A program made the position numbers and the translations under genes. A stretch of DNA of 64,000 nt from Clostridiaceae bacterium. Lineage in GTDB: Bacteria; Bacillota; Clostridia; Saccharofermentanales; Saccharofermentanaceae. Under the pieces are notes generated by a model. It did not search any database. It was given only the letters and a program-made list of their open reading frames with translations, and was not told the DNA's origin. The stretch covers positions 1 to 64,000 of the forward strand of contig JAAYIQ010000002.1 in NCBI GenBank assembly GCA_012523365.1, given 5' to 3'. This document shows, piece after piece, positions 1 through 64,000 of the stretch; the stretch's first letter is position 1; every line of letters begins with the position of its first letter.

Positions 1-1332
1 ACCGATTGATGCGGCGACCGCAAAAGCGGTGTTCCGGAGCGTCGTAGAAAGCAGAAGCGCGAACAGAGCCAAAACCAGCAGGTCAACACTTTTAACAAAC
101 GCGGACAGTACGTCGTAGATCATGTAAGGAATCGAACCGACGGAATGAGCGTTCGCGTACACATAATCGACAAGAGAGCCGGCCCCGAATACTGCCGAAC
201 AGGATAGAGTGGATATGACAGACATCAGAAACAGGGAGAGGGCTAATACGGACAGAACGGAAAGGATCTTTGCCGTCAATATTTTCCATCTGCGAACGGG
301 GGCGATGATCAGAGACTTAATGGATCCGGTCGCAATTTCCTGAGAGATTGTACTTCCCGCAACCATCAATACAAGAACTCCGACAAAGAACTTGCCGACG
401 GATTGAACCATATTTTTGCTCAAATTGGCCAATACCGTAGCGACTCCGGATGGGAAGGTGTTGGTTTCGATTTGATGTTCCATAACTTTGATACTGTCCA
501 AATAGAAGGTACGCTTTGCAGGTGAAATCGGTACAATCGTTTCTCCGGAAAATGCATTGTATGTATATTCGCATCCGCCCTCGATGAAGACCTTCAATCC
601 GGAAATCGACCGAGCTACTTCCAGCGCTGCCGAATATGAATATGTTCCGTCGGTTCCTCCGGTCGGATCGGCAAGATATATGAGTTCCAAGTTATCAATA
701 TCCATGTCCAGAAATTCTTTGTGTGCTTGATAGTCTGGATTTTGGGATAACAAAGCCGATTCTTTGATTAAAAGATCAATATAAGACCGGAAATCTCTGG
801 TTTTCGGAAAGGAACGGATGACGGTAATACTATCTTCACAAAATGCGAGATACTCTTGATGCCAAGCGGTTTGCTCCGATGCGGGCAGATTTTTGATCGC
901 TTCGGCCGACTCCATATAATCGATCATATCGTACGAAGCGTCGACAATGAAGTCTTGATTGTGTTGAACAACGTTGTTCTCATAGCCGGCTGTGAGTAAA
1001 TAGTCGATTCGAAGGTTCTCCTTTTCGAGACGAAGGATTTCTGCCTCCTGATAATCGGTATCTCCAAAAGGATCTTCGGGGACATAATCGCCCGTTTTCG
1101 AGTTTTCCAAAGACGCCTTCATGATACTAATTTGTTTTTCATTTTGTTGTTTCATTTCGGTCAGACTATCCAGATTGTACCCCATATCTCCGAGAAATAA
1201 ATTCTTTCCCGCATTCACAAGAAGCGGCAATGCAATACACATCATGACAAGAAGACCGATAAGAATCAGATGACTCGTTTTTCTGAATATCCGGGACATT
1301 TCGTTTCTGTAAAGAGCGATAATCTTATTCAA
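1..1332 (-). CDS. ABC-2 type transporter permease, 3' end beyond window
   Basis: This gene is missing from the ORF track because it has no stop inside the window. Reading the minus strand from a TTG at 1332 gives 444 uninterrupted codons to base 1. GGAGGAGGG lies 7 bases before the TTG, and the reading overlaps the end of the ATPase gene by 8 bases, which indicates translational coupling. The protein begins with a short cytoplasmic stretch and a transmembrane segment (about residues 16-34), followed by a large polar domain of roughly 230 residues, and then returns to hydrophobic segments from about residue 310. That layout fits ABC-2 permeases with a large extracytoplasmic loop. It should form the membrane part of an exporter with the upstream ATPase; the substrate is unknown. 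The C-terminus lies outside the window. Confidence 0.82.
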   Translation of the reverse strand, partial: MNKIIALYRNEMSRIFRKTSHLILIGLLVMMCIALPLLVNAGKNLFLGDMGYNLDSLTEMKQQNEKQISIMKASLENSKTGDYVPEDPFGDTDYQEAEILRLEKENLRIDYLLTAGYENNVVQHNQDFIVDASYDMIDYMESAEAIKNLPASEQTAWHQEYLAFCEDSITVIRSFPKTRDFRSYIDLLIKESALLSQNPDYQAHKEFLDMDIDNLELIYLADPTGGTDGTYSYSAALEVARSISGLKVFIEGGCEYTYNAFSGETIVPISPAKRTFYLDSIKVMEHQIETNTFPSGVATVLANLSKNMVQSVGKFFVGVLVLMVAGSTISQEIATGSIKSLIIAPVRRWKILTAKILSVLSVLALSLFLMSVISTLSCSAVFGAGSLVDYVYANAHSVGSIPYMIYDVLSAFVKSVDLLVLALFALLLSTTLRNTAFAVAASIG

Positions 1333-2284
1333 TTTTCATCCCTCCTCCGGTGATTTGCATATAGGCATCTTCCAGGCTGCCTTCCATCGAAATAACCGAA
1401 TCGATATCGACGCCGGATTCAACGATCCGACGAACGACGGAGGCGACTTTCTTCTTGTCGACGCGGATATCAATCGAATTTTCCGTCTGAGCGGATACGA
1501 GCGCCCGATCCTCCGGCAACAGCGCCGCGAGTGCTTTATCGACAGACGTGACCCCGATGCGATGTGTTCCGGCATTCATGCTGAGCGCCTTCAACTCCTC
1601 AACCAGTTTGATATCCAGAAGTTTTCCCTTGTTGATGATTGCGACGCGATCGCACATCATCTGCATTTCCGAGAGAATGTGACTGGATACCATAACGGCA
1701 ACGTCTTCTTCGTGCGCAAGTTTCTTTAATATGTCCCGAAGCTCACGAATGCCGGCGGGATCCAATCCGTTGGTCGGCTCATCCAAAAGAAGAACCCTCG
1801 GCCGATGAAGGATCGCCTGTGCCAGACCGACGCGTTGCTTCATTCCGAGCGAGTATTTCCGGACCTTCTCGTTTGCGCGGTCCTGCATTCCCACCAGTCG
1901 GAGGGCTTCGTCGATTCGCTCCGGTACGACATTATCGTGAAGACGGGCGTACATCACGAGGTTGGTTCGTCCGGTTAAGTCTTTATACATTTCAGGATTC
2001 TCGACGATTCCGCCCAGACAAGCCATAGCTTTCTCATATTCTCTTTCGCGGTCGAACCCGTTGATGATGACTGTTCCTTCATCCATCGACAGAAACCCCA
2101 TGATCATTTTGATCATAGTAGATTTTCCGGCACCGTTCGGGCCCAGAAAGCCAAAGACTTCTCCCGAAAGCAGATCAAAAGAAAGGTCATTGACTGCAAC
2201 ATTTTTGCCAAAGGTCTTGGTTGCGTTGCGGATACTCAGCGCGACTTGATTTTCTTTTTGTTGTATCTCAATATTGTTTACCAT
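1325..2284 (-). CDS. ABC transporter ATP-binding protein (CcmA/BcrA type)
   Basis: A 319-residue ATPase that powers an ABC-2 exporter. Visible motifs in order are Walker A GPNGAGKST (about 50-58), a signature loop of the form YSLGMKQR (about 143-150), Walker B VLLLDEPT followed by the D-loop NGLD, and the H-loop in SSHI. The last ~100 residues form the extra C-terminal region common in drug and lantibiotic export ATPases. The ATG overlaps the stop of the upstream membrane protein gene and has GAGGGGGTG before it. It is the middle gene of a three-gene operon with the permease below and the anchored 198-residue protein above. The family is certain; the substrate cannot be read from sequence. 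Confidence 0.93.
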   Translation of the reverse strand: MVNNIEIQQKENQVALSIRNATKTFGKNVAVNDLSFDLLSGEVFGFLGPNGAGKSTMIKMIMGFLSMDEGTVIINGFDREREYEKAMACLGGIVENPEMYKDLTGRTNLVMYARLHDNVVPERIDEALRLVGMQDRANEKVRKYSLGMKQRVGLAQAILHRPRVLLLDEPTNGLDPAGIRELRDILKKLAHEEDVAVMVSSHILSEMQMMCDRVAIINKGKLLDIKLVEELKALSMNAGTHRIGVTSVDKALAALLPEDRALVSAQTENSIDIRVDKKKVASVVRRIVESGVDIDSVISMEGSLEDAYMQITGGGMKIE

Positions 2285-2874
2285 CTGGTCACCCCCTCAA
2301 GAAGCGTCCAATCAACCCGGCCGGATTGATAGCCGGAGACGACCCATCGGTCTTCGTCCCAAACGAAAGTAATGGTTTCGTCAAAAGTTTGATCGACGAT
2401 TCGTTCATTGCCTTCCCGTGTTAAAAGAATAACGGAATCGGCGACTTTCATTTTCAATGTAGCAGTTCCTTTGTAAACGCTGAACTGACCGAAGGAAAGG
2501 ACTCTGGGTGTGGATGAGAGTATATAGACGCCCGCGTTCTGTTGGGCTCCCACGGCGTTTATAAACCAGAATTCTGAATATTCGCGCATAAGATTATTGT
2601 TTGAATAAAAACCCGACAATGGTTTGCTGAATTCATCCCAATACTCTGAATTTACTTCATATTCCGAATAAGCCTCTCGGGACATATTCCGAACTTCTTC
2701 CGGGAGAACGAGCAGCTTGGCACTTTCCGTTACAAATTTCTCCGCGGTGGCACGCAGTTGGGGCTCGAGTTTCTTATCGATTTGCGACTGAACCACCAGG
2801 TATGTCAGAACGCCGATCAAAACCACCAGGAAAAGGACCAGTCCGCGGTTGATTCGTTTGAGACCTTTTTTCAT
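2278..2874 (-). CDS. Membrane-anchored extracytoplasmic protein of ABC operon
   Basis: 198 residues with a basic start, a single hydrophobic segment (about residues 11-29, LVLFLVVLIGVLTYLVV) and no cleavage-type small residues after it, so probably an uncleaved membrane anchor. The rest is polar and mixed alpha/beta with no motif I recognise. Start ATG is preceded by GGAGGG. It overlaps the ATPase gene by 7 bases and heads the operon, so it is probably an extracytoplasmic partner of this exporter, for instance substrate handling or stabilising the permease. That role is inferred from position only. There is no lipobox. Confidence 0.75.
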   Translation of the reverse strand: MKKGLKRINRGLVLFLVVLIGVLTYLVVQSQIDKKLEPQLRATAEKFVTESAKLLVLPEEVRNMSREAYSEYEVNSEYWDEFSKPLSGFYSNNNLMREYSEFWFINAVGAQQNAGVYILSSTPRVLSFGQFSVYKGTATLKMKVADSVILLTREGNERIVDQTFDETITFVWDEDRWVVSGYQSGRVDWTLLEGVTRW

Positions 2875-3072
2875 TTTACCCTCCGTTTTCCGCCTACTGT
2901 GCCGATCGAAAAGCGATGTAATGACTCATTTGCGCCTCTGATTTTCCGGCAACGGGCAACCTGATTATTTTAGCATGTTATCATTCGTTCTCATTATTCA
3001 ATTTATAAAGTATTTGTTAATAAACAAGGAAACGTTTAGAGTTTGCGGATTCATCGAGTCGGCATTCAAGTG

Positions 3073-3777
3073 CTAGTCCCGGACCGGCACCCGTCGTGCC
3101 GAAAGAATGTATGAAATGAGTGCAGATCCAAAAAAGAAGACAAAGATGACGACGGCTGTCATCAGGGGGTCATAGCCTACACTTTCTGCGATGAAATCAA
3201 TTCCATAATAAGTATCGGTGTAGATAATGACAATAAAGAGCGAAAGGATCAGGAACAGAAGCTTGTACAGAAGTTTGAGCCGGATCCAAATCATCGAACA
3301 GAAAAGCGCCAACAGGATCATGAACAAAATACATCCGAACCCGAGACTGAATTCAAATAAGAGATAGTACGGGAAACAAGAGTCGGAGACCCCGAACTCG
3401 GTTACCGGATCTATGTATTTTTGTGAGAAACCTCCCGTCAGAAAAGTCATATAAAGGCTCAGAAGCCGGTCTGCCATAGATATCGCCGCCGACAGGATTA
3501 CGGCACGGAGCAGATTTGCGACGATGATTGTATCGCGACTGATCCCGACTTGGACCAGAAATCGTAACGATCGGTTGGCTGTCATCGCGGTCAAAACAAA
3601 AATCAAGAAAAAAGACGACGCTAAAAGGGAGCCGAACACATCCGGGGCAGCCAAGCCGCTGGTGTCTCCCGTGAAGTACAAAGCGGAATAAAGACAAATC
3701 GAAGCAAGGTAGTATAGTGGGATGATTTTGATTGAGATATCTCCCATAATAAAACGCAAGGTCGGTTTCAGCTTCAT
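3073..3777 (-). CDS. ABC-2-like membrane permease of YtrA-type operon
   Basis: 234 residues with about six hydrophobic segments spread over the whole length and short connecting loops, ending in a basic tail. No catalytic motif is visible. The ATG overlaps the stop of the upstream ATPase gene by 4 bases (ATGA) and AAAGGGGG serves as ribosome binding site, so it is translationally coupled. Together with the ATPase and the GntR regulator it forms a regulator-ATPase-permease operon resembling Bacillus ytr and related operons that respond to cell-wall-active antibiotics. The antibiotic link is known for those relatives and is only inferred here. Confidence 0.82.
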   Translation of the reverse strand: MKLKPTLRFIMGDISIKIIPLYYLASICLYSALYFTGDTSGLAAPDVFGSLLASSFFLIFVLTAMTANRSLRFLVQVGISRDTIIVANLLRAVILSAAISMADRLLSLYMTFLTGGFSQKYIDPVTEFGVSDSCFPYYLLFEFSLGFGCILFMILLALFCSMIWIRLKLLYKLLFLILSLFIVIIYTDTYYGIDFIAESVGYDPLMTAVVIFVFFFGSALISYILSARRVPVRD

Positions 3778-4643
3778 TTGTCATCGCCCCCTTTCGAGCC
3801 TGTCATTTGGACGAATATTTTCTGAAGGCTCAACCGGCCAAACTCAAGTTCGTCCTGGTGGCCGTTTTCTTGGCGTGCACCGAGGATATAAGCGCACTCG
3901 AATCCGCCGAGTGCGTCGATCCCCATTACGCTTTTGCCGGAGATATATTTCCGTACCGCGTCTTTCTTTCCGCTGACCGAATATCCCGAAGCCAGAAGAG
4001 AATCCAGGGGCTCATCGCGAACCACGCGTCCCTCATGTAAGATGATCACATGTTCGACAATGCTTGAGATCTCCTCAATCAAATGGGTGGAAATCACGAT
4101 GGTGAAGGGGGATTCGTTGTACTTCCCGAGGATGGTCCGGTACAGGATATCCCGGCGATTCGCATCCAGTCCGAGGATCGGCTCGTCCAGAAATATGAAC
4201 GACGCACCGGAAGAAAGAGCAAGAATATCCTTAAAAAGCGTCCGCTGGCCGGTTGAAAGCGATCGAAGTGACTTTGACGAATCCAGCCCGAAAAGGGAAG
4301 TGAGCGAAAGCGCATACTCCGTATCGAATTCGGGCCGGAAATATTTCGTTTCCGAAAAGAGTTTGCGAAGCGATGTTTCCACCGGAAAATAATCCGGCTC
4401 TCCGACATAAAATAAGTTGCCAAGAAAATTATCGTTGATCCGGATCTCCTTATCGTCGCTGAGCACTCGGCCGGAGGAGGGGTAAAGGATCCCGTACAGG
4501 ATCTTGAGCAGGGTCGTCTTGCCGGCCCCGTTCCGTCCCAGCAGGCCGTAGATTTTTCCGGACTCAAAGGTCAGATCAACATTTTCCAGGGCTCTTGAAC
4601 CGCCGAAACTCTTGGAGATCCCGGACAGTGTGATTTTCTTCAT
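3774..4643 (-). CDS. ABC transporter ATP-binding protein (YtrB-like)
   Basis: 289-residue ATPase with Walker A GRNGAGKTT (about 35-43), signature LSTGQRTL, Walker B FIFLDEPILGLD and a STHLIEE H-loop. The signature LSTGQ instead of LSGGQ and the GRNGAGKTT P-loop are typical for the YtrB-like group. I placed the start at the ATG at 4643 because GGGGGTG sits at the correct distance; the GTG at 4652 used by the ORF track overlaps that binding site. The chosen start overlaps the regulator's stop codon (ATGA). It is the energising subunit for the permease directly downstream. Confidence 0.92.
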   Translation of the reverse strand: MKKITLSGISKSFGGSRALENVDLTFESGKIYGLLGRNGAGKTTLLKILYGILYPSSGRVLSDDKEIRINDNFLGNLFYVGEPDYFPVETSLRKLFSETKYFRPEFDTEYALSLTSLFGLDSSKSLRSLSTGQRTLFKDILALSSGASFIFLDEPILGLDANRRDILYRTILGKYNESPFTIVISTHLIEEISSIVEHVIILHEGRVVRDEPLDSLLASGYSVSGKKDAVRKYISGKSVMGIDALGGFECAYILGARQENGHQDELEFGRLSLQKIFVQMTGSKGGDDK

Positions 4644-5008
4644 GACGCGCACCCCCTTCGGATCATCCCGATCATATCCGATTCGCTGATACCGAGCCGC
4701 CGGGCTTCTTCAATCATTGAGCAAACGAAGCGCTCAAAGAATTGTTCTTTCCTCTTGTCGCTCAATTTCTCCACAGCGCCCTCTGAAACAAACATACCCA
4801 ATCCCCTTTTCTTATATATAATGCCGTCGTCGACGAGGAGATTGATCCCCTTAAGTGCCGTTGCCGGATTCATCTTAAATCGCACGGAGATCTCGGTCGT
4901 CGACGGAATCTGAGATTCTTCGGGAAAAGCGCCGGACAGGATCCCGTCTTCCAACTGCTCGGCCAACTGCAAAAAAATCGGCCGTTCTTCCTCAAAGCGA
5001 AGCTCCAT
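4640..5008 (-). CDS. GntR-family transcriptional regulator, YtrA subfamily
   Basis: 122 residues: an N-terminal winged helix (about 10-75) with the GntR pattern beginning PIFLQLAEQLEDGILSG, followed by a short (about 45-residue) C-terminal helical region. The lack of a large effector domain is what defines the YtrA subfamily, whose members repress adjacent ABC operons. AAAGGAGG precedes the ATG. The gene heads the operon, and its promoter carries an inverted repeat across the -10 region (see separate entries), so autorepression with release under envelope stress is the likely logic. The effector is unknown. Confidence 0.9.
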   Translation of the reverse strand: MELRFEEERPIFLQLAEQLEDGILSGAFPEESQIPSTTEISVRFKMNPATALKGINLLVDDGIIYKKRGLGMFVSEGAVEKLSDKRKEQFFERFVCSMIEEARRLGISESDMIGMIRRGCAS

Positions 5009-5051
5009 CCGATCCTCCTTTCGACATTGGTATTTCTCTGCTCATTAGTTA

Positions 5052-5069
5052 GTTGGTTATGTAACTAAC
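5052..5069. promoter_or_regulatory. Putative GntR/YtrA operator
   Basis: Inverted repeat GTTGGTTA-TG-TAACTAAC, 7 of 8 positions symmetric, overlapping the -10 element and the likely transcription start of the operon. A further TTAGTTAG lies beside it. Position and symmetry are as expected for autorepression; binding itself is inferred. Confidence 0.55.
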
Positions 5070-5096
5070 CATACAACTGTTTTCTGCCCGCGTCAA
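5068..5096 (-). promoter_or_regulatory. Promoter of the GntR-ABC operon
   Basis: On the minus strand TTGACG (5096-5091) and TATGGT (5073-5068) are separated by exactly 17 bases, a good sigma-A type match. It lies about 60 bases before the regulator gene. The operator-like palindrome starts at the -10 element. Confidence 0.6.
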
Positions 5097-5151
5097 TACT
5101 TGCGCGCGAAGAATTCTTCAGGATCTGTTCACATCGCGAAAATCCTCGTTA

Positions 5152-5160
5152 TGGTATAAT
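5152..5160 (+). promoter_or_regulatory. Extended -10 promoter element before the kinase-like gene
   Basis: TGGTATAAT is an extended -10 match about 100 bases before the TTG start at 5263. No -35 element with standard spacing is evident, which is tolerated by extended -10 promoters. Confidence 0.35.
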
Positions 5161-5262
5161 TCAGGTGAGTAAAATCAGAGTCCGAAATGCTCTGTTCGCA
5201 GAGGCTTATACCTGATCAGGGCGAGCGTTATCGGGGGTCGGAACACAAGGAGAGCTCGATCA

Positions 5263-6216
5263 TTGATCATCACCGTTTCCAGACAAATGGGCAGTCTCGG
5301 AGATGAGGTTGCCGAAGCGTTGTCCAGCAAACTCAATTGGGAACTGATCACGCGCAGTGACCTGATCATCCGATTTTTTGCGGATGTCACCGACGCGCAA
5401 CAGAAGCACATGCTGAATGAGAGCGCGAAGTATTATCTGACCGAGCTCAAGGGGTACGGAACGTACCGGGATCTTCTGGAACAATCGCTCTATGACCTGG
5501 CCGGTGTTCAGTCCGCCATATTGGTCGGCTTCGGCTCGCAGGTGATTTTCGCCGATGACCCGCAAGCTCTGCATGTGCGGATCGTCGCGCCGGAGCGAAC
5601 ACGGCTCAACCGGGTGCGGAAGCAATTTCATGTGACCGAAGCCGAAGCGGAACAAATCCTCGCCGTGGCCGACAAGAAGCATAAACGTTTTGTATCGACG
5701 GTTTTCGGCGCGGACCTGACCGACATCTCGCATTATCACATCACGCTGAATACGGATAATCTCAGCGTTGATGAATGTGTGACCGCTATTGTGGCTCTTA
5801 AGGATGAGCATGAGTTCCGGAACCGGATCCGTTACGAGAGCGAGGAGGATGAGACAATCGAGCATTTATCCGAAGCGTCTTTGTTCCGAAACCCCTCCGA
5901 AGCGGAGTTCGCCCGTATTCTCGATATGTACCGGATCGAGTGGAAATATGAACCGAAGACCTTTCCGGTCGAGTGGGATGCCGAGGGAAATATCACGCTC
6001 GCGTTCAGCCCGGACTTTTATCTGCCGAAGTTCGACACATATCTTGAGTTGACGACGATGAGTCAGAAATATGTTACCGAGAAGAACCGGAAGCTCAAGC
6101 GGGTCCGGGAACTTTATCCGGGCATCAATATTCGCATCGTGTACAAGAAGGATTTCATATCGCTTCTGGAGCGGTTTAAGTCGGTTGGTAACGGGACTCG
6201 GGAGGACGGGACATGA
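5263..6216 (+). CDS. Cytidylate-kinase-like protein fused to a PD-(D/E)XK-like domain
   Basis: 317 residues. The first ~180 match the cytidylate-kinase-like family: ITVSRQMGSLGDEVAEAL is the modified P-loop (family usual GSGGREIA), followed by the helical lid region with RLNRVRKQF. Residues ~205-305 look like a restriction-endonuclease fold: an acidic helix (FARILDMYRIEW), then SPDFYLP (about 249-255), LELT (about 260-263) and a Lys-rich helix, i.e. the D...ExT variant of D...ExK. Start is TTG at 5263 with AAGGAGAG upstream. The stop overlaps the ATG of the next gene (ATGA), so it is coupled to a divergent hypoxanthine phosphoribosyltransferase. Both domain calls are from motifs by eye; the nuclease call is the weaker. 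Confidence 0.72.
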   Translation: MIITVSRQMGSLGDEVAEALSSKLNWELITRSDLIIRFFADVTDAQQKHMLNESAKYYLTELKGYGTYRDLLEQSLYDLAGVQSAILVGFGSQVIFADDPQALHVRIVAPERTRLNRVRKQFHVTEAEAEQILAVADKKHKRFVSTVFGADLTDISHYHITLNTDNLSVDECVTAIVALKDEHEFRNRIRYESEEDETIEHLSEASLFRNPSEAEFARILDMYRIEWKYEPKTFPVEWDAEGNITLAFSPDFYLPKFDTYLELTTMSQKYVTEKNRKLKRVRELYPGINIRIVYKKDFISLLERFKSVGNGTREDGT

Positions 6217-6746
6217 GTGATTATCCGGCGATACGGCAGATTCTTTTTACGGAAGAAACCCTGCGAAATAAGGTCGCGGAACTCGGCAAGAAGATTTCGG
6301 AGGACTATCGGGATAAAGAACTCGTTCTGATCGCGGTCCTCAAGGGTTCCATGTACTTTTTTGCGGATCTGACGCGCGCGATCGACATCCCCGTCGGAGT
6401 CGATATGATATCCATCGGAAATATTCCGGACACGACGAGCCAGACAGGGATCGTCCGGATTACGAAGGATCTCGACCTGAGCATTACCGGTAAGCATGTT
6501 CTTGTCGTCGAGGATATTATACGAACCGGACTTACCACTGCTTATCTGATCCAGAGCCTGGATGTCAGAAAGCCAATCGATATCAAGGTGTGCACACTGC
6601 TCTATGACCCCGATCGGATGCTGATCAACGTACCGATCGCTTATTACGGCTTCGAGGTCAAAGAATCGTGGATGGTCGGTTACGGTATGGATATCGGCGA
6701 GAAGTGGCGCAATCTTCCGTATATCGGAGAATTGGAACACCGCTGA
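6213..6746 (+). CDS. Divergent hypoxanthine phosphoribosyltransferase paralog
   Basis: 177 residues with the complete type I PRTase outline: VLKGSMYFFADL (pyrophosphate loop), VLVVEDIIRTGLT (PRPP loop, about 97-109) and VGYGMDIGEKWRNL. Two positions that matter for purine transfer differ from normal Hpt. The Asp after EDII (proposed general base in Hpt enzymes, EDxxDT/SG) is Arg here, and the purine-contacting Lys in the later strand (FDKPDR in the second Hpt of this window) is Asp (LYDPDR). PRPP or nucleotide binding may persist while purine salvage is lost or altered. A normal Hpt is encoded at 47830, so this copy is not needed for salvage. It is translationally coupled to the kinase/nuclease-like gene. 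Confidence 0.8.
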   Translation: MSDYPAIRQILFTEETLRNKVAELGKKISEDYRDKELVLIAVLKGSMYFFADLTRAIDIPVGVDMISIGNIPDTTSQTGIVRITKDLDLSITGKHVLVVEDIIRTGLTTAYLIQSLDVRKPIDIKVCTLLYDPDRMLINVPIAYYGFEVKESWMVGYGMDIGEKWRNLPYIGELEHR

Positions 6747-6852
6747 CGGAAGTATCTGTGCGGCAGTCGGAGCATATGTTTCATATTGCCTTAAACGCAA
6801 GTAGAGCAAAGCAGGAGAGGGGCGGGATGAATAATTCGGCACCGACATCGCA

Positions 6853-6891
6853 TAAAAACGAAGTGCCCGCTTCAAATGAAGCGGGCACTTC
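6853..6891 (-). terminator. Intrinsic terminator of the large ncRNA
   Basis: Perfect stem GAAGUGCCCGCUUC / GAAGCGGGCACUUC with an AUUU loop followed on the minus strand by GUUUUUA. The U-tract is on the minus strand only, so it serves the leftward RNA; it could also help stop rightward transcripts of the Hpt-like gene. Confidence 0.8.
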
Positions 6892-7046
6892 TATCTCCGG
6901 TCCCGAAAAGGGACATAAAGGGGCTCCAGCGAACCTATTTGATACTTCCAATTCTGTCCGGTTGCCCTTTATTATCTGCGAATCTCTATAGCCTGGCTCA
7001 TGAACCGTATCTTGGTGGATTTACTTGGTTCGAACTAATTGTCCTC

Positions 7047-7115
7047 GCCGTTCCATCCTTCCGATTCCGAATCTACTCGGCTCCGACCAAAGTCTTTGCC
7101 TTTCCATCCTTCCGA
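7047..7115 (-). repeat. Two near-identical 18-base elements inside the ncRNA
   Basis: GCCGTTCCATCCTTCCGA (7047-7064) and GCCTTTCCATCCTTCCGA (7098-7115) differ at one base and are 51 bases apart. A looser third copy lies near 7150-7167. In the RNA sense they read UCGGAAGGAUGGAA. They may be equivalent structural modules of the RNA. Confidence 0.6.
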
Positions 7116-7358
7116 CCCAACGGACATCCCGACTTCGACTTTCGCCAACGCGTTCCTTCCTTCAGATCTTGATTCAATTTGCCTTGCCTGCGACTTGTGT
7201 CCGCCTTCGCGTCCCGTCAATCGCTATTCGCTTTCCACGATCTTCCACTCCGACCCGTTCTCTTGATGTAATCTCCTTAACGAACCATCATTGCTTCTGA
7301 TGTGGCGGCACTCCTTCAAGGTACTGGTGTTCTCTAGTATTCCCTGGAGCTTGACTTA

Positions 7359-7386
7359 ATTATAGCATGTGAAAGGTCTGTGTCAA
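7359..7386 (-). promoter_or_regulatory. Consensus promoter of the large ncRNA
   Basis: Minus strand TTGACA (7386-7381), 16-base spacer, TATAAT (7364-7359): both hexamers are perfect sigma-A consensus. No start codon with a ribosome binding site follows, which is typical for a stable RNA gene. Confidence 0.75.
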
Positions 7387-7492
7387 GTCTTTTTCACAAA
7401 GCAACGATAAAAACACGTTTGATATTTGTGCAAAATAGACAGAAATGAGCGAGAGCCCGATATAACGGGGCTTTGCGAAAAACACCCCCAAA

Positions 7493-7520
7493 TTGCAAAA
7501 CGTTTCGGCAATAATATGTT
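7493..7520 (+). promoter_or_regulatory. Possible promoter of yjbQ-like gene
   Basis: TTGCAA (7493-7498), 16-base spacer, TATGTT (7515-7520), about 77 bases before the chosen ATG. Moderate match only. Confidence 0.3.
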
Positions 7521-7596
7521 TACAGAATCGACAACGATTCTCAAATGCAATATCATGAAACCAGTCAATAAGAGCCGAAAGGGAGTTGATATTCTT

Positions 7597-8013
7597 ATGA
7601 AAACATATCGAAAAGAACTCACTTTTTTTATTCCGGAACGCCGCGGCATCGTGAATATCACAGACCGTGTTCGTGAGGCAATCCGGGAAAGCGGGATTCG
7701 GGAAGGAATTGTTCTGGTGAACCCCATGCACATCACCGCCTCGGTATTCATCAATGACGACGAGAGCGGACTGCACCGGGATTACGAAGTCTGGTTGGAA
7801 CGGCTGGCACCGGAAAAGCCCTATAATCAGTATCGACACAATGGTTATGAGGATAACGCCGACGCTCACCTCAAACGCACCATTATGGGTCGCGAGTCAG
7901 TCGTCGCCGTGACCGACGGAGATCTTGATTTTGGAACGTGGGAGCAAATATTTTATTTTGAGTTCGACGGAAAGCGGAACAAACGTGTCCTGATCAAGAT
8001 CATCGGAGAATAA
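7597..8013 (+). CDS. YjbQ/UPF0047 family protein
   Basis: 138 residues from the ATG at 7597, which has AAAGGGAG upstream. The track's longer form adds 57 residues that do not resemble the family. The body matches the YjbQ (UPF0047) family: a compact beta-rich protein with [18 protein letters not shown] near residue 45-60 and HLKRTIMG plus LGTWEQ-type sequence ([15 protein letters not shown]) near the C-terminus. Some members show weak thiamine-phosphate synthase activity in vitro; the physiological role is unsettled. Note that one position of the usual N-H-T/S-S-A motif reads HITASV here. It is a single gene between the divergent ncRNA and a convergent MscS gene. Confidence 0.85.
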
Positions 8014-8103
8014 CTTCGATGCCGGCGTGACCGATTCATGAGCCGTTTCCGGAGCGACCCCGGCAGACTTCGCAAGAAAGATCCGGTGCCGACAGCGGGA
8101 GGC

Positions 8104-9333
8104 TTATTTCCGGACGGAGCGCAAGTCTCCGCTGCCGATCTCCTGAAAAAGCGTGATCCCGAATACGGGCGCGATCGCGTAGATATGATCAAAAATATCC
8201 GCTTGAACGCCTTCGTATTCCGCCCAGTCCGTTTTCGCGGAAAACGCGTACACCTCGATCGGGACCCCGCGGTTCTGGTATGTCAGTTGGCGTACCAATA
8301 TCATCATGTCTTTTCGGATGTCGGGATGATTTTCCATATAAAGCTCCAGATACTTACGAAACACGCCGATGTTCGTCAAGTGGAGTGCGTTGGCGGTATC
8401 GCCGCCCGGCGCATCTCCCTTGACCGGAGTCCGACCCGCCTCACGCTTATCCCGGATATAATGATCCAGAAAGCGGATTTTGGAGAACTCATCCAACATT
8501 TCCTCGGAGCAAAAACGAACGCTGTTGACGTCGACGTGCACGGCGCGCTTGATCCTTCTTCCTTCGGTTTGGCTCATCTTGCGCCAGTTCTTAAATGTGT
8601 TCGTGACCAACGTATACGCCGGGACCGTGCTGGTGGTGTTGTCAAAATTGTTGATCTTGACGGAAATTAAGGTGATGTCCGAAACGGTTCCGTCGATATT
8701 ATGTCCGGGAACCTCGATCCAATCGCCGATTCGGACCAAATCGTCGGTCGTCAGCTGGATGCCGGCGATGAACCCGAGAAGCGTATCCTTGAAAACAAAG
8801 GATAAAACCGCCGCGAATGCTCCGAATCCGGACAACAGAACCAACGGATCCTCGTTGATCCAAGAGGCAATGATCACGATCCCCAGTACGACAAAGATGA
8901 CAATTTCCACGACCTGGAGAAGACCCTTGATCGGGCGACGTTTGGAGATATCCTTCATGCGGTACAATTCATCGATGATCTCCAAAAGCGAATCCACGAT
9001 CAGCATGATTATGATAATCGTATAAACGGTGGCCGCCTTGATCATCCAGGGCTCCGCTTTGCCGAAACCCGCGGCGGTCATCCGGATAATCAAAGGCGTG
9101 ATCAGATGAATAATGCGGGGGATCAGGCGGCTCCTTTTCGCGGCATTGACGAGTTTGCTTTTCCGAATCGCGGGGATGCGATATAAAATGGCCGAAAACA
9201 ACCGCTTGGCGATAAAAAACAGGCCGAAACACAGAAAAGCCACAAGCATGGTGCGCAAAGAATAGCGCAGAAGCGTCAGCCAGGCGCCCTCCAATCCCAG
9301 TCCGTCGATCAGCTGATCCAACCACTCAAACAT
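8104..9333 (-). CDS. Mechanosensitive ion channel, MscS family
   Basis: 409 residues. About four to five N-terminal hydrophobic segments (residues ~20-190) are followed by the MscS core: a glycine/alanine-rich pore helix (LLSGFGAFAAVLSFVFKDTLLGFIAGIQL), the beta domain with VRIGDWIEVPG and the DITLISVKINNFDNTTSTVPAYTLV region, then a polar C-terminal domain. The gene follows the pattern of larger YbdG/YnaI-like members. It opens under membrane tension and releases solutes on hypoosmotic shock. ATG at 9333 has AAGGAG upstream. It stands alone and converges with the yjbQ-like gene. Confidence 0.92.
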   Translation of the reverse strand: MFEWLDQLIDGLGLEGAWLTLLRYSLRTMLVAFLCFGLFFIAKRLFSAILYRIPAIRKSKLVNAAKRSRLIPRIIHLITPLIIRMTAAGFGKAEPWMIKAATVYTIIIIMLIVDSLLEIIDELYRMKDISKRRPIKGLLQVVEIVIFVVLGIVIIASWINEDPLVLLSGFGAFAAVLSFVFKDTLLGFIAGIQLTTDDLVRIGDWIEVPGHNIDGTVSDITLISVKINNFDNTTSTVPAYTLVTNTFKNWRKMSQTEGRRIKRAVHVDVNSVRFCSEEMLDEFSKIRFLDHYIRDKREAGRTPVKGDAPGGDTANALHLTNIGVFRKYLELYMENHPDIRKDMMILVRQLTYQNRGVPIEVYAFSAKTDWAEYEGVQADIFDHIYAIAPVFGITLFQEIGSGDLRSVRK

Positions 9334-9488
9334 ATTATCTCCTTGTATAAACCCAATATTGCCTACGTATCAAACAAGAGGAAGATCAATAATAATATAC
9401 CACAGGATGAGCGGGCGAACCCAAGTGAGGTGACCCGTTCTCTCCGGAAACGAATATCGCCGGCGTTCGATCGGCGATGCGCATATAC

Positions 9489-9517
9489 TTGAGCGAGTGT
9501 GGTTTTGCGCGTATAAT
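9489..9517 (+). promoter_or_regulatory. Promoter of lipoprotein gene
   Basis: TTGAGC (9489-9494), 17-base spacer, TATAAT (9512-9517), ending about 48 bases before the lipoprotein ATG. Confidence 0.55.
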
Positions 9518-9565
9518 CAGATGTAGTGACAGAAAGTGTGAATCGAATAAACGGAGGGGGTACGA

Positions 9566-10561
9566 ATGAAGAATCGCATTTTGGTATTGCTTTTGGTTTT
9601 GGCGTTGGCTCTTCCCGCCGCGGGATGTTTCGAGAAGGCAACCGTGGAATCGCTGTTGGAGGATTGTGCGGCAAAGCTGGAGAAGACAGAGTCATATGAG
9701 ATCAACGCGAAGGTAAACGCGGATATCGATATCCAAGGCGAAGCACTTGATGTGGGTATCGTTGCGAAGGGTAAACTCAAGGGATCGATTACGGACAGTG
9801 CGATTCATCTGGACGGAGAATTCTCGTACAGCGCCGCAGATGATAAAGATTCCGCCGAGTTCGAGATCTACCTGATCGAGGATAAGGATGAGATTTCAGC
9901 GTACGCACGTGAAGACGAAGAGTGGTCCGAGTTTGTCATCGATGAAGATGACGATGATTTTGAGGATGCTCAGAAGGCTCTGGAAGCGATTAAATTCCAT
10001 AAAATGATCGAGCTTCTGGTCGATTATGAGAAGGATCTCGAGTTGGCAAAGAAGACCGAGAAGGTCGGAAAAATCGATGCTTATGTAATCGAGGGAACGG
10101 TAAGCGGAGATTATATTACCGATTTCGTGAAAAGTATTGATGTGGATGAACTGACGGATGAACTCGATGAGGCTCTGGAAGACGGCGACATGGATTTAGG
10201 TGATTACGAGGTCAGCATCAGGCTGATGATCGATAAGAAGACCAAATTGCCGGTGCTCCTTGAGCTGGATCTGAAAGATACCGCGCAGACAATCCTGGAG
10301 GATTTACTCACCGCCTTGATGTCGTTTGATATCCCGGATTTTGACTACGAAGACTATGATGACTATGAAGACGATGAGGATGAAGAGCCGGAACCCTCCG
10401 AACCGGAGGTGGAGGTCAACGTGAAGATCTGCGTGTTCGAGATCGAGTTTTCGGAATTTGATGATGTTAAGAAGATCAAGGTTCCCAAAGATGTGATCGA
10501 TGAAGCCAGAAGCTTCGGACCGATCGAGACTGTACAAACAGCGGCAAAAGCGTGCCGTTGA
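9566..10561 (+). CDS. Secreted lipoprotein with acidic C-terminal segment
   Basis: 331 residues. A type II signal peptide ends in the lipobox ALPAAGC (Cys about residue 21), so the protein should be lipid-anchored on the outer face of the membrane. The body alternates beta-like segments, as in LolA/LppX-type lipid- or ligand-binding lipoproteins and DUF6612-like proteins, but no diagnostic motif is certain. A strongly acidic stretch (DYEDYDDYEDDEDEEPEP, about residues 260-280) precedes the last ~50 residues. ATG is preceded by GGAGGGGG. A promoter lies upstream, and a terminator precedes the next gene, so it is probably monocistronic. Confidence 0.75.
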   Translation: MKNRILVLLLVLALALPAAGCFEKATVESLLEDCAAKLEKTESYEINAKVNADIDIQGEALDVGIVAKGKLKGSITDSAIHLDGEFSYSAADDKDSAEFEIYLIEDKDEISAYAREDEEWSEFVIDEDDDDFEDAQKALEAIKFHKMIELLVDYEKDLELAKKTEKVGKIDAYVIEGTVSGDYITDFVKSIDVDELTDELDEALEDGDMDLGDYEVSIRLMIDKKTKLPVLLELDLKDTAQTILEDLLTALMSFDIPDFDYEDYDDYEDDEDEEPEPSEPEVEVNVKICVFEIEFSEFDDVKKIKVPKDVIDEARSFGPIETVQTAAKACR

Positions 10562-10655
10562 TCCGAACGACATTGCGGCCTGCAATATGAATCTCTCTTT
10601 GACGATTGATTCGAATCCGTCCGGCTTCAGCCGGAAGGTGATCAATGACCGGGGC

Positions 10656-10695
10656 GCGGAGCCGGCCGGAAACGGACGGCTCCGCTTCTATTTTT
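10656..10695 (+). terminator. Intrinsic terminator after lipoprotein gene
   Basis: Stem GCGGAGCCG (10656-10664) / CGGCTCCGC (10677-10685) followed by TTCTATTTTT. It lies inside the N-terminus the ORF track gives to the next gene, which argues for that gene's TTG start at 10711. Confidence 0.8.
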
Positions 10696-10710
10696 AACGG
10701 AGGAATCAGG

Positions 10711-11976
10711 TTGAAATCGCAGTATTTGTTCGATCCGATCCGGGGCAAGGGATTTCGCTTTTTTATCGCAGGTGTCTGCACGGCTGTATTGCTGTCCGGT
10801 TGTTCCGCGGATTCGATCCGCCGGCCGGGTACCTCCGACACGAGCAAAACCGATTCGATCCAAACGGATACGGTGCGGACGGAGATCCCGCCGACAACAG
10901 TATTTCCGTCCGTAATCCGGGAACCGATCCTTTCTTCGGAGAATCGCGTCGGCGCCGATTTGATCCGCGAGTACCTGTGTTCCGTCCGATATAACGGTGT
11001 GGTGCTGGTTGCTCACCGTGGGGAGGTGATTTTCGAGGGGGCATATGGATTTTCGGATCTGAAAGAAGGAACCTGGAACCGGACGGAGACGATATTCGAG
11101 CTGGGATCCATTACCAAACAATTTACCGCAACGGCCGTCTTGATGCTCGCGGAGCAGGGAAAACTTTCCCTTGAAGACCCGATGAGCCTCTATTTGCCGG
11201 AATACCCGAAGGGAGAGGGAATTACCGTCCGAAATCTTCTGAACATGACGTCCGGGATCCCGGATTATGTGACCTGCGGGGCGCTCGGAATGAGCTATGA
11301 TGACCTCGAAACCGCTTCTGTCGAGGATGTCGGCCGCGTTCGTGCGATCATAGAAAAGGAGTATACCCACGAGGAGATCATGCGGTTGATTTCTCCCTAT
11401 GATCTGCTTTTTGAGGCAGGTACGAATTACCATTACAGCAACACCAACTATTATTTTTTGGGGATGATCATCGAAAAGCTCTCCGGCATGAGTTATTTCG
11501 ACTTTCTCGAAAAGTATATTTTCGAGCCGGTCGGGATGGAACATACGTCGACCGATCCTTCCGATTTGACCTCTTGCGGGTCGGTGATGATTCCGTTCGG
11601 ACGTGTTTACCTGCCGTCTCAGGATCGATCGCTGAGTTACGCCGCCGGAGTGATCTGCTCCAATGCGAGCGATTTATATAAGTGGGAACAGGCTGTTCTG
11701 GCGGGCGATTTACTCTCAGTCGACAGCCGGAGGCAGATGTTCGATCCGGGGGACTTCGGCTATGGCCTCGGATGGTCGATCGGTCTTGATTATTATGAAC
11801 ACGGCGGACAGACCGTCGGCTACAATTCACATGTGTTGGTCGTTCCCTCATCCCGCACGGTCATTATCCTGCTCTCGAATATTCAGGGGACCGGTGATTA
11901 TTTTTCCGGGGCAAACGTTAATTCAGAACAAGTCGCGACAGAAATCTACGGAATCTTGTCGGATCAGCAGTCATAG
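10711..11976 (+). CDS. Beta-lactamase-family serine hydrolase, lipoprotein
   Basis: 421 residues from TTG at 10711, which has GGAGG at the right distance; the upstream ATG of the track lies before a terminator. The signal peptide ends in the lipobox VLLSGC. The class C beta-lactamase/esterase fold shows SITK (SxxK nucleophile, about residue 132), YSNTNY (YxN, about 241) and HGGQTVGY (HxG, about 363). Such proteins act as D-aminopeptidases, carboxypeptidases or esterases on the cell surface; true beta-lactam resistance is less likely. The spacer between lipobox and domain is Thr/Ser-rich. It follows a terminator and so needs its own promoter, which I do not see clearly. Confidence 0.88.
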   Translation: MKSQYLFDPIRGKGFRFFIAGVCTAVLLSGCSADSIRRPGTSDTSKTDSIQTDTVRTEIPPTTVFPSVIREPILSSENRVGADLIREYLCSVRYNGVVLVAHRGEVIFEGAYGFSDLKEGTWNRTETIFELGSITKQFTATAVLMLAEQGKLSLEDPMSLYLPEYPKGEGITVRNLLNMTSGIPDYVTCGALGMSYDDLETASVEDVGRVRAIIEKEYTHEEIMRLISPYDLLFEAGTNYHYSNTNYYFLGMIIEKLSGMSYFDFLEKYIFEPVGMEHTSTDPSDLTSCGSVMIPFGRVYLPSQDRSLSYAAGVICSNASDLYKWEQAVLAGDLLSVDSRRQMFDPGDFGYGLGWSIGLDYYEHGGQTVGYNSHVLVVPSSRTVIILLSNIQGTGDYFSGANVNSEQVATEIYGILSDQQS

Positions 11977-12125
11977 CGCAAACACCTTTTTCGAAAGAGA
12001 GAAAACCGGGTGAACAGACCCGGCGGCAGGGGTTTCCTGAGATAAGTTTCTGAGAAACAAAATGGTGTTATACTCAAATCGAGCAAATGGATATGACTCA
12101 ATAAGAGTGAAATTAGAGGGATGGA

Positions 12126-14564
12126 ATGAAAAGAGATAGCGGAAGCGGTTTCCGAAAAAAAAGAAAAACGTCCGGCTCTTCGGGCGGAGATGTGTATCGC
12201 AGAGGTTCCGGGCTCAAGCGGCCGAATGGTAAGCCGGTCGGAAACGCTTCGGGTTACCGGGACAGGAAAGAACCGGGCACAGGAAGCGGATGGTCTGATC
12301 CCGGGCAGAATTCCGGTACCGGTGGCGCGAATCCGGGCGGCATGATCGGCTCGTTGCTCGGCTCGGACATCCGGAATTCGAAGGGATGCGGTTTTTCGAT
12401 CGGGAAAATCATTCTCATCATCGTCGTGATCGGTGTCGCTCTGTTTTTGTTCAACAAGTGTATGAACAACGCAAACGATAATATGCCATTGGATACCACG
12501 GCCGCTTACGGGACCGACGCCGGTCGTCCGACGCTCGGCGATGAAACCAACACCTCCGGTAATCCTGTCAATAACGATATCAGCCCGATGACCGGGATCA
12601 AGGGTCCGCGAACGAAGAGGACTCAAATTCTCGGTGACGGTGAGGATGTCTTTACGATCATGGTCTATATGTGCGGAACCGACCTGGAGTCGAACTACGG
12701 CATGGCGACCGCGGATATTAATGAGATGCTCTACGCGGAGCCGGGAGATAATCTCAATATCATTATTGAGACGGGCGGAACGACGAAGTGGCAGAATACC
12801 GTCGTCAAGAGCAATACAAACCAGAGATACCGGGTGACCGCAAAAGGGCTGGTTCCTCTCGAGACGAATCTCGGCAAAAAGGCGATGACCGACCCGGATA
12901 CACTTTCCGATTTTGTCTCTTATTGCGCGGAGGAGTTTCCCGCGAACCGCTATGCGTTGATTTTCTGGGACCACGGCGGCGGATCCCTGGCGGGATTCGG
13001 TTATGACCAACAGTTTCCCGGTCAGAAATCGATGACCTTGGACCAGATATACACGGCGCTGGAGGAGGCGGGTGTCGCATTCGATTTTGTCGGGTTTGAC
13101 GCCTGCCTGATGGGAACAGTCGAAACCGCGTATATGCTGAATTACCATGCGGATTACATGATTGCTTCCGAGGAATTGGAGCCGGGGATCGGCTGGTATT
13201 ATACCGATTGGATCCGCGCGTTGTCGGAAGATCCGTCGATGTCGACCCTTCAGATCGGCAAAAAAATCATCGACAGTTTTGTGGAAACCTGTAAAACGAA
13301 GGCTCCTCGCGATATCGCGACGCTGTCACTGATCGATTTGGTGGAACTCAACAATACCGGCGACGAGGCTTTTCGGGCATTTGCGCTGGCGGCTGACGCG
13401 ATGCTGGACGAGGATTATCATGTGATTTCGGAAGCGCGCGGAAATACAAGGGAATTCAATAAATCCCGTACGGATCAGGTGGATCTGATCCATCTTGCCG
13501 AGAATATCAATTCCAAGGAAGCCGCTGATCTGGCTGTCGCGATGAGAAAGTGCATCAAGTATAACCGCACCTCCTCAAACATCATGAACGCAAACGGGAT
13601 CTCCGTATACTTCCCGTACGACGAACTCAAGAGCATGTCTTCGATGGTTTCGATATATGATCGCATCGGTATGGGCGAGGAATACACCGGCCTGGTCAAG
13701 AAATTCGGCAATTTGATCGTCGGCGGTCGGATCACTACCGGCGGCTCATCGTCGCCTCTGAATTCGCTTCTGGGTGGTTTATCGGGACTCGGAGGGTGGT
13801 CCGACGCGTGGAGTTCATTCTTCCAGAATCCCGATTTTTCATCCTTCACGGGCGGAAACGCCGGAGATACGGGAAACTGGATCGATACGAACCAGATCCA
13901 ATCCAACGCGGACTATTATCAGGAACATTATCTGAACGCGTCCGATTTGGAACTGGTCGAAAAGCAAGACGGTTACGTGGTTCAGCTTTCGGACGAGCAG
14001 TGGGATCTGATCCGGAGCGTTGAACTCAACGTGTTTTTTGACGACGGAGAAGGCTATATCGACCTGGGCATCGATAATATTTATGAGTTCGACGACGACG
14101 GGGACCTGGTGATCGGATTTGACGGCACATGGGTCGCTTTGGATAAGCACATTGTCGCCTTCTACGTTGAGTCTGTCGAAGAGCAGGGCAGAAACTATAC
14201 GGTCGTCGGTCGCGTTCCCGCACTTCTCAACAACCAACTCGTGGATATTATTGTAATGTTTACGCAAGACGATCCGTACGGTTATGTGGCCGGAGCGAGG
14301 ATCAATTACGGAAACGAGACGGACACGATGGCCAAAGGTCTGGTCGAGGTCAAGAAAGGCGACGTCATTGATTTTGTATGTGACTACTATACATATGACG
14401 AGGATTTTGATGACAGTTATTTTCTCGGAGATCAGATGATCGCCGACGGAGATCTTGCCGTAAGTTACCATCCCGTAGGTGAAAATGAGTGTATGGTCAC
14501 ATACCGCCTGACCGATATTTACGGAAATACATACTGGACACCGGCGATCCTGTATCAGAATTAA
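12126..14564 (+). CDS. Membrane-anchored clostripain-family (C11) cysteine protease
   Basis: 812 residues. An unusually long basic, glycine-rich N-terminus (about 95 residues) precedes one transmembrane helix (IILIIVVIGVALFLF). The C11 peptidase domain follows, starting FTIMVYMCGTDLES; catalytic His lies in FWDHGGG (about residue 283) and Cys in GFDACLMG (about 325). The C-terminal ~230 residues are beta-rich and may bind substrate. Clostripain-like enzymes cleave after Arg/Lys. With the anchor oriented inside-to-outside the protease would act on the cell surface. GAGGGATGGA lies before the ATG. The gene stands alone between the serine hydrolase and a convergent gene. Confidence 0.9.
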   Translation: MKRDSGSGFRKKRKTSGSSGGDVYRRGSGLKRPNGKPVGNASGYRDRKEPGTGSGWSDPGQNSGTGGANPGGMIGSLLGSDIRNSKGCGFSIGKIILIIVVIGVALFLFNKCMNNANDNMPLDTTAAYGTDAGRPTLGDETNTSGNPVNNDISPMTGIKGPRTKRTQILGDGEDVFTIMVYMCGTDLESNYGMATADINEMLYAEPGDNLNIIIETGGTTKWQNTVVKSNTNQRYRVTAKGLVPLETNLGKKAMTDPDTLSDFVSYCAEEFPANRYALIFWDHGGGSLAGFGYDQQFPGQKSMTLDQIYTALEEAGVAFDFVGFDACLMGTVETAYMLNYHADYMIASEELEPGIGWYYTDWIRALSEDPSMSTLQIGKKIIDSFVETCKTKAPRDIATLSLIDLVELNNTGDEAFRAFALAADAMLDEDYHVISEARGNTREFNKSRTDQVDLIHLAENINSKEAADLAVAMRKCIKYNRTSSNIMNANGISVYFPYDELKSMSSMVSIYDRIGMGEEYTGLVKKFGNLIVGGRITTGGSSSPLNSLLGGLSGLGGWSDAWSSFFQNPDFSSFTGGNAGDTGNWIDTNQIQSNADYYQEHYLNASDLELVEKQDGYVVQLSDEQWDLIRSVELNVFFDDGEGYIDLGIDNIYEFDDDGDLVIGFDGTWVALDKHIVAFYVESVEEQGRNYTVVGRVPALLNNQLVDIIVMFTQDDPYGYVAGARINYGNETDTMAKGLVEVKKGDVIDFVCDYYTYDEDFDDSYFLGDQMIADGDLAVSYHPVGENECMVTYRLTDIYGNTYWTPAILYQN

Positions 14565-14615
14565 CGACCGAACCGGCCTCGGCGGCAGGCTTTGATTGCC
14601 GGCCGGATGACCCGC

Positions 14616-15464
14616 CTAAATAATATCTTCAGTAATTTCCTCTAGACGATTCTCCAGAAGACTCGGATCGAGGAAATACTTTTTGGCTAACGAAAAGGAA
14701 TTTGCGATGTACAGACCGTCGCAAATACGATCATCCAACGAATAGCCGACCGTACAACATTTGCGAACGACGACTTGCCCGTTCTCAACCACCGGCAACA
14801 TTTCCGTCTTGCCGAGTGCGGCAAAAATGCCGGCGGTCCCGACATTATAGGGGTGATGATACACATAATCCGTGCGGATCGATTTCAGATAGGTAAGAAA
14901 CATCGTTGCGTGAAACGGACTGGCGTCGATAACGGATTTGGGAAGCAGATTATGACGGTCCATCCACTTAAAGGTACTGACCAGAAACTTCTTAAAAATG
15001 CCCGGCATCGATAGAATAAAGGAAACCAATTTACCGGTATTTGTCTCGGAGGGTGCATGTCTGGCTTCTTCAATCGTTCTGTTAATGATTTCGGTTACCT
15101 CGTCGATAGACTCATGACCTGTGAAGGTAAATTTGACTGTAACTTCGCTTCCGTTATCGCGCAACTCCGGCTTGACGACCATTGAAAAAGAGATTCCTTT
15201 GCGGGCGTACAATTTGCCGTTCATGACGAAGCGGTTGACATTCGGTCGTTGCGCGATCCCTCTCAGGTAGGCCGCGATAAAAACATGCAAATAACTGATT
15301 TGAGTACCATCCGCGCGCTTTTTATGGATATAATCGTCAATTCCGTCCGTGCGGATGATCTGTTTCGAGAAGACCTGTGCGTCACTTCTTCTCCCGATAA
15401 TGTACGGATATAACTTCTCGAATGGACCAAGGCTTTTAAGGATTCTACCGTCGTGTCGTTTCAT
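14616..15464 (-). CDS. Stand-alone E2-like (2-oxoacid dehydrogenase acyltransferase fold) protein
   Basis: 282 residues. Start set to ATG at 15464, since the GTG used by the track is part of the ribosome binding site GGAGGTG. The protein resembles the catalytic domain of dihydrolipoamide acyltransferases and chloramphenicol acetyltransferase, with no lipoyl or E1/E3-binding domain. The active-site motif that normally reads DHRxxDG is LDDRICDG here, so the catalytic His is Asp. Other landmarks are the central FHATMFLTYLKSI and NVGTAGIFAALGK strands. No E1 or E3 gene is nearby, so classical dehydrogenase function is unlikely. Two 51-bp direct repeats lie just upstream. Confidence 0.78.
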   Translation of the reverse strand: MKRHDGRILKSLGPFEKLYPYIIGRRSDAQVFSKQIIRTDGIDDYIHKKRADGTQISYLHVFIAAYLRGIAQRPNVNRFVMNGKLYARKGISFSMVVKPELRDNGSEVTVKFTFTGHESIDEVTEIINRTIEEARHAPSETNTGKLVSFILSMPGIFKKFLVSTFKWMDRHNLLPKSVIDASPFHATMFLTYLKSIRTDYVYHHPYNVGTAGIFAALGKTEMLPVVENGQVVVRKCCTVGYSLDDRICDGLYIANSFSLAKKYFLDPSLLENRLEEITEDII

Positions 15465-15506
15465 AAGCACCTCCGAGGTATCTCTACTCTCGATTTTATC
15501 ATCAAA

Positions 15507-15620
15507 TGATCACCTCGCGCGAATTCCAATAGTCAAAAATCATTTGGAGTGAATGATGAAGTCAACTATTGATCACCTCGCGCGAATTCCAATCGTCAAA
15601 AATCATTTGGAGCGAATGAT
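15507..15620. repeat. Two 51-bp direct repeats between divergent genes
   Basis: Copies at 15507-15557 and 15570-15620 (63-base period) differ at only two positions (AATAGTC/AATCGTC and GGAGTG/GGAGCG). Each begins TGATCACCTCGCGCGAATTC and ends in ATCATT-N7-AATGAT, a small inverted repeat. They lie between the E2-like gene and the divergent YczE-like gene, where operators would be expected. Confidence 0.85.
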
Positions 15621-15703
15621 ATATTCATCGAAAAGTCACGCTTATCCGATGCGTCAATGATAGAATGGGTTCATTATCATCCGGCCGCAGGGGAGAGCAG
15701 TAC

Positions 15704-16399
15704 ATGAGCGAAATGAAGAAGCGAATCCTGATGACGACCTTGGGCGTCTTAATTTGTGGATTTTCTGTCGGCATGTTCAAGTTTTCCGTTTTCGGACTTG
15801 ATCCGTTTCAGGTTCTCGCGCATGGGATCGCACGGCATGTGCCGATCGCTTTCGGAACCCTGTACGTAATCATCAACGCGATCATGCTGATCGCAATCTT
15901 TTTTCTCGATAAGACCAAGATCGGCCTCGGAACGCTGATCAATCTGTTTCTTCTGGGCTATGTGGCTCAATATTCGGAAATGTTTTTTCTATGGATGATC
16001 CCCGACGCGTCATTCTGGGTTCGATTGGGGATTCTACTGCTTGCGATCCTGATCATATGCCTGGGCTCCGCTTTCTATTTTACCGGTAATCTCGGTGTGT
16101 CGACCTATGACGCTGTCGCGTTGATCATGTCCGAGAAAAAGATTGCGAAATTCCAGTATTGCCGTATCGGCACCGATTTGATTTGCACGGGAACAGGTTT
16201 TTTACTCGGAGAAATGCCCGGGGTTGCTACGATCATCACCGCTTTCTTCATGGGCCCGATCATCGCTTTTTTCCGCCATCGGTTCGCAATGCCCTTCCGT
16301 TACGGAAAAGAAGAAGCACGCATGTTGGTACAGGCCGAGGAAGAGGAGCGGAGACAGAATAAGGTTAATAAACAACAAAAAGATATCGATAAACGATAA
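15704..16399 (+). CDS. YczE/YitT-type integral membrane protein
   Basis: 231 residues from ATG at 15704, preceded by GGGGAGAG; the track's 13 extra residues have no ribosome binding site. Five to six hydrophobic segments and the conserved pattern GxxxFxFSxFGLDPFQVLAHG near the start and GNLGVSTYDAVALIMSEK in the middle match the YczE/YyaS group of the YitT superfamily. The C-terminal tail is charged and Lys/Glu-rich, so cytoplasmic. Function of the family is unknown; in Bacillus yczE is linked to lipopeptide production. The gene is divergent from the E2-like gene across the 51-bp repeats. Confidence 0.82.
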   Translation: MSEMKKRILMTTLGVLICGFSVGMFKFSVFGLDPFQVLAHGIARHVPIAFGTLYVIINAIMLIAIFFLDKTKIGLGTLINLFLLGYVAQYSEMFFLWMIPDASFWVRLGILLLAILIICLGSAFYFTGNLGVSTYDAVALIMSEKKIAKFQYCRIGTDLICTGTGFLLGEMPGVATIITAFFMGPIIAFFRHRFAMPFRYGKEEARMLVQAEEEERRQNKVNKQQKDIDKR

Positions 16400-16406
16400 A
16401 AATATA

Positions 16407-16435
16407 TTGCAAAACGTCGATTCGCTTGCTATGAT
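16407..16435 (+). promoter_or_regulatory. Promoter of the DUF2975 operon
   Basis: TTGCAA (16407-16412), 17-base spacer, TATGAT (16430-16435), about 50 bases before the chosen ATG at 16486. Confidence 0.55.
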
Positions 16436-16485
16436 GTACACATCAATGAATGGTCTCCGACCGGGGATCAACGCGGAGGTGTTGT

Positions 16486-16953
16486 ATGGAACGGATCGGC
16501 AACAAGAGTTTGTCCTTTGCGCTTCGATTGTTTACGGATTTTCTATTGCTTTTGAATCTCGCGGCTCTGATCGGACTTCCGTGGATCGTCAAATATATGG
16601 TGGATTATCTGACGGTAGGCTATGGCTGGTCGGAACCGTATGTGTTTCTTCTCGCTTTTTTCTATTTTTGCGGCGTTTTCACGCTTGGGATCCTCTTGCA
16701 AGGGCATTTGATCCTGCGCACGCTGGAGATGAATCAGCCGTTTGATGTGAGAAATTCCCGGCGTCTTTTTCGCGTCGGGCTCTTTTGCGCTCTGATCGCG
16801 GCGGCATTTCTGGTTAAAGTGCTCCTGTACAATACGATTCTCACATCCGTCGGTGCGGGGATCTTTCTTTTGGTATCGCTGATCGCGTTTATTCTGGCGG
16901 ATGTTTTCGCGAAGGCTTCCAGGATCTGGGAAGACCAACAGCTTACCGTTTGA
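16486..16953 (+). CDS. DUF2975 family membrane protein
   Basis: 155 residues from ATG at 16486 with GGAGGTG upstream. Four hydrophobic segments in the arrangement of DUF2975 proteins, which are nearly always encoded just before a small Cro/CI-type regulator, as here. A short motif ending in NQPFDVRNSRRLFRVG separates segments 2 and 3. No enzymatic residues are visible. It probably senses or transmits a membrane condition to the regulator, but that is inference from gene pairing. Confidence 0.82.
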   Translation: MERIGNKSLSFALRLFTDFLLLLNLAALIGLPWIVKYMVDYLTVGYGWSEPYVFLLAFFYFCGVFTLGILLQGHLILRTLEMNQPFDVRNSRRLFRVGLFCALIAAAFLVKVLLYNTILTSVGAGIFLLVSLIAFILADVFAKASRIWEDQQLTV

Positions 16954-16970
16954 AAGGGGGGGTGAACATA

Positions 16971-17186
16971 ATGCCGATTGTGATTCGACTGGATGTTGAA
17001 ATGGCAAAAAAGAAAATCAGCCTTTCGGAGTTGGCAGAGCGTATCGACCTGTCGCAGGCGAATTTATCGATCCTGAAAAACGAACGGGCGAAAGCGATCC
17101 GATTTGTAACGCTAGAGGCAATTTGCCGCGAACTCGGGTGCCAGCCCGGAGACATTTTTGAGTACATTCCGGAGGATGAAAAATGA
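16971..17186 (+). CDS. Small Cro/CI-type helix-turn-helix regulator (YozG-like)
   Basis: 71 residues from ATG at 16971 behind AAAGGGGGGG. Essentially one HTH domain: MAKKKISLSELAERIDLSQANLSILKNERAKAIRFVTLEAICRELGCQPGDIFEY, matching the group typically paired with DUF2975 proteins. It sits between DUF2975 and DUF4173 genes and overlaps the latter by 4 bases, so the three are one operon. Likely autoregulator; target sites unknown. Confidence 0.9.
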   Translation: MPIVIRLDVEMAKKKISLSELAERIDLSQANLSILKNERAKAIRFVTLEAICRELGCQPGDIFEYIPEDEK

Positions 17187-18763
17187 AGAACTACATTAGA
17201 ATGCTTGTCGCGTCACTGATCGGGGCAGCGGCGGTCGTTGAGTATTACATTTATTCGGGCGGGCATACGGCGGCAAACGCGACGGTGTATTTTTGCTCTC
17301 TGATGCTCGCGTTTTTTCTTGCCGTCGGATTACCGCCGAAGGGTGCGCGGGAGAGAGGTTTTCAGTTTTTTCTCATGGGCTCGATCCTGGCGATCTCGCT
17401 GACGTTTGTGCTTTTCGATAATCGTGGGCTTCGATTCACAAACAGCGCGGTGCTTATTCTTTTGACAGGTATCCTTTTCCTTCAGAGAATCGGTGTCGAG
17501 AGGTGTTCCGTCGGAGAAAAGGGATTTCTTCCGGAGGTGTTTATGGGATATTTCCTTCGCCCGTTTACATCTCTTGCCGACATGTTTGAGGAAGGGAAGA
17601 GGGTTTTCGTGAAGAGTAAAGCAGAGGGGGATGTTTCTTCGACGAAGAACGGAAGGGTAATCCTGCAAATCGGGATCGCGCTACTGGTCGGAATTCCGCT
17701 CATCCTTTTCTTAACGGGGATTCTGATGGCTTCCGATCAGATTTTCGAGGAGTGGTTTGAGGGGGCATTCGAAGTCATAGCGGATTGGTTATCCTTCGGA
17801 ACCGTAAATCGCATCATTTTGACCCTCGTTCTCCTTCCGTTTTCCGCGAGCGTGCTTTTCGGTTATGCGAAACGGAGTGTGTCCAACCGTAGGTTTAAAG
17901 AAGAGAAGGTGGAGAAACCCGTCTTAATTCCGGCCTTCTCGGCGATCACGTTGTTGGTTCTGATCAATGCTCTGTATCTTTTATACGCGGTGGTTCAATC
18001 GGTATATCTGTTCGGGGCGTGGTCAGGAAATCTTCCGGGTGATCTCTCGTACGCCGAATACGCCAGAAAGGGATTTTTTGAGCTTGCGTTTATTTCCGCG
18101 ATCAATGCGATCATGATTCTGGCGGCGATCCGATACACTCAACGCGGCGCCAAAACCGGAAGAACGGTCCGAGTTCTTTCGATCCTTCTGATCGTTCTCA
18201 GCTTCGTTCAATTGTTTTCGGCGTTCCGTCGAATGACTTTGTACATCAGTGCGTACGGATTGTCCGAAGACCGTTTCCTGGTGTCGGGGTTTATGGTTCT
18301 TTTGGGAATTCTTTTTATCATGTTGGGGATTCGGGAATTCTCGGAGCGGTTTCCGCTTCTCAAAGCATCCCTCATCGCCGGGATTCTTGCACTCTTTCTT
18401 GTGAATGCATGCGTGCCCGGACGCATCGTTGCATCCTACAATGTCCGTCAGTATCTGAATGGAGAACTGGACTCGCTTGACACCCGTTATCTTCAAAGCA
18501 TGTCGTCCGACTCTTTGATCGTAATCCTCTCGGAAGAGGAGAAACTACGCGAGACAGGGGATGAACGGATACTGAAGTCAATGGACGAGATCCATGACTT
18601 TATTTCGGTATACTATCTCGGTGAAAAATACGGCGACTTCAGTTACAGCGACCGGCGGTATGATCCGTATGACATTGTTTCTTACCGGGAATCGACGGAG
18701 ATGACCTGGAAAGGATTCAATCTCAGCAAGCATCGGCTCTTGATGGCCGCGGAGGAAGACTGA
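17183..18763 (+). CDS. DUF4173 family integral membrane protein
   Basis: 526 residues with roughly ten to eleven hydrophobic segments and a C-terminal soluble part of about 100 residues. The segment SYAEYARKGFFELAFISAINAIMILAA is the conserved heart of DUF4173 proteins. The start ATG overlaps the stop of the HTH regulator (ATGA). Function of the family is unknown; the operon context suggests a membrane process under control of the DUF2975/HTH pair. A bidirectional terminator follows the gene. Confidence 0.85.
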   Translation: MKNYIRMLVASLIGAAAVVEYYIYSGGHTAANATVYFCSLMLAFFLAVGLPPKGARERGFQFFLMGSILAISLTFVLFDNRGLRFTNSAVLILLTGILFLQRIGVERCSVGEKGFLPEVFMGYFLRPFTSLADMFEEGKRVFVKSKAEGDVSSTKNGRVILQIGIALLVGIPLILFLTGILMASDQIFEEWFEGAFEVIADWLSFGTVNRIILTLVLLPFSASVLFGYAKRSVSNRRFKEEKVEKPVLIPAFSAITLLVLINALYLLYAVVQSVYLFGAWSGNLPGDLSYAEYARKGFFELAFISAINAIMILAAIRYTQRGAKTGRTVRVLSILLIVLSFVQLFSAFRRMTLYISAYGLSEDRFLVSGFMVLLGILFIMLGIREFSERFPLLKASLIAGILALFLVNACVPGRIVASYNVRQYLNGELDSLDTRYLQSMSSDSLIVILSEEEKLRETGDERILKSMDEIHDFISVYYLGEKYGDFSYSDRRYDPYDIVSYRESTEMTWKGFNLSKHRLLMAAEED

Positions 18764-18790
18764 CTCATTTCTTCCGAGACAAATCAATGA

Positions 18791-18820
18791 AAAACCCTCG
18801 ACTCAAACGCCGCGGGTTTT
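18791..18820. terminator. Bidirectional terminator between convergent genes
   Basis: AAAACCCTCG ... CGCGGGTTTT forms a 10-bp stem with one mismatch and a 10-base loop; T-runs occur on both strands. It separates the DUF4173 gene from the convergent NlpC/P60 gene. Confidence 0.65.
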
Positions 18821-18844
18821 ATCTTATACCGTTATCGAGATCCT

Positions 18845-20014
18845 TTACCAGGGGCGACGCGCATACACGAAGTTCTTTGTCCAGAAAGCTGTCTTACAGG
18901 ATCTTCGAACCACCTTGCCGTTCGAAGACGACGCGTCCACCATTTCACCGTTTCCGACATATATACCGACGTGGCCGACGGCCTTCCCGCCCGTACTGAA
19001 GAATAAGAGATCTCCGATCTCGAGATTGTCCATGGATGTGATCTTCTCCCAATCCGAAACCTGCGCATATCCGGCTGCGTTATATCTGCCGCGGGAAGAG
19101 CCGGCCTCCCTGAGACAGTAATAGACCAGCCCCGAACAATCAAATGAATTCGGACCGACGGCTCCCAAAACATATTTGTCGCCCAACTGTTCCTTGGCAA
19201 GGCTTACGAATGTCTTTATGTTGGCACTTCGCCTCGCGGCCTGTACTTTGCTGGCACTCTGCTTGGCGTTGGGCGAGTAGATCAGGGCGAGTGTTTGCTC
19301 TCCGGTCTTGCCGTCGACGGTCAATCCGTTTCGTTTCTGGAAATCCTTGACCGCTTCCACAGTTTTGGAACCGTAATAACCGGTCGCCTTCGACAGGTAG
19401 CCCAAATCAACCAGTTGACGCTGAAGCGCGTCGACGTCATTTCCGCTGGTTCCTTCAAGGAGTGTATATTTTTTCGCATTCTTGGAAAACAAGAGATCCA
19501 GCGTCTGAGGTCCGGCGACTCCGTCCTGTTTGAGATCGTGTTGCCTCTGGAACAGTTCGACGGCGTACTTTGTTGCGGTTCCGTAATACGCGGTCGCCTC
19601 ATCCAAATCCATGTAGTTCAGATCCATGAGCCGTTCCTGCAATTCTCGAACCCGTTCGTTCTCATCCCCCTTGCGAAGAGTCGGATCCGGGGTCGGCGTG
19701 GGTGTCGGCGTGGGTGTCGGCGTCGACGTCGGCGTCGGCGTTGTTGTCGGTGTGGGGTCGCTTGCTTCAGCACCGATGTATTCCGTAGAAACGGTCTCTT
19801 CCGTTTCTCGGACTGGGTTATCTCCACCGGCCCAAAGGAGGATGCGTGACATGCCGAAAGATATGGAGAGGATGGTTACCAGTCCTACTAAAACGGACAA
19901 AAGAATGATTCGATATTCAATAATTAAGAAAAAAATAAAATCAATCAACCGCCGGAAATGATTATCCCGGGGAGGTTGATCCAAAGGTGTGCCTTGCTGA
20001 GATTGCTTTTTCAT
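18845..20014 (-). CDS. Membrane-anchored NlpC/P60 endopeptidase with two peptidoglycan-binding domains
   Basis: 389 residues from ATG at 20014 (AAAGGA 8 bases upstream; the track's earlier ATG has none). Order: basic cytoplasmic start, one transmembrane helix (about 28-52), a Thr/Pro linker (PTPTSTPTPTPTPTP), two peptidoglycan-binding type 1 repeats (each with the pattern VRELQERLxDLxYMD / VDALQRQLVDLGYLS ... GVAGPQTL / VDGKTGEQTL), and a C-terminal NlpC/P60 domain. Catalytic Cys lies in NSFDCSGLVYY and His in GHVGIYVG. It should cleave peptide stems in peptidoglycan during wall growth or separation. The Pro linker probably spans the wall. Monocistronic. Confidence 0.93.
   Translation of the reverse strand: MKKQSQQGTPLDQPPRDNHFRRLIDFIFFLIIEYRIILLSVLVGLVTILSISFGMSRILLWAGGDNPVRETEETVSTEYIGAEASDPTPTTTPTPTSTPTPTPTPTPTPDPTLRKGDENERVRELQERLMDLNYMDLDEATAYYGTATKYAVELFQRQHDLKQDGVAGPQTLDLLFSKNAKKYTLLEGTSGNDVDALQRQLVDLGYLSKATGYYGSKTVEAVKDFQKRNGLTVDGKTGEQTLALIYSPNAKQSASKVQAARRSANIKTFVSLAKEQLGDKYVLGAVGPNSFDCSGLVYYCLREAGSSRGRYNAAGYAQVSDWEKITSMDNLEIGDLLFFSTGGKAVGHVGIYVGNGEMVDASSSNGKVVRRSCKTAFWTKNFVYARRPW
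19678..19765. repeat. Thr-Pro repeat coding segment
   Basis: Tandem GGTGTCGGCGTG-like hexamers on the plus strand encode the PTPT linker of the NlpC/P60 protein on the minus strand. Repeats of this kind change length easily by slippage. Confidence 0.7.
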
Positions 20015-20233
20015 TGATGCGTCCTTTAAGTTTGTCTCACCCATTTTAACCGTTTATATACTTATAAGGCAAGTTGTTCCGGAAACTGCCTCATTTTTGC
20101 CGGATTTCGACCCGCAAAGAATCGCGACAGACGTTATGACTGCCGCGATTTCCGTACGGTTTGTATGAGAAGCGACCCGATCGTTCATCACATGACCAAG
20201 ATGCTTATCCGCCAATTTGCGAATCGATGCAAT

Positions 20234-21580
20234 CTATTGGTCTCTCCATAAATCCTTCATCGGCTCATCCCAAATCGGGCGTTTGGGTGAATCGTCATTC
20301 TTGGCCGGACGTCTGCCTTCGGATTCGGGAGACCTCTTTGAGGAAGGTCCTTTCTTCAAGGGCTCCGGTTCCTCCGGCTTGAACTCGGGTTCCGGTTCGG
20401 GCTCAACCGGGAGCGGTTTAAAAATCGGAGTACCGTTAATCTTCTCCTGGATCTGCTCCCTTATTTGCCGCTCTCTTTCTTTGAGGATTGCCGCTTTGAG
20501 GATGGAATGGTCAATAAACGATTCCGTCGGTCGCAAGGATTGTTTATCCTGAACAGAGAAACGAATTTCTTCAAGCGTCACGTCATCTTCCGATTCTTCG
20601 GTTGCCGGCAGAGGTTCTTCTTGAGGAACAACGGGCTCCGTGATATCCGGTTCCGCAGATTTCGCTTCGATAATTTCCGGCTTCGGGGGCGCGACCTGAT
20701 TGCGCGAAAGTTTATCGGCTTCCGATCTCTTAGAGGATTCAACGGTTAAAGGCTCGGGACTGTCCGGCTCTGAAATCTTCAAATCGGGGACTGCGGGCTT
20801 TGCAAGTGTCGGTTTCGCAGGCTCCGGCTCCGGTTGCGGTTCGGTCTCCGGCTCCGGTTGCGGCACCGGTTCAGGCTCCGGCTCAGGCTCCGGTTGCGGT
20901 TCGGTCTCAGGTTCCGGCTCAGGCTCCGGCTCAGGTTCCGGCACCGGCTCAGGCTCCGGTTGCGGTTCAGGCTCCGTCGTCTCCTTTTTCGTGACTGCCG
21001 GTTCGGTACGCCCGGCCTTGATTCCGGATATGGTTTGAGGAGGAGAACCCTCTTCTTCCCAAGGCGGAGGGGATTCCGTTATTTCTTCGACAATCACTGC
21101 AGAAGAGGCGGAAACCGGCGCATCCTCAGATATCTCAACGGCCGGCGGCGTATATTCTCCGGTAATCTCAATCGCGTTGCCGTCCGGATCCGTCAGAGTA
21201 AAATAGTAATAGGGAAGAGAAATGTTGATATAAAAGATATCGGACATAACCCCGATATTCAAATCGCTGAGGCGCTCATACTCGTCATTGAGATTTTCTA
21301 CGCGAAAATGATGAACCACGTTATTGCCGAAATATGTATTACGGCGACCGAGCCAGTCTACATATGCCTTGTTAAACATCTTATCTGTCGCTTGCCCGAC
21401 GGCAATCGCTTTATAATCGAAAAGCTGATTGTAGATGCCAAAGCAACCGCCATCCAAATCGAACTGAGCCCATCGCTCGAGCTCCCTCGCCGACGGCTCC
21501 ATGTTGAACAGCAGGGAGTAGAACTCCACGGAGCGTTCCATGTCACGAACGATGATATATGTTGATCCGAGACGGAGCAT
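20234..21580 (-). CDS. VOC-superfamily (glyoxalase fold) domain with long Pro/Glu repeat tail
   Basis: 448 residues. Residues 1-140 form one VOC domain: an N-terminal half starting [24 protein letters not shown] and a second half with [11 protein letters not shown] and [18 protein letters not shown], where His and the final Glu are in metal-ligand positions. After ~residue 200 the chain becomes about 60 residues of PEPEPxPEPEPE repeats, then acidic and basic low-complexity sequence to the end, with a charged helix near 365-390. Nothing indicates export: there is no signal peptide. The tail is probably an extended spacer or interaction region. AGGAGGACC precedes the ATG. I do not know a named protein with this combination. 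Confidence 0.78.
20817..20980. repeat. Pro/Glu hexanucleotide repeat tract
   Basis: Imperfect tandem GGCTCCGGTTGC / GGCTCAGGTTCC units encode the PEPEPQ repeats of the VOC protein. The repeat is exactly in frame and has no interruptions. Confidence 0.85.
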
Positions 21581-21717
21581 ATTGGTCCTCCTCGCCGCGT
21601 AAGCTCAATGCTTACAATCCGCCTAACTTCATTGTAGTTTTTTTACATGTCAATGCAACAAAGGTTAATGAACGAATCAAGAAAGATTTGTGAAATGCAA
21701 AGGAAGAGATAAGAAAG

Positions 21718-21740
21718 CCATGCCGATTAACTCGGCATGG
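21718..21740 (-). terminator. Terminator of the mucin-like protein gene
   Basis: Perfect 9-bp stem CCATGCCGA / TCGGCATGG with loop GTTAA on the minus strand, followed by CTTTCTTATCT. It lies 45 bases after the stop of the leftward gene. Confidence 0.65.
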
Positions 21741-21783
21741 CCGTAATTTTTTGGAATTCGCTATGATGATATCTTGGGATTGT

Positions 21784-22572
21784 CTATTCGTGCTCGTCCT
21801 TTTGTATTTCTTCAAACGCGTAGTCGATATTTTTCGGTTCGGTATCGGTCGATTGTCCGGCCTCCTCGGGATTGGAGGGTTCCGTTCCGGGATCCGACTG
21901 CGTCCGGGAGTTTTCATCCCCGTCCTGCTTATTCTTTTTCTTTTTCTTTTCGCGATAGATCCAAATCAGGAAAATGATCAGAAGAAAGAGAAGGATCAGG
22001 AGCAACAGGATCCACAGAAAACAGTAATCTCCGCTTCCTGTTATGTCGGAAACCGGAGCGGACGAACTCGACTCGACTGTTTCCGGACGGGTATATCGGG
22101 TCATATCTGCGGTCGTCGCTTTCGTCGGTGTTGTCGCTGACGTTGTCTCCGGCGTTGTCGTTTCGACCGCTTGTGTCGTTTCTTTCGAGGTCTCGAAAGC
22201 GGATACGGTCGTTGTCGCACGCGTTTCTTTTCGAGTCGGGGCAGGCGTGGTAACCGCGGAAGTGACAGGTGACGCAGTGGATTCGGAGGTGGTCGGCGAG
22301 GCGGTCGTCGCGGTCTGCGTGGTTGAGGCGGTCGTTGCCGTGGTGGATTCAGCGGCTGTCGATTCGGCAGTTGTCGGCGGAAGCACGACTCCGTATACAT
22401 CAACACCATAAACCGCAACCCGATTATTTAATATCGGAGTGACCGGAAGGGCGCCCGGCGCATTCATCTCGTAGACGGTACCGGCGAATACCGACGGACG
22501 AAAGGAGGAGAGGAGCAGAATCGCGCATACAGCGATGACCACAGAAGTAACATTGGATTTATTCATTCTCAT
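21784..22572 (-). CDS. Threonine-rich mucin-like cell-surface protein
   Basis: 262 residues. N-terminal signal peptide (hydrophobic core IAVCAILLLSSF, probable cleavage at VFA-G), a short ~35-residue globular head, a ~120-residue Thr/Ser/Ala/Pro stalk (repeated TTAES, ATTAS, TTTPETT), a transmembrane helix (FLWILLLLILLFLLIIFLIWIY) and a basic KKKKKNK stop-transfer followed by a charged ~50-residue cytoplasmic tail. This type I topology resembles a mucin-like stalk protein; the stalk is a likely O-glycosylation substrate, which is inference. GGAGGCG precedes the first ATG. The head has no motif I recognise. Confidence 0.72.
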   Translation of the reverse strand: MRMNKSNVTSVVIAVCAILLLSSFRPSVFAGTVYEMNAPGALPVTPILNNRVAVYGVDVYGVVLPPTTAESTAAESTTATTASTTQTATTASPTTSESTASPVTSAVTTPAPTRKETRATTTVSAFETSKETTQAVETTTPETTSATTPTKATTADMTRYTRPETVESSSSAPVSDITGSGDYCFLWILLLLILLFLLIIFLIWIYREKKKKKNKQDGDENSRTQSDPGTEPSNPEEAGQSTDTEPKNIDYAFEEIQKDEHE

Positions 22573-22707
22573 ATGAGTCGCCTCCGTTCGGTTGACTCGA
22601 AAAGGAAAGGGAGCCGATTAATCTCTTGAGATGATAATATCAAATCATAAATATTGAGTCATGAACGAATTGTTGCCGAATTGTTTATTTACTCTCAAAA
22701 TAAACAA

Positions 22708-22739
22708 AAACCCTAGAAACCTATGCGGCTCTAGGGTTT
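22708..22739 (-). terminator. Terminator of tRNA-Thr
   Basis: AAACCCTAGA (RNA sense, 22739-22730) pairs with TCTAGGGTTT, followed by TTGTTTATTTT on the minus strand. It begins right after the tRNA 3' end. Confidence 0.8.
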
Positions 22740-22743
22740 CATC

Positions 22744-22819
22744 TGGAGCCGATTAACGGACTCGAACCGTTGACCTGCTGATTACAAATCAGCTGCACTA
22801 CCAACTGTGCTAAATCGGC
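22744..22819 (-). tRNA. tRNA-Thr, anticodon TGT
   Basis: 76 bases including an encoded CCA. Acceptor stem GCCGATT/AATCGGC with discriminator T, D-arm containing AGTTGGTAG, anticodon stem GCTGA/TCAGC with loop TTTGTAA (anticodon TGT, reads ACA), and T-arm GGTTCGAGTCC. The gene is a single transcription unit with its own consensus promoter and terminator. Confidence 0.97.
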
Positions 22820-22850
22820 GATATATTCGCGTCCTTCGGACGCAAGTGAA

Positions 22851-22879
22851 ATTATATGGATTTGCAGGGATGATGTCAA
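22851..22879 (-). promoter_or_regulatory. Consensus promoter of tRNA-Thr
   Basis: Minus strand TTGACA (22879-22874), 17-base spacer, TATAAT (22856-22851), both perfect. A small GCGTCC/GGACGC hairpin (22830-22844) lies between promoter and tRNA in the 5' leader. Confidence 0.8.
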
Positions 22880-22906
22880 TAACCGCGACGCGCAGGAGCG
22901 ATTGCA

Positions 22907-23377
22907 TCATCGAAATTTCTTTTTCAGCTTCTGTGTCTTAATGAACAGCCGCACAATCGAAAAGATCTGCCACGGCATCACGACGATTCCGGCAAAAACG
23001 GACAGTGCGGCTTCGAAGATAAAATACAATACTAAAAGAAAAATCGAGGTGGAAATGAAGAAGGCGGGAAATAGGGAATGAAGAAACCGCCAGCCCCACG
23101 GGATGGTCATGATTACGATCATCAGGAGCCACCACAACGGTGAACGAAATGCCGAAACGCCGACCGCGAAAAAAAGGATCAACGCTGTGACAAGAAAAAA
23201 GAACGCGCTTACGATCGCGGTATAAAGAAAATGCCGGAACTTCTTCTCGGTTTCCTTCATCAGGCAATCCGGACAGCGCGGTGGTGTCGAGACGGAGCCG
23301 CACGAGGAACATAAACCTTTCCCGCATCCGACGCAGGTACAGACGGCCTCTGTCTCACTATGGTAGAAACACTTCAT
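22907..23377 (-). CDS. Zinc-finger (B-box-like) membrane protein
   Basis: 156 residues from ATG at 23377, preceded by GGGGGGAG. The much longer track ORF would read through the divergent amylase gene and its promoter and was rejected. The first ~40 residues hold a Cys/His cluster (CFYH, CTCVGCGKGLCSSC, CPDC) typical of B-box-like zinc ribbons of bacterial membrane proteins. Three to four transmembrane segments follow, then a basic tail. Role unknown; such proteins often carry a soluble zinc domain on the cytoplasmic side. Divergent from amylase. Confidence 0.8.
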   Translation of the reverse strand: MKCFYHSETEAVCTCVGCGKGLCSSCGSVSTPPRCPDCLMKETEKKFRHFLYTAIVSAFFFLVTALILFFAVGVSAFRSPLWWLLMIVIMTIPWGWRFLHSLFPAFFISTSIFLLVLYFIFEAALSVFAGIVVMPWQIFSIVRLFIKTQKLKKKFR

Positions 23378-23515
23378 GGAATGCGGCTCCCCCCTAAGCA
23401 ATAAGGTGATTATAGCATATGTGACCTGTGGATTCGATGTGTTCCGTCGCGCGGGAATGATATAATTATCCGAAGGAACGCATAGCGGATCAAGCGTCGT
23501 CGCACGGAGGTTTTT

Positions 23516-25003
23516 TTGGACAACTATATCATGATGCAGTATTTCGAGTGGGATCTGCCCGCCGATCATCGTCATTGGGAGCGATTGGCGGCGGACGCGG
23601 AGCATCTCTCTGCGATCGGCGTTTCCGGTGTATGGATCCCGCCGTGCTGTAAATCGACCTCGCCCTGGGATGTCGGGTATGGGGTCTATGACCTTTTCGA
23701 TCTCGGGGAGTTCGATCAGAAGGGCGGAGTCCCGACGAAGTACGGGGATAAACGATCCCTGCTTTTCGCGATCGAAAAGCTTCACGCCGCGGGACTCAAG
23801 GTTTACGCGGATGTCGTTTTGAATCACAAGGCCGCCGCCGACGGGACGCAGGAGGTCTGGGTCGTCAAGGTCGATCCGATGGATCGAAGGACGGTCGTTT
23901 CCGAGCCGTTTACCATCGAGGCCTGGACGCGGTTTTACTTTCCAGGGCGCGGCGATACCTATTCGGGCTTCAAATGGAATTGGGAGCACTTTACGGCGAC
24001 GGACTTTGACCAGAGGACCGGGGAGACGGCGATCTACAAAATCGTCGGCGAGAAAAAGGACTTCTCGGACGGTGTCGACGAGGAGTTCGGCAACTACGAT
24101 TTCCTGATGTACGCGAATATCGACTACAGGCATCCGGATGTCATCGACGAGACGATCCGGTGGGGCAAGTGGATCACCGAAGAGCTTAGGCTCGACGGTA
24201 TGCGTCTCGACGCCGTGAAACACATCGACGATAATTTTATCGAGCGCTTTGTGAAAACCATACGCGAGGGACTGGACCGCTCTTTCTTTGTGGTCGGAGA
24301 ATACTGGCGCGGCGATCCGGAGCGGCTTCGTGAGTATCTGTCGGATGTTAACTACCATCTGACGCTATTTGATGTGCCGCTGCATTTTAACCTTTTCGAC
24401 GCGTCAAGGGCGGGAAGTTCCTATGACCTGCGGACGATATTTGCGGACGCGCTCGTTTCTCATAATCCGATGAATGTCGTCACCTTTGTCGATAATCACG
24501 ATTCTCAGCATCGGCAGTCGCTGGAGTCCTTCATCGAGGAGTGGTTCAAGCAGATCGCGTATGCGCTGATCCTTCTTCGAAAAGACGGTTATCCGTGCCT
24601 CTTCTACGGCGACTATTACGGGATCGGCGGCGAAGCGCCGAAGGCGCCACTCAAGGAGCGCTTGGATCCTTTGCTTCTCGCGCGAAAATATCTGGCGTAC
24701 GGCGAGCAGGAGGATCTTTTCGAGCAAGAAAACTGCATCGGGTGGAAGCGCTGCGGCGACGGGGAGCACCCGGGCTCGGGATTGGCCGTCGTGATCAGCA
24801 ACGAGTGCGAAAACGCTTTGCGGTTCTCGTTCGGAGCGCAGAGAGCCGGATCGATATGGGTGGATGTGACACGGAATCGGGGAGAGGAGATCGTCCTCGA
24901 CGAGAGCGGCTCGGCCGACTTTCCGGTCGCGGCCGGGTCGGTCAGCGTCTGGGCGGATAAGCAAGCGGCCGAAGCCGCGTTACGCGGCCCCGGCCGGGTC
25001 TGA
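23516..25003 (+). CDS. Cytoplasmic alpha-amylase, GH13 family (subfamily 5-like)
   Basis: 495 residues from TTG at 23516 with CGGAGG upstream. It has no signal peptide and opens MMQYFEWDLPADHRHWERL, the pattern of GH13_5 bacterial alpha-amylases. Conserved regions: DVVLNHK (I), GMRLDAVKHI with nucleophile Asp (II), GEYW with the acid/base Glu (III) and FVDNHDSQ (IV). Region VGEKKDFSDGVDEEFGNYDFLMYANIDYRHP is also typical. It hydrolyses alpha-1,4-glucans in the cytoplasm, probably glycogen or imported maltodextrins. An extended -10 (TGATATAAT, 23458-23466) lies upstream. Stand-alone gene convergent with leuS. Confidence 0.94.
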   Translation: MDNYIMMQYFEWDLPADHRHWERLAADAEHLSAIGVSGVWIPPCCKSTSPWDVGYGVYDLFDLGEFDQKGGVPTKYGDKRSLLFAIEKLHAAGLKVYADVVLNHKAAADGTQEVWVVKVDPMDRRTVVSEPFTIEAWTRFYFPGRGDTYSGFKWNWEHFTATDFDQRTGETAIYKIVGEKKDFSDGVDEEFGNYDFLMYANIDYRHPDVIDETIRWGKWITEELRLDGMRLDAVKHIDDNFIERFVKTIREGLDRSFFVVGEYWRGDPERLREYLSDVNYHLTLFDVPLHFNLFDASRAGSSYDLRTIFADALVSHNPMNVVTFVDNHDSQHRQSLESFIEEWFKQIAYALILLRKDGYPCLFYGDYYGIGGEAPKAPLKERLDPLLLARKYLAYGEQEDLFEQENCIGWKRCGDGEHPGSGLAVVISNECENALRFSFGAQRAGSIWVDVTRNRGEEIVLDESGSADFPVAAGSVSVWADKQAAEAALRGPGRV

Positions 25004-25025
25004 TTTTACAAAACGGGTCGCCTTT

Positions 25026-27500
25026 TTACTTTGCGACGATATTCGCCAAACGCCCCTTCACGTATATGAATTTAACAATGTTACGCCCCGCTAAAACCTC
25101 GGGCAAACGCTCGTCTGCGCGAACGATCTTCTCGACCTCACCGGCGGAGAAGTCGCTACTGATATCGAGTTTGAATTTGACCTGTCCGTTGACTTGGACG
25201 GCGATCTCGATCGTATCGAGCACGAGAGCGGCCTCATCGTATTCCGGCCATTTTTGATTGAAGATCGAGTAGGCGTTTCCGAGCCTCTCCCACATCTCCT
25301 CGCAGAAATGCGGAGCGAAGGGCGACAGGAGCAGGAGGAGAGTTTCGCACGTCTTTCTTAAAAGCGCGGGCTTGACCTTTCCGGATTCGCGGTATTTGCC
25401 GATCGCATTTAGGAGCTCCATCAATCGGGCGATCGAAGTGTTGAACTGAAATCGTTCGGTATCGGCGGTTACGGATTTGATCGTGTAGTGAAGCGAGTAC
25501 ATAAGCGCTTTGTCGTCGCCGGACGGATCGCCGGAGAAAGGTTTGCCGGACGGACCGTCCGCGATCTCCTCGATCAGACGTTCGATACGCCCGATGAATT
25601 TGGCGATCGCCTGAAGTCCTCCGTCGCTCCACGGGCCTCCTTCAGTATACGCGAAGCCGAAGCCGAGATAGGTTCTAAAGACGTCGGAGCCGTATTTCTG
25701 AACGTATTCGTCCGGAGCGACCGTGTTGCCGCGGCTCTTGGACATCCGGTTGCCGTCCGGACCGAGGATGATCCCCTGGTGCACGAGAGATGCAAACGGC
25801 TCGTCGAAATTGAGGTAGCCCATGTCGCGTAAAGCTTTCGTGAAAAAGCGTGCGTACAACAGGTGCATCGCCGCATGCTCGGGGCCGCCGACGTATTTGT
25901 CGACGGGGCACATCGTGTTGATGAGCTCGCGGTCAAAAGGTTCTTTGTCGTTTCGGTTGTCCGGGTAGCGGAACTGATACCAGGAGGAGTCGACAAAGGT
26001 ATCCATCGTATCGGCATCTCTTCTGGCCGGTTTACCGCAGCGCGGGCACGGTATGTTAATAAACGCTTCGTTCTTCGTAAGCGGCGATTCGCCGTCCGGG
26101 CGGAATTCGATGTCGTACGGCAGAAGGACCGGAAGATCCTCATCGGGGACCGGGACGACGCCGCACTTTTCACAGTGGACGACCGGGATCGGTGTGCCCC
26201 AGTAACGCTGGCGGGAAATCAGCCAGTCGCGCAGGCGGAAATTGACCTTGAGCTCACCCATATCCCCGGCGGAAAGTTTCCCGATGATCGCGTGTACCGA
26301 ATCTTGAAAACCGAGGCCGTCGAATTCGCCGGAGTTGACGTTGATACCTTTTTCGATAAACGGAAGTTCGTCTTGCGCATCCGGAGCCGAGGCGATGACA
26401 CGGATGATCGGAAGCTCGAATTTTGTCGCGAATTCAAAGTCGCGCTCATCGTGTGCGGGAACGGCCATAACAATACCGGTCCCGTAGCCGGCGATGACAT
26501 AGTCCGCCGCCCAGATCGGGACCTTTTCGCCGGTGATCGGATGTATGGCAAAAGAGCCGGTAAACACGCCGGTCTTTTCCCGCGTCGTCGACATACGGTC
26601 GATGTCGCTGACCTTCTGGGTCTGCTCCCGATATCGGGCGACATCCGCTCGACAGTCTTCGGTCGTTAGCAAATCGCAAATATCGGATTCGGGCGCGACG
26701 ACGACGTAGGTGACGCCTAAAAGCGTGTCCGCGCGTGTTGTGAAAACGTTGAGCTTCAGGGGCTTATTGTCGGAATCGGTCAGAGGCTTTCCGTCTTTTT
26801 CACAGAAGAAGGAGATCTGCGCGCCCTCGGAGCGGCCGATCCAGTTGGTCTGGATCTTCTTGGTCTTTTCCGGCCAGTCGAGCTTCGGAAGGAAATCCAG
26901 GAGTTCCTGCGCGTACTTCGTGATCGCGAAAAACCATTGCGTCATATTCTTTCGGACGACTTCGGCGGAGCAACGCTCGCACGCGCCGTCGATCACCTGT
27001 TCGTTCGCAAGGACGGTGTTGCATTGCGGGCACCAGTTAACCGGCGCGTTCTTACGGTAGGCCAGGCCCTTCTCGAGAAGGCGCAGGAAAATCCACTGAT
27101 TCCAACGGTAATATTCGGGCATACATGTCGCGAGCTCGTAATTCCAGTCGTAGGTCGCACCGATTTCACGGAGCTGCTTCTGCATCGTGCGGATATTATT
27201 GAGCGTCGAGTCCTGCGGATGGATGCCGGTCTTGATCGCGTAGTTCTCCGCCGGAAGGCCGAAGGCGTCAAATCCCATCGGATGAAAGACATTATGTCCC
27301 TGCATGCGCTTCATGCGCGCCCAGGAGTCCGTAAGACCGAAGTTATACCAATGGCCGACGTGGAGGTTGGCGCCCGAAGGGTACGAGAACATCTCGAGGC
27401 AATAGAGCTTCTTGTCCTTCGCGTCCGGGTCGAACTTATAAAGCTCGGTTTCTTCCCAGCGCTTTTGCCATTTCTTGTCTGTTTTGATCGAGTATGCCAT
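25026..27500 (-). CDS. leuS: Leucine-tRNA ligase
   Basis: 824 residues from ATG at 27500 (start [17 protein letters not shown]); the 15 extra residues in the track are not conserved in LeuS. Class I signatures are HVGH (residues 47-50) and NRMSKS, where R replaces the first K of KMSKS. The editing (CP1) domain and zinc-like CxxC pairs are present: CPQC/CERC near 160-180 and CEKC/CPRC near 440-490. Length is normal. It charges tRNA-Leu. No T-box leader is visible; a promoter-like TATAAT (27576 region) and a GC-rich hairpin precede the gene. Monocistronic, convergent with the amylase gene. Confidence 0.97.
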
Positions 27501-27530
27501 AATCTTCGCCTCGCTTGGTATAAAATGGTT

Positions 27531-27557
27531 CGCGCACCGGCTCAAAGAGGGTGCGCG
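27531..27557 (-). promoter_or_regulatory. GC-rich hairpin in the leuS leader
   Basis: CGCGCACC / GGTGCGCG pair perfectly around an 11-base loop in the 5' leader between the probable promoter and leuS. There is no U-tract, so it is not a terminator. Possible RNA-level control; function unknown. Confidence 0.4.
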
Positions 27558-27695
27558 TGAGCTTTTACTTCAAAAGATTATAACAGATAGACAGGGGAAT
27601 CACCAATACGATATGCTGTTGAGAAACCACTCGAAACCGATCGGCGGAATGGTTTTATATCCCCAATATACATATCGGATGAAACGGAGAATAAC

Positions 27696-28514
27696 ATGAT
27701 CAGGCTGATCGCATCGGATATGGACGGTACGCTTCTGGATGAGAACGGAAAACTACCCGTAGAGTTTCCGGCGCTTCTCCGGGAGATAACGGGGAAAGGA
27801 ATTCGCTTTGTCGCGGCGAGCGGGCGCCAGAACGCCAGCCTCGCGGAGCTTTTTCGGCCTTTTCCGGAGCCGGTGATATTGATGTCCAATAACGGCGCTT
27901 TTATTCGCACCGCGGAAGAAACAATCTTATGCAGATCTTTTACGAAAGAACAGAGGGTTCTTACCGAGGAGATCGGGGCACGGATGACCGACGGTCTTTT
28001 TATCGCATCGTGCCCGGGCAGTGCGTATGCGCTTCGACCCGCGGGGCGATCCGTTGAGCATTATCTTTCCGAGATGGTGCCGTTTTTCGAAAAGCTGCAG
28101 CCGATCGATTCGTTTGACGGAATTGACGAACCGATAATCAATTACTCCGCATGTGATTTTCGGGGAAGCGAGAAGCACTTGTTGCCGCTTTTCGAGAAAT
28201 TAAAGCCGGACTTGCGTGTGACGATCTCCGGGGATGTCTGGCTCGATGTATCTCTTCCGGACGTTAACAAGGGAAGCGGCCTGCGGGCGATCATGAAATA
28301 CCTGGGATTGACGAGCGACGAGACCGCCGCGTTCGGAGACTATCTTAACGATACCGAGCTTCTCGCGGAAGCGAAATACGGATTCGCGATGGAAAATGCA
28401 CACCCCGATTTGCTGGAGAACGCAGGGTACCGGGCACCGGCGAATTCCGAAAACGGGGTTGTCCGCACGATCCGGCGACTTCTGGATACGCCCGGATCAT
28501 TTGATGTCGGATAA
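27696..28514 (+). CDS. Cof-type HAD-superfamily phosphatase
   Basis: 272 residues. HAD motif I DMDGTLLDENG (about 8-18) with nucleophile Asp, motif II in LMSNNGA, and motif IV FGDYLNDTELL (about 208-218). A large C2-type cap occupies residues ~85-185. Cof-like enzymes dephosphorylate sugar phosphates, FMN or PLP; substrate cannot be told. CGGAGAATAAC precedes the ATG. Single gene divergent from leuS. Confidence 0.92.
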   Translation: MIRLIASDMDGTLLDENGKLPVEFPALLREITGKGIRFVAASGRQNASLAELFRPFPEPVILMSNNGAFIRTAEETILCRSFTKEQRVLTEEIGARMTDGLFIASCPGSAYALRPAGRSVEHYLSEMVPFFEKLQPIDSFDGIDEPIINYSACDFRGSEKHLLPLFEKLKPDLRVTISGDVWLDVSLPDVNKGSGLRAIMKYLGLTSDETAAFGDYLNDTELLAEAKYGFAMENAHPDLLENAGYRAPANSENGVVRTIRRLLDTPGSFDVG

Positions 28515-28563
28515 CGTGCCGACGCGACACGTCACGGGAACCGGTACGGCGAGTGAAGTTCGG

Positions 28564-29409
28564 TCAACTTCCGAAAAGAATCCTGCTCACCAGGATCAGC
28601 ACCAGGATGTGAACCGGATAAAATGCGTAATAAGCGTACTGCGCAATCCGGCCGGGGCGTCGGCCTTTCTCCGGAAGGTAACTGATGAAAACCGTCGCGA
28701 TCGATACGCCGACCGGATCCAGTTCGCGGGTCAATCGGTATTGGATGAACATATATGTCGCCAGAAGCATCGCCATACAAAGAAAGGCTGCGGCCACGTT
28801 GGGGCCCGAGACGACTTTGTCGACCGCATAAAAAACCAGAACCAGAAGCACGATGAACACACCGAGGTGAACCGGGAGAACAAAGGGTAATGCGAGGCAA
28901 AAAACCACAAGAGAGATTCCGAAGAGTTGAAGCATGGCGATCGGCCAGTTCGGAACCTTCATTCCCTTCGGCCATTCCACCAAATCCTGAGGGCTGACCC
29001 GAATATCAAAACGATCGGATTTGGTTTGCGCGTTGGCTTCCAGTAGGCGCATACTGGCAATTCGCCTGGGACCGCACGGAACCAGTATTTCCAGACCGTA
29101 AACGAGTCCGAATCCGATCAGGATCGCATACATCGGATTGAGCGAAAAGCCTGCCGAACCGTCGAGGGACCGGTTGAAAAGAAACAGAATCAATTGAGCC
29201 AGTGAAGCGGTCAGAGACAGCCGCAAGAAATAATTCCCGGAATTGCGCGTCCGTTCAAATCCGGTGATCAGGGACCGCACGAAAATCGGTATCGACATAA
29301 GCCCGAGAAGTCTGAAACTCAGCCCGACCGGCCCGGGAAGATGTTCCCCGAAAATCGCCGAAACACTTCCGAAGGCAAACAACACACAACCCAGAAGCTT
29401 TTTGTACAC
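28564..29409 (-). CDS. TraX-family integral membrane protein
   Basis: 281 residues from GTG at 29409 behind TAAGGGTGA; the track's TTG at 29430 lies on the likely -10 element. Eight or so hydrophobic segments. The end YAYYAFYPVHILVLIL matches the conserved C-terminal signature of the TraX group (FYPxHLxxL), found in F-plasmid pilin acetylation and in many chromosomal Clostridia genes of unknown function. No conjugation genes are nearby, so an acyltransferase-type envelope role is more likely than conjugation. Confidence 0.82.
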   Translation of the reverse strand: MYKKLLGCVLFAFGSVSAIFGEHLPGPVGLSFRLLGLMSIPIFVRSLITGFERTRNSGNYFLRLSLTASLAQLILFLFNRSLDGSAGFSLNPMYAILIGFGLVYGLEILVPCGPRRIASMRLLEANAQTKSDRFDIRVSPQDLVEWPKGMKVPNWPIAMLQLFGISLVVFCLALPFVLPVHLGVFIVLLVLVFYAVDKVVSGPNVAAAFLCMAMLLATYMFIQYRLTRELDPVGVSIATVFISYLPEKGRRPGRIAQYAYYAFYPVHILVLILVSRILFGS

Positions 29410-29444
29410 AAAATCACCCTTATTATACAAATGCTCTTTTTCAA

Positions 29445-29473
29445 TTGAACAGACTCCTTTTTTATTGTATCAT
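29445..29473 (+). promoter_or_regulatory. Promoter of mreB
   Basis: TTGAAC (29445-29450), 17-base spacer, TATCAT (29468-29473), 70 bases before mreB. Confidence 0.5.
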
Positions 29474-29544
29474 TAACGATGCTGATTTGTATTTGTATTC
29501 GCACGGCGGATCGCATCCGCTGCATATAAGCTAAGGAGCATCAC

Positions 29545-30555
29545 ATGGGATTTGGAATGGACATCGGTATCGATCTGGGTACCAGCAGTGTTTTGATATA
29601 TGTAAGAGGGCGCGGCGTTATTCTTAAAGAGCCGTCGGTCGTTGCCGTAAACACGAAGACCGGCAAGGTCCTGGCGGTCGGCGAGAGCGCGAGCCTTATG
29701 CTCGGCAGAACCCCCGGTGTCGTCGAGGCGATTCGCCCTCTGCGCGACGGCGTTATTTCGGATTTTAAAGTAACCGAGGTTATGCTCAAGGCCTTTATCG
29801 GCCGAGTATGCCACGGAATTCGAGCCACCTATTTCAAGCCGACCATCGTTGTTTGTGTGCCGTCGGTGATTACACCCGTCGAGCAGAAGGCTGTTGAGGA
29901 TGCTTGCCGTCACGCGGGTGCCAAGGACGTTTTTCTGATTCGTGAGCCGATCGCGGCCGCCATCGGAGCGGGTATCGATATTACCAAAGCATGCGGCTCG
30001 ATGATTGTCGATATCGGCGGCGGTACGACGGATATCGCGGTTATTTCACTCTGCGAGCCGGTTGTCGATTATTCCCTTAAGGTCGCAGGAGATAAATTTG
30101 ACGAAGCAATCGTCAAGCATGTGCGCCGGAAGCATAATGTCCTGATCGGCGAGAAGACCGCCGAGGAGCTCAAGATCCGAATCGGTTGCGCATATCCCCG
30201 CGAGGAGGAAGCAACGATGGATGTCCGCGGCAGAAACCTGATCACCGGACTTCCCGCTACCGTAACCGTATCTTCCACTGAGATTCTCGAGTCATTGGAG
30301 GAGCCGGTCGCTCAGATTTTCGACGCGGTTCACTCGGTCCTGGAGCGGACGCCCCCGGAACTGATGGCGGATATCAGCCAGAGAGGTATCGTGATGACCG
30401 GAGGCGGTGCTCTTTTGTACGGCTTGGATCGCATGTTGGCCACCAAGATCGGAATCGACGTATTTGTTGCGGAGGATGCTGTCAGTTGCGTGGCGATCGG
30501 AACGGGTAAAGCGCTCAACATGATGGACAAGTTCGCCGCACTCGGAGACGCATAA
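29545..30555 (+). CDS. mreB: Rod-shape-determining protein MreB/Mbl
   Basis: 336 residues, normal for the family. Actin-fold signatures: phosphate-1 IGIDLGTSSVLIY (about 7-19), connect-1, phosphate-2 IVDIGGGTTDIAVISL (about 153-168) and adenosine motif MTGGGALLYGLD (about 284-295). It polymerises under the membrane and guides lateral wall synthesis. mreC and mreD are absent, which suggests an Mbl-type second copy, as in other Bacillota. It is followed after 18 bases by an ABC exporter pair that may be co-transcribed. Confidence 0.95.
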   Translation: MGFGMDIGIDLGTSSVLIYVRGRGVILKEPSVVAVNTKTGKVLAVGESASLMLGRTPGVVEAIRPLRDGVISDFKVTEVMLKAFIGRVCHGIRATYFKPTIVVCVPSVITPVEQKAVEDACRHAGAKDVFLIREPIAAAIGAGIDITKACGSMIVDIGGGTTDIAVISLCEPVVDYSLKVAGDKFDEAIVKHVRRKHNVLIGEKTAEELKIRIGCAYPREEEATMDVRGRNLITGLPATVTVSSTEILESLEEPVAQIFDAVHSVLERTPPELMADISQRGIVMTGGGALLYGLDRMLATKIGIDVFVAEDAVSCVAIGTGKALNMMDKFAALGDA

Positions 30556-30573
30556 TCACTCGACGGGGACAAC

Positions 30574-31275
30574 ATGGCATTTATTGAATTTGAAGGGGTC
30601 GGCAAAAGATACCGGATGGGTGAGTATTTCATCCCGGCCCTTTCGAAAGTGTGTTTTGCGATCGAGAAGGGCGAAACCGCCATTATCTCCGGACCCAGCG
30701 GCGCCGGCAAGACTACGGTACTGAATATTCTCGGCGGCATGGACACGTGTGATGAGGGACGGGTCGTTCTTGACGGAACCGTAATCAGCAATTTATCACC
30801 AAAGGCGCTGACTCGTTTCCGTCGTGAGGAAGTCGGCTTTGTTTTCCAGTTCTACAATCTGATACCGAATTTGACGGCGCTCGAAAATGTTGAGCTCGCC
30901 ACGGAGATATGTCGGAACCCGATGGATCCCCGGTCCGTGATGGATCAGGTCGGTCTTTCCGACCGACTCGGAAACTTTCCCTCACAGCTTTCCGGCGGCG
31001 AGCAACAGCGGGTCGCAATCGCCAGAGCAATCGCGAGAAACCCCAAAATCCTTCTGTGTGACGAGCCGACGGGTGCTTTGGACGATGATACCGGAAAATC
31101 AATACTCCGTCTGCTTCGCGACATGAGCGATCGATTGGGGATGACGGTTGTCATCATTTCTCATAATACGGCGTATACCCCGATTGCCGACCGCGTCATT
31201 CATTTGAAGAACGGCTCCGTCGCGAGGATTGATCGCAATGCCTCCCCCGTCGATGTCGACCAAATTGTGGGGTGA
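30574..31275 (+). CDS. ABC transporter ATP-binding protein (LolD/MacB type)
   Basis: 233 residues. Walker A GPSGAGKTT (about 41-49), Q-loop VFQFYNLIPNLTALENVEL, signature LSGGEQQRVAIARAIA, Walker B ILLCDEPTGALD and H-loop SHN. The Q-loop wording is diagnostic for the MacB/LolD/BceA group that pairs with FtsX-type permeases, which follows immediately. Such pairs are mechanotransmission machines that export peptides or sense antibiotics. Confidence 0.95.
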   Translation: MAFIEFEGVGKRYRMGEYFIPALSKVCFAIEKGETAIISGPSGAGKTTVLNILGGMDTCDEGRVVLDGTVISNLSPKALTRFRREEVGFVFQFYNLIPNLTALENVELATEICRNPMDPRSVMDQVGLSDRLGNFPSQLSGGEQQRVAIARAIARNPKILLCDEPTGALDDDTGKSILRLLRDMSDRLGMTVVIISHNTAYTPIADRVIHLKNGSVARIDRNASPVDVDQIVG

Positions 31276-31282
31276 CAAGAGA

Positions 31283-33814
31283 ATGAAACGCACGATGAGA
31301 AAAGGAATCGTACGCGCGATTACCGGAAGCATGGGTCGTTTCCTCTCTGTTTTTTCGATCGTAGCGATCGGGTGCGGGCTGTTTGCCGGTGTTCGCTCCG
31401 CAGGGGATGAAATGCGGGCGACGACGGACCGATACTTTGATTCTTCCGTTTTGGCGGATGCGCAAATCTATACACCGATCGGTTTCCGTGAATCTGATTT
31501 AGAGAGATTTTCCGGGATGGAAGGAGTCGCGCGATTTATGCCGGGATGTGTCGTCGTCGCGGAGAGCGAATACGGCGACGAAATCCGTAATGTTCGCGTT
31601 CAAACGATTTCCGGGGGTGAGATTTATGATCGGATTAACCTTCCGAAGGTCATTGAAGGCCGGCTTCCAGGGGCTCCGGACGAATGTGTCGTTGAGTATC
31701 GCGCGATTCAGGACGGATCGTATTCACTGGGCGAGAAGGTGAAGCTTACCATTCCGGACGGAAGCACGCAATCGATGCTGTTACGTGAGAACGATCTGAC
31801 GATCGTCGGCGCGATCGATTCTCCGCTCTATCTTTCATTTTCATGGTCAGCAATATCAATCGTAAGCAGCGAGCCCAAATACAATATATTTACCGGTAAC
31901 GATGCGTTTTACCCGGACCGGTTTAATTTCATGTATTTTACCTTTAAGGGCAGTGCAGACGCTTTCTCCTATTCGCCGGAGTATGACGAGATCATTCAGG
32001 ACGGAACGGGGAACCTGCGATATGAAGCGCGAGTGTGGGCAAACGACCTTTATGCCGCCTATTCGGGTGGGGCCGTAAATGAGTTTCCGGAAATCTCCGA
32101 GGAGTTGATCCGGGAGTTTTTCGACTCGGGCTCAGAACCTTTTTACGTATTGACGCGTGACGATGTCCAGGGGTATACGCTTTTCGAGAATGATGCGCGA
32201 AGAGTGGACGGATTGGCGAAAATATTCCCTGCACTGTTCTATTTGGTTGCGGCGCTGGTCTGCCTGACGACGATGACCCGAATGGTTGACGAGGAGCGGA
32301 TTCAAATCGGCGTGATGAAGGCACTCGGATATTCCGCGGCGGCGATTTCGGTCAAGTATGTCGCGTATGCAACGCTGGCCGGATTGCTCGGAGGGTTGTT
32401 CGGGACAGCGATCGGTTTTCAGATCTTTCCGAGAGTGATTTATAAACCATATCTTATCATGTATCGATTACCGCCGATACGTCCGGTGTTCCGCTACGAA
32501 CATGCCTGGCCGGCGCTTCTTATCGCGGTATTCGCTATCGTACTCGCGACGGTTTTAGCAATTCTGAAAATCTTGCGCAGTCGTCCGGCAGAACTGATGC
32601 GACCGAAACCGCCGTTGGTCGGTAGATCTGTACCGGCGGAAAAGGTCGGGTTGATTTGGAATCGGATGAGTTTTTTTCACAAAGTAACCGTGCGCAATCT
32701 GTTTCGTTACGAAAAGCGCCTGATCATGACCGTCCTCGGCATCGCGGGCTGTACCGCGCTGATCCTGACCGGCTTCGGGCTCAGAAATGCCGTGAACGAT
32801 ATTATCGACAAGCAGTTTTCCGACATTCTGCTTCACGATATCCGCGTCTACTTAAAAGATCCGGTCACCGATGTTCAAAGCGACGTCTCGATCTCTTTGC
32901 TCTCTTCAATCGAGGGAGTTGAAGGCGTGTGTCCGATTTCAGCCCAAACGGCGACGGTTTTCGGTGAAGACGGGGAGGAACTGGAACTCTCGCTCGTTGT
33001 GCCGGCGGACGTCGATCAGTTCAAAGACTACTTCAATCTCCGTGAGCGTGAAAGCGGCCGACCGATTGCTCTGCCTGCCGACGGCGTCATTCTTTCGGAG
33101 AAGGCATCGAAGCTTCTCGGACTCCGAAAAGGCGATACTGCCCGGATTGAGCCGGCGGGTTCCGAGGCTTTTGAAGCCCCAATCGTCGCGATCGCCGAAA
33201 ACTACGTCGAACATTATGTATATATGTCGCCGGAATACGCCTCGCGTGTGTTCGGAAACTTAGAACCGATCAACGTCCTTCTGACCCGAACCGACGATCT
33301 TGACGGTGACGCCGCGGACCTCCTGGCGAAAGAGATTCTCGAAAAGGACGAATTTTCGGCCCTTATGAGTTACTCGACGGTTAAGGCGCGAATGCACGTG
33401 ATTTTCCGGAATTTGGACGCATTGATCTATGTCCTGATCGGCTCAGCGTTTGCTCTGGCGTTAATCGTCTTATACAACCTGACCAACATCAACGTTAAGG
33501 AGAGGATTCGCGAAATCGCAACCTTGAAGGTGCTCGGGTTTTATGACACGGAGGTCTCGGCGTACGTCTTCCGCGAAAACGCCGTCCTGACATTGGTCGG
33601 GGCCGGACCGGGTCTTTTATTGGGTATGCTCATGCATTCCTCGGTCACACTGTCGGGCGAGGTCGATATGATCATGTTCGGAAGACAAATTCACCCCGAG
33701 AGCTTTGTGCTCGCTTTTCTGATCACCTGCGGATTTTCGGTCATTATTCACGCAATTATGCATTTTTACCTGAAACGGATCGGGATGGTAGAGTCGCTGA
33801 AGTCGGTTGAATAA
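31283..33814 (+). CDS. FtsX-family ABC permease
   Basis: 843 residues from ATG at 31283, 7 bases after the ATPase stop; the track's earlier ATG lies inside the ATPase gene. One N-terminal transmembrane helix, a large extracytoplasmic domain (~200 residues), three helices forming the first FtsX core (about 335-450), another helix and large domain (~500-700), and a second FtsX core at the C-terminus (EIATLKVLGFYDTEVSAYVFRENAVL is the classic FtsX motif). This duplicated layout belongs to ABC exporters of unknown substrate common in Clostridia. Confidence 0.92.
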   Translation: MKRTMRKGIVRAITGSMGRFLSVFSIVAIGCGLFAGVRSAGDEMRATTDRYFDSSVLADAQIYTPIGFRESDLERFSGMEGVARFMPGCVVVAESEYGDEIRNVRVQTISGGEIYDRINLPKVIEGRLPGAPDECVVEYRAIQDGSYSLGEKVKLTIPDGSTQSMLLRENDLTIVGAIDSPLYLSFSWSAISIVSSEPKYNIFTGNDAFYPDRFNFMYFTFKGSADAFSYSPEYDEIIQDGTGNLRYEARVWANDLYAAYSGGAVNEFPEISEELIREFFDSGSEPFYVLTRDDVQGYTLFENDARRVDGLAKIFPALFYLVAALVCLTTMTRMVDEERIQIGVMKALGYSAAAISVKYVAYATLAGLLGGLFGTAIGFQIFPRVIYKPYLIMYRLPPIRPVFRYEHAWPALLIAVFAIVLATVLAILKILRSRPAELMRPKPPLVGRSVPAEKVGLIWNRMSFFHKVTVRNLFRYEKRLIMTVLGIAGCTALILTGFGLRNAVNDIIDKQFSDILLHDIRVYLKDPVTDVQSDVSISLLSSIEGVEGVCPISAQTATVFGEDGEELELSLVVPADVDQFKDYFNLRERESGRPIALPADGVILSEKASKLLGLRKGDTARIEPAGSEAFEAPIVAIAENYVEHYVYMSPEYASRVFGNLEPINVLLTRTDDLDGDAADLLAKEILEKDEFSALMSYSTVKARMHVIFRNLDALIYVLIGSAFALALIVLYNLTNINVKERIREIATLKVLGFYDTEVSAYVFRENAVLTLVGAGPGLLLGMLMHSSVTLSGEVDMIMFGRQIHPESFVLAFLITCGFSVIIHAIMHFYLKRIGMVESLKSVE

Positions 33815-33865
33815 TGATTTATCTTTGCGGCGAACGACGATGCCCGCAGTCCGGAGGATTTTTGA

Positions 33866-33895
33866 TTGACATAACCGAACGATCCGATTTATAAT
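33866..33895 (+). promoter_or_regulatory. Promoter of rho
   Basis: TTGACA (33866-33871), 18-base spacer, TATAAT (33890-33895): both hexamers are consensus. The start of transcription near 33902 leaves a ~195-base leader before rho, long enough for Rho-dependent autoregulation. Confidence 0.68.
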
Positions 33896-34097
33896 GATCG
33901 AAGTTCCATTTTTTATTGCGCGGCGATTTTCGCCTGATTCGCAGACTCAGTTACAACAAAGAGAAATTCCATTGAATGATTTATCACATGACTCGGTTTA
34001 ATGTCGCGCTTTCGCGTGTACGGTCCAAATTCAGCGGTCGAGCGTGAAAACATGCTCTTTTTCCGAAATCTTCTATACTGTTTCACAGAGGTAAAAC

Positions 34098-36134
34098 ATG
34101 AATTCAAACGACAACTTTTCCGCGAAGAAAAAGAAGGATCTCGTCGCGATTGCGGTTCATTTCGGTTTGTTGACCGAATCAAAGGCCAATTCGATGAGCA
34201 AGCAAAACCTGGTCGATTTTTTCATCGAACAGGCGCGGATCGGCGAAGCTCAACCGGAGACTAACGCTGTTTTGCAAGAGAACCCCGCTCCGAAGAGCGA
34301 ACGGTTCGAACACGAACATCCCGCGCCCGGGGCGGAGTCGGAGTCGCTTCCTTCCGACAGCGGGGAGCCCCGGATATCATCCTCGACCTCGAGACGGTCG
34401 CGCGGCGTATCTCGTCGAAAGAGCGAAGAGGAGGCGCCGGATCCTGTTTCCGGGAAATCCTCAAGATCCCGAGGCCGGAGTCGTTCTGGCGATGGAGCCG
34501 CGCGTGACGGTGCCGCCTCCGACCCAACTGCGGGCGTCGAGGCCGGCAAAGACGTAAATCCCGAAGATAAGTCCCGGACGGAAGTGAGCGTGAGTATCGG
34601 AGAGACGCCTGTTCAGCCCCAAGGCCCGGAAGACGGGACCAAGGATCCGGTTGAACAATCGGGTCTTTCGGCGGAACCGGAAATGACGCAAGCGGACGAG
34701 AAGAATCTATCCGGTAAGGGCGCCGATACGGGCGGAACGCAGCGCAGACATTCTTCCCGGGGGAAGAAACGTTCCATTATCATTAAGCCCAAGAACAATG
34801 ACGGACTTCCGTCGGACGATGATTACCCGCCGGAGAACGACGAACAACCGGAAGACGCGGGTTCCGAAGGGGAGGCGAATTCCGAAGCGGGAGCATCGGG
34901 CAAAGGCGGCTCGGCGCGGACATTACGTCATAAGGAACCGGAGAACGAGATGATCACGGGAATCCTCGAGATCATGCCGGAGGGCTTCGGTTTTATCCGT
35001 AGGGAGAATTATCTTCCGTCTGCGATCGACATATTTATCCACAGCAATTACGTCAGAAGATTCGGGCTTCGTACCGGAGATCAGGTCACCGGACCTGTCC
35101 GGCCCAAGAAAGAATCCGACAAATACGCACCGATTCAATACATCAAGGAAGTCAACGGACTTCCGCCCGAGAAAATGCAACGCCGGCCGCATTTCGAGCG
35201 CCTGACACCGATCTATCCGGATGAGCGCTTCGTGCTGGAGACCGAGAAGACGGAGCTTTCGACCCGGATCATCGATCTGGTCGCTCCGATCGGCAAAGGG
35301 CAGAGGGGCATGATCGTTTCTCCGCCGAAGGCCGGTAAAACCATCCTCCTTCAGAAAATAGCCAACGCGATATCGACGAATAACCCGGACGCGAAACTGA
35401 TCGTCCTTTTGATCGACGAGCGGCCGGAGGAAGTGACGGACATGCAACGGTCGATCAACGGAGAAGTCGTCTATTCCACCTTTGACAAGAAACCGGAAAA
35501 TCATACAAAAATCGTCGAACTTGTCCTCGAGCGCGCGATGCGTCTGGTCGAACTCGAGAACGACGTCGTGATCCTTTTGGATTCGATCACGCGTCTTTCA
35601 AGAGCGTATAACCTTACGATCAATCCGACCGGACGGACGCTGTCGGGAGGCTTGGATCCGGGCGCGCTTTATGGGCCGAAGAGATTCTTCGGCGCCGCGC
35701 GTAACATTGAGAACGGCGGAAGCCTGACCATCATCGCGACCTCGTTGATCGATACGGGCTCGCGAATGGACGAGGTGATTTTCGAGGAATTCAAGGGCAC
35801 CGGTAACATGGAAGTTTATCTGGACAGGAAATTGTCCGAGAAGCGCATCTTTCCGGCGATCGACATCAACAAATCCGGAACGCGCCGCGAGGAGCTCCTG
35901 CTCGGCAGTACCGAGCTCGATGCGGTTTGGACGATCCGCAAGGCGTTCAGCCAGCTCGATACGGCTGCGGTCACCGAAATGATCATCAGCCTTTTGATGA
36001 AGACGCAGTCGAACGCGCAGTTCATCCAGTCCGTCAACGTCTCCTTCAGCGATAAGGCGGTTTTCGAGGCGATGCGCGGTACGCGGCCGGCCGGCACGAG
36101 CACGGTCACCAACGGCAATTCAAACGGTAAATAG
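34098..36134 (+). CDS. rho: Transcription termination factor Rho with long disordered insert
   Basis: 678 residues, about 250 longer than E. coli Rho. Rho N-domain helix bundle at ~10-48 ([15 protein letters not shown]...NLVDFFIEQ), then ~230 residues of Ser/Arg/Glu/Gly-rich low complexity with SRSRGRSRS and RRSRG patches. The RNA-binding cold-shock domain follows ([19 protein letters not shown], about 292-310) and the ATPase core with Walker A SPPKAGKT (about 412-419), Walker [12 protein letters not shown] and the [16 protein letters not shown] loop. It releases RNA polymerase from untranslated RNA. Inserts here are also known in Actinobacteria and some Clostridia. AGAGG precedes the ATG. 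Confidence 0.96.
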
Positions 36135-36245
36135 AAGCGGTCACAGCCCGGAACGATCGATAAGGCGGACCGGAACCTTTACGCGGCCAAGAAACAAGGT
36201 AAGAACCGGGTCGTCGTGTAGATTCCGAATGAGTGCGGGAAATCG

Positions 36246-36274
36246 TTGACACGCGAGGCTTTTCGGTGTAGGAT
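36246..36274 (+). promoter_or_regulatory. Promoter of rpmE
   Basis: TTGACA (36246-36251), 17-base spacer, TAGGAT (36269-36274), about 90 bases before rpmE. The track ORF starting at 36246 begins inside this promoter and is not the real gene start. Confidence 0.55.
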
Positions 36275-36310
36275 ACCTTTTGCACGAAAAGTCCGATTCG
36301 GCATACGTGG

Positions 36311-36328
36311 CGTGCCTTATACGGCACG
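36311..36328 (+). promoter_or_regulatory. Leader hairpin before rpmE (possible L31 autoregulatory site)
   Basis: CGTGCC-TTATAC-GGCACG forms a perfect 6-bp hairpin in the transcribed leader of rpmE. Ribosomal protein L31 leaders are known in Firmicutes; whether this fits that family needs a covariance search. Confidence 0.35.
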
Positions 36329-36365
36329 GGAGTTACGCGCCGGATTTTTGATGAGAGGTGAAAGC

Positions 36366-36566
36366 ATGAAAGAGGGAATCCATCCCAAGAACAACAAGAT
36401 CACGATTCGCTGCGCTTGCGGCGAGGAGTTCGAGACTACATCCACCAGCAAGGAATACCGCGTAGACATTTGCTCGAAGTGTCATCCGTTTTATACGGGC
36501 AAGCAGAAGCTCGTCGATACCGGCGGACGCGTGGACAAGTTCAGAAAGAGAATGGAGAGCAAATAA
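36366..36566 (+). CDS. rpmE: 50S ribosomal protein L31, zinc-binding form
   Basis: 66 residues from ATG at 36366 with AGAGGTG upstream; the 40 extra residues in the track are not L31. The Cys set RCAC near residue 15 and CSKC near 37-40 marks the zinc-containing (C+) L31, and HPFYTGKQ is the family signature. A terminator follows, so it is monocistronic between rho and the DUF1385-prmC-prfA region, a common Clostridia arrangement. Confidence 0.97.
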
Positions 36567-36591
36567 TCCGTTTCTCGGAAGAAGTCTTAAC

Positions 36592-36645
36592 GAGGCTTTC
36601 TCGTCCGGTTATATACCGGGGAGAGAGCCTCTTATCTTTCCTATT
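36592..36645 (+). terminator. Terminator after rpmE
   Basis: GAGGCTTTCTC (36592-36602) pairs with GAGAGAGCCTC (36621-36631) with one wobble; an inner CCGGT/ACCGG stem extends it, and TTATCTTTCCTATT follows. Confidence 0.65.
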
Positions 36646-36702
36646 GTGATGTTTTTCTGATAGAATAGCAGATATCGTTTTCGCAAATAAGGAGTGAACG
36701 AG

Positions 36703-37209
36703 ATGACACAAAATGAAACAAAGACAACCGGGTCGCCCGAGATCAAGCCGGACGCGGAAGCGTCCTGTCCCGGCGCCGGCAGTGCCAAAAGAACATCAAT
36801 CGGCGGTCAGGCACTTATCGAAGGCCTGATTATGTTCGGCCCCCGGAACTCGGCGCTTGCCGTGCGTAAAGCGGATGGCACCATACATATTGAAACTCAT
36901 GACAAGAGTCTTTCTACGGGCGCGTTGGACCGCATTCCGATCGTCCGGGGCTGTGTGCGCTTTTTCAAGCAAATCGTCACGGGAATGGGCGCGCTGATAC
37001 GATCCGCGGACTTGTCGGAAATGGTTGAGGAGCAAGAGGAATCCCGGAAGGACAACGAAGCCGGAACCCCGGGTGAAGAGCCGGAAACCGTCAGGGCGGC
37101 AAACGCGGAGAAACCGGGCGAAGAGCCGGAAACCGTCAGGGCGGCAAACGCGGAGAAACCGGATGAAGAGCCGGACAACAGCAGAAGTGACAAGGAGACA
37201 GAGCAATGA
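36703..37209 (+). CDS. DUF1385 (YqhQ-like) protein, N-terminal half as separate gene
   Basis: 168 residues from ATG at 36703 behind AAGGAGTG. Residues ~30-110 carry the N-terminal signature of DUF1385 proteins (GGQALIEGLIMFGPRNSALAVR and the helix RIPIVRGCVRFFKQIVTGMGALIRSADLSE). It then runs into an acidic linker with two and a half 15-residue repeats (EEPETVRAANAEKPG) and stops. The C-terminal half is the next gene, overlapping by ATGA. In other Clostridia these halves are one ~300-residue protein. The ribosome binding site of the second half lies within this ORF, so the split looks natural rather than a sequencing error. Confidence 0.85.
   Translation: MTQNETKTTGSPEIKPDAEASCPGAGSAKRTSIGGQALIEGLIMFGPRNSALAVRKADGTIHIETHDKSLSTGALDRIPIVRGCVRFFKQIVTGMGALIRSADLSEMVEEQEESRKDNEAGTPGEEPETVRAANAEKPGEEPETVRAANAEKPDEEPDNSRSDKETEQ
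37075..37175 (+). repeat. 45-bp tandem repeats at DUF1385 split point
   Basis: Two identical-looking 45-base units start at 37075 and 37120 (GAAGAGCCGGAAACCGTCAG...), followed by a partial third at 37165. They are in frame and lie directly before the stop of the first half. Confidence 0.9.
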
Positions 37210-37910
37210 AGAAGAACCGTCTGGATGGGTTTCTGGAGCGGCACGAGAAGGGAGTTCTTGTGGCAACCGCCGGTGTATCGGTTCTGTTCTCGGTCGCGCT
37301 TTTCATCCTTCTGCCGAGATGGCTCATCGATTTGGTACGGGGTCTCATTCCTTTTGACAATACCGATACGATCGGTTTCCAGCTGGTTGAGAATCTGTTT
37401 GAAGGCGCTGTCCGCATCGCGATTTTTATAACATATCTGGCATTGACATCCAGGATGAAGGAGATCCAGAGAGTCTGGATGTATCACGGCGCGGAGCACA
37501 AGACGATACGATGCTACGAAGCCGGCGAGCCGCTGACGGTCGAAAACATCCGGAAATACAGCACACGTCATCCGCGTTGCGGAACGGCGTTTCTGTTTAT
37601 CGTTGTATTGGTGTCCATTCTGACATTCAGTGTTGTCGGCGCCCTTTTGCACCCTGTTCTGGGTGAGAATATTTGGTGGCTGAATTCTCTGATCCGACTG
37701 GCTCTGGTCCCGTTGGTCGGGGGCATTTCCTACGAATTGTTGCGTTTCACGGGTAAAATTGACCATACCGCATTCGGGCGGGTGTTGACAAAGCCGGGGA
37801 TGTGGTTGCAGCGTTTCACGACCCGCGAGCCGGACGACTCCATGCTGGAGGTGGCCATCGCCGCGATGAAAGCGGTGATTCCCGAACGTGAGGGGGAGGA
37901 TAACTGGTGA
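37206..37910 (+). CDS. DUF1385 (YqhQ-like) protein, C-terminal half as separate gene
   Basis: 234 residues from ATG at 37206 with AAGGAGAC upstream. It starts with a transmembrane helix (VLVATAGVSVLFSVALFILLP) and carries the most conserved DUF1385 block: ISRMKEIQRVWMYHGAEHKTIxxYEAGEPLTVENIRKYSxxHPRCGT, then two more helices and the closing WLQRFTTREPDDSMLEVAIAAMKAV. The HGAEHKT...HPRCGT set looks like a metal site. It should assemble with the N-half. Its end overlaps the prmC start by 4 bases. Confidence 0.9.
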   Translation: MKKNRLDGFLERHEKGVLVATAGVSVLFSVALFILLPRWLIDLVRGLIPFDNTDTIGFQLVENLFEGAVRIAIFITYLALTSRMKEIQRVWMYHGAEHKTIRCYEAGEPLTVENIRKYSTRHPRCGTAFLFIVVLVSILTFSVVGALLHPVLGENIWWLNSLIRLALVPLVGGISYELLRFTGKIDHTAFGRVLTKPGMWLQRFTTREPDDSMLEVAIAAMKAVIPEREGEDNW

Positions 37911-38872
37911 ATTGGGTCGACTGGAGGGATGGGTACATTAACCGCTTGCTCGAGGCCGGTATTGACGACCCGACGACGGAGATTCGTGAAATCATCGCCA
38001 GGGTGACCGGGAAAAGGGGCGCCTTGTTGTTGTTTGAGAAAGGGAATCGAGTCGAAGATCTGCTGACGAACGAGGAACTTTCTTTGATCGAAGATGCCGT
38101 CGGGAGAAGGGTGGCCCGTGAGCCGGTCGACTATGTTTTCGGCGAAGCGTTTTTCTATCGGGACTCTTTTTTCGTCGGACCGGGTGTGCTTGTGCCGCGC
38201 CGCGAAAGCGAATTGTTGGTCGGAGCGGCGCTCCGTGTTCTCGGTGTCGATACGAATTTTCTTTTCGGCAGATTTGAAGATGTACCGCTTCTGTCATCGG
38301 CGGAAGGATCGGGAATGATCCGGATATTCGATCTTTGTACCGGGTCCGGATGCATCGGAATTTCGATATCCAACGTGCTCAGTAATTATCTGGTCTCCTA
38401 TCGGACCGCGCTGACCGAACAGTCGCCGGATGCAGCCGTTTACGCGAATCGGAATATTGCCGCAGCACGCGAGCCCCAATTCCTGCGTCTTTTTCAGTGC
38501 GATCTGTTTCCCGAACCGGACGAACTCGCCGCATGGTGGGGCGAAGAACCGGCGGACTTGATCGTGGCGAATCCGCCCTATATCACGGACGCGGAAATCG
38601 ACGGCCTGATGCCCGAGGTTTCCCGGTATGAGCCGCGAATTGCTTTATCCGGAGGGCCGGACGGACTTCAAGTATACCGTTTGATTCTTCGACGTGTCCG
38701 AGGAATGCTCCGACCCGGCGGGTTGGTTGTTTTCGAGCACGGATACGACCAAAGAGAATCGCTCGCCAAACTACTTTTCGAATACGGGTTCCGGGACATT
38801 GTATGTATCCGGGATTATGATGACAACGACCGGGTTACTGCGGCACGTTATTGCCCTGAAGCTGCTTTGTAA
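37907..38872 (+). CDS. prmC: Peptide chain release factor glutamine methyltransferase
   Basis: 321 residues from GTG at 37907 (overlap GTGA with the upstream stop). N-terminal helical domain, then the SAM-binding motif FDLCTGSGCIGISI (about 142-155) and catalytic IVANPPYI (about 222-229). It methylates the Gln of the GGQ motif in release factors; prfA lies two genes downstream. A ~15-residue insertion (NFLFGRFEDVPLLSSAEGS) before the SAM motif is longer than usual. Confidence 0.95.
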   Translation: MNWVDWRDGYINRLLEAGIDDPTTEIREIIARVTGKRGALLLFEKGNRVEDLLTNEELSLIEDAVGRRVAREPVDYVFGEAFFYRDSFFVGPGVLVPRRESELLVGAALRVLGVDTNFLFGRFEDVPLLSSAEGSGMIRIFDLCTGSGCIGISISNVLSNYLVSYRTALTEQSPDAAVYANRNIAAAREPQFLRLFQCDLFPEPDELAAWWGEEPADLIVANPPYITDAEIDGLMPEVSRYEPRIALSGGPDGLQVYRLILRRVRGMLRPGGLVVFEHGYDQRESLAKLLFEYGFRDIVCIRDYDDNDRVTAARYCPEAAL

Positions 38873-38882
38873 GGGGAACGGG

Positions 38883-39107
38883 ATGAGTAAGGAATTTTTT
38901 CTCTATCCGTTTTTAAAAGGGCAGGTGGTTACCTTGAAGAAGACCCACCCCTGCGGCGGTCGGACATGGCTTCTAATCCGGGTATCCGGAGATGTTACTA
39001 TGGAATGTCTGACCTGCGGCCGCAAAATGATCCTCCAACGCAGTGATCTCGAAAAGGCTTGCGTGCGGGTCGATCATCCGACAAGGGACACCAGCGGCCC
39101 ATTGTGA
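38883..39107 (+). CDS. DUF951 family protein
   Basis: 74 residues from ATG at 38883 with AAGGGGAAC upstream; the longer track ORF overlaps prmC. Typical DUF951: VVTLKKTHPCGGRTWLLIRVSGDVTMECLTCGRKMILQRSDLEKACVRV, with Cys at positions suited for zinc. Function unknown; widespread in Bacillota next to prmC/prfA or parB. Confidence 0.9.
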   Translation: MSKEFFLYPFLKGQVVTLKKTHPCGGRTWLLIRVSGDVTMECLTCGRKMILQRSDLEKACVRVDHPTRDTSGPL

Positions 39108-39142
39108 TACCATTTTCTCAGAGGTTTTTCGGAGGGAAAAAG

Positions 39143-39790
39143 ATGGCTAAGAATGATTCTCCGGTTATTTCGAACGTGAAATCACCCAAGAAAGCCCGTG
39201 ACATTTCTCCCGAGCGCGCAGAGCGCTTCAAGGACTGGCTTGAGGATATTCCGAACACTGAGCTGACCGATTGGGAGAGGTTGCCGGATTTTGACTTGTA
39301 CATGGATCAGGTCCTGACAATGATGGACCGTCAACTGGCCTTCTACGGCAGAAACACGGATGAACGGCTTCTGACTCAGGCAATGGTCAACAACTATACA
39401 AAGGACGGGCTCTTGCCCAGAGCGACCGGGAAGAAATACTCCAGAGGACACTTGGCACTGCTGTCGATCCTCTGTTCGCTCAAGCCGGTCCTTTCCATCT
39501 CGGACCTTTCCGTGCTTCTGGATAACGCGCGCGACGGGCACGAGGACAGGGAGCTTTACGATTATTTTCGAAAAGCACACGGAGAGGCGGTCGCATGTGT
39601 TCGGGACTTACTGCTTCCGAGGGTTTCCGAACTTGCCGGATCCGAAACGGAGCCCGGTTCGGGCGCGTCCGCGGAGAAGGAGTTACGAAGAAAGAGCCTG
39701 ACGATGACCGCATTGAACTTAGCCGTTGATGCACGCGTTCGTGTGATGATGGCCCAGAAAATCATCGATATGCTTGGGAAGAACGAATGA
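39143..39790 (+). CDS. DUF1836 family protein
   Basis: 215 residues from ATG at 39143 with CGGAGGG upstream. The centre (LTQAMVNNYTKDGLLPRATGKKYSRGHLALLSILCSLKPVLSISDL) matches DUF1836, whose fold resembles a MerR-like winged helix, so DNA binding is possible. No effector domain is evident. It is in the prmC-prfA operon. Confidence 0.85.
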   Translation: MAKNDSPVISNVKSPKKARDISPERAERFKDWLEDIPNTELTDWERLPDFDLYMDQVLTMMDRQLAFYGRNTDERLLTQAMVNNYTKDGLLPRATGKKYSRGHLALLSILCSLKPVLSISDLSVLLDNARDGHEDRELYDYFRKAHGEAVACVRDLLLPRVSELAGSETEPGSGASAEKELRRKSLTMTALNLAVDARVRVMMAQKIIDMLGKNE

Positions 39791-39880
39791 CAGGCTCCGG
39801 GCGGCTTGGGCTCAGAGTTCAGCGTACGGCGGCTTTGTTGCGCGAATTGATAGAAGATAATTATTGAAAAGAGGTTGTAA

Positions 39881-40972
39881 ATGGCCGAAGAAGACAGACA
39901 AATCGAATACATTCACCGATATGAGGAGCTCATGTCCGCTCTTTCCGATCCGACCGTTCTGTCGGATCAGGACAAGTTCAGAAAGCTGAGCATTGAATTG
40001 GCCGAGCTTCAACCGATCGCGAACTGCTATCGGGAACTTGAGGCCAAGAGAAACGCGATCGGGGACGCCAGAAACCTTTTGAGCGAAGCGGACGATGAAG
40101 AGTTGAAAGAGATGGCGCGGGAGGAAATAAACGCGATATCGTCCGACATCAAGACGCTTGAGGCACAAATGACCGAATTGACCGCGCCCCGCGATCCGAA
40201 TGACAACAAGTCCGTTATCATCGAGATCCGCGCCGGTGCCGGCGGTGAGGAAGCGGCACTGTTTTGCGGGGTTCTGTTTAATATGTACTCCGCGTACGCG
40301 ATCAGCAACGGCTGGATTGTCGAGGCCATCGACAGCAACCAGACAGAGCTCGGAGGTTATAAGGAAATCGTTTTTTCGATCGAAGGCAGGGGAGCATACA
40401 GTCGTTTCAAGTATGAAAGCGGCGTTCACCGGGTTCAGAGAGTTCCGGTAACGGAGTCATCCGGAAGGATCCATACTTCGACCGTAACGGTGGCCGTTCT
40501 CCCGGAAGCGGAAGTCGTTGACATCGACATCAACCCGAACGACCTTCGTATTGATACATTTCGAGCTTCCGGCGCGGGCGGTCAGCACATCAATAAGACG
40601 GACTCGGCAATCCGAATCACCCATTTGCCGAGCGGAATTGTCGTTCAGTGCCAGGATCAGCGCAGTCAGCACAAGAATAAGGAGAAGGCAATGGCGGTTC
40701 TGATGAGCCGCCTTCAAGAGCAGGCTTCGATAAAACAGCACGGGGAAATTGCATCCGAACGTAAATCTCAGGTCGGCACCGGCGACCGGTCCGAGAGGAT
40801 CCGGACCTACAATTATCATCAGGGTCGCGTTTCCGATCACCGGATCGGATTAACGCTGTATCGTCTGGAAGAAATTCTGGCCGGTGATATCGACGAGATC
40901 ATCAACGCATTGGCGTCCGCGGATAAGCTTGATCAGTTGACGGGCGGGTCGGACGACGGAGACGGAGAGTAA
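39881..40972 (+). CDS. prfA: Peptide chain release factor 1
   Basis: 363 residues, full length. GGQ catalytic motif in GAGGQHINKTDSA, the upstream RVPVTESSGRIHTSTVTVAVLPE region containing the codon-reading PVT loop typical of RF1, and RIRTYNYHQGRVSDHRIG near the end. It releases peptides at UAA/UAG and is the substrate of PrmC encoded three genes upstream. AAGAGGTTG precedes the ATG. Confidence 0.97.
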   Translation: MAEEDRQIEYIHRYEELMSALSDPTVLSDQDKFRKLSIELAELQPIANCYRELEAKRNAIGDARNLLSEADDEELKEMAREEINAISSDIKTLEAQMTELTAPRDPNDNKSVIIEIRAGAGGEEAALFCGVLFNMYSAYAISNGWIVEAIDSNQTELGGYKEIVFSIEGRGAYSRFKYESGVHRVQRVPVTESSGRIHTSTVTVAVLPEAEVVDIDINPNDLRIDTFRASGAGGQHINKTDSAIRITHLPSGIVVQCQDQRSQHKNKEKAMAVLMSRLQEQASIKQHGEIASERKSQVGTGDRSERIRTYNYHQGRVSDHRIGLTLYRLEEILAGDIDEIINALASADKLDQLTGGSDDGDGE

Positions 40973-41057
40973 GCGATGGGATGCGCGAGCGGGGAAACAC
41001 CGTTCGTGATTTTGGGTATGAAAAGAAACGGGAAGGATAACGGAGCGATTTTCGGGA

Positions 41058-42713
41058 ATGAAAACGGAACGGATTGTATTCAAAAACAATGAGGATCTGG
41101 TACGCCCCGCGCGTCTGCTTGCGGAGGGCGGAGTTGTCGCTTTTCCGACGGAAACGGTATACGGGCTCGGCGCCGATGCGCTGAACCCGGAGGCGGTCGC
41201 TGATATTTTCCGGGCAAAAGGGAGACCGGCAGATAATCCCCTCATCGTGCATGTCGCCGATAAGGAAAGCATTCGCCCGCTGGTTGCGGAGATCACACCT
41301 TTGGCCGAATGCCTGATCCGGGCCTTCATGCCCGGTCCGATCACATTGGTGATGAAAAAGTCGGAACGGATCCCGGATATTTGCAGCGCCGGACTTCGAA
41401 CGGTCGGCATTCGGATCCCCGTCAACCCGATCGCCCGGGCATTGATTTCGATGGCCGGCGTGCCGGTCGCCGCTCCGTCCGCGAACGAGTCCGGATCGCC
41501 GTCACCGACACGCGCGGAGCATGTCATCCGGGACATGGACGGGAAAATTCCGTTTGTGATTGACGGCGGGCCTTGCGAAGTCGGTTTGGAGTCGACGGTC
41601 GTCGACGTGACCGGAGACGAGCCGGTTATTCTCCGGCCGGGTGCCGTAACCGAAGAAATGATATCAAACATCTGCGCGGATCAGGGATTTTTATTCGGGG
41701 ATCTTCGATCGGAGACGACGCTTGTCGGCGAAGGGACGCCGCGTGCTCCCGGAATGAAGTACCGCCACTACGCCCCACGGGTTCCCGTACGCGTTGTTTT
41801 TCCCGAGTCCGGCGGATATTCGGACTCTTTCCGGGGTGAAATCCGAAGCCGCCTCCCGGCAGGCGAACATGAGCGGATCGGTCTTTTCTGCGGACAGGGC
41901 GTTCAGGAGGAATTGGAATCCACACTTTCGCGCGAGCAGGCGGAACGCTTGGTTTTTTATGTATACGGGGCGGACGGCGATATCGAGGCGGCGGCGAGAA
42001 ACCTCTTTGCGGGCTTGCGCTCGCTTGATAAATCCGGAGTCGGTGTTATTTTGGCCGCGGGCTTCGAGGTCGGAAAGATCGCGACGGCATATATGAACCG
42101 ACTCGAAAAGGCGGCATCCGCGGACACGAGGCCTGCGGGAGACCGGCCGCTTGCCGAACGGCGAACGGTTTTGTTCGTATGTACGGGCAACACCTGCAGA
42201 AGCCCGATGGCGGAAGCGATTTTCAATGATTCGGTCGAGCGGAGAGGGCCGTTCTTCGACTCGACCGATCAACGTATATTAGTTACGCCGCAGGCTCGCT
42301 CCGCCGGCATATCGACCGTTTCCGGACATCCTGCATCGGATTATGCCGAAGACGCTGTCCGCGAGTTGATCGGGGCGGATCTGTCCGGGCATCGGTCCCG
42401 AATGATTTCCGATCGGGTACTGGCCGAGAGCCGTCTGGTACTGGCGGTTTCCGACTACCACGCGGCCAGAATCCGCGCAGAGTTTCCGGAGACGGAAGGA
42501 CGGGTGTTTTCGATCAATGAATATGCGGAGAAGACGGGAGCCATATTTCCCGGGTCCATCCGGTTCAAGATGACTGACGGAGTTCCGGATCCTTTTTGTT
42601 CGGGAGCGGACGAGTACTTGGAAATCGCCGGTATGCTCCGTTCCGTCATTGAGGTTTTTTTCCCCTATATACTTATGGATTTGGGCATTTCCGGTTCGCA
42701 CAACGGAACATAA
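41058..42713 (+). CDS. Sua5/TsaC threonylcarbamoyl-AMP synthase fused to low-molecular-weight protein tyrosine phosphatase
   Basis: 551 residues. Residues 1-345 are a complete long-form Sua5: YrdC domain (AEGGVVAFPTETVYGLGADA, KGRPADNPL, SANESGSPSPT, STVVDV) plus linker YRHYAPRVPV and the C-terminal Sua5 domain. From ~370 a full LMW-PTP follows: P-loop VLFVCTGNTCRSPMAEAI (CX5RS) and, near the end, the acid DGVPDPF. Sua5 makes threonylcarbamoyl-AMP for tRNA t6A37. The phosphatase usually is the neighbouring gene (ywlE) in Bacillota; here it is one chain with a ~25-residue Ala/Arg linker. No stop or frameshift separates them. Confidence 0.93.
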   Translation: MKTERIVFKNNEDLVRPARLLAEGGVVAFPTETVYGLGADALNPEAVADIFRAKGRPADNPLIVHVADKESIRPLVAEITPLAECLIRAFMPGPITLVMKKSERIPDICSAGLRTVGIRIPVNPIARALISMAGVPVAAPSANESGSPSPTRAEHVIRDMDGKIPFVIDGGPCEVGLESTVVDVTGDEPVILRPGAVTEEMISNICADQGFLFGDLRSETTLVGEGTPRAPGMKYRHYAPRVPVRVVFPESGGYSDSFRGEIRSRLPAGEHERIGLFCGQGVQEELESTLSREQAERLVFYVYGADGDIEAAARNLFAGLRSLDKSGVGVILAAGFEVGKIATAYMNRLEKAASADTRPAGDRPLAERRTVLFVCTGNTCRSPMAEAIFNDSVERRGPFFDSTDQRILVTPQARSAGISTVSGHPASDYAEDAVRELIGADLSGHRSRMISDRVLAESRLVLAVSDYHAARIRAEFPETEGRVFSINEYAEKTGAIFPGSIRFKMTDGVPDPFCSGADEYLEIAGMLRSVIEVFFPYILMDLGISGSHNGT

Positions 42714-43016
42714 ATTTTAACGAATCGGAACCAAGTTTCGGATATATCCTGTGGATTAGTATCGATTTCGGCAGTATGATAAGCATACATCTTTTTCGTG
42801 CCCGGAAGGGTGCGAAGCGGCCTCGGCGGCGGATCGACTGGATTTTGACAATACGCGTTTTGGTAAAGGCTGTATTTCGGCGTTTTGAAGGCTTCTTCTT
42901 GACGGGGCGGTATTCCTGTGCTAACCTTGTTCGTGCCGCAAAGGATGCGGTTTATACATGAATCCTCGCCCTTACGCAAGGTAAGGGCCGTTTAGTCCGG
43001 GAGGAGGTGAATTTCA
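42714..43016 (+). promoter_or_regulatory. Upstream region of the rpsF operon with two leader hairpins
   Basis: 303 bases without a gene. It contains the promoter at 42899-42927, then hairpin 1 CCGCA-AAGGA-TGCGG (42936-42950) and hairpin 2 GCCCTTAC-GCAAG-GTAAGGGC (42968-42988), followed by CCG and the ribosome binding site GGGAGGAGGTG. Two hairpins directly before rpsF are where the known S6:S18 leader site occurs; the match to that family is a guess. The first 180 bases show nothing clear. Confidence 0.4.
42899..42927 (+). promoter_or_regulatory. Promoter of rpsF-ssb-rpsR
   Basis: TTGACG (42899-42904), 17-base spacer, TAACCT (42922-42927). Confidence 0.45.
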
Positions 43017-43304
43017 ATGGCAAACAAGTATGAGATGATCGTTGTGTTGAGCCCGGTTCTCGGTGAGGAAGGCTATGCTTCCGTTACGGAGTCGGTGAAA
43101 ACAAAGCTCGAATCCGGTGCGACAATCGAAGTCCAGGAGACTTTGGGAATGAAGCGCTTGGCTTATGAGATCAATGATCAGAAAGAAGGCTTTTACCTTC
43201 AATTTAACTTCACTGCGGAGCCCGATTTCCCCAAGGAACTCGATCGCGTTCTGAAGATTACCGAAGGCGTATTGCGGCATCTGATTATCCGAACCGATGA
43301 GTAA
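43017..43304 (+). CDS. rpsF: 30S ribosomal protein S6
   Basis: 95 residues. Begins KYEMIVVLSPVLGEEG and contains GMKRLAYEINDQKEGFYLQFNF, the S6 pattern; ends HLIIRTDE. It binds S18 in the 30S platform, and the S18 gene is two genes downstream. GGAGGAGGTG precedes the ATG. First gene of the rpsF-ssb-rpsR operon. Confidence 0.97.
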   Translation: MANKYEMIVVLSPVLGEEGYASVTESVKTKLESGATIEVQETLGMKRLAYEINDQKEGFYLQFNFTAEPDFPKELDRVLKITEGVLRHLIIRTDE

Positions 43305-43325
43305 TCATGATAAGGGAGAGAAAGT

Positions 43326-43772
43326 ATGAACAAAGTCATTCTTATCGGCAGACTGACCCGGGATCCGGAAGTGAAGACTACTCAGAATCAGATTGAGGTG
43401 TGCAGTTTCACGGTGGCGGTCGATCGGCGCTTCAAATCCGCAAACGGAGAGAAGCAAGCCGACTTTATCAACTGCGTTGCCTGGAGACAGCAAGCCAAGC
43501 TGTTGGGCCAGTACTTCCAGAAGGGTTCCCGCATCGGAATTATCGGCAACATTCAGTCCAGATCCTACGACGATAAGGAAGGGAAGCGCGTTTACGTTAC
43601 CGAAGTATCGGTGGATGAAATCGAATTTCTTGACTCCAAGCGTGACGGATCAAATGGATCGGCCGCCTATGACGAGTCGTCAATGCAGCAGACACCGCCT
43701 TCCGCACATCAGAATGACAGCGGATTCAGCATGACGATGGATGAGGACATTTCGCTCCCGTTTGATTTGTAA
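43326..43772 (+). CDS. ssb: Single-stranded DNA-binding protein
   Basis: 148 residues. OB fold at 1-105 (MNKVILIGRLTRDPEVK, FINCVAWRQQAKLLGQYFQKGSRIGIIGNIQSRSYDDKEG), a short disordered linker and the acidic tip MDEDISLPFDL that recruits repair and replication partners. Located between the S6 and S18 genes as in most Bacillota, 21 bases after rpsF. Confidence 0.97.
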   Translation: MNKVILIGRLTRDPEVKTTQNQIEVCSFTVAVDRRFKSANGEKQADFINCVAWRQQAKLLGQYFQKGSRIGIIGNIQSRSYDDKEGKRVYVTEVSVDEIEFLDSKRDGSNGSAAYDESSMQQTPPSAHQNDSGFSMTMDEDISLPFDL

Positions 43773-43848
43773 TGACACTGAGCGATTACAGGAGCCGGAC
43801 GGGCTTGCCCGTCGAGGCTTAATGATTTGAATTGAAAGGAGAATATAA

Positions 43849-44118
43849 ATGTCTGAAAACAGAGGCCCCCGTACCGGCGGACGCGACGCCGGCGGTTTTA
43901 GACCGAGACGTATGCGTCGTAAAGTTTGTGCGTTTTGCGCCGATAAAGTGGAGCAGATCGACTATAAGGATGTTGCTCGTTTGCGCAGATTTATTTCCGA
44001 GCGCGGCAAGATTTTGCCGAAGCGTATGACCGGAAACTGCGCGAAGCACCAGCGTGAGATGACTGTCGCGATCAAGAGAGCCAGACATATCGCATTACTT
44101 CCGTATATTGTCGATTAA
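43849..44118 (+). CDS. rpsR: 30S ribosomal protein S18, zinc-binding form
   Basis: 89 residues. Basic Arg/Gly-rich start, then [45 protein letters not shown]. The CxxC and CxxH pairs indicate the zinc-containing form. AAAGGAG precedes the ATG. End of the first ribosomal operon; a new promoter follows. Confidence 0.97.
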
Positions 44119-44154
44119 TTCTTGCAAAATCGGACCATCACGTGTCGATCGCAT

Positions 44155-44183
44155 TTGCGATTCACGGATACAAAGATTATAAT
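44155..44183 (+). promoter_or_regulatory. Promoter of rplI-dnaB-tilS-hpt-ftsH
   Basis: TTGCGA (44155-44160), 17-base spacer, TATAAT (44178-44183). Transcription would start near 44190, at the base of a strong hairpin. Confidence 0.58.
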
Positions 44184-44187
44184 TATT

Positions 44188-44263
44188 GGGCATTCATCGT
44201 CGGTTGGACGGGAATGCCCGATTTATATTCAAGGGAGGAGTGCGCGCCTTTTCGATCGCGCGT
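44188..44263 (+). promoter_or_regulatory. Structured rplI leader: 5' hairpin and Shine-Dalgarno-separating hairpin
   Basis: Hairpin A: GGGCATTC (44188-44195) with GAATGCCC (44212-44219), inner CGTC/GACG. A strong Shine-Dalgarno GGGAGGAG follows at 44233-44240, but the conserved L9 start ATG is 33 bases further. Hairpin B, GTGCGCG (44240-44246) with CGCGCGT (44257-44263, with G-U pairs), lies exactly between them and leaves 9 bases before the ATG. Confidence 0.55.
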
Positions 44264-44272
44264 GTGATTAAA

Positions 44273-44719
44273 ATGAAGGTTATCTTGCTTTCGGACGTAG
44301 AAGGATTGGGGAAAGCGGACGATATCGTTAACGTCAGCGACGGCTACGCGAGGAATTTTCTCCTGAAAAGGAAAGTGGCTCTGGAGGCGACAGCGTCTAA
44401 TTTGAATTCGATTCGTCTGAAGAAGGGCTCCCTGGCCGAGAAAGCCAGGAAAGAAAAAGAAGATGCCCAAGAGGTGGCCGCTAAACTGTCCGGCCGTAAA
44501 GCTGTGCTGGAAATGAAATCCGGTGAAGGCGGCAGACTGTATGGCGCGGCGACGTCTGCGGATATTGCCGGCGCACTCGCGAAGTTGGGGTATATCGTCG
44601 ACAAGAAAAACATCCAGCTCAAGAGCCCGATCAAGACGGCCGGAGAGTACGAAGTCACGGTGAAATTACATACGGACGTTACCGTGAACATTACCGTTGA
44701 AGTGAAGCCCGTCGGCTGA
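44273..44719 (+). CDS. rplI: 50S ribosomal protein L9
   Basis: 148 residues from ATG at 44273, where the conserved start MKVILLSDVEGLGKADDIVNVSDGYARNFLL begins. No ribosome binding site lies at normal distance; GGGAGGAG is 33 bases upstream with a hairpin in between. An in-frame GTG at 44240 directly abuts it, adding 11 residues not seen in L9 proteins. Long central helix (Lys/Glu-rich, ~45-75) and C-terminal domain are complete. L9 sits at the L1 stalk base. First gene of the rplI-dnaB operon. Confidence 0.95.
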   Translation: MKVILLSDVEGLGKADDIVNVSDGYARNFLLKRKVALEATASNLNSIRLKKGSLAEKARKEKEDAQEVAAKLSGRKAVLEMKSGEGGRLYGAATSADIAGALAKLGYIVDKKNIQLKSPIKTAGEYEVTVKLHTDVTVNITVEVKPVG

Positions 44720-44743
44720 ATGACATCTTAACTGGAGGATATT

Positions 44744-46204
44744 ATGGCGAAAGCGAATGCGAGCGGAGTACCGGGCAGGGTCCCACCACAAAGTGTTCAA
44801 GCCGAGCAGGCGGTGCTTTGTGCGTGTCTGGACAGTGAGGACAGCATGACCGTCGCAGTCGCCGCCTTACAGCCTCAGGATTTCTATCATCCGGGCAATC
44901 GTTTGATTTTTACCGCGATCATGGAGCTGGCGGCGGAGCGGAATGCCGTTGATGTCATTACGGTCTCCGAACGCCTGAAGCAGAACGGGAACCTGGACGC
45001 AGTAGGCGGCACCGCTTATCTGAGTCAACTTTCCGATTTGATGATCATCCGTACCAATATCGCCGAATATGCCTCGATCGTTCGCCAGAAAGCTCTGTTA
45101 CGCAAGATTATCGGTTCGATGGATGAAATCGTTCAGCAATCCTACGAAGGTGATCAAGAGGCGAACAACTTGGTGGATATCGCGATCAAGCGCTTGTCCG
45201 AGATTCGGGAAAATCCTGTCGGTAAGGGATTTGAGAGCATCAATGAGATTTTGCGCAGAACGCTCCAGGATATCATGGATGTCAGCCGCGGGAAAAAGGA
45301 GCGAAGAGTCGTACGCACCGGTTTTCCGAAACTGGACCAAGCGACCGGCGGCCTTCGTCCGGGTTCGCTGGTTATTGTCGCGGCTCGTCCGGCCATGGGT
45401 AAATCGGCCCTGGTTGTGAACATCGCGACCAATACTTCGATTATCTATAATACGCATGTCGCTTTTTTCAGTCTAGAAATGTCCAAAGAGGAAATCGGCA
45501 ATCGTATTTTATCGTCTAAGGCGGCGGTCAGTACGTTCAGACTTCAGAACGCAAGCGTTACGCATGAGGAATGGGACGAGATTTCGAAAGCACTCGCCAT
45601 GATTGCCCCGGCCCCTTTTTATATTGACGACCGTTCGGGAATCAATACGGTGGAGATGATGGCCAAATGCCGCCAATTAAAGAATGAGAATCGCCTCGGA
45701 CTGATCGTTGTTGACTATATGCAGTTGATGTCTTCGGCCGGCGGTAAGAGTTACGGTAACCGACAGCAGGAAATATCGGATATTTCACGAGCGCTCAAGA
45801 TCATGGCAAAGGAACTGGAAGTTCCGGTTATCGCGCTTTCCCAGCTCTCAAGAGGTGCTGAGAATCGTGACGAACATCGACCGATCCTTTCGGATCTTCG
45901 CGATTCGGGGGCCATCGAGCAGGATGCAGACATGGTCATTTTCATCTATCGTCCGAAGTACTATGATTCCGCGGCGGTGAAGCCGGAAATCGAGGACGCA
46001 GAGATCATTCTGGCAAAGAACCGACAAGGACCGACCAAGACCGTTCATATGAAGTGGTGGTCCAAGAGAACGCTGTTTTTCGAGGAAAAGAGTGCCGATG
46101 AGCCGGAGACGGAAGATGCTTATACGCCCGGTCATTCGGACAGCCCGGGCGTTGAGGACTCCGAAGGTGCGGTTTTTGGCGATTTTGCGAAGTTTGTCCG
46201 ATAA
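44744..46204 (+). CDS. dnaB: Replicative DNA helicase DnaB
   Basis: 486 residues. N-terminal helical domain (AEQAVLCACLDSEDSMTVA...), linker, and RecA-like core with Walker A AARPAMGKSAL (about 210-220), LIVVDYMQLM (Walker B) and QLSRGAENRDEHRPILSDLRDSGAIEQDADMVIFIYR, the DnaB signature. The acidic C-terminal ~30 residues are extra. It unwinds DNA at the replication fork as a hexamer. No intein is present. TGGAGGATATT precedes the ATG. Confidence 0.97.
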   Translation: MAKANASGVPGRVPPQSVQAEQAVLCACLDSEDSMTVAVAALQPQDFYHPGNRLIFTAIMELAAERNAVDVITVSERLKQNGNLDAVGGTAYLSQLSDLMIIRTNIAEYASIVRQKALLRKIIGSMDEIVQQSYEGDQEANNLVDIAIKRLSEIRENPVGKGFESINEILRRTLQDIMDVSRGKKERRVVRTGFPKLDQATGGLRPGSLVIVAARPAMGKSALVVNIATNTSIIYNTHVAFFSLEMSKEEIGNRILSSKAAVSTFRLQNASVTHEEWDEISKALAMIAPAPFYIDDRSGINTVEMMAKCRQLKNENRLGLIVVDYMQLMSSAGGKSYGNRQQEISDISRALKIMAKELEVPVIALSQLSRGAENRDEHRPILSDLRDSGAIEQDADMVIFIYRPKYYDSAAVKPEIEDAEIILAKNRQGPTKTVHMKWWSKRTLFFEEKSADEPETEDAYTPGHSDSPGVEDSEGAVFGDFAKFVR

Positions 46205-46226
46205 TCAAACGATTCAAGGAGTTCGG

Positions 46227-47864
46227 ATGTCTCTTCCTGAGGATTTTCAACGCTTTATTGAGAAGCATCGCCTCGCGGAGTGCGATGTCATTGTGGTCGC
46301 CGTTTCGGGCGGGCCGGATTCGATGTGTCTTCTCGATCTGCTCGTCAATCGGCGGGATAATGCTTCTACTCCGGCTTCCGGCAATTTACGGGAGCGCCCG
46401 ACGATCGTCGCCGCACATCTGAATCACGGCCTTCGAGGCATCGAGGCCGACCGGGATGAGGCCATGGTTCGTGAATACTGTCGGGAACACGAGGTGCCTT
46501 TTTTCTCGCGTCGAGTGGATATTGCCGAAAAAGCGCGCGCGGAAGGACGGGGTTTGGAGGAAGCGGGCCGAGAGGCGCGATACGCTTTTTTTGACGAAGT
46601 GGCGAACACATACGCGAAGGAAGGACGTATCGTCCGGATCGCCGTTGCGCATCGTCGGGAGGATCAGGCCGAAACGATGTTGATCAACTTGTTTCGCGGA
46701 GCCGGGCCGGACGGCCTGTGTTCGATGGAGCCGATCCGCGGACGGGTCATTCGACCGCTTTTATTCGCGGATAAGGCCCGGGTGGATGATTACGTAAGCG
46801 GGCACGATGTTCCGTATGCGATTGACCGGAGTAATTCCGAGAACGAATATACTCGTAATAAGTGGCGGAATGTTGTTCTGCCGATGATCCGCGAGGTATC
46901 GGCCAGAGATCCGGTCGATGCGCTTTTGTCTTTCGGCGAGCTCCTCGGATCCGACCGTGAGTATTTGGACATGTTGGTTTCCGGTATTTTCGAGAAGGAG
47001 AAAACAATCGTTACAACGGGCATTTACGGACTCCCGACACCGCTTCTGCGCGATTTGCATCCATCGCTCTCCTCGAGATTGATCCGGATGCTTTTCGAGG
47101 AAAGCACGGGGGGAAAGACGGATCTGACGAAGGACCTGACAAGGAGAATCACGGAACTGTCATCGAGAGGTAAGGGCGGATGCTCCCTTTCTCTTCCCGG
47201 TGGTTATCACGCGAGAATTCATGACGGAACGCTTTATTTCGAGCGACGGGATCTCCCGTCGAGTCATGACGGGGGTACTGATAATTCGGCAGAAGGGCCC
47301 GCTTTGGAAGCTGTGACGCTTTTCGGAAGAGAATATCTGGTGTTGAAAGAAGAGGTAAAACCGGTCTTTCATCTCCGTCCGGAGATGATCGGCCAAACGG
47401 TCGAAGTGGTATCCGAAGAACACGGAACCCGTTTGTTTTCGGTCGGATTGAAAATCATTGAGAATCCGAATCAGGTGGTTTATAATAATCGGACATGGTA
47501 TTGTCCGGTTCGGGAATTGAGTCGGGTTACGATGCGCGCGGCGGAACCGAAAGATTCGGTCCGGCCTGCCGGAAGCACCGGAAGCAAGGCGCTTCGACGC
47601 TATCTGACTGACCGCAAGGTTCCGGTCGGCATCCGGAAACGACTACTGGTCGCTGTGGATCGGGACTCGATTCTTTGGGTTCCCGGGTTGGTTCATGCCG
47701 AAGGATTCACCGATGAAATCTCTTACGGTCGGTATACCGCCACTGGGGGGTTCGAGAAACTTATCGGCGATAAGAATACTCAAATCGTCAAAGTAACGGT
47801 ACTTATAACCGATAACGAAAGGAGAGTCTATGGCTTATGTTCTCGGACGAGTCCTGATTTCTAA
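46227..47864 (+). CDS. tilS: tRNA(Ile)-lysidine synthase
   Basis: 545 residues from ATG at 46227 behind AAGGAG; the track's longer ORF overlaps dnaB. PP-loop VVAVSGGPDSMCLLDLL (about 23-39), AAHLNHGLRG and HRREDQAETMLINLFRGAG are TilS signatures; the C-terminal ~90 residues match the TilS C-domain. It makes lysidine at C34 of tRNA-Ile(CAT). The last 35 bases overlap the hpt gene in another frame, an overlap seen often for tilS-hpt pairs. Confidence 0.95.
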   Translation: MSLPEDFQRFIEKHRLAECDVIVVAVSGGPDSMCLLDLLVNRRDNASTPASGNLRERPTIVAAHLNHGLRGIEADRDEAMVREYCREHEVPFFSRRVDIAEKARAEGRGLEEAGREARYAFFDEVANTYAKEGRIVRIAVAHRREDQAETMLINLFRGAGPDGLCSMEPIRGRVIRPLLFADKARVDDYVSGHDVPYAIDRSNSENEYTRNKWRNVVLPMIREVSARDPVDALLSFGELLGSDREYLDMLVSGIFEKEKTIVTTGIYGLPTPLLRDLHPSLSSRLIRMLFEESTGGKTDLTKDLTRRITELSSRGKGGCSLSLPGGYHARIHDGTLYFERRDLPSSHDGGTDNSAEGPALEAVTLFGREYLVLKEEVKPVFHLRPEMIGQTVEVVSEEHGTRLFSVGLKIIENPNQVVYNNRTWYCPVRELSRVTMRAAEPKDSVRPAGSTGSKALRRYLTDRKVPVGIRKRLLVAVDRDSILWVPGLVHAEGFTDEISYGRYTATGGFEKLIGDKNTQIVKVTVLITDNERRVYGLCSRTSPDF

Positions 47865-48369
47865 GGACAAAATCGATAAAATGGTCGCCGGTCTGGCGGA
47901 GCGGATATCCCGGGATTACGGCGAAGAAGAGTTGATCGTTGTCGGAATTCTCAAGGGGTCGTTCATTTTCATGGCGGATTTGATTCGCCTTCTCAGACCG
48001 CAGGTTATCATTGACTTCATGTCGGTTTCAAGTTATTACGAGAACACCCGAAGCACGGGTATCGTTAAAATTATCAAGGACATGGACGTGAACATCAACG
48101 GCAAACACGTTCTCATCGTCGAGGATATCGTTGACTCCGGCCTTACGCTCAGCAACCTCAAGGAACTCCTGATGACCAAGGAACCCAAGAGTCTTAAGGT
48201 TTGTGTCGCATTTGACAAGCCGGACAGAAGAAAAACAGAAATTGAAGCGGATTATGTCGGCATGATTATTCCGGACGAGTTTATCGTCGGCTACGGATTG
48301 GATTACGCCGGAAAATACAGAAATTTATCGGATATTCGAATAATGGAACCGGACGGAGGTATCAAATGA
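47830..48369 (+). CDS. hpt: Hypoxanthine phosphoribosyltransferase
   Basis: 179 residues. [17 protein letters not shown] (PPi loop), [14 protein letters not shown] (PRPP loop with the catalytic Asp) and [39 protein letters not shown] with the purine-contact Lys, so all catalytic residues are present, in contrast to the paralog at 6213. It salvages hypoxanthine/guanine. AAAGGAGAG precedes the ATG inside tilS; its stop overlaps the ftsH start. The tilS-hpt-ftsH order is conserved in Bacillota. Confidence 0.96.
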
Positions 48370-50360
48370 CAATTAATCAAACACCCAAAAGGTTTGGCGG
48401 AGGGCCTTTCTTCGTCGGACTTTTGGTTCTGATTCTGATTATGGCATTGTTGGTTTACAGTGAGTCGAATCAAGAGGAGATTTCGCTTTCTGAAGTAATT
48501 ACGAACATTAATTCCCCGGATAACGGGATCGAGAATGTCGTATTAACAGGGACTCTTCTCGAGTATAAATATACGGACACGGACGGCAAAGAGGTTCTGG
48601 TCCGTAAGGATGTGCCGCCGGAGTCCGTGGACACGGTCGTGAAAATCCTGCTTGAGGCCAAGAATGAAGGGAAAATCAAGGACTATGATTACCGCAAGCC
48701 TGTAGATCTGGGCTTTCTTCTGAGCATCGTATCCATCGTTATCATGGTTGGTGTTTTGGGCTTTTTCCTTTGGTTTTCGTTCATGCGATCCCAAAGCGAA
48801 GGAAAGAACGCGATCAGTTTCGGGCGAAGTAAAGCGCGGCTTCACGATCCGAGCAAGCACGATGTGACCTTTGCGGATGTGGCCGGAGCCGACGAAGAAA
48901 AGGCGGAGCTTTCCGAGTTCGTCGATTTTCTCAAGAATCCGAAAAAGTATTCCGATGTCGGGGCCAAGATCCCCAGAGGTATACTGCTTCACGGCGCACC
49001 CGGAACCGGTAAGACACTTCTTGCGCGTGCGGTTGCCGGGGAGGCCGAGGTTCCGTTTTTCTCGATTTCCGGATCGGACTTCGTAGAAATGTTTGTCGGC
49101 GTCGGCGCAAGCCGTGTCCGGGATCTTTTCGATAACGCCAAAAAGAACGCTCCCTGCATCATCTTCATCGATGAAATCGATGCGGTTGGAAGACATCGCG
49201 GAGCCGGTCTCGGCGGCGGGCACGACGAACGTGAGCAAACACTGAATCAGCTTCTGGTCGAGATGGACGGATTCGGCCCGAACGAAGGCGTTATCGTGAT
49301 TGCCGCGACCAACCGTATCGATATCCTCGACCCGGCGCTGTTGCGCCCCGGCCGGTTTGATCGGCGAGTGTTTGTCATGCTGCCCGATATAAAAGGTCGT
49401 GAGGAGATATTGAAGGTTCACTCCAAGGGCAAGCCGATCGCGGATGGAGTGGATTTAAGGGAAGTCGCTAAGAACACCCCCGGATTCACCGGTGCTGATC
49501 TGGCAAACGTACTGAACGAAGCGGCTCTTCTTGCCGCGCGATTCAATGTGAAAGAAATCGATTACAAGACGATCACGGAAGCGATTTTCAAGGTGATGAT
49601 CGGGCCCGAGAAGAAGAGTCGTGTCATTAACGATAAAGAGAAGCGATTAACGGCGTTCCACGAAGCCGGTCACGCGATCGTGCTTCGCACGGTGTCGGAG
49701 ACCGATCGCGTTGAGCGTGTATCGATCATTCCGGCCGGTGGAGCCGGTGGGTATACCGCTCACAAGGCGGACGAGGATATTTACTACACAACCCAGAAGC
49801 AAATGGTCGACAAAATCATGATCTCGCTCGGCGGCCGGGCGGCCGAAGAACTGGTGTTCGGCGAGATTAGTACCGGAGCCGCTTCCGATCTTCAGCACTG
49901 TAACACAGTCGCCCGGAATATGATCACAAAATACGGAATGAGCGAAAGCTTGAGGAACCTTGTCTTCGGAAGCGACGACGAGGTGTTTATCGGCCGGGAC
50001 TTCGGACATGTGAAACCATACAGTGAGCGAGTATCCGCGGTTATCGACGATGAAGTGAAAAAAATCATTGACGAAGCCTACTCGAGAGTCCTGGAGCTTC
50101 TTCGCGGCAAGTTCAGTCTGCTTCAAACACTGGCGAACCGACTTCTCGAGAAGGAGAAGATCGAAGGCGACGAGTTTGAGGCGATCTATCTTGCGGGAAC
50201 CGGCGAGTCACCGGTTAAAGCGGATCCTTTCAAGACCGGGGAGGGGAGTAAAAAAGCATCGTCGGATTCAGATGAGTCGACGAAGCAAGATGCCCCTGCG
50301 GGAGAAGAAAACACCGAGCGGGACGAATCGGACGGCGAACCTTTCCGTCTCAAATTCTGA
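48366..50360 (+). CDS. ftsH: ATP-dependent zinc metalloprotease FtsH
   Basis: 664 residues. Two transmembrane helices (about 14-32 and 118-140) flank a short extracytoplasmic domain. AAA core: Walker A GAPGTGKT (about 215-222), Walker [12 protein letters not shown] region [19 protein letters not shown]. Protease zinc site HEAGH (about 435-439) and downstream Asp region. The C-terminal ~60 residues are acidic low complexity. It degrades membrane and regulatory proteins. GGAGGTATC precedes the ATG, which overlaps the hpt stop by 4 bases. End of the rplI operon. Confidence 0.97.
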
Positions 50361-50452
50361 CGGACTCCGGATTCGATCGAAGAGAGCCGGGTGCGATTAC
50401 GATTCCGGCGAGGTTATCGCAGATCGGAATCATTCGGGTTCCGTTTGCAAAA

Positions 50453-51970
50453 TCAGTCGAAACGAAGTTCATCCGCCAGGTCCCGAATGTCTTCGGGCCC
50501 GAGAAATAACAACAGATCATCTTTGCCGACAAGCGAGTCCAACCGTTGAAGGATGGCTTTCTTGTCGGCATAAAACTCTGCTCTTCCGCCGCGATTATTG
50601 ATCTCCGCCGCAAGCATCGAGGACGAGATCGTCCCCGGGTTGATCTCGCGATCCGAGAAAATCTCGGCAAAAATCACATGTTCGCAAGAGAGTAGCGACG
50701 TAACGTAATCCTCGAAAAGTACTTCGGTGCGATTAAAGGTCAGCGGCTGAAAAACGACCCAGGTCTTGTTGTGAGGGATCTGTGACGCGGCCTGAAGCGT
50801 GGCGCGGGCTGCCGCGGGATGGTGCGCGTAATCCGTGATGACAGTCGCGCCGCGGTACTCTCCCTTCACCGTAAAGCGTCCCTCCGCTCCTCCGAAAGCG
50901 AAGAGCGCGCGACTCATACCTTCCGGTGTACCGCTGTTTAGCGCCGCACATGCGATCGCGGTCAGCGCGTTGCGCAAGTTATGAATGCCGGGAACTTTTA
51001 AATCGATATGAGCGATCGAACGGCCTTCATGCCAAACGTCAAAGGACGGGCAGCCGTTCTTGTATTCGATGCTTTTCGCGTAAAAATCGACGTCCGCTTC
51101 TTCTGCGGTTCCTGTGTCGCCTTCATGTCCGGTCGTGATCACCCGGGGCATCGGGCGGCCTGCCGCCGCGCGACGGGCCCGCACACGCTCCAAACACAAG
51201 GCCGTGTTTGAGTCAAAAGCCGGTATGATCAAATTGCCGGAATCTTCCAATCGATCCGTAAACTCCGCGAAAACGTCAATCACTTCGTCGATCGTTTTAA
51301 AACAATCAACATGATCAAAATCGATGTTGGTGATCGCGGCCGTCGTCGATCGAAAATGGAGAAAGGAGCGGCGGTACTCGCAAGCCTCGGAAACAAGAAG
51401 CGAGAAATCGGCACCCGTTCGAATGGTTCCGCCGAAAGGCCGGAATTCGGCACCGAGGTGAACCGTCGGATCCAACCCGGATTCCAGAAGGATCATCGAA
51501 AGCATCGATGTTGTCGTTGTTTTTCCATGTGTCCCGGCTATATTGATCACGCTCGAAAAGTTCTCGGTCAGGTGCCCCAGAAATTCGGCGCGCGACATAA
51601 CGGGGACTCCCTGCTCTTTCGCATAAGCGATTTCCGGATTTCCGGAAAGAACGGCCGCCGTATAAACGACAAGATCCGGCGAAAAGCGTTTCACGTTATC
51701 GGCATCGTGGCCGATGAATATTTCGATCCCTTTATCGGACAATAGTCCGACGCGGTGCGATGAGTGCATATCGGAACCTCCGACGACATATCCGTAATGA
51801 GATGCCATCTCGGCTAATCCGCTCATGCTGATTCCGCCGATCCCGACGAAAAAAATGCGCGCTCCCGAAATAATACGCCATTGATGGATCGGATTTGCCT
51901 CGTTCAATTTCTTGTTACGGTCCTGTTCGCGGCTTTGATCCGATGAATTGACTTCTCGCTCTTTTTGCAT
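50453..51970 (-). CDS. murC: UDP-N-acetylmuramate-L-alanine ligase
   Basis: 505 residues from ATG at 51970, with AGAGGAAAAT upstream; the track start would extend into the divergent gene's promoter. N-terminal Rossmann part IFFVGIGGISMSGLAEMASHYGYVVGGSD, ATP loop GTHGKTTTTSML (about 150), and C-terminal domain with DYAHHPAA. A ~35-residue charged N-terminal extension precedes the domain. It adds L-Ala to UDP-MurNAc in peptidoglycan synthesis. Convergent with ftsH; monocistronic. Confidence 0.96.
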   Translation of the reverse strand: MQKEREVNSSDQSREQDRNKKLNEANPIHQWRIISGARIFFVGIGGISMSGLAEMASHYGYVVGGSDMHSSHRVGLLSDKGIEIFIGHDADNVKRFSPDLVVYTAAVLSGNPEIAYAKEQGVPVMSRAEFLGHLTENFSSVINIAGTHGKTTTTSMLSMILLESGLDPTVHLGAEFRPFGGTIRTGADFSLLVSEACEYRRSFLHFRSTTAAITNIDFDHVDCFKTIDEVIDVFAEFTDRLEDSGNLIIPAFDSNTALCLERVRARRAAAGRPMPRVITTGHEGDTGTAEEADVDFYAKSIEYKNGCPSFDVWHEGRSIAHIDLKVPGIHNLRNALTAIACAALNSGTPEGMSRALFAFGGAEGRFTVKGEYRGATVITDYAHHPAAARATLQAASQIPHNKTWVVFQPLTFNRTEVLFEDYVTSLLSCEHVIFAEIFSDREINPGTISSSMLAAEINNRGGRAEFYADKKAILQRLDSLVGKDDLLLFLGPEDIRDLADELRFD

Positions 51971-52125
51971 ATTTTCCTCTCTAAAATGCGCGTTATGCTG
52001 TGAAGTGGCAAAATCAGGATATACCCTTCGTACCGATTCCATTATCCTTTTTCGGGCGAAAAACGCAAGTGTCAGATTTTTCCGTTTACCGGCGAACGGC
52101 TGTTATAGTGCCGAAAAGGAGTATC

Positions 52126-52983
52126 ATGAAGAGTGTCTTTTTTCGCGTTTTCGCGATCATCCTGTCATCGGTTTTCATTTCCGGACTTTTCGGGTGCCAA
52201 CTTATGAGCATCATGAAAGAAGAGGCGGATCCGGAGGATGTCACGGAAGAGTCCGTGACATCCTCCTCCGATACGACATCTCCCGTCGTTACGACTCAAT
52301 CGACTCAACCGGCGGATCCGACGGCCCGCATTACCGTTCCGACACCGACCGATGAGCCGATCTTTTCGATCGTCGAGACGGCCGGCGGGTTGGAAGAAAT
52401 TCCGATCATCGAAGGCGATTTGAAGAAGATGGAGGATATCCTGACCGCCGTTACCTATATGCTTGCGTATGAATACGAAGGGCACGAATTTGATCCCGGT
52501 AACAGACAATTCGTGTCGGACGTCGTTTCTTTCTTGGCATGGTTATCCTATCATTCTTTCCCGGAAATGTCGGGTGGCAGGGTGTGGATCGATGATAGCA
52601 ATTTAACGATGGTATTGACTTTTGAAGCGGTTGAAGAGATTGCCCGGGCTTGCTTTGATTTTCTGGCGGTTGACATTGAGGATCTCGGAAGTGAGGATCG
52701 GCTGACTTATGATCCCGGCAGGAGAGTTTTTTTCGCCAATATGGCCGGTGACACTTTTTTCATCTTCAGAATCACTTCTTCGGAGAAGCAGAGTGACGGG
52801 TCCCTTCGGGTCGTACAAACCATATACGGGGACTTTGAAAATGAGTCGGATCCTTCTTCCGGAAGAGCGGTCGCAAAAGTTGTTTACACATTGGTCCCCA
52901 ACGATTTCGCTCCGGACGAGGACATTTTCGGTTTTCCGTACCAGGTCAGGGATGCTGATTATATTCAAGGAATCATAGATTAG
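52126..52983 (+). CDS. Lipoprotein of unknown function
   Basis: 285 residues from ATG at 52126 behind AAAAGGAG. Signal peptide with lipobox ISGLFGC (Cys about residue 24), a Thr/Ser/Pro linker (about 35-75), then a ~200-residue domain with regular hydrophobic strands and aromatic residues but no motif known to me. It is probably surface-exposed and membrane-anchored. Divergent from murC. spoVG follows after its own promoter. Confidence 0.72.
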   Translation: MKSVFFRVFAIILSSVFISGLFGCQLMSIMKEEADPEDVTEESVTSSSDTTSPVVTTQSTQPADPTARITVPTPTDEPIFSIVETAGGLEEIPIIEGDLKKMEDILTAVTYMLAYEYEGHEFDPGNRQFVSDVVSFLAWLSYHSFPEMSGGRVWIDDSNLTMVLTFEAVEEIARACFDFLAVDIEDLGSEDRLTYDPGRRVFFANMAGDTFFIFRITSSEKQSDGSLRVVQTIYGDFENESDPSSGRAVAKVVYTLVPNDFAPDEDIFGFPYQVRDADYIQGIID

Positions 52984-52989
52984 GTTTTC

Positions 52990-53018
52990 TTTACTTTTTA
53001 CGATAATTGCTGTAAAAT
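52990..53018 (+). promoter_or_regulatory. Possible promoter of spoVG
   Basis: TTTACT (52990-52995), 17-base spacer, TAAAAT (53013-53018), 75 bases before spoVG. Confidence 0.4.
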
Positions 53019-53092
53019 GTTAAACTAATCCGATATTTTTGTCGATCGTTGTGATTTCGGAGGACGTTTAGCGGTGACGCGGAGGTTTCATC

Positions 53093-53533
53093 ATGGATAT
53101 TACCGGTATTATCATACGCAAACTTACACCTGAGAATAAGATGAAAGCGATCGTTTCGATCACTTTCGATGATGCATTTGTCGTTCATGACGTGAAGGTG
53201 ATCGACGGCGCGAACGGACTTTTTATCGCGATGCCGAGCCGAAGGATCCAAGACGGAGAGTTTAAAGACATTGTTCATCCGATCCATTCCGGTTTTCGCG
53301 AGGAATTATCCCGGGCTGTTCTTCTGAAGTATCATGAAGCGCTTGAGCGTTACCAACAAGCATCGCCGGAACAGGACGGGCATGAGCGGTTTGCAAGTCG
53401 TGCCGAATCAAATCCTGCGATCAGAAGCGAGCCGGCTTCTTCTTATCACGGAGACGAATCGATCCGTGAAGACGCGCAGCGAACATATACTCCTTCTTTC
53501 TCGGAACGAACCGTCGCGGAGTCGAATGTGTGA
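53093..53533 (+). CDS. spoVG: SpoVG-family regulator with C-terminal extension
   Basis: 146 residues. Residues 1-85 are SpoVG: KMKAIVSITFDDAFVVHDVKVIDGANGLFIAMPSRRIQDGEFKDIVHPIHSGFREELSRAVLLKYHE. Normal SpoVG proteins end near residue 95; this one carries ~50 further polar residues. SpoVG binds nucleic acids and influences septation, capsule and virulence in various Bacillota; it also occurs in non-sporulating species, so it does not prove sporulation. GGAGGTTTC precedes the ATG. A terminator follows. Confidence 0.93.
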   Translation: MDITGIIIRKLTPENKMKAIVSITFDDAFVVHDVKVIDGANGLFIAMPSRRIQDGEFKDIVHPIHSGFREELSRAVLLKYHEALERYQQASPEQDGHERFASRAESNPAIRSEPASSYHGDESIREDAQRTYTPSFSERTVAESNV

Positions 53534-53561
53534 CGGGCACTGGTTTCGCTTCGTCCGATCG

Positions 53562-53589
53562 GGAACCGCAATTTGCGGTTCCTTTTTAT
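53562..53589 (+). terminator. Terminator after spoVG
   Basis: GGAACCGCA-ATT-TGCGGTTCC stem directly followed by TTTTTATG. Strong intrinsic terminator. Confidence 0.85.
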
Positions 53590-53596
53590 GCGGACA

Positions 53597-53605
53597 TGCT
53601 ATAAT
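53597..53605 (+). promoter_or_regulatory. Extended -10 element before the 509-residue membrane protein
   Basis: TGCTATAAT lies 26 bases before the ATG at 53631, immediately after the spoVG terminator. No clear -35. Confidence 0.4.
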
Positions 53606-53630
53606 AGTCGGAGAAATCGGAGGCTGACGC

Positions 53631-55160
53631 ATGATCGAGAAGACAACGATACGAACAACCGGTGTGGTTTTACTGATAATCGCCAATGCGGTTCTCATGT
53701 TTTCGATGCTTTTCTCCATGTATACGGGCGGAAGCCCTCAATCCGGCAGTGGGTCGGGTGTTGTGTTTGTTTCCTTTCCGGAAGAGAGGTTTCCGGATTC
53801 CGAGTACCGGAGCCTTTTCTCAGGGCTTGGCCTGGAATCTTCCTTCATAACCATCGATTCTTCCGACGAAGAGAAACTTGTGAGAAGGATTCAGTCTTTT
53901 GCCCGAAGAGCGGATCTGGATCGCATACTTCTGGTTTCTTTCGGCGACTCCGCTTCGCTTGCGCTTGACGTTGCCGGTCGCGAAGAACTGATCGGCGGCC
54001 TGATCCTTTTAATGCCGCGGGGCGCCGCTTCGGATGATTCTGAAGTTTTTACCCGGTGGGTTGACCGGAAGCCGATCGCGATTTTTGATTCTGACCGGCC
54101 CTCTACGGTGAGTCTGTACGAGATTTTGTCCGGAGAGGACGCGCTGCTGTCCGATCCCCTGAAGGGTCTGGTGCGCATTTCTCCGGACGCGAAGACCTAT
54201 ATGAGTCTTCGTAAATTAACGGGAGACCCGGTTCTGGACGACTTGATTTATCCCGGTCTTCCGGATGTTCAGAACAGAATCGCATCGTACATAACCAAAT
54301 ACATCTTTTCGGAACAGGCCGAATTGTCGGATGTGCGGGGGATGATTCTCGTTCGCCAAATCCTGAAGATCATTCCGATTTCTCTGCTGATTGCCGGTCT
54401 GTTCTTTTTTCTCTCCACGATTTCCCGGCCGCACTCGATCCGTGGCGTCGTGCCCAAGGAGTCGGTCAGAGAATACACAACCCCAAAGGAACTGAATCTT
54501 TTCAGCAAGCTTGAGCGCTCCGAGAAATATTTATTCGCGCTCCTGGTCCCCGTTTCGCTTGCTTACGGTGTCGTCCTTTGTATCCTGATGGTTGCCGTTC
54601 CGAGATATGCCGCTTTCGCCGCCGGGCTTTGGCCGGTACTCGCTTCGATCGCCGCCGCATTGTTCTACTTTAAGCATATAAAGAAAATGGCGGCTCCCGA
54701 GAAGCCGAATCGCGCACGATTCCTCCTGACCGTTCTGGTTGCGTCTCTTTTTACTCTGGGTGTTTTTCTGGTGGTTTCCCTTCACTTTGTGTCGTTTCGA
54801 TATTACGCTGAATTTCCCCGGTTGTTGGTTTTTGTTGCGCTCGTCGGCTTACTGTCTCTCGGGCTTTCTGCCTGCCATAAAATCGACATGTTTTACACAC
54901 TGAGTGAGAAATCGATCGAACACCGCAGAGGTTTTTTGTCCGCGTGGCGTTTCCGGGGTGTTTTGCTGATCCCTTTTATCGCCATGCTGATCTCTGCTTT
55001 TCTAACATTGAAACCGTGGCTTTTTCTGCTGGCCGGTTATTATATTGCCCTCCTGTTTGCGGCTGACTGGTTTCGTCAGCGAGTTAAAAGAATGAGCGGT
55101 ACTATTTTTCTTCCCGCGATAACCGCCGCTGTCCTATACGTGATTCTTGCGTTTCTATAA
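53631..55160 (+). CDS. Multi-pass membrane protein with extracytoplasmic alpha/beta domain
   Basis: 509 residues. One N-terminal transmembrane helix (about 9-30), then ~190 residues outside the membrane with alternating strands and helices: GVVFVSFPEERF, a mid-region DRILLVSFGDSASLALDVAG that looks like a nucleophile elbow (GDSAS), and GGLILLMPRG, together suggesting an alpha/beta-hydrolase-like fold. The remaining half holds about eight transmembrane helices in pairs. CGGAGGC precedes the ATG. No family name is known to me; a surface hydrolase tethered to a transport-like membrane domain is a guess. Confidence 0.68.
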   Translation: MIEKTTIRTTGVVLLIIANAVLMFSMLFSMYTGGSPQSGSGSGVVFVSFPEERFPDSEYRSLFSGLGLESSFITIDSSDEEKLVRRIQSFARRADLDRILLVSFGDSASLALDVAGREELIGGLILLMPRGAASDDSEVFTRWVDRKPIAIFDSDRPSTVSLYEILSGEDALLSDPLKGLVRISPDAKTYMSLRKLTGDPVLDDLIYPGLPDVQNRIASYITKYIFSEQAELSDVRGMILVRQILKIIPISLLIAGLFFFLSTISRPHSIRGVVPKESVREYTTPKELNLFSKLERSEKYLFALLVPVSLAYGVVLCILMVAVPRYAAFAAGLWPVLASIAAALFYFKHIKKMAAPEKPNRARFLLTVLVASLFTLGVFLVVSLHFVSFRYYAEFPRLLVFVALVGLLSLGLSACHKIDMFYTLSEKSIEHRRGFLSAWRFRGVLLIPFIAMLISAFLTLKPWLFLLAGYYIALLFAADWFRQRVKRMSGTIFLPAITAAVLYVILAFL

Positions 55161-55350
55161 CGGGTCGACTGACTCGCGAATCGTCGCAAACGGTAAAAGG
55201 AAACGTTTTTCGATATGTTTTGTCCGGACTTGCGTGTTTGCTTCGGAAAAGATATGATAAATAAGCGGCTTTGTCGGTCCGGTGGGTCGCCGTTTATTCG
55301 GCTCGAGATTGGGGTCACCGGAAGTACGACAGAAGGAACGGAGATATTCT

Positions 55351-56355
55351 ATGCCAGCGACGATTAAAGATGTAGCCAAGCGTGCCGGAGTTTCGATCGC
55401 CACGGTCTCAAAGATGATAAACGGCGGGAATGTCCTTGAAGACAACCGGATCGCGATCGAGCAAGCAATCGAAGAGTTGAACTACAGTGTTAACACGGTT
55501 GCGCGGGGTATGAAGACCAGAAGATCGATGACGGTTGGCGTGTTGATTCCCAGCTTGGCCGATTATTACGGTGTATCCGTGCTTTCCTCGATTGACCGTG
55601 AGTTGTATGCTCGCGGGTACAGCACGATCATTTGCGATTATGATGAGACCGATCCCGACGGAGCACGAATGAAACTGGACTTCTTAATGAATAAACAGGT
55701 TGACGGCATTATCATGCAACCGATCAACGTTCAAAGAAAAGACCTCGTACGTGTCGAAGCCGAAGAGACACCGATCGTTTTTATTGATGTCGGCGTTGAG
55801 GGCAGCGGACACGACAGCGTCACCATAGATAACGAGGAAATCTCTTATGAGGTAACCCGATATCTGCTCGATAACGGTCATAAGAGAATCGGGATTCTGG
55901 TCGGAGCTCCCGGAGTACCGACGTCGGACGATCGCGTCGCCGGATACACCAGAGCGATTCTGGAGGCAGGGGCGGATTCTGATCCGAAGCTCAGAAGCAT
56001 GATCGATATTTCGGAAGAGAGCGGATACACGGGCATGCATGATCTTCTTTCGCTGGAGACCGAGCCGACGGCCGTGTTTACTGCCGGACATGATTTGACA
56101 CTCGGAGCGCTTCGATATTTGAACGAAGCGGGCAAACGCATTCCCGAGGATATTTCTTTTGTCGGCTTTGAGACGCAGGCCGTTGCCCGGATTTATCATC
56201 CGAAGCTGACAATCGGTCTTCAACCCATCATGGAAATCGGTCGTACGGCCGCGGAGTTTCTTTTCGAGCGGATGTCGGGTGAGTATAGAAAGAACTCCAG
56301 AGAGATCCGGTTGAAGGCCTCCATTGAGCTTGGGGCGTCGGTTTTGCCCGTTTGA
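55351..56355 (+). CDS. LacI-family transcriptional regulator
   Basis: 334 residues from ATG at 55351 (GGAACGGAG upstream). N-terminal HTH TIKDVAKRAGVSIATVSKMINGG (about 4-26) with hinge helix RGMKTRRSMTVGVLIP, then the periplasmic-binding-like sugar sensor domain. The usual binding-domain landmarks are intact (GHKRIGILVG, DDRVAGYTRAI, PEDISFVGFE). It likely controls carbohydrate genes, but none lie adjacent, so its targets are elsewhere or it is global. Confidence 0.94.
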   Translation: MPATIKDVAKRAGVSIATVSKMINGGNVLEDNRIAIEQAIEELNYSVNTVARGMKTRRSMTVGVLIPSLADYYGVSVLSSIDRELYARGYSTIICDYDETDPDGARMKLDFLMNKQVDGIIMQPINVQRKDLVRVEAEETPIVFIDVGVEGSGHDSVTIDNEEISYEVTRYLLDNGHKRIGILVGAPGVPTSDDRVAGYTRAILEAGADSDPKLRSMIDISEESGYTGMHDLLSLETEPTAVFTAGHDLTLGALRYLNEAGKRIPEDISFVGFETQAVARIYHPKLTIGLQPIMEIGRTAAEFLFERMSGEYRKNSREIRLKASIELGASVLPV

Positions 56356-56407
56356 CGAAAGATGACGGGTGAAAGTCCCGATTTTCAGGTGTTTACGGTT
56401 TTTTTCG

Positions 56408-56436
56408 TTGACATGAATCGAAACGCATGCTATCCT
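56408..56436 (+). promoter_or_regulatory. Promoter of rplU operon
   Basis: TTGACA (56408-56413), 17-base spacer, TATCCT (56431-56436), about 95 bases before rplU. Confidence 0.58.
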
Positions 56437-56530
56437 TTTCCGGTGACCGCATGCGCCGGGCTCAAATGTCGTGTTCAAACGACTGCCTCAGTCGCGCAGC
56501 GAGACTGGATGAACAGGAGGGAAACGAACA
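56437..56530 (+). promoter_or_regulatory. Possible L21 leader
   Basis: The transcribed leader of rplU holds a small stem CAGTC/GACTG (56489-56507 region) followed by the ribosome binding site AGGAGGG. An L21 leader family is known in Bacillota; whether this belongs to it could not be judged by eye. Confidence 0.25.
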
Positions 56531-56839
56531 ATGTATGCAGTAATTTTGACAGGCGGGAAGCAGTATCGCGTTTCCGTTGACGACGAGATTTTTATTGAGA
56601 AGCTCGAAGGCGAAGCCGGACAGGACGTAAAATTCGATCAGGTTTTGGCTTTATCCGATGATTCCGGTATGGTTACCGGGAAAGATGCGGCGAAGGCCAA
56701 CGTTGCCGGAACGATCGTCAAGCAGGGCAAGAACAAGAAGATCGATATCGTGCAGTACAAGGCAAAGAAGGGTTATCGCCGCAAGGCCGGACACCGTCAG
56801 CCTTATACTAAAGTTCGCATCACGGCGATTAACGCCTGA
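56531..56839 (+). CDS. rplU: 50S ribosomal protein L21
   Basis: 102 residues: MYAVILTGGKQYRVSVDDEIFIEKL at the start and KKGYRRKAGHRQPYTKVRITAI at the end are the L21 hallmarks. AGGAGGG precedes the ATG. First gene of rplU-prp-rpmA-obgE, a conserved Bacillota operon. Confidence 0.97.
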   Translation: MYAVILTGGKQYRVSVDDEIFIEKLEGEAGQDVKFDQVLALSDDSGMVTGKDAAKANVAGTIVKQGKNKKIDIVQYKAKKGYRRKAGHRQPYTKVRITAINA

Positions 56840-56859
56840 TTTGCGTTTGGGACATTGAT

Positions 56860-57228
56860 ATGATCACCGTTTTATTTCGAAGGTCGGAAGACGGTCTAAT
56901 CGAGGGGATGAGTATTCGGGGACATGCCGGTTATGCGGACAGCGGTACAGATATCGTGTGTGCGTCGGCATCGACTCTTCTCTACACGGCAATCAATTCT
57001 TTGGAAGAACACTGCGGCATGATCGGTTTTTACCGATTGGACGAGGGGAATGGGAAGATGCCGGTACCCGCGGCAGAGATCCGGATTCCGAAGGACGAGT
57101 TGCAAAAGGGCCCTGACAGGGCTTCGCAGTGGATTATGTCGACGATACGGACCGGTTTTCTTCTTTTGGAGCAGACCGATCGGGACGAATATGGCGGCAA
57201 TCATATCAAAGTGAAGCATCAAGGATAA
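56860..57228 (+). CDS. prp: Ribosomal-processing cysteine protease Prp
   Basis: 122 residues. [31 protein letters not shown] carries the catalytic His (GHA) and Cys (IVC) of Prp. The enzyme removes the N-terminal extension of L27 before ribosome assembly, and the neighbouring rpmA indeed encodes such an extension. Located between rplU and rpmA as expected. The region upstream of the ATG has no strong ribosome binding site, so translation may be coupled to rplU. Confidence 0.94.
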
Positions 57229-57247
57229 CACGTTGGAGGTGTTGATA

Positions 57248-57529
57248 ATGCTTAAGATGAATTTACAGCTTTTTGCGCACAAGAAGGGAATGGGTTCGAC
57301 CAAGAACGGCCGTGACTCCGCTTCGAAGAGACTGGGTGTCAAGAAGGGCGATGGTCAGCCTGTCGTAGCGGGTAATATTTTGGTTCGTCAAAGAGGTACA
57401 AAGATTCATCCCGGAAACAATGTCGGAATCGGATCGGACGATACCCTTTACACATTAATTGACGGATTGGTCAAGTTTGAGCGCAAGGACAGAGATCGCA
57501 AGAAGGTCAGCGTTTACCCGGCCGAATAA
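57248..57529 (+). CDS. rpmA: 50S ribosomal protein L27 with Prp-cleaved N-terminal extension
   Basis: 93 residues from ATG at 57248 with GGAGGTG upstream. It begins [14 protein letters not shown]; comparison with the Staphylococcus sequence MLKLNLQFFASKKG places the Prp cleavage between F9 and A10. Body [41 protein letters not shown] is normal. L27 reaches the peptidyl transferase centre, and blocking cleavage is lethal in Staphylococcus. Confidence 0.97.
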
Positions 57530-57626
57530 AGAAGTCAAAGTATGGATCAGCAAGAGGCTCGAACCGATGAATTTCGTTTGTCGGTGCGGCCTCTTTTGAT
57601 TGGAAGAGCAAACAAAGGAGAATAAA

Positions 57627-58889
57627 ATGTTTATCGATCGCGCGAAAATTCACGTGAAGGCGGGAAACGGCGGTAACGGGCTTGTTTCCTTTCACACCGA
57701 GAAGAATGTTCCGAACGGCGGACCCGACGGCGGGGACGGAGGAAAGGGCGGAGATGTGATATTTGTCTCGTCCGAGACCCAGTCGAGTCTTCGCGCTTTT
57801 CGATTCAAAAAGAAATTCTCGGCCGAGAACGGTGAGGACGGGAAAAATAAGAAAAAATCGGGCAAAGGGGGAGAAGATCTCAGGATCGAAGTTCCTGTCG
57901 GCACGGTAATCACGGATTTGGAGTCCCGGCGTGTTTTGGTTGACCTGTCCGAGAAAAACATGGAATTCGCCATCGCCAAAGGCGGTCGCGGCGGGCATGG
58001 CAATATTCATTTTGTACATTCCATTCGTCAGGCTCCGCGTTTCGCCCGCGTCGGGATGCCCGGCGACGATTTCGACCTTCTTGTCGAACTGAAGTTGATT
58101 GCTGATGTCGGTCTGATCGGACTGCCCAACGCAGGCAAATCGACACTCCTGTCGGTGATTTCCGCGGCAAAGCCCAAGATCGCGGATTATCCCTTCACCA
58201 CGTTAGAGCCCGTTCTCGGCGTGGTATATGTTGACGATAACCAATTCGTCGTTGCGGATATCCCCGGAATTATTGAGGGCGCCAGTAGCGGAGCCGGGCT
58301 CGGCCTTGATTTTTTGCGGCACATCGAACGCACGAGACTTCTGATACATGTCGTCGATGTTTCCGGCGAAGGTGATCCGATTCGGGATTTCGATCAAATC
58401 AGCGAAGAACTGAAGCTATATAAAGAGGGAATGTCGGAACGCCCGCGTATCATCGTCGCAAACAAGACCGACAGCGCGGATCCCGAGCAGGTCGAAAGTT
58501 TCATATCGACGATCCGGGAGCGCGGTTTTACGGTTTTTGCGATCAGTGCCGCGGCGGCGCGCGGAACACAGGAGTTGATGCGTCATGTTGCGTCGATCCT
58601 TCCCGACATCCCGAAGCCCTCCGTCATCGAAATCAAGAGTGAGGAGCGCCTTTATACCTATGAGGAGACAATCCCGTTTTCGATTTGCAAGGAGGATGAG
58701 GTTTATGTCGTTGAAGGTGATCTCGTTCAGTCAATTGCGGGATCGACGAATTTCGAAGACCCGGAATCACTTGCCTATTTTCAGCGCATTATTCGAAAAA
58801 AGGGAATCATCGACGCTCTCATTGCGGCAGGCATTAAAGAGGGCGATACCGTCCGAATGTACGATATTGAGTTCGATTACGTCGAATAG
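57627..58889 (+). CDS. obgE: GTPase Obg/CgtA
   Basis: 420 residues from ATG at 57627 with AAAGGAG upstream. Glycine-rich Obg domain (1-158), G domain with G1 GLPNAGKST (about 165-173), switch YPFTTLEP, DIPGIIEGA (G3) and NKTD (G4), then a C-terminal OCT domain (about 345-420). It acts in 50S assembly and the stringent response. Last gene of the rplU operon. Confidence 0.96.
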   Translation: MFIDRAKIHVKAGNGGNGLVSFHTEKNVPNGGPDGGDGGKGGDVIFVSSETQSSLRAFRFKKKFSAENGEDGKNKKKSGKGGEDLRIEVPVGTVITDLESRRVLVDLSEKNMEFAIAKGGRGGHGNIHFVHSIRQAPRFARVGMPGDDFDLLVELKLIADVGLIGLPNAGKSTLLSVISAAKPKIADYPFTTLEPVLGVVYVDDNQFVVADIPGIIEGASSGAGLGLDFLRHIERTRLLIHVVDVSGEGDPIRDFDQISEELKLYKEGMSERPRIIVANKTDSADPEQVESFISTIRERGFTVFAISAAAARGTQELMRHVASILPDIPKPSVIEIKSEERLYTYEETIPFSICKEDEVYVVEGDLVQSIAGSTNFEDPESLAYFQRIIRKKGIIDALIAAGIKEGDTVRMYDIEFDYVE

Positions 58890-58992
58890 TGCAGTTTGTA
58901 TTTGATTTGCTCTTATTTTTGTAACAATTGCTTAACGAAATCGGGCTCCGGAAACTATATAATCGAATTAGGAAAGAACGGAGGTGTGGCAA

Positions 58993-59151
58993 ATGCAAAA
59001 ATACGTTTGTGACCTGTGCGGATATGAATATGATCCGGTACTCGGAGATCCGGACGGCGGGATTGCACCCGGAACGGCATTCGAAGACATCCCGGATGAC
59101 TGGACCTGTCCCGTATGCGGAGCGACAAAAGACGCTTTCAGCCCAATGTGA
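58993..59151 (+). CDS. Rubredoxin
   Basis: 52 residues, too short for the ORF track. [15 protein letters not shown] and [13 protein letters not shown] give the two CxxC knuckles that bind one iron, with the expected spacing. GGAGGTG precedes the ATG, and a TATAAT (58959 region) lies upstream. It is a small electron carrier; the flavo-diiron protein gene lies 241 bases downstream, and rubredoxin is the usual donor to that enzyme. A strong terminator follows, so the two genes are separate transcripts. Confidence 0.97.
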
Positions 59152-59211
59152 TTCTTCGATATTCCTCCTGTATCGGCGAATGTATTGTGTTGACGGTATT
59201 TGACGGATCAG

Positions 59212-59249
59212 AAAAGAGACCGAATCGCAAAGGGATTCGGTCTCTTTTT
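59212..59249 (+). terminator. Terminator after rubredoxin gene
   Basis: AGAGACCGAATC (59215-59226) / GATTCGGTCTCT (59234-59245), 12 bp perfect, with TTTTA after it and AAAA before it, so it could work in both directions. Confidence 0.85.
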
Positions 59250-59392
59250 ATATTTTCGGGACTTTTTTTGACCGCTTAGGTCCGGAATCTCATAATAATC
59301 AAACCCGGTTACCGGATGTGTCGGAAGGCATCGACATTGCCCTTTTGCCAATGAATGATACAATTAGGCTTATAATTGATCCGGAGGTCCAT

Positions 59393-60604
59393 ATGAGCAT
59401 TAAAACGATCCACAACGACATTTTCTGCATCGATATCCAACACCCCGAGAGGGAAATGTTTGACTGCCTGATGCCGACCGAGCATGGGACAACCTATAAT
59501 TCGTTTCTTGTAAGGGGGAGTGAGAAGACCGCCCTGATCGATACTGCGGATCCGGAGTTCACCGGTCGCTTCATGGAAATCCTGGAGGAGTCCGAGATTG
59601 ATGCGCCCGACTATGTCGTGATTTTGCATACCGAGCAGGACCATTCGGGGTCGCTCCCGGCGATTCTCAATCGATATCCGAATGTTCGGCTTGCCGCGAC
59701 TCTCGAGGTCGTCAAGCTCGTTTCGACTCATTTAAGGATTCCCAAGGAGCGCTTCGAGATATTCGGTGAAGGAGAGGAATTGGATTTGGGCGGGCACAGT
59801 CTCCGTTTCATGAAGATTCCTTTCGCGCATTGGCCGGACAATACGATGCTTTTCGATCAGTCGTCGGGAGTCTTGTTTTCCAGCGATCTATTCGGCTCAC
59901 ACTATTCGTCGGACCGGATTTTCGCGACCGACAGCCATGATATCAAGGGGGCGGCTCGTGCTTACTTCGCAGAAATCATGATGCCATTTTCGACGCAGGT
60001 CCGGAAATATACCGAACGTGTCGCCGGGCTTGCGCCTACGATGATCGCTTCGGCGCACGGGCCGATCTGGAATGACCCGTCGATCATTTTGGAAAAATAT
60101 TTGAAGTGGACTTCCGACAAGGTGGACAAGACCGTCGTGATTCCTTATGTCAGCATGCACGGCAGTTGCGGGATCATCGCCGAACGACTCTGCATGAGGC
60201 TTGCGCGGCACGATATCTCCGTTCTTACGCGTGATCTCGGGGCTCGACCGGAGAGTTTGTCGATCGAAACCGGACATGTCATGTATGATTTGGTGACAGC
60301 CGCCGCGTTGATTTTTGTATCGCCGACCGTGTTGGGCGGTCCGCACCCCGCCGTCGCGTATTGCGCAATGCTGACGAATGCCCTCAGACCTCAAACCGCG
60401 CTCATCGGGCTGTTGGGCTCGTATGGGTGGGGAACGAGAATCGCGGAGACGATGGATGGTCTGACATCCGGTTTTAACAAAGCCGAGCGGATCGATCCCC
60501 TGCTGTTTGAAGGTTTGCCAAGAGCGGAAGACCTGGAGATGATCGATCAATACGCCGACACTCTTGCAGGGAAAATCATGGGCTTGGGTGAACGATTATT
60601 GTAA
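59393..60604 (+). CDS. Flavo-diiron protein (FprA type A)
   Basis: 403 residues from ATG at 59393 behind GGAGGTCC; the track start has no ribosome binding site. N-terminal beta-lactamase-like domain with diiron ligands HTEQDH (about 80-85), AHWPDN, SSDLFGSH and SAHGP; C-terminal flavodoxin domain from ~255 with the FMN loop PYVSMHGSC, in which the usual TMYGST pattern is altered. It reduces O2 or NO to water or N2O. A TATAAT (59371-59376) lies 17 bases before the start codon. The C-terminus overlaps the convergent DUF4364 gene by 9 bases. Confidence 0.94.
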   Translation: MSIKTIHNDIFCIDIQHPEREMFDCLMPTEHGTTYNSFLVRGSEKTALIDTADPEFTGRFMEILEESEIDAPDYVVILHTEQDHSGSLPAILNRYPNVRLAATLEVVKLVSTHLRIPKERFEIFGEGEELDLGGHSLRFMKIPFAHWPDNTMLFDQSSGVLFSSDLFGSHYSSDRIFATDSHDIKGAARAYFAEIMMPFSTQVRKYTERVAGLAPTMIASAHGPIWNDPSIILEKYLKWTSDKVDKTVVIPYVSMHGSCGIIAERLCMRLARHDISVLTRDLGARPESLSIETGHVMYDLVTAAALIFVSPTVLGGPHPAVAYCAMLTNALRPQTALIGLLGSYGWGTRIAETMDGLTSGFNKAERIDPLLFEGLPRAEDLEMIDQYADTLAGKIMGLGERLL

Positions 60605-61150
60605 ATCCGAGGAGAGAGAACGAATAAGCCTCTCGTAGATGTCGGCGGTGGATTCTTTCCATCGCCGACACATATCTTTTGCGGAGTCTTCGCTTGGAGC
60701 AAAAAGCTCGATCTCTGCGGTTTTCCGGATGCCGTCTGACAAGATCAGACGCACCAGAAATGCTCCGTTCGCGTCCGGGGCGTAGTCGGCGGTCACATAA
60801 TTGCGTTTCCGGATGTCGGCGCGGGCGTTCTCTGTCTCGGCGGAAAGGTAGGATCGAATACCTGACGGTACTTTCGATAAAAGAAAGGAGAGAACCTGCT
60901 CCCCCTCGGGAGTTATATCCATACGCTCAATCGGTCTTCCGTCCGCATCCTTAACGGTCTCGCCCTTGCGGATCGAGCGCTGAATCAGACGGTCGCGGGC
61001 AAGCCCTTCGACGGCTTCGATATAAGCGAAATAATCCATGTAAAGGGAGGCGACGGCTCGATCCGTCAGCTCTCCGGAAGGAATGCCCGGGCATTCCTTC
61101 ACAATATACAAAATAATCAACTTGGCGTTTGTTCGTTCCGGGTTCGTCAC
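60596..61150 (-). CDS. DUF4364 family winged-helix-like protein
   Basis: 184 residues from GTG at 61150 (GGGGAGAG upstream). The first ~90 residues read as a winged helix ([48 protein letters not shown] ... [14 protein letters not shown]), the rest as a beta-rich domain, matching DUF4364 proteins of Clostridia. Probably a DNA-binding regulator; targets unknown. Convergent overlap of 9 bases with the fprA gene. Confidence 0.85.
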
Positions 61151-61249
61151 AATAATCTCTCCCCGCTTTTTTTATCTGTTGTCTATTATATCCGATTTTT
61201 ACCGTAAAACCGTCACAGAATTCATTGTCTTTTGGGGCATCGCATTCTA

Positions 61250-61279
61250 TTCACAGAGTGTGTCCGTAAATGCTATACT
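61250..61279 (+). promoter_or_regulatory. Promoter of pgi
   Basis: TTCACA (61250-61255), 18-base spacer, TATACT (61274-61279), 40 bases before the pgi ATG. It lies inside the extra N-terminus of the track ORF. Confidence 0.42.
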
Positions 61280-61319
61280 TACTGGAGCGATGACTCTAAT
61301 AAACCTACGGGAGAAGAAT

Positions 61320-62672
61320 ATGATCAGACTGAATACGACAAATCTCATGACGTTTATCGATGCGGAAGAAATTGAGCATATGGCCCCTCAAATCGAGGTG
61401 GCGCATCATATGCTCCACAAGAAAAACGGTCCCGGAAACGATTTTCTCGGTTGGCTGGACCTGCCGGTTGAATATGATAAAGAAGAATTTCGAAGAATAC
61501 GTACCGCCGCGGCGAAGATCCGGAAAGAATCGGATATCCTTTTGGTCATCGGCATCGGCGGATCCTATCTTGGTGCCCGCGCGGCGATTGAACTCCTGGG
61601 GCATTCTTTTTCGAACGCGACTGATAAGAAGACCCGCAAGGCGCCGATGGTGCTTTTCTGCGGAAATTCGATCAGCGCGACATATTTTTCGGACCTGATG
61701 GATCTGCTTGAGGGGAAAAGAGTTTCGGTGAATATTATTTCCAAATCCGGAACCACCACCGAGCCGGCGATCGCGTTTCGGGTCATTCGTGCATACATGG
61801 AAAAGCGATACGGAAGACAGGAAGCCAGAAATCGAATCTACGCGACCACGGATCGCAGTAAGGGTGCGCTTAAGGGCCTTTCCGATCAGGAAGGATATGA
61901 AAGTTTTGTTGTTCCCGACGATATCGGCGGACGATATTCGGTTCTCACAGCGGTCGGACTTCTGCCGATCGCTGTTGCCGGCATTGATATCCGCGAGATC
62001 ATGCGCGGTGCCAAAGATGCGGCGAAGGCTTATCGTAAGGCAACACTTGCGGACAATGACTGTTATCTGTATGCGGCGGCTCGCAATTGCCTTCTGCGGC
62101 GTGGTTACACAACCGAAGTCATGGTCAATTACGAGCCGGGTTACCACTTCATGACCGAGTGGTGGAAGCAGTTGTACGGTGAGTCCGAGGGGAAGAACGG
62201 AAGAGGCATATTTCCTGCCGGTGTTGACAATACTACCGACCTTCATTCGATGGGACAGTACATTCAGGACGGCAGACGAATGCTTTTCGAGACGGTCGTA
62301 AATTTCGTGAACCCTCGCCGCTCTTTCGGGATCCCGGAGGATCCCGAGAATCTGGACGGACTGAATTTTCTTTCCGGAATGGATATGAACGAAGTTAATT
62401 TCAAGGCGCTTCAGGGAACCGTACTGGCACATATCGACGGCGGGGTTCCGAACATGGTGCTTTCCGTTTCGGACATGAACGCGTATTGCTTGGGCGAGCT
62501 TGTGTATTTTTTCGAAAAGGCCTGCGCGATATCGGGATACCTTTTGTCCGTTAATCCCTTCAATCAACCCGGTGTTGAGGCATATAAGAAGAATATGTTC
62601 GCGCTTTTGGGTAAGCCGGGCTTTGAAAAGGAAAGGGCGGAGCTTGAGGCCCGCCTGACCGGGAAAGGGTAG
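61320..62672 (+). CDS. pgi: Glucose-6-phosphate isomerase
   Basis: 450 residues from ATG at 61320 with GGGAGAAG upstream, start MIRLNTTNL. Signatures: [13 protein letters not shown] (about 82-94), [15 protein letters not shown] (about 140-154), [14 protein letters not shown], and the catalytic Glu/His/Lys regions [21 protein letters not shown] and [12 protein letters not shown]. Length fits the short Bacillota type. Interconverts glucose-6-P and fructose-6-P. Followed by trpF after 10 bases. Confidence 0.96.
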
Positions 62673-62682
62673 AAGCATTTTC

Positions 62683-63375
62683 ATGACACGTGTAAAACTG
62701 TGCGGATTAAGAAGACCGCAGGATGCGGACATCATGAATGCCTGTCATCCGGATTATGTCGGTTTCGTTTTCGCGTCTTCCCGCAGGCAGGTCAGCGCTG
62801 CGGAAGCCAAGGAAATCGCCGGCCGTTTAGATCCGGATATCCGGAGAGTCGGCGTGTTTGCCGGCAACCCGCCGGATGAGGTCGCGCGAGTCGCCGCAGA
62901 GGTCGGGCTTTTTGCCGTCCAACTGCACTTCGATACGACACCGGAGTATTTTTCAGGCCTTAAAGTCGAGCTTCGCGCGAGAGCCGGTGAGGGGATCGAA
63001 ATATGGCAGCGGATCGCCGTGCCGGACACGGCCGGGAGTGCGGCGGATATCCTGACCCGAACGGTCGGCTACCCGCCGCTTTCTTCCTTTGATGCCTTGC
63101 TTTTCGATGTGGTTGTGAGCGGGAAAGACGGCGGATCGGGCGTTCCGTTCCCGTGGAAGATCGGGAAAGCCGCTTTGGAAGCGTTGCGCCCGTTGCGGCA
63201 GAGAATCATTGTTGCGGGCGGAATCAACGCCCGGAACGTCCGCGAGGCGATTCAAGTTTTCTCGCCCTATGCCGTAGACGCATCGGGCTCTCTTGAAACC
63301 GACGGATACAAAGACCGCGATAAGGTCGAGGAGTTCATCCGCGCCGTACGCGAGAGGAGAGACGGAAATGAATAA
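62683..63375 (+). CDS. trpF: Phosphoribosylanthranilate isomerase
   Basis: 230 residues. VKLCGLRRPQDADI with the catalytic Cys, YVGFVFASSRRQVS, LLFDVVVSG with the catalytic Asp, GGSGVPFPW and IIVAGGINARNVREAI are TrpF landmarks of the (beta/alpha)8 barrel. About 25 residues longer than usual, mainly in the GEGIEIWQRIAVPDTAGSAADIL region. No other trp gene is near, so trpF is orphaned here. It shares a transcript with pgi, and its end overlaps the next gene by 8 bases. Confidence 0.93.
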   Translation: MTRVKLCGLRRPQDADIMNACHPDYVGFVFASSRRQVSAAEAKEIAGRLDPDIRRVGVFAGNPPDEVARVAAEVGLFAVQLHFDTTPEYFSGLKVELRARAGEGIEIWQRIAVPDTAGSAADILTRTVGYPPLSSFDALLFDVVVSGKDGGSGVPFPWKIGKAALEALRPLRQRIIVAGGINARNVREAIQVFSPYAVDASGSLETDGYKDRDKVEEFIRAVRERRDGNE

Positions 63376-64000
63376 AATGCATACCAACCGAATCGAACGC
63401 GCCGATCTTCTTCGCGTCGAGAATCCCGCACGATATGTCGGCGGGGAGAGAGGTGCGGTTGTTAAGTCGGAAGTGCTGTCTCAGATTCAGGAGGCGGGAC
63501 GCACCGATTATGTGCGTTTCGCGTACTGTTTTCCGGATATTTATGAGATCGGAATGAGCAATCTGGCTTTGGTCATTCTCTATCATCTGCTGAATGAGAT
63601 TCCTTACGTCTATTGTGAACGAGCGTTCTCGCCGTGGAAGGATATGGACGCGATTATGCGGGATCGAAATATTCCGTTGAGCTCACTGGAGACCCGGACA
63701 CCTCTTTCGGAATTTGATGTCGTCGGGTTCTCCCTTCAGTACGAAATGTGCTATACCAACGTATTACAGATGCTGGATCTTTCGGGAATCCCGTTTTTTT
63801 CGAGCGACCGGAAAGAAGACGACCCGATTGTCATTGCGGGCGGTCCCGTTGTCTACAATGCCGAACCGGTCGCTGATTTTTTTGACATGATCGTGATCGG
63901 CGAGGCGGAAGATGTGCTTGCCGAAATGATGGAGTTGATTCGGGATTATAAGCGATCGAGAAATACCGTAACCCCGATGTCCCGCCGCGAACTTCTTTTG
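63368..64000 (+). CDS. TIGR03960-type B12-binding-like radical SAM protein, N-terminal part
   Basis: 211 codons from ATG at 63368 to the window end without a stop; absent from the ORF track because it is truncated. GAGAGGAGAG lies upstream. The start RIERADLLRVENPARYVGGERGAVVK and CFPDIYEIGMSNLALVILYHLLN, CERAFSPWKDMDAIM, LSEFDVVGFSLQYEMCYTNVLQML and IVIAGGPVVYNAEPVADFFDMIVIGEAE match the N-terminal (cobalamin-binding-like) part of the TIGR03960 family. The CxxxCxxC iron-sulfur motif should lie beyond the window. The family usually sits beside TIGR03936, RNase G and rplU; here the rplU operon lies ~6 kb away. Confidence 0.88.
   Translation, partial: MNKMHTNRIERADLLRVENPARYVGGERGAVVKSEVLSQIQEAGRTDYVRFAYCFPDIYEIGMSNLALVILYHLLNEIPYVYCERAFSPWKDMDAIMRDRNIPLSSLETRTPLSEFDVVGFSLQYEMCYTNVLQMLDLSGIPFFSSDRKEDDPIVIAGGPVVYNAEPVADFFDMIVIGEAEDVLAEMMELIRDYKRSRNTVTPMSRRELLL

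Follow-up and report, generated by a model that had tools for sequence, protein, structure and literature searches.

An HPRT-fold paralogue with replaced active-site residues, its kinase-like/nuclease-like partner and a conserved structured RNA candidate in Bacillota

Two overlapping genes in the window (the whole 64,000-nucleotide stretch of DNA that was analysed) encode KN, a protein with a kinase-like and a nuclease-like part, and Hpt2, a paralogue with the hypoxanthine phosphoribosyltransferase (HPRT) fold; a candidate structured RNA lies convergent with them. Hpt2 is the second Hpt paralogue of the window, additional to a canonical gene in a tilS–hpt–ftsH arrangement. The protein-coding features are as follows.

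5263-6216, + strand: KN, with an N-terminal Cytidylate_kin2-like part (aa 1-175) and a C-terminal T7-endonuclease-I-like PD-(D/E)XK part (aa 207-305)
5881-6177, + strand: KN nuclease-like domain, similar at profile level to T7 endonuclease I (3cae, E=1.8e-5)
6213-6746, + strand: Hpt2, HPRT-fold paralogue of 177 aa, with R104 and D132 at the general-base Asp and purine Lys sites
6522-6524, + strand: R104 codon CGA, at the loop III general-base Asp position (from alignment)
6606-6608, + strand: D132 codon GAC, at the site of the purine-contact Lys (from alignment); most relatives have Asn here
47830-48369: canonical Hpt (D and K present), between tilS and ftsH

The start codon of Hpt2 and the stop codon of the KN gene (5263-6216) share an ATGA overlap. 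As a whole protein, Hpt2 scored 167.3 bits against the TIGR01203 HGPRTase HMM, above the curated cut-off of 150, and its structure model (pLDDT 92.5) adopts the HPRT fold, with T. tengcongensis HGPRT (2geb; 48% identity) as the best PDB match. In B. anthracis Hpt, Asp103 lies within loop III (EDIIDSGLT), Lys131 hydrogen-bonds guanine O6 and Phe152 sits in the base cleft (PMC6783271); these residues correspond, with an offset of one, to R104, D132 and W153 of Hpt2. Hpt2 therefore has Arg in place of the loop III general-base Asp and Asp in place of the Lys that contacts purine O6, residues present in 60/60 solo Hpts in each case. The Asp at 132 is peculiar to the window genome, its relatives having Asn. 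As a clade, Hpt2 proteins have also exchanged the Ser-Tyr loop SSY for NIP and the stacking Phe for Trp, whereas alignment showed that the PPi loop LKG, the PRPP motif (E100/D101 and TGLT) and the Mg-PPi residues D160 and R166 are retained. Hpt2 thus resembles bacterial HPRT (TIGR01203; B. anthracis Hpt-1, 2geb) in fold, PRPP motif, PPi loop, D160 and R166, but differs in the Asp-to-Arg and Lys-to-Asp/Asn replacements, the lost SSY, the Phe-to-Trp change and its obligate KN partner. The sequence-only reading had described an Hpt paralogue with both purine-transfer residues replaced, PRPP and pyrophosphate loops that remain, a canonical Hpt 41 kb away in the window and a start codon overlapping a kinase/nuclease-like gene. 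All four points held, the first by alignment, profile and model, although the loops that persist in Hpt2 have been lost in a subclade described below. Other phosphoribosyltransferases (PRTases) also lack the general-base Asp, so its loss alone is no proof that Hpt2 is inactive.

KN begins with a TTG codon preceded by AAGGAGA. Its N-terminal part matched Pfam PF13189 (Cytidylate_kin2) at 98.1 bits, above the gathering threshold of 28, the match to DUF790 was weak and the AF2 model had a pLDDT of 90.7. The P-loop, GxGG(R/K/H), has lost its basic residue: the position is D14 in KN and D/E in 142/167 KN proteins, compared with R/H/K in 19/20 solo Cytidylate_kin2 relatives. Six C-domain residues (E213, D251, E262, T264, K274 and K277) are invariant in 167/167 sequences, so that the acidic metal-binding residues E213, D251 and E262 are all present throughout. 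In acidic triad and fold, the C-domain is like T7 endonuclease I and the DUF790 PD-(D/E)XK proteins, and it shares with DUF790 a Lys in the next helix; it differs from both in being fused to a kinase-like or HPRT domain and in having Thr rather than Lys in motif III (T264, 167/167), where phage relatives keep ExK. Judging from residue patterns only, K274 or K277 could be a migrated motif III Lys. There are precedents in DUF1626, in which the motif III Lys is replaced by Thr with positive residues in the next helix, and in DUF790, in which the Lys has migrated (PMC1913061), and nuclease activity of KN is therefore possible, though not shown. A domain profile search found no winged-helix DNA-binding domain of the PurR type in either Hpt2 or KN.

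We surveyed the cassette and the RNA in a Bacillota phylum sample of 399 genomes and in order-level relatives, most of them metagenome assemblies; no description of a KN–Hpt2 cassette was found in the literature searched. Among the order-level relatives, Hpt2 comes after KN wherever the contig is long enough to tell, and 20 further genomes yielded Hpt2 after KN in 18/18 testable loci. Apparent cases of KN without Hpt came down to one contig end and one KN gene next to a 100-N scaffold gap, and were rejected. The KN C-domain is patchily distributed across the phylum (39/399 genomes) and the cassette is near-fixed at the family level (30/34). Distances between KN C-domains correlate more closely with those of the linked Hpt (r=0.85) than with those of the solo Hpt (r=0.63). 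In Thermomicrobium roseum, the protein annotated as hpt (WP_012643103; L243 4944-5945) is an unannotated fusion of a KN C-domain and an Hpt in a single chain, with the motif EDIVNTG, the Lys kept and the kinase-like part absent. Together, the fusion and the distance tracking point to a shared function. Carriage as phage or plasmid cargo was rejected, none being seen except in T. roseum; defence genes were not found among the conserved neighbour clusters of the cassette, and PADLOC returned no match of note.

The residue changes are a property of the KN-linked proteins as a group. Cassette-free Hpts have both Asp and Lys in 60/60 records, whereas Bacillota KN-linked records have Lys in 0/159 and Asp in 24/160, a distribution that is not attributable to chance (unless distinct sequences are specified, record counts include duplicates of the same genome). 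The split is clean among order-level relatives, where 30/30 ordinary Hpts have Asp and Lys and 45 Hpt2s have Arg/Asn at the first position and Asn/Asp/Ser at the second. In a maximum-likelihood tree built without the two diagnostic columns and rooted against ordinary Hpts, including those of E. coli, B. subtilis, actinobacteria and fusobacteria, KN-linked Hpts formed one clade (UFB 99/aLRT 98), within which the clade with Arg at 104 was nested (100/99). The deepest Bacillota branches keep Asp and have Val, Ile, Leu, Ala, Arg or Asn in place of Lys; in later branches Asp is replaced by Gly, Asn, His, Lys or Arg. The clade-wide mark of KN-linked Hpts is thus the loss of Lys, not of Asp, and because the deepest branches are KN-linked yet retain Asp, the pairing is older than the Asp loss. 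A canonical Hpt was found besides the KN-linked one in 36/36 KN-positive phylum genomes searched. Genus-level dN/dS was ~0.04 for Hpt2 and 0.10 for canonical Hpt, rough values with dS near saturation. Decay of Hpt2 as a pseudogene was rejected on its dN/dS of ~0.04–0.06, below that of canonical Hpt, with the same caveat about dS.

Most KN-linked members have near-invariant K44, G45, E100, D101, TGLT, D160 and R166, and position 153 is aromatic (W, F or Y) in 141/160. The exception is a subclade with the motif TDIVR[TS]GFT (L329–L334 and L097), in which the PRPP Glu has become Thr, the PPi-loop Gly is Ala or Ser in most members and D160, the Mg/base Asp, is replaced by His, Ser or Ala, while R104, N132 and an intact KN are kept. 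Its dN/dS of ~0.05 indicates strong purifying selection, and its rate of conservation is about equal to that of active proteins. By inference from its residues, the Hpt of this subclade looks like a conserved pseudo-PRTase, and its conservation despite the lost PRPP, PPi and Mg residues argues that R104 and N132 serve binding or assembly. The tree would then trace a route from enzyme to binding protein, with Lys lost, then Asp, then, in one subclade, the PRPP site. The sequence-only reading had proposed phylogeny as a test: whether an EDIIR clade exists and whether it always pairs with the kinase-like gene. The clade exists, and the pairing held in all testable loci, with the scaffold gap as the one exception. 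Of the two roles that it offered, binding is the one that the TDIVR subclade favours, an inference from sequence alone, and use of another base stays possible in other lineages; the greater age of the pairing and the convergent RNA had been missed.

Downstream of Hpt2 on the opposite strand lie ~490 nt between a promoter and a terminator hairpin that contain no credible gene; the open reading frames listed at 6876-7172 and 7025-7300 fall inside the RNA candidate and are probably spurious. Its parts are as follows.

~7352-6860, − strand: structured ncRNA candidate, convergent with Hpt2; both transcript ends are inferred, from the promoter and the terminator
7386-7359, − strand: promoter TTGACA-16-TATAAT with extended TG, conserved in close relatives
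7344-7350, − strand: 5′ arm GCUCCAG of the closing helix P1, followed by the box GGAAUAC
7190-7224, − strand: core box GCGAUUGACGGGACGCGAAGGCGGACACAAGUCGC, single copy in the genome
6923-6935, − strand: 3′ box GGUUCG and P1 arm CUGGAGC
6891-6860, − strand: terminator-like 14-bp hairpin with a U-run

The promoter and body are 78–87% conserved in close relatives. The ends GCUCCA(A/G)GGAAU and GGUUCG(C/U)UGGAGC are common to RNAs of 244–622 nt beside cassettes in many families; the RNA mostly lies downstream of the cassette and convergent with it, but families f82, f86, f24 and f65 have it upstream of KN, in divergent orientation. The search imposed P1 pairs 1–6, and only other pairs count as covariation evidence. 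Among 56 distinct sequences, pair 7 was always complementary, as G-C (36) or A-U (20) (0/5000 permutations), and the next pair outward also covaries, as A-U, G-C, C-G or U-A (35/56; 0/5000 permutations), although these tests ignore relatedness; RNAalifold found the closing helix independently. The folding energy of the window's RNA candidate was modestly low and not exceptional (z −1.75). A scan of the window with Rfam covariance models recovered only a tRNA at the gathering threshold and no credible sub-threshold match for the RNA. Identification as RNase P was rejected, as RNase P is located elsewhere, as was identification as tmRNA, for which there was no match; riboswitch control of the cassette was rejected as well, with no Rfam riboswitch by the cassettes scanned. 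A further comparison is with ModT (raiA motif RNA, RF03072), a conserved Bacillota ncRNA often found beside comFC (PMC11706538). The ComF family is PRTase-like. ModT differs from the RNA candidate in its neighbours, and there is no sequence or Rfam match between the two.

Conservation of the RNA is accompanied by co-occurrence with the cassette. The 5′ box was matched in 31/399 phylum genomes and followed by the 3′ box in 13 of the loci read; 13/13 of these two-box RNAs were in KN-positive genomes, and 12 were beside the cassette (in G608 KN is cut by the contig end; in G527 the RNA is unlinked to KN). Several cassettes without an adjacent RNA, those of genus g7, G032 and G703 at the order level and G527 at the phylum level, were in genomes that carry a two-box RNA elsewhere. 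One genome (G042, locus L378) had a 379-nt two-box RNA and no detected KN. In another (G009, locus L342), KN and Hpt2 have been lost while the RNA and the flanking genes remain, and in that RNA both near-invariant boxes are changed and P1 is partly re-paired, as would be expected if the boxes contact the proteins, although this is a single case. Recognisable RNA boxes were found in 0/21 loci of Asp-retaining lineages. Seven Asp-retaining cassettes (L227, L229, L233, L236, L237, L242 and L274) have the box GG(C/U)CUGUUGGAAUCUGG with a U-run on the opposite strand downstream of Hpt, in two copies ~350 nt apart in L236 and L237. Because Asp-retaining lineages carry this other conserved box at the equivalent place, whether the RNA originated at the Asp loss is left undecided.

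The data show the residue changes, the clade of KN-linked Hpts, its pairing with KN and the constraint on Hpt2, as well as the conservation and co-occurrence of the RNA. We propose, with no more confidence for than against, that KN, Hpt2 as a binding module and a structured RNA of ~250–620 nt form an undescribed three-part unit, the mechanism of which is inferred. The HPRT fold in the Hpt2 clade would no longer be a hypoxanthine/guanine transferase and would act as a binding module; KN and Hpt2 would assemble into a complex and bind the RNA together, probably via the near-invariant GGAAU/GGUUCG closing region; and ligands such as PRPP or nucleotides, occupying the former active sites, may tune binding or cutting by the nuclease-like domain. 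Transcription, assembly of a complex, RNA binding, sensing of ligands and any catalysis or cleavage are inferences, none of them demonstrated. The missing boxes in Asp-retaining lineages, the RNA in KN-negative G042 and in cassette-less G009, and the unexceptional folding energy weigh against the proposal. PyrR, a PRTase that binds RNA (PMC7430163), and PurR, a non-catalytic PRTase acting as a sensor (PMC8789054), are precedents for a PRTase fold turned over to RNA binding or to sensing alone. PyrR is like Hpt2 in its PRTase fold and establishes that RNA-binding PRTases exist in Bacillota, but it keeps UPRTase activity and binds short pyr leader hairpins in cis, whereas the Hpt2 system has an HPRT-type protein and a separate RNA of hundreds of nucleotides. 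PurR of Bacillus, like the proposed unit, joins a PRTase domain without transferase activity to a nucleic-acid-binding function; it differs in being XPRT-like, with a winged-helix rather than a nuclease-like domain and no RNA gene. A bolder reading, against which we lean slightly, is a new class of bacterial ribonucleoprotein in which a pseudo-HPRT and a kinase-like/nuclease-like fusion hold the RNA, three former enzyme folds having become ligand-gated RNA- or DNA-handling modules and the nuclease-like site working through a migrated Lys. If the three-part unit is real, a gene annotated as routine purine salvage belongs to an RNA–protein unit present in ~10% of the Bacillota genomes sampled, and a large new RNA comes with a ready list of candidate protein partners. 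There is also a warning that Hpt annotations and HPRT counts include proteins that appear not to serve salvage.

The best-placed rival, possible but not likely, is that Hpt2 is still an enzyme and transfers phosphoribosyl to a different base in a pocket re-tuned by R104/N132; KN would act on the product, and the RNA would be a separate regulator. The near-invariant PRPP and PPi residues of most members and the usual aromatic at 153 favour it; the TDIVR subclade, conserved after losing several of those residues, and the Asp/Glu in place of the KN P-loop basic residue weigh against it. A PurR-like regulator is unlikely; in that reading PRPP or (p)ppGpp would be sensed by the HPRT fold, which would in turn govern how the KN nuclease-like domain binds DNA, and the RNA would be incidental or a target. 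The PurR precedent (PMC8789054) and the binding of ppGpp to HPRT in the same pocket (PMC6783271) support it, but Hpt2 has lost the Lys131-type guanine contact, and an RNA association seen in three different genomic arrangements is difficult to dismiss as incidental. We also doubt a defence or conflict system with the nuclease-like domain as effector and the RNA as guide, scaffold or antidote: the nuclease-like domain, RNA partner and patchy presence in the phylum (39/399) would fit, but near-fixation in the family (30/34), the absence of a PADLOC match of note and of defence neighbours, and the lack of plasmid or phage carriage outside T. roseum do not. That the RNA is a mere syntenic neighbour, unrelated to KN and Hpt2, is very unlikely; its presence in KN-negative G042 and, in altered form, in cassette-less G009 would allow this, but it occurs in two orientations and as unlinked copies almost only in KN-positive genomes, and both boxes are changed in G009, where the cassette is gone. 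Hpt2 does exceed the HGPRTase equivalog cut-off, but the reading of it as an ordinary hypoxanthine phosphoribosyltransferase whose substitutions are tolerated is all but ruled out by the clade-wide changes in two active-site residues, the SSY loop and the stacking Phe and by the canonical Hpt that is always also present.

No conserved neighbours are shared across the phylum, and recurrent flanking genes are confined to the family. In the family flanks (L102–L181), a TIGR01212-like radical SAM gene lies near the cassette in 40/80 loci and a DinP-like gene in 29/80. Three genomes (G044, G279 and G477) carry two copies of the cassette each.
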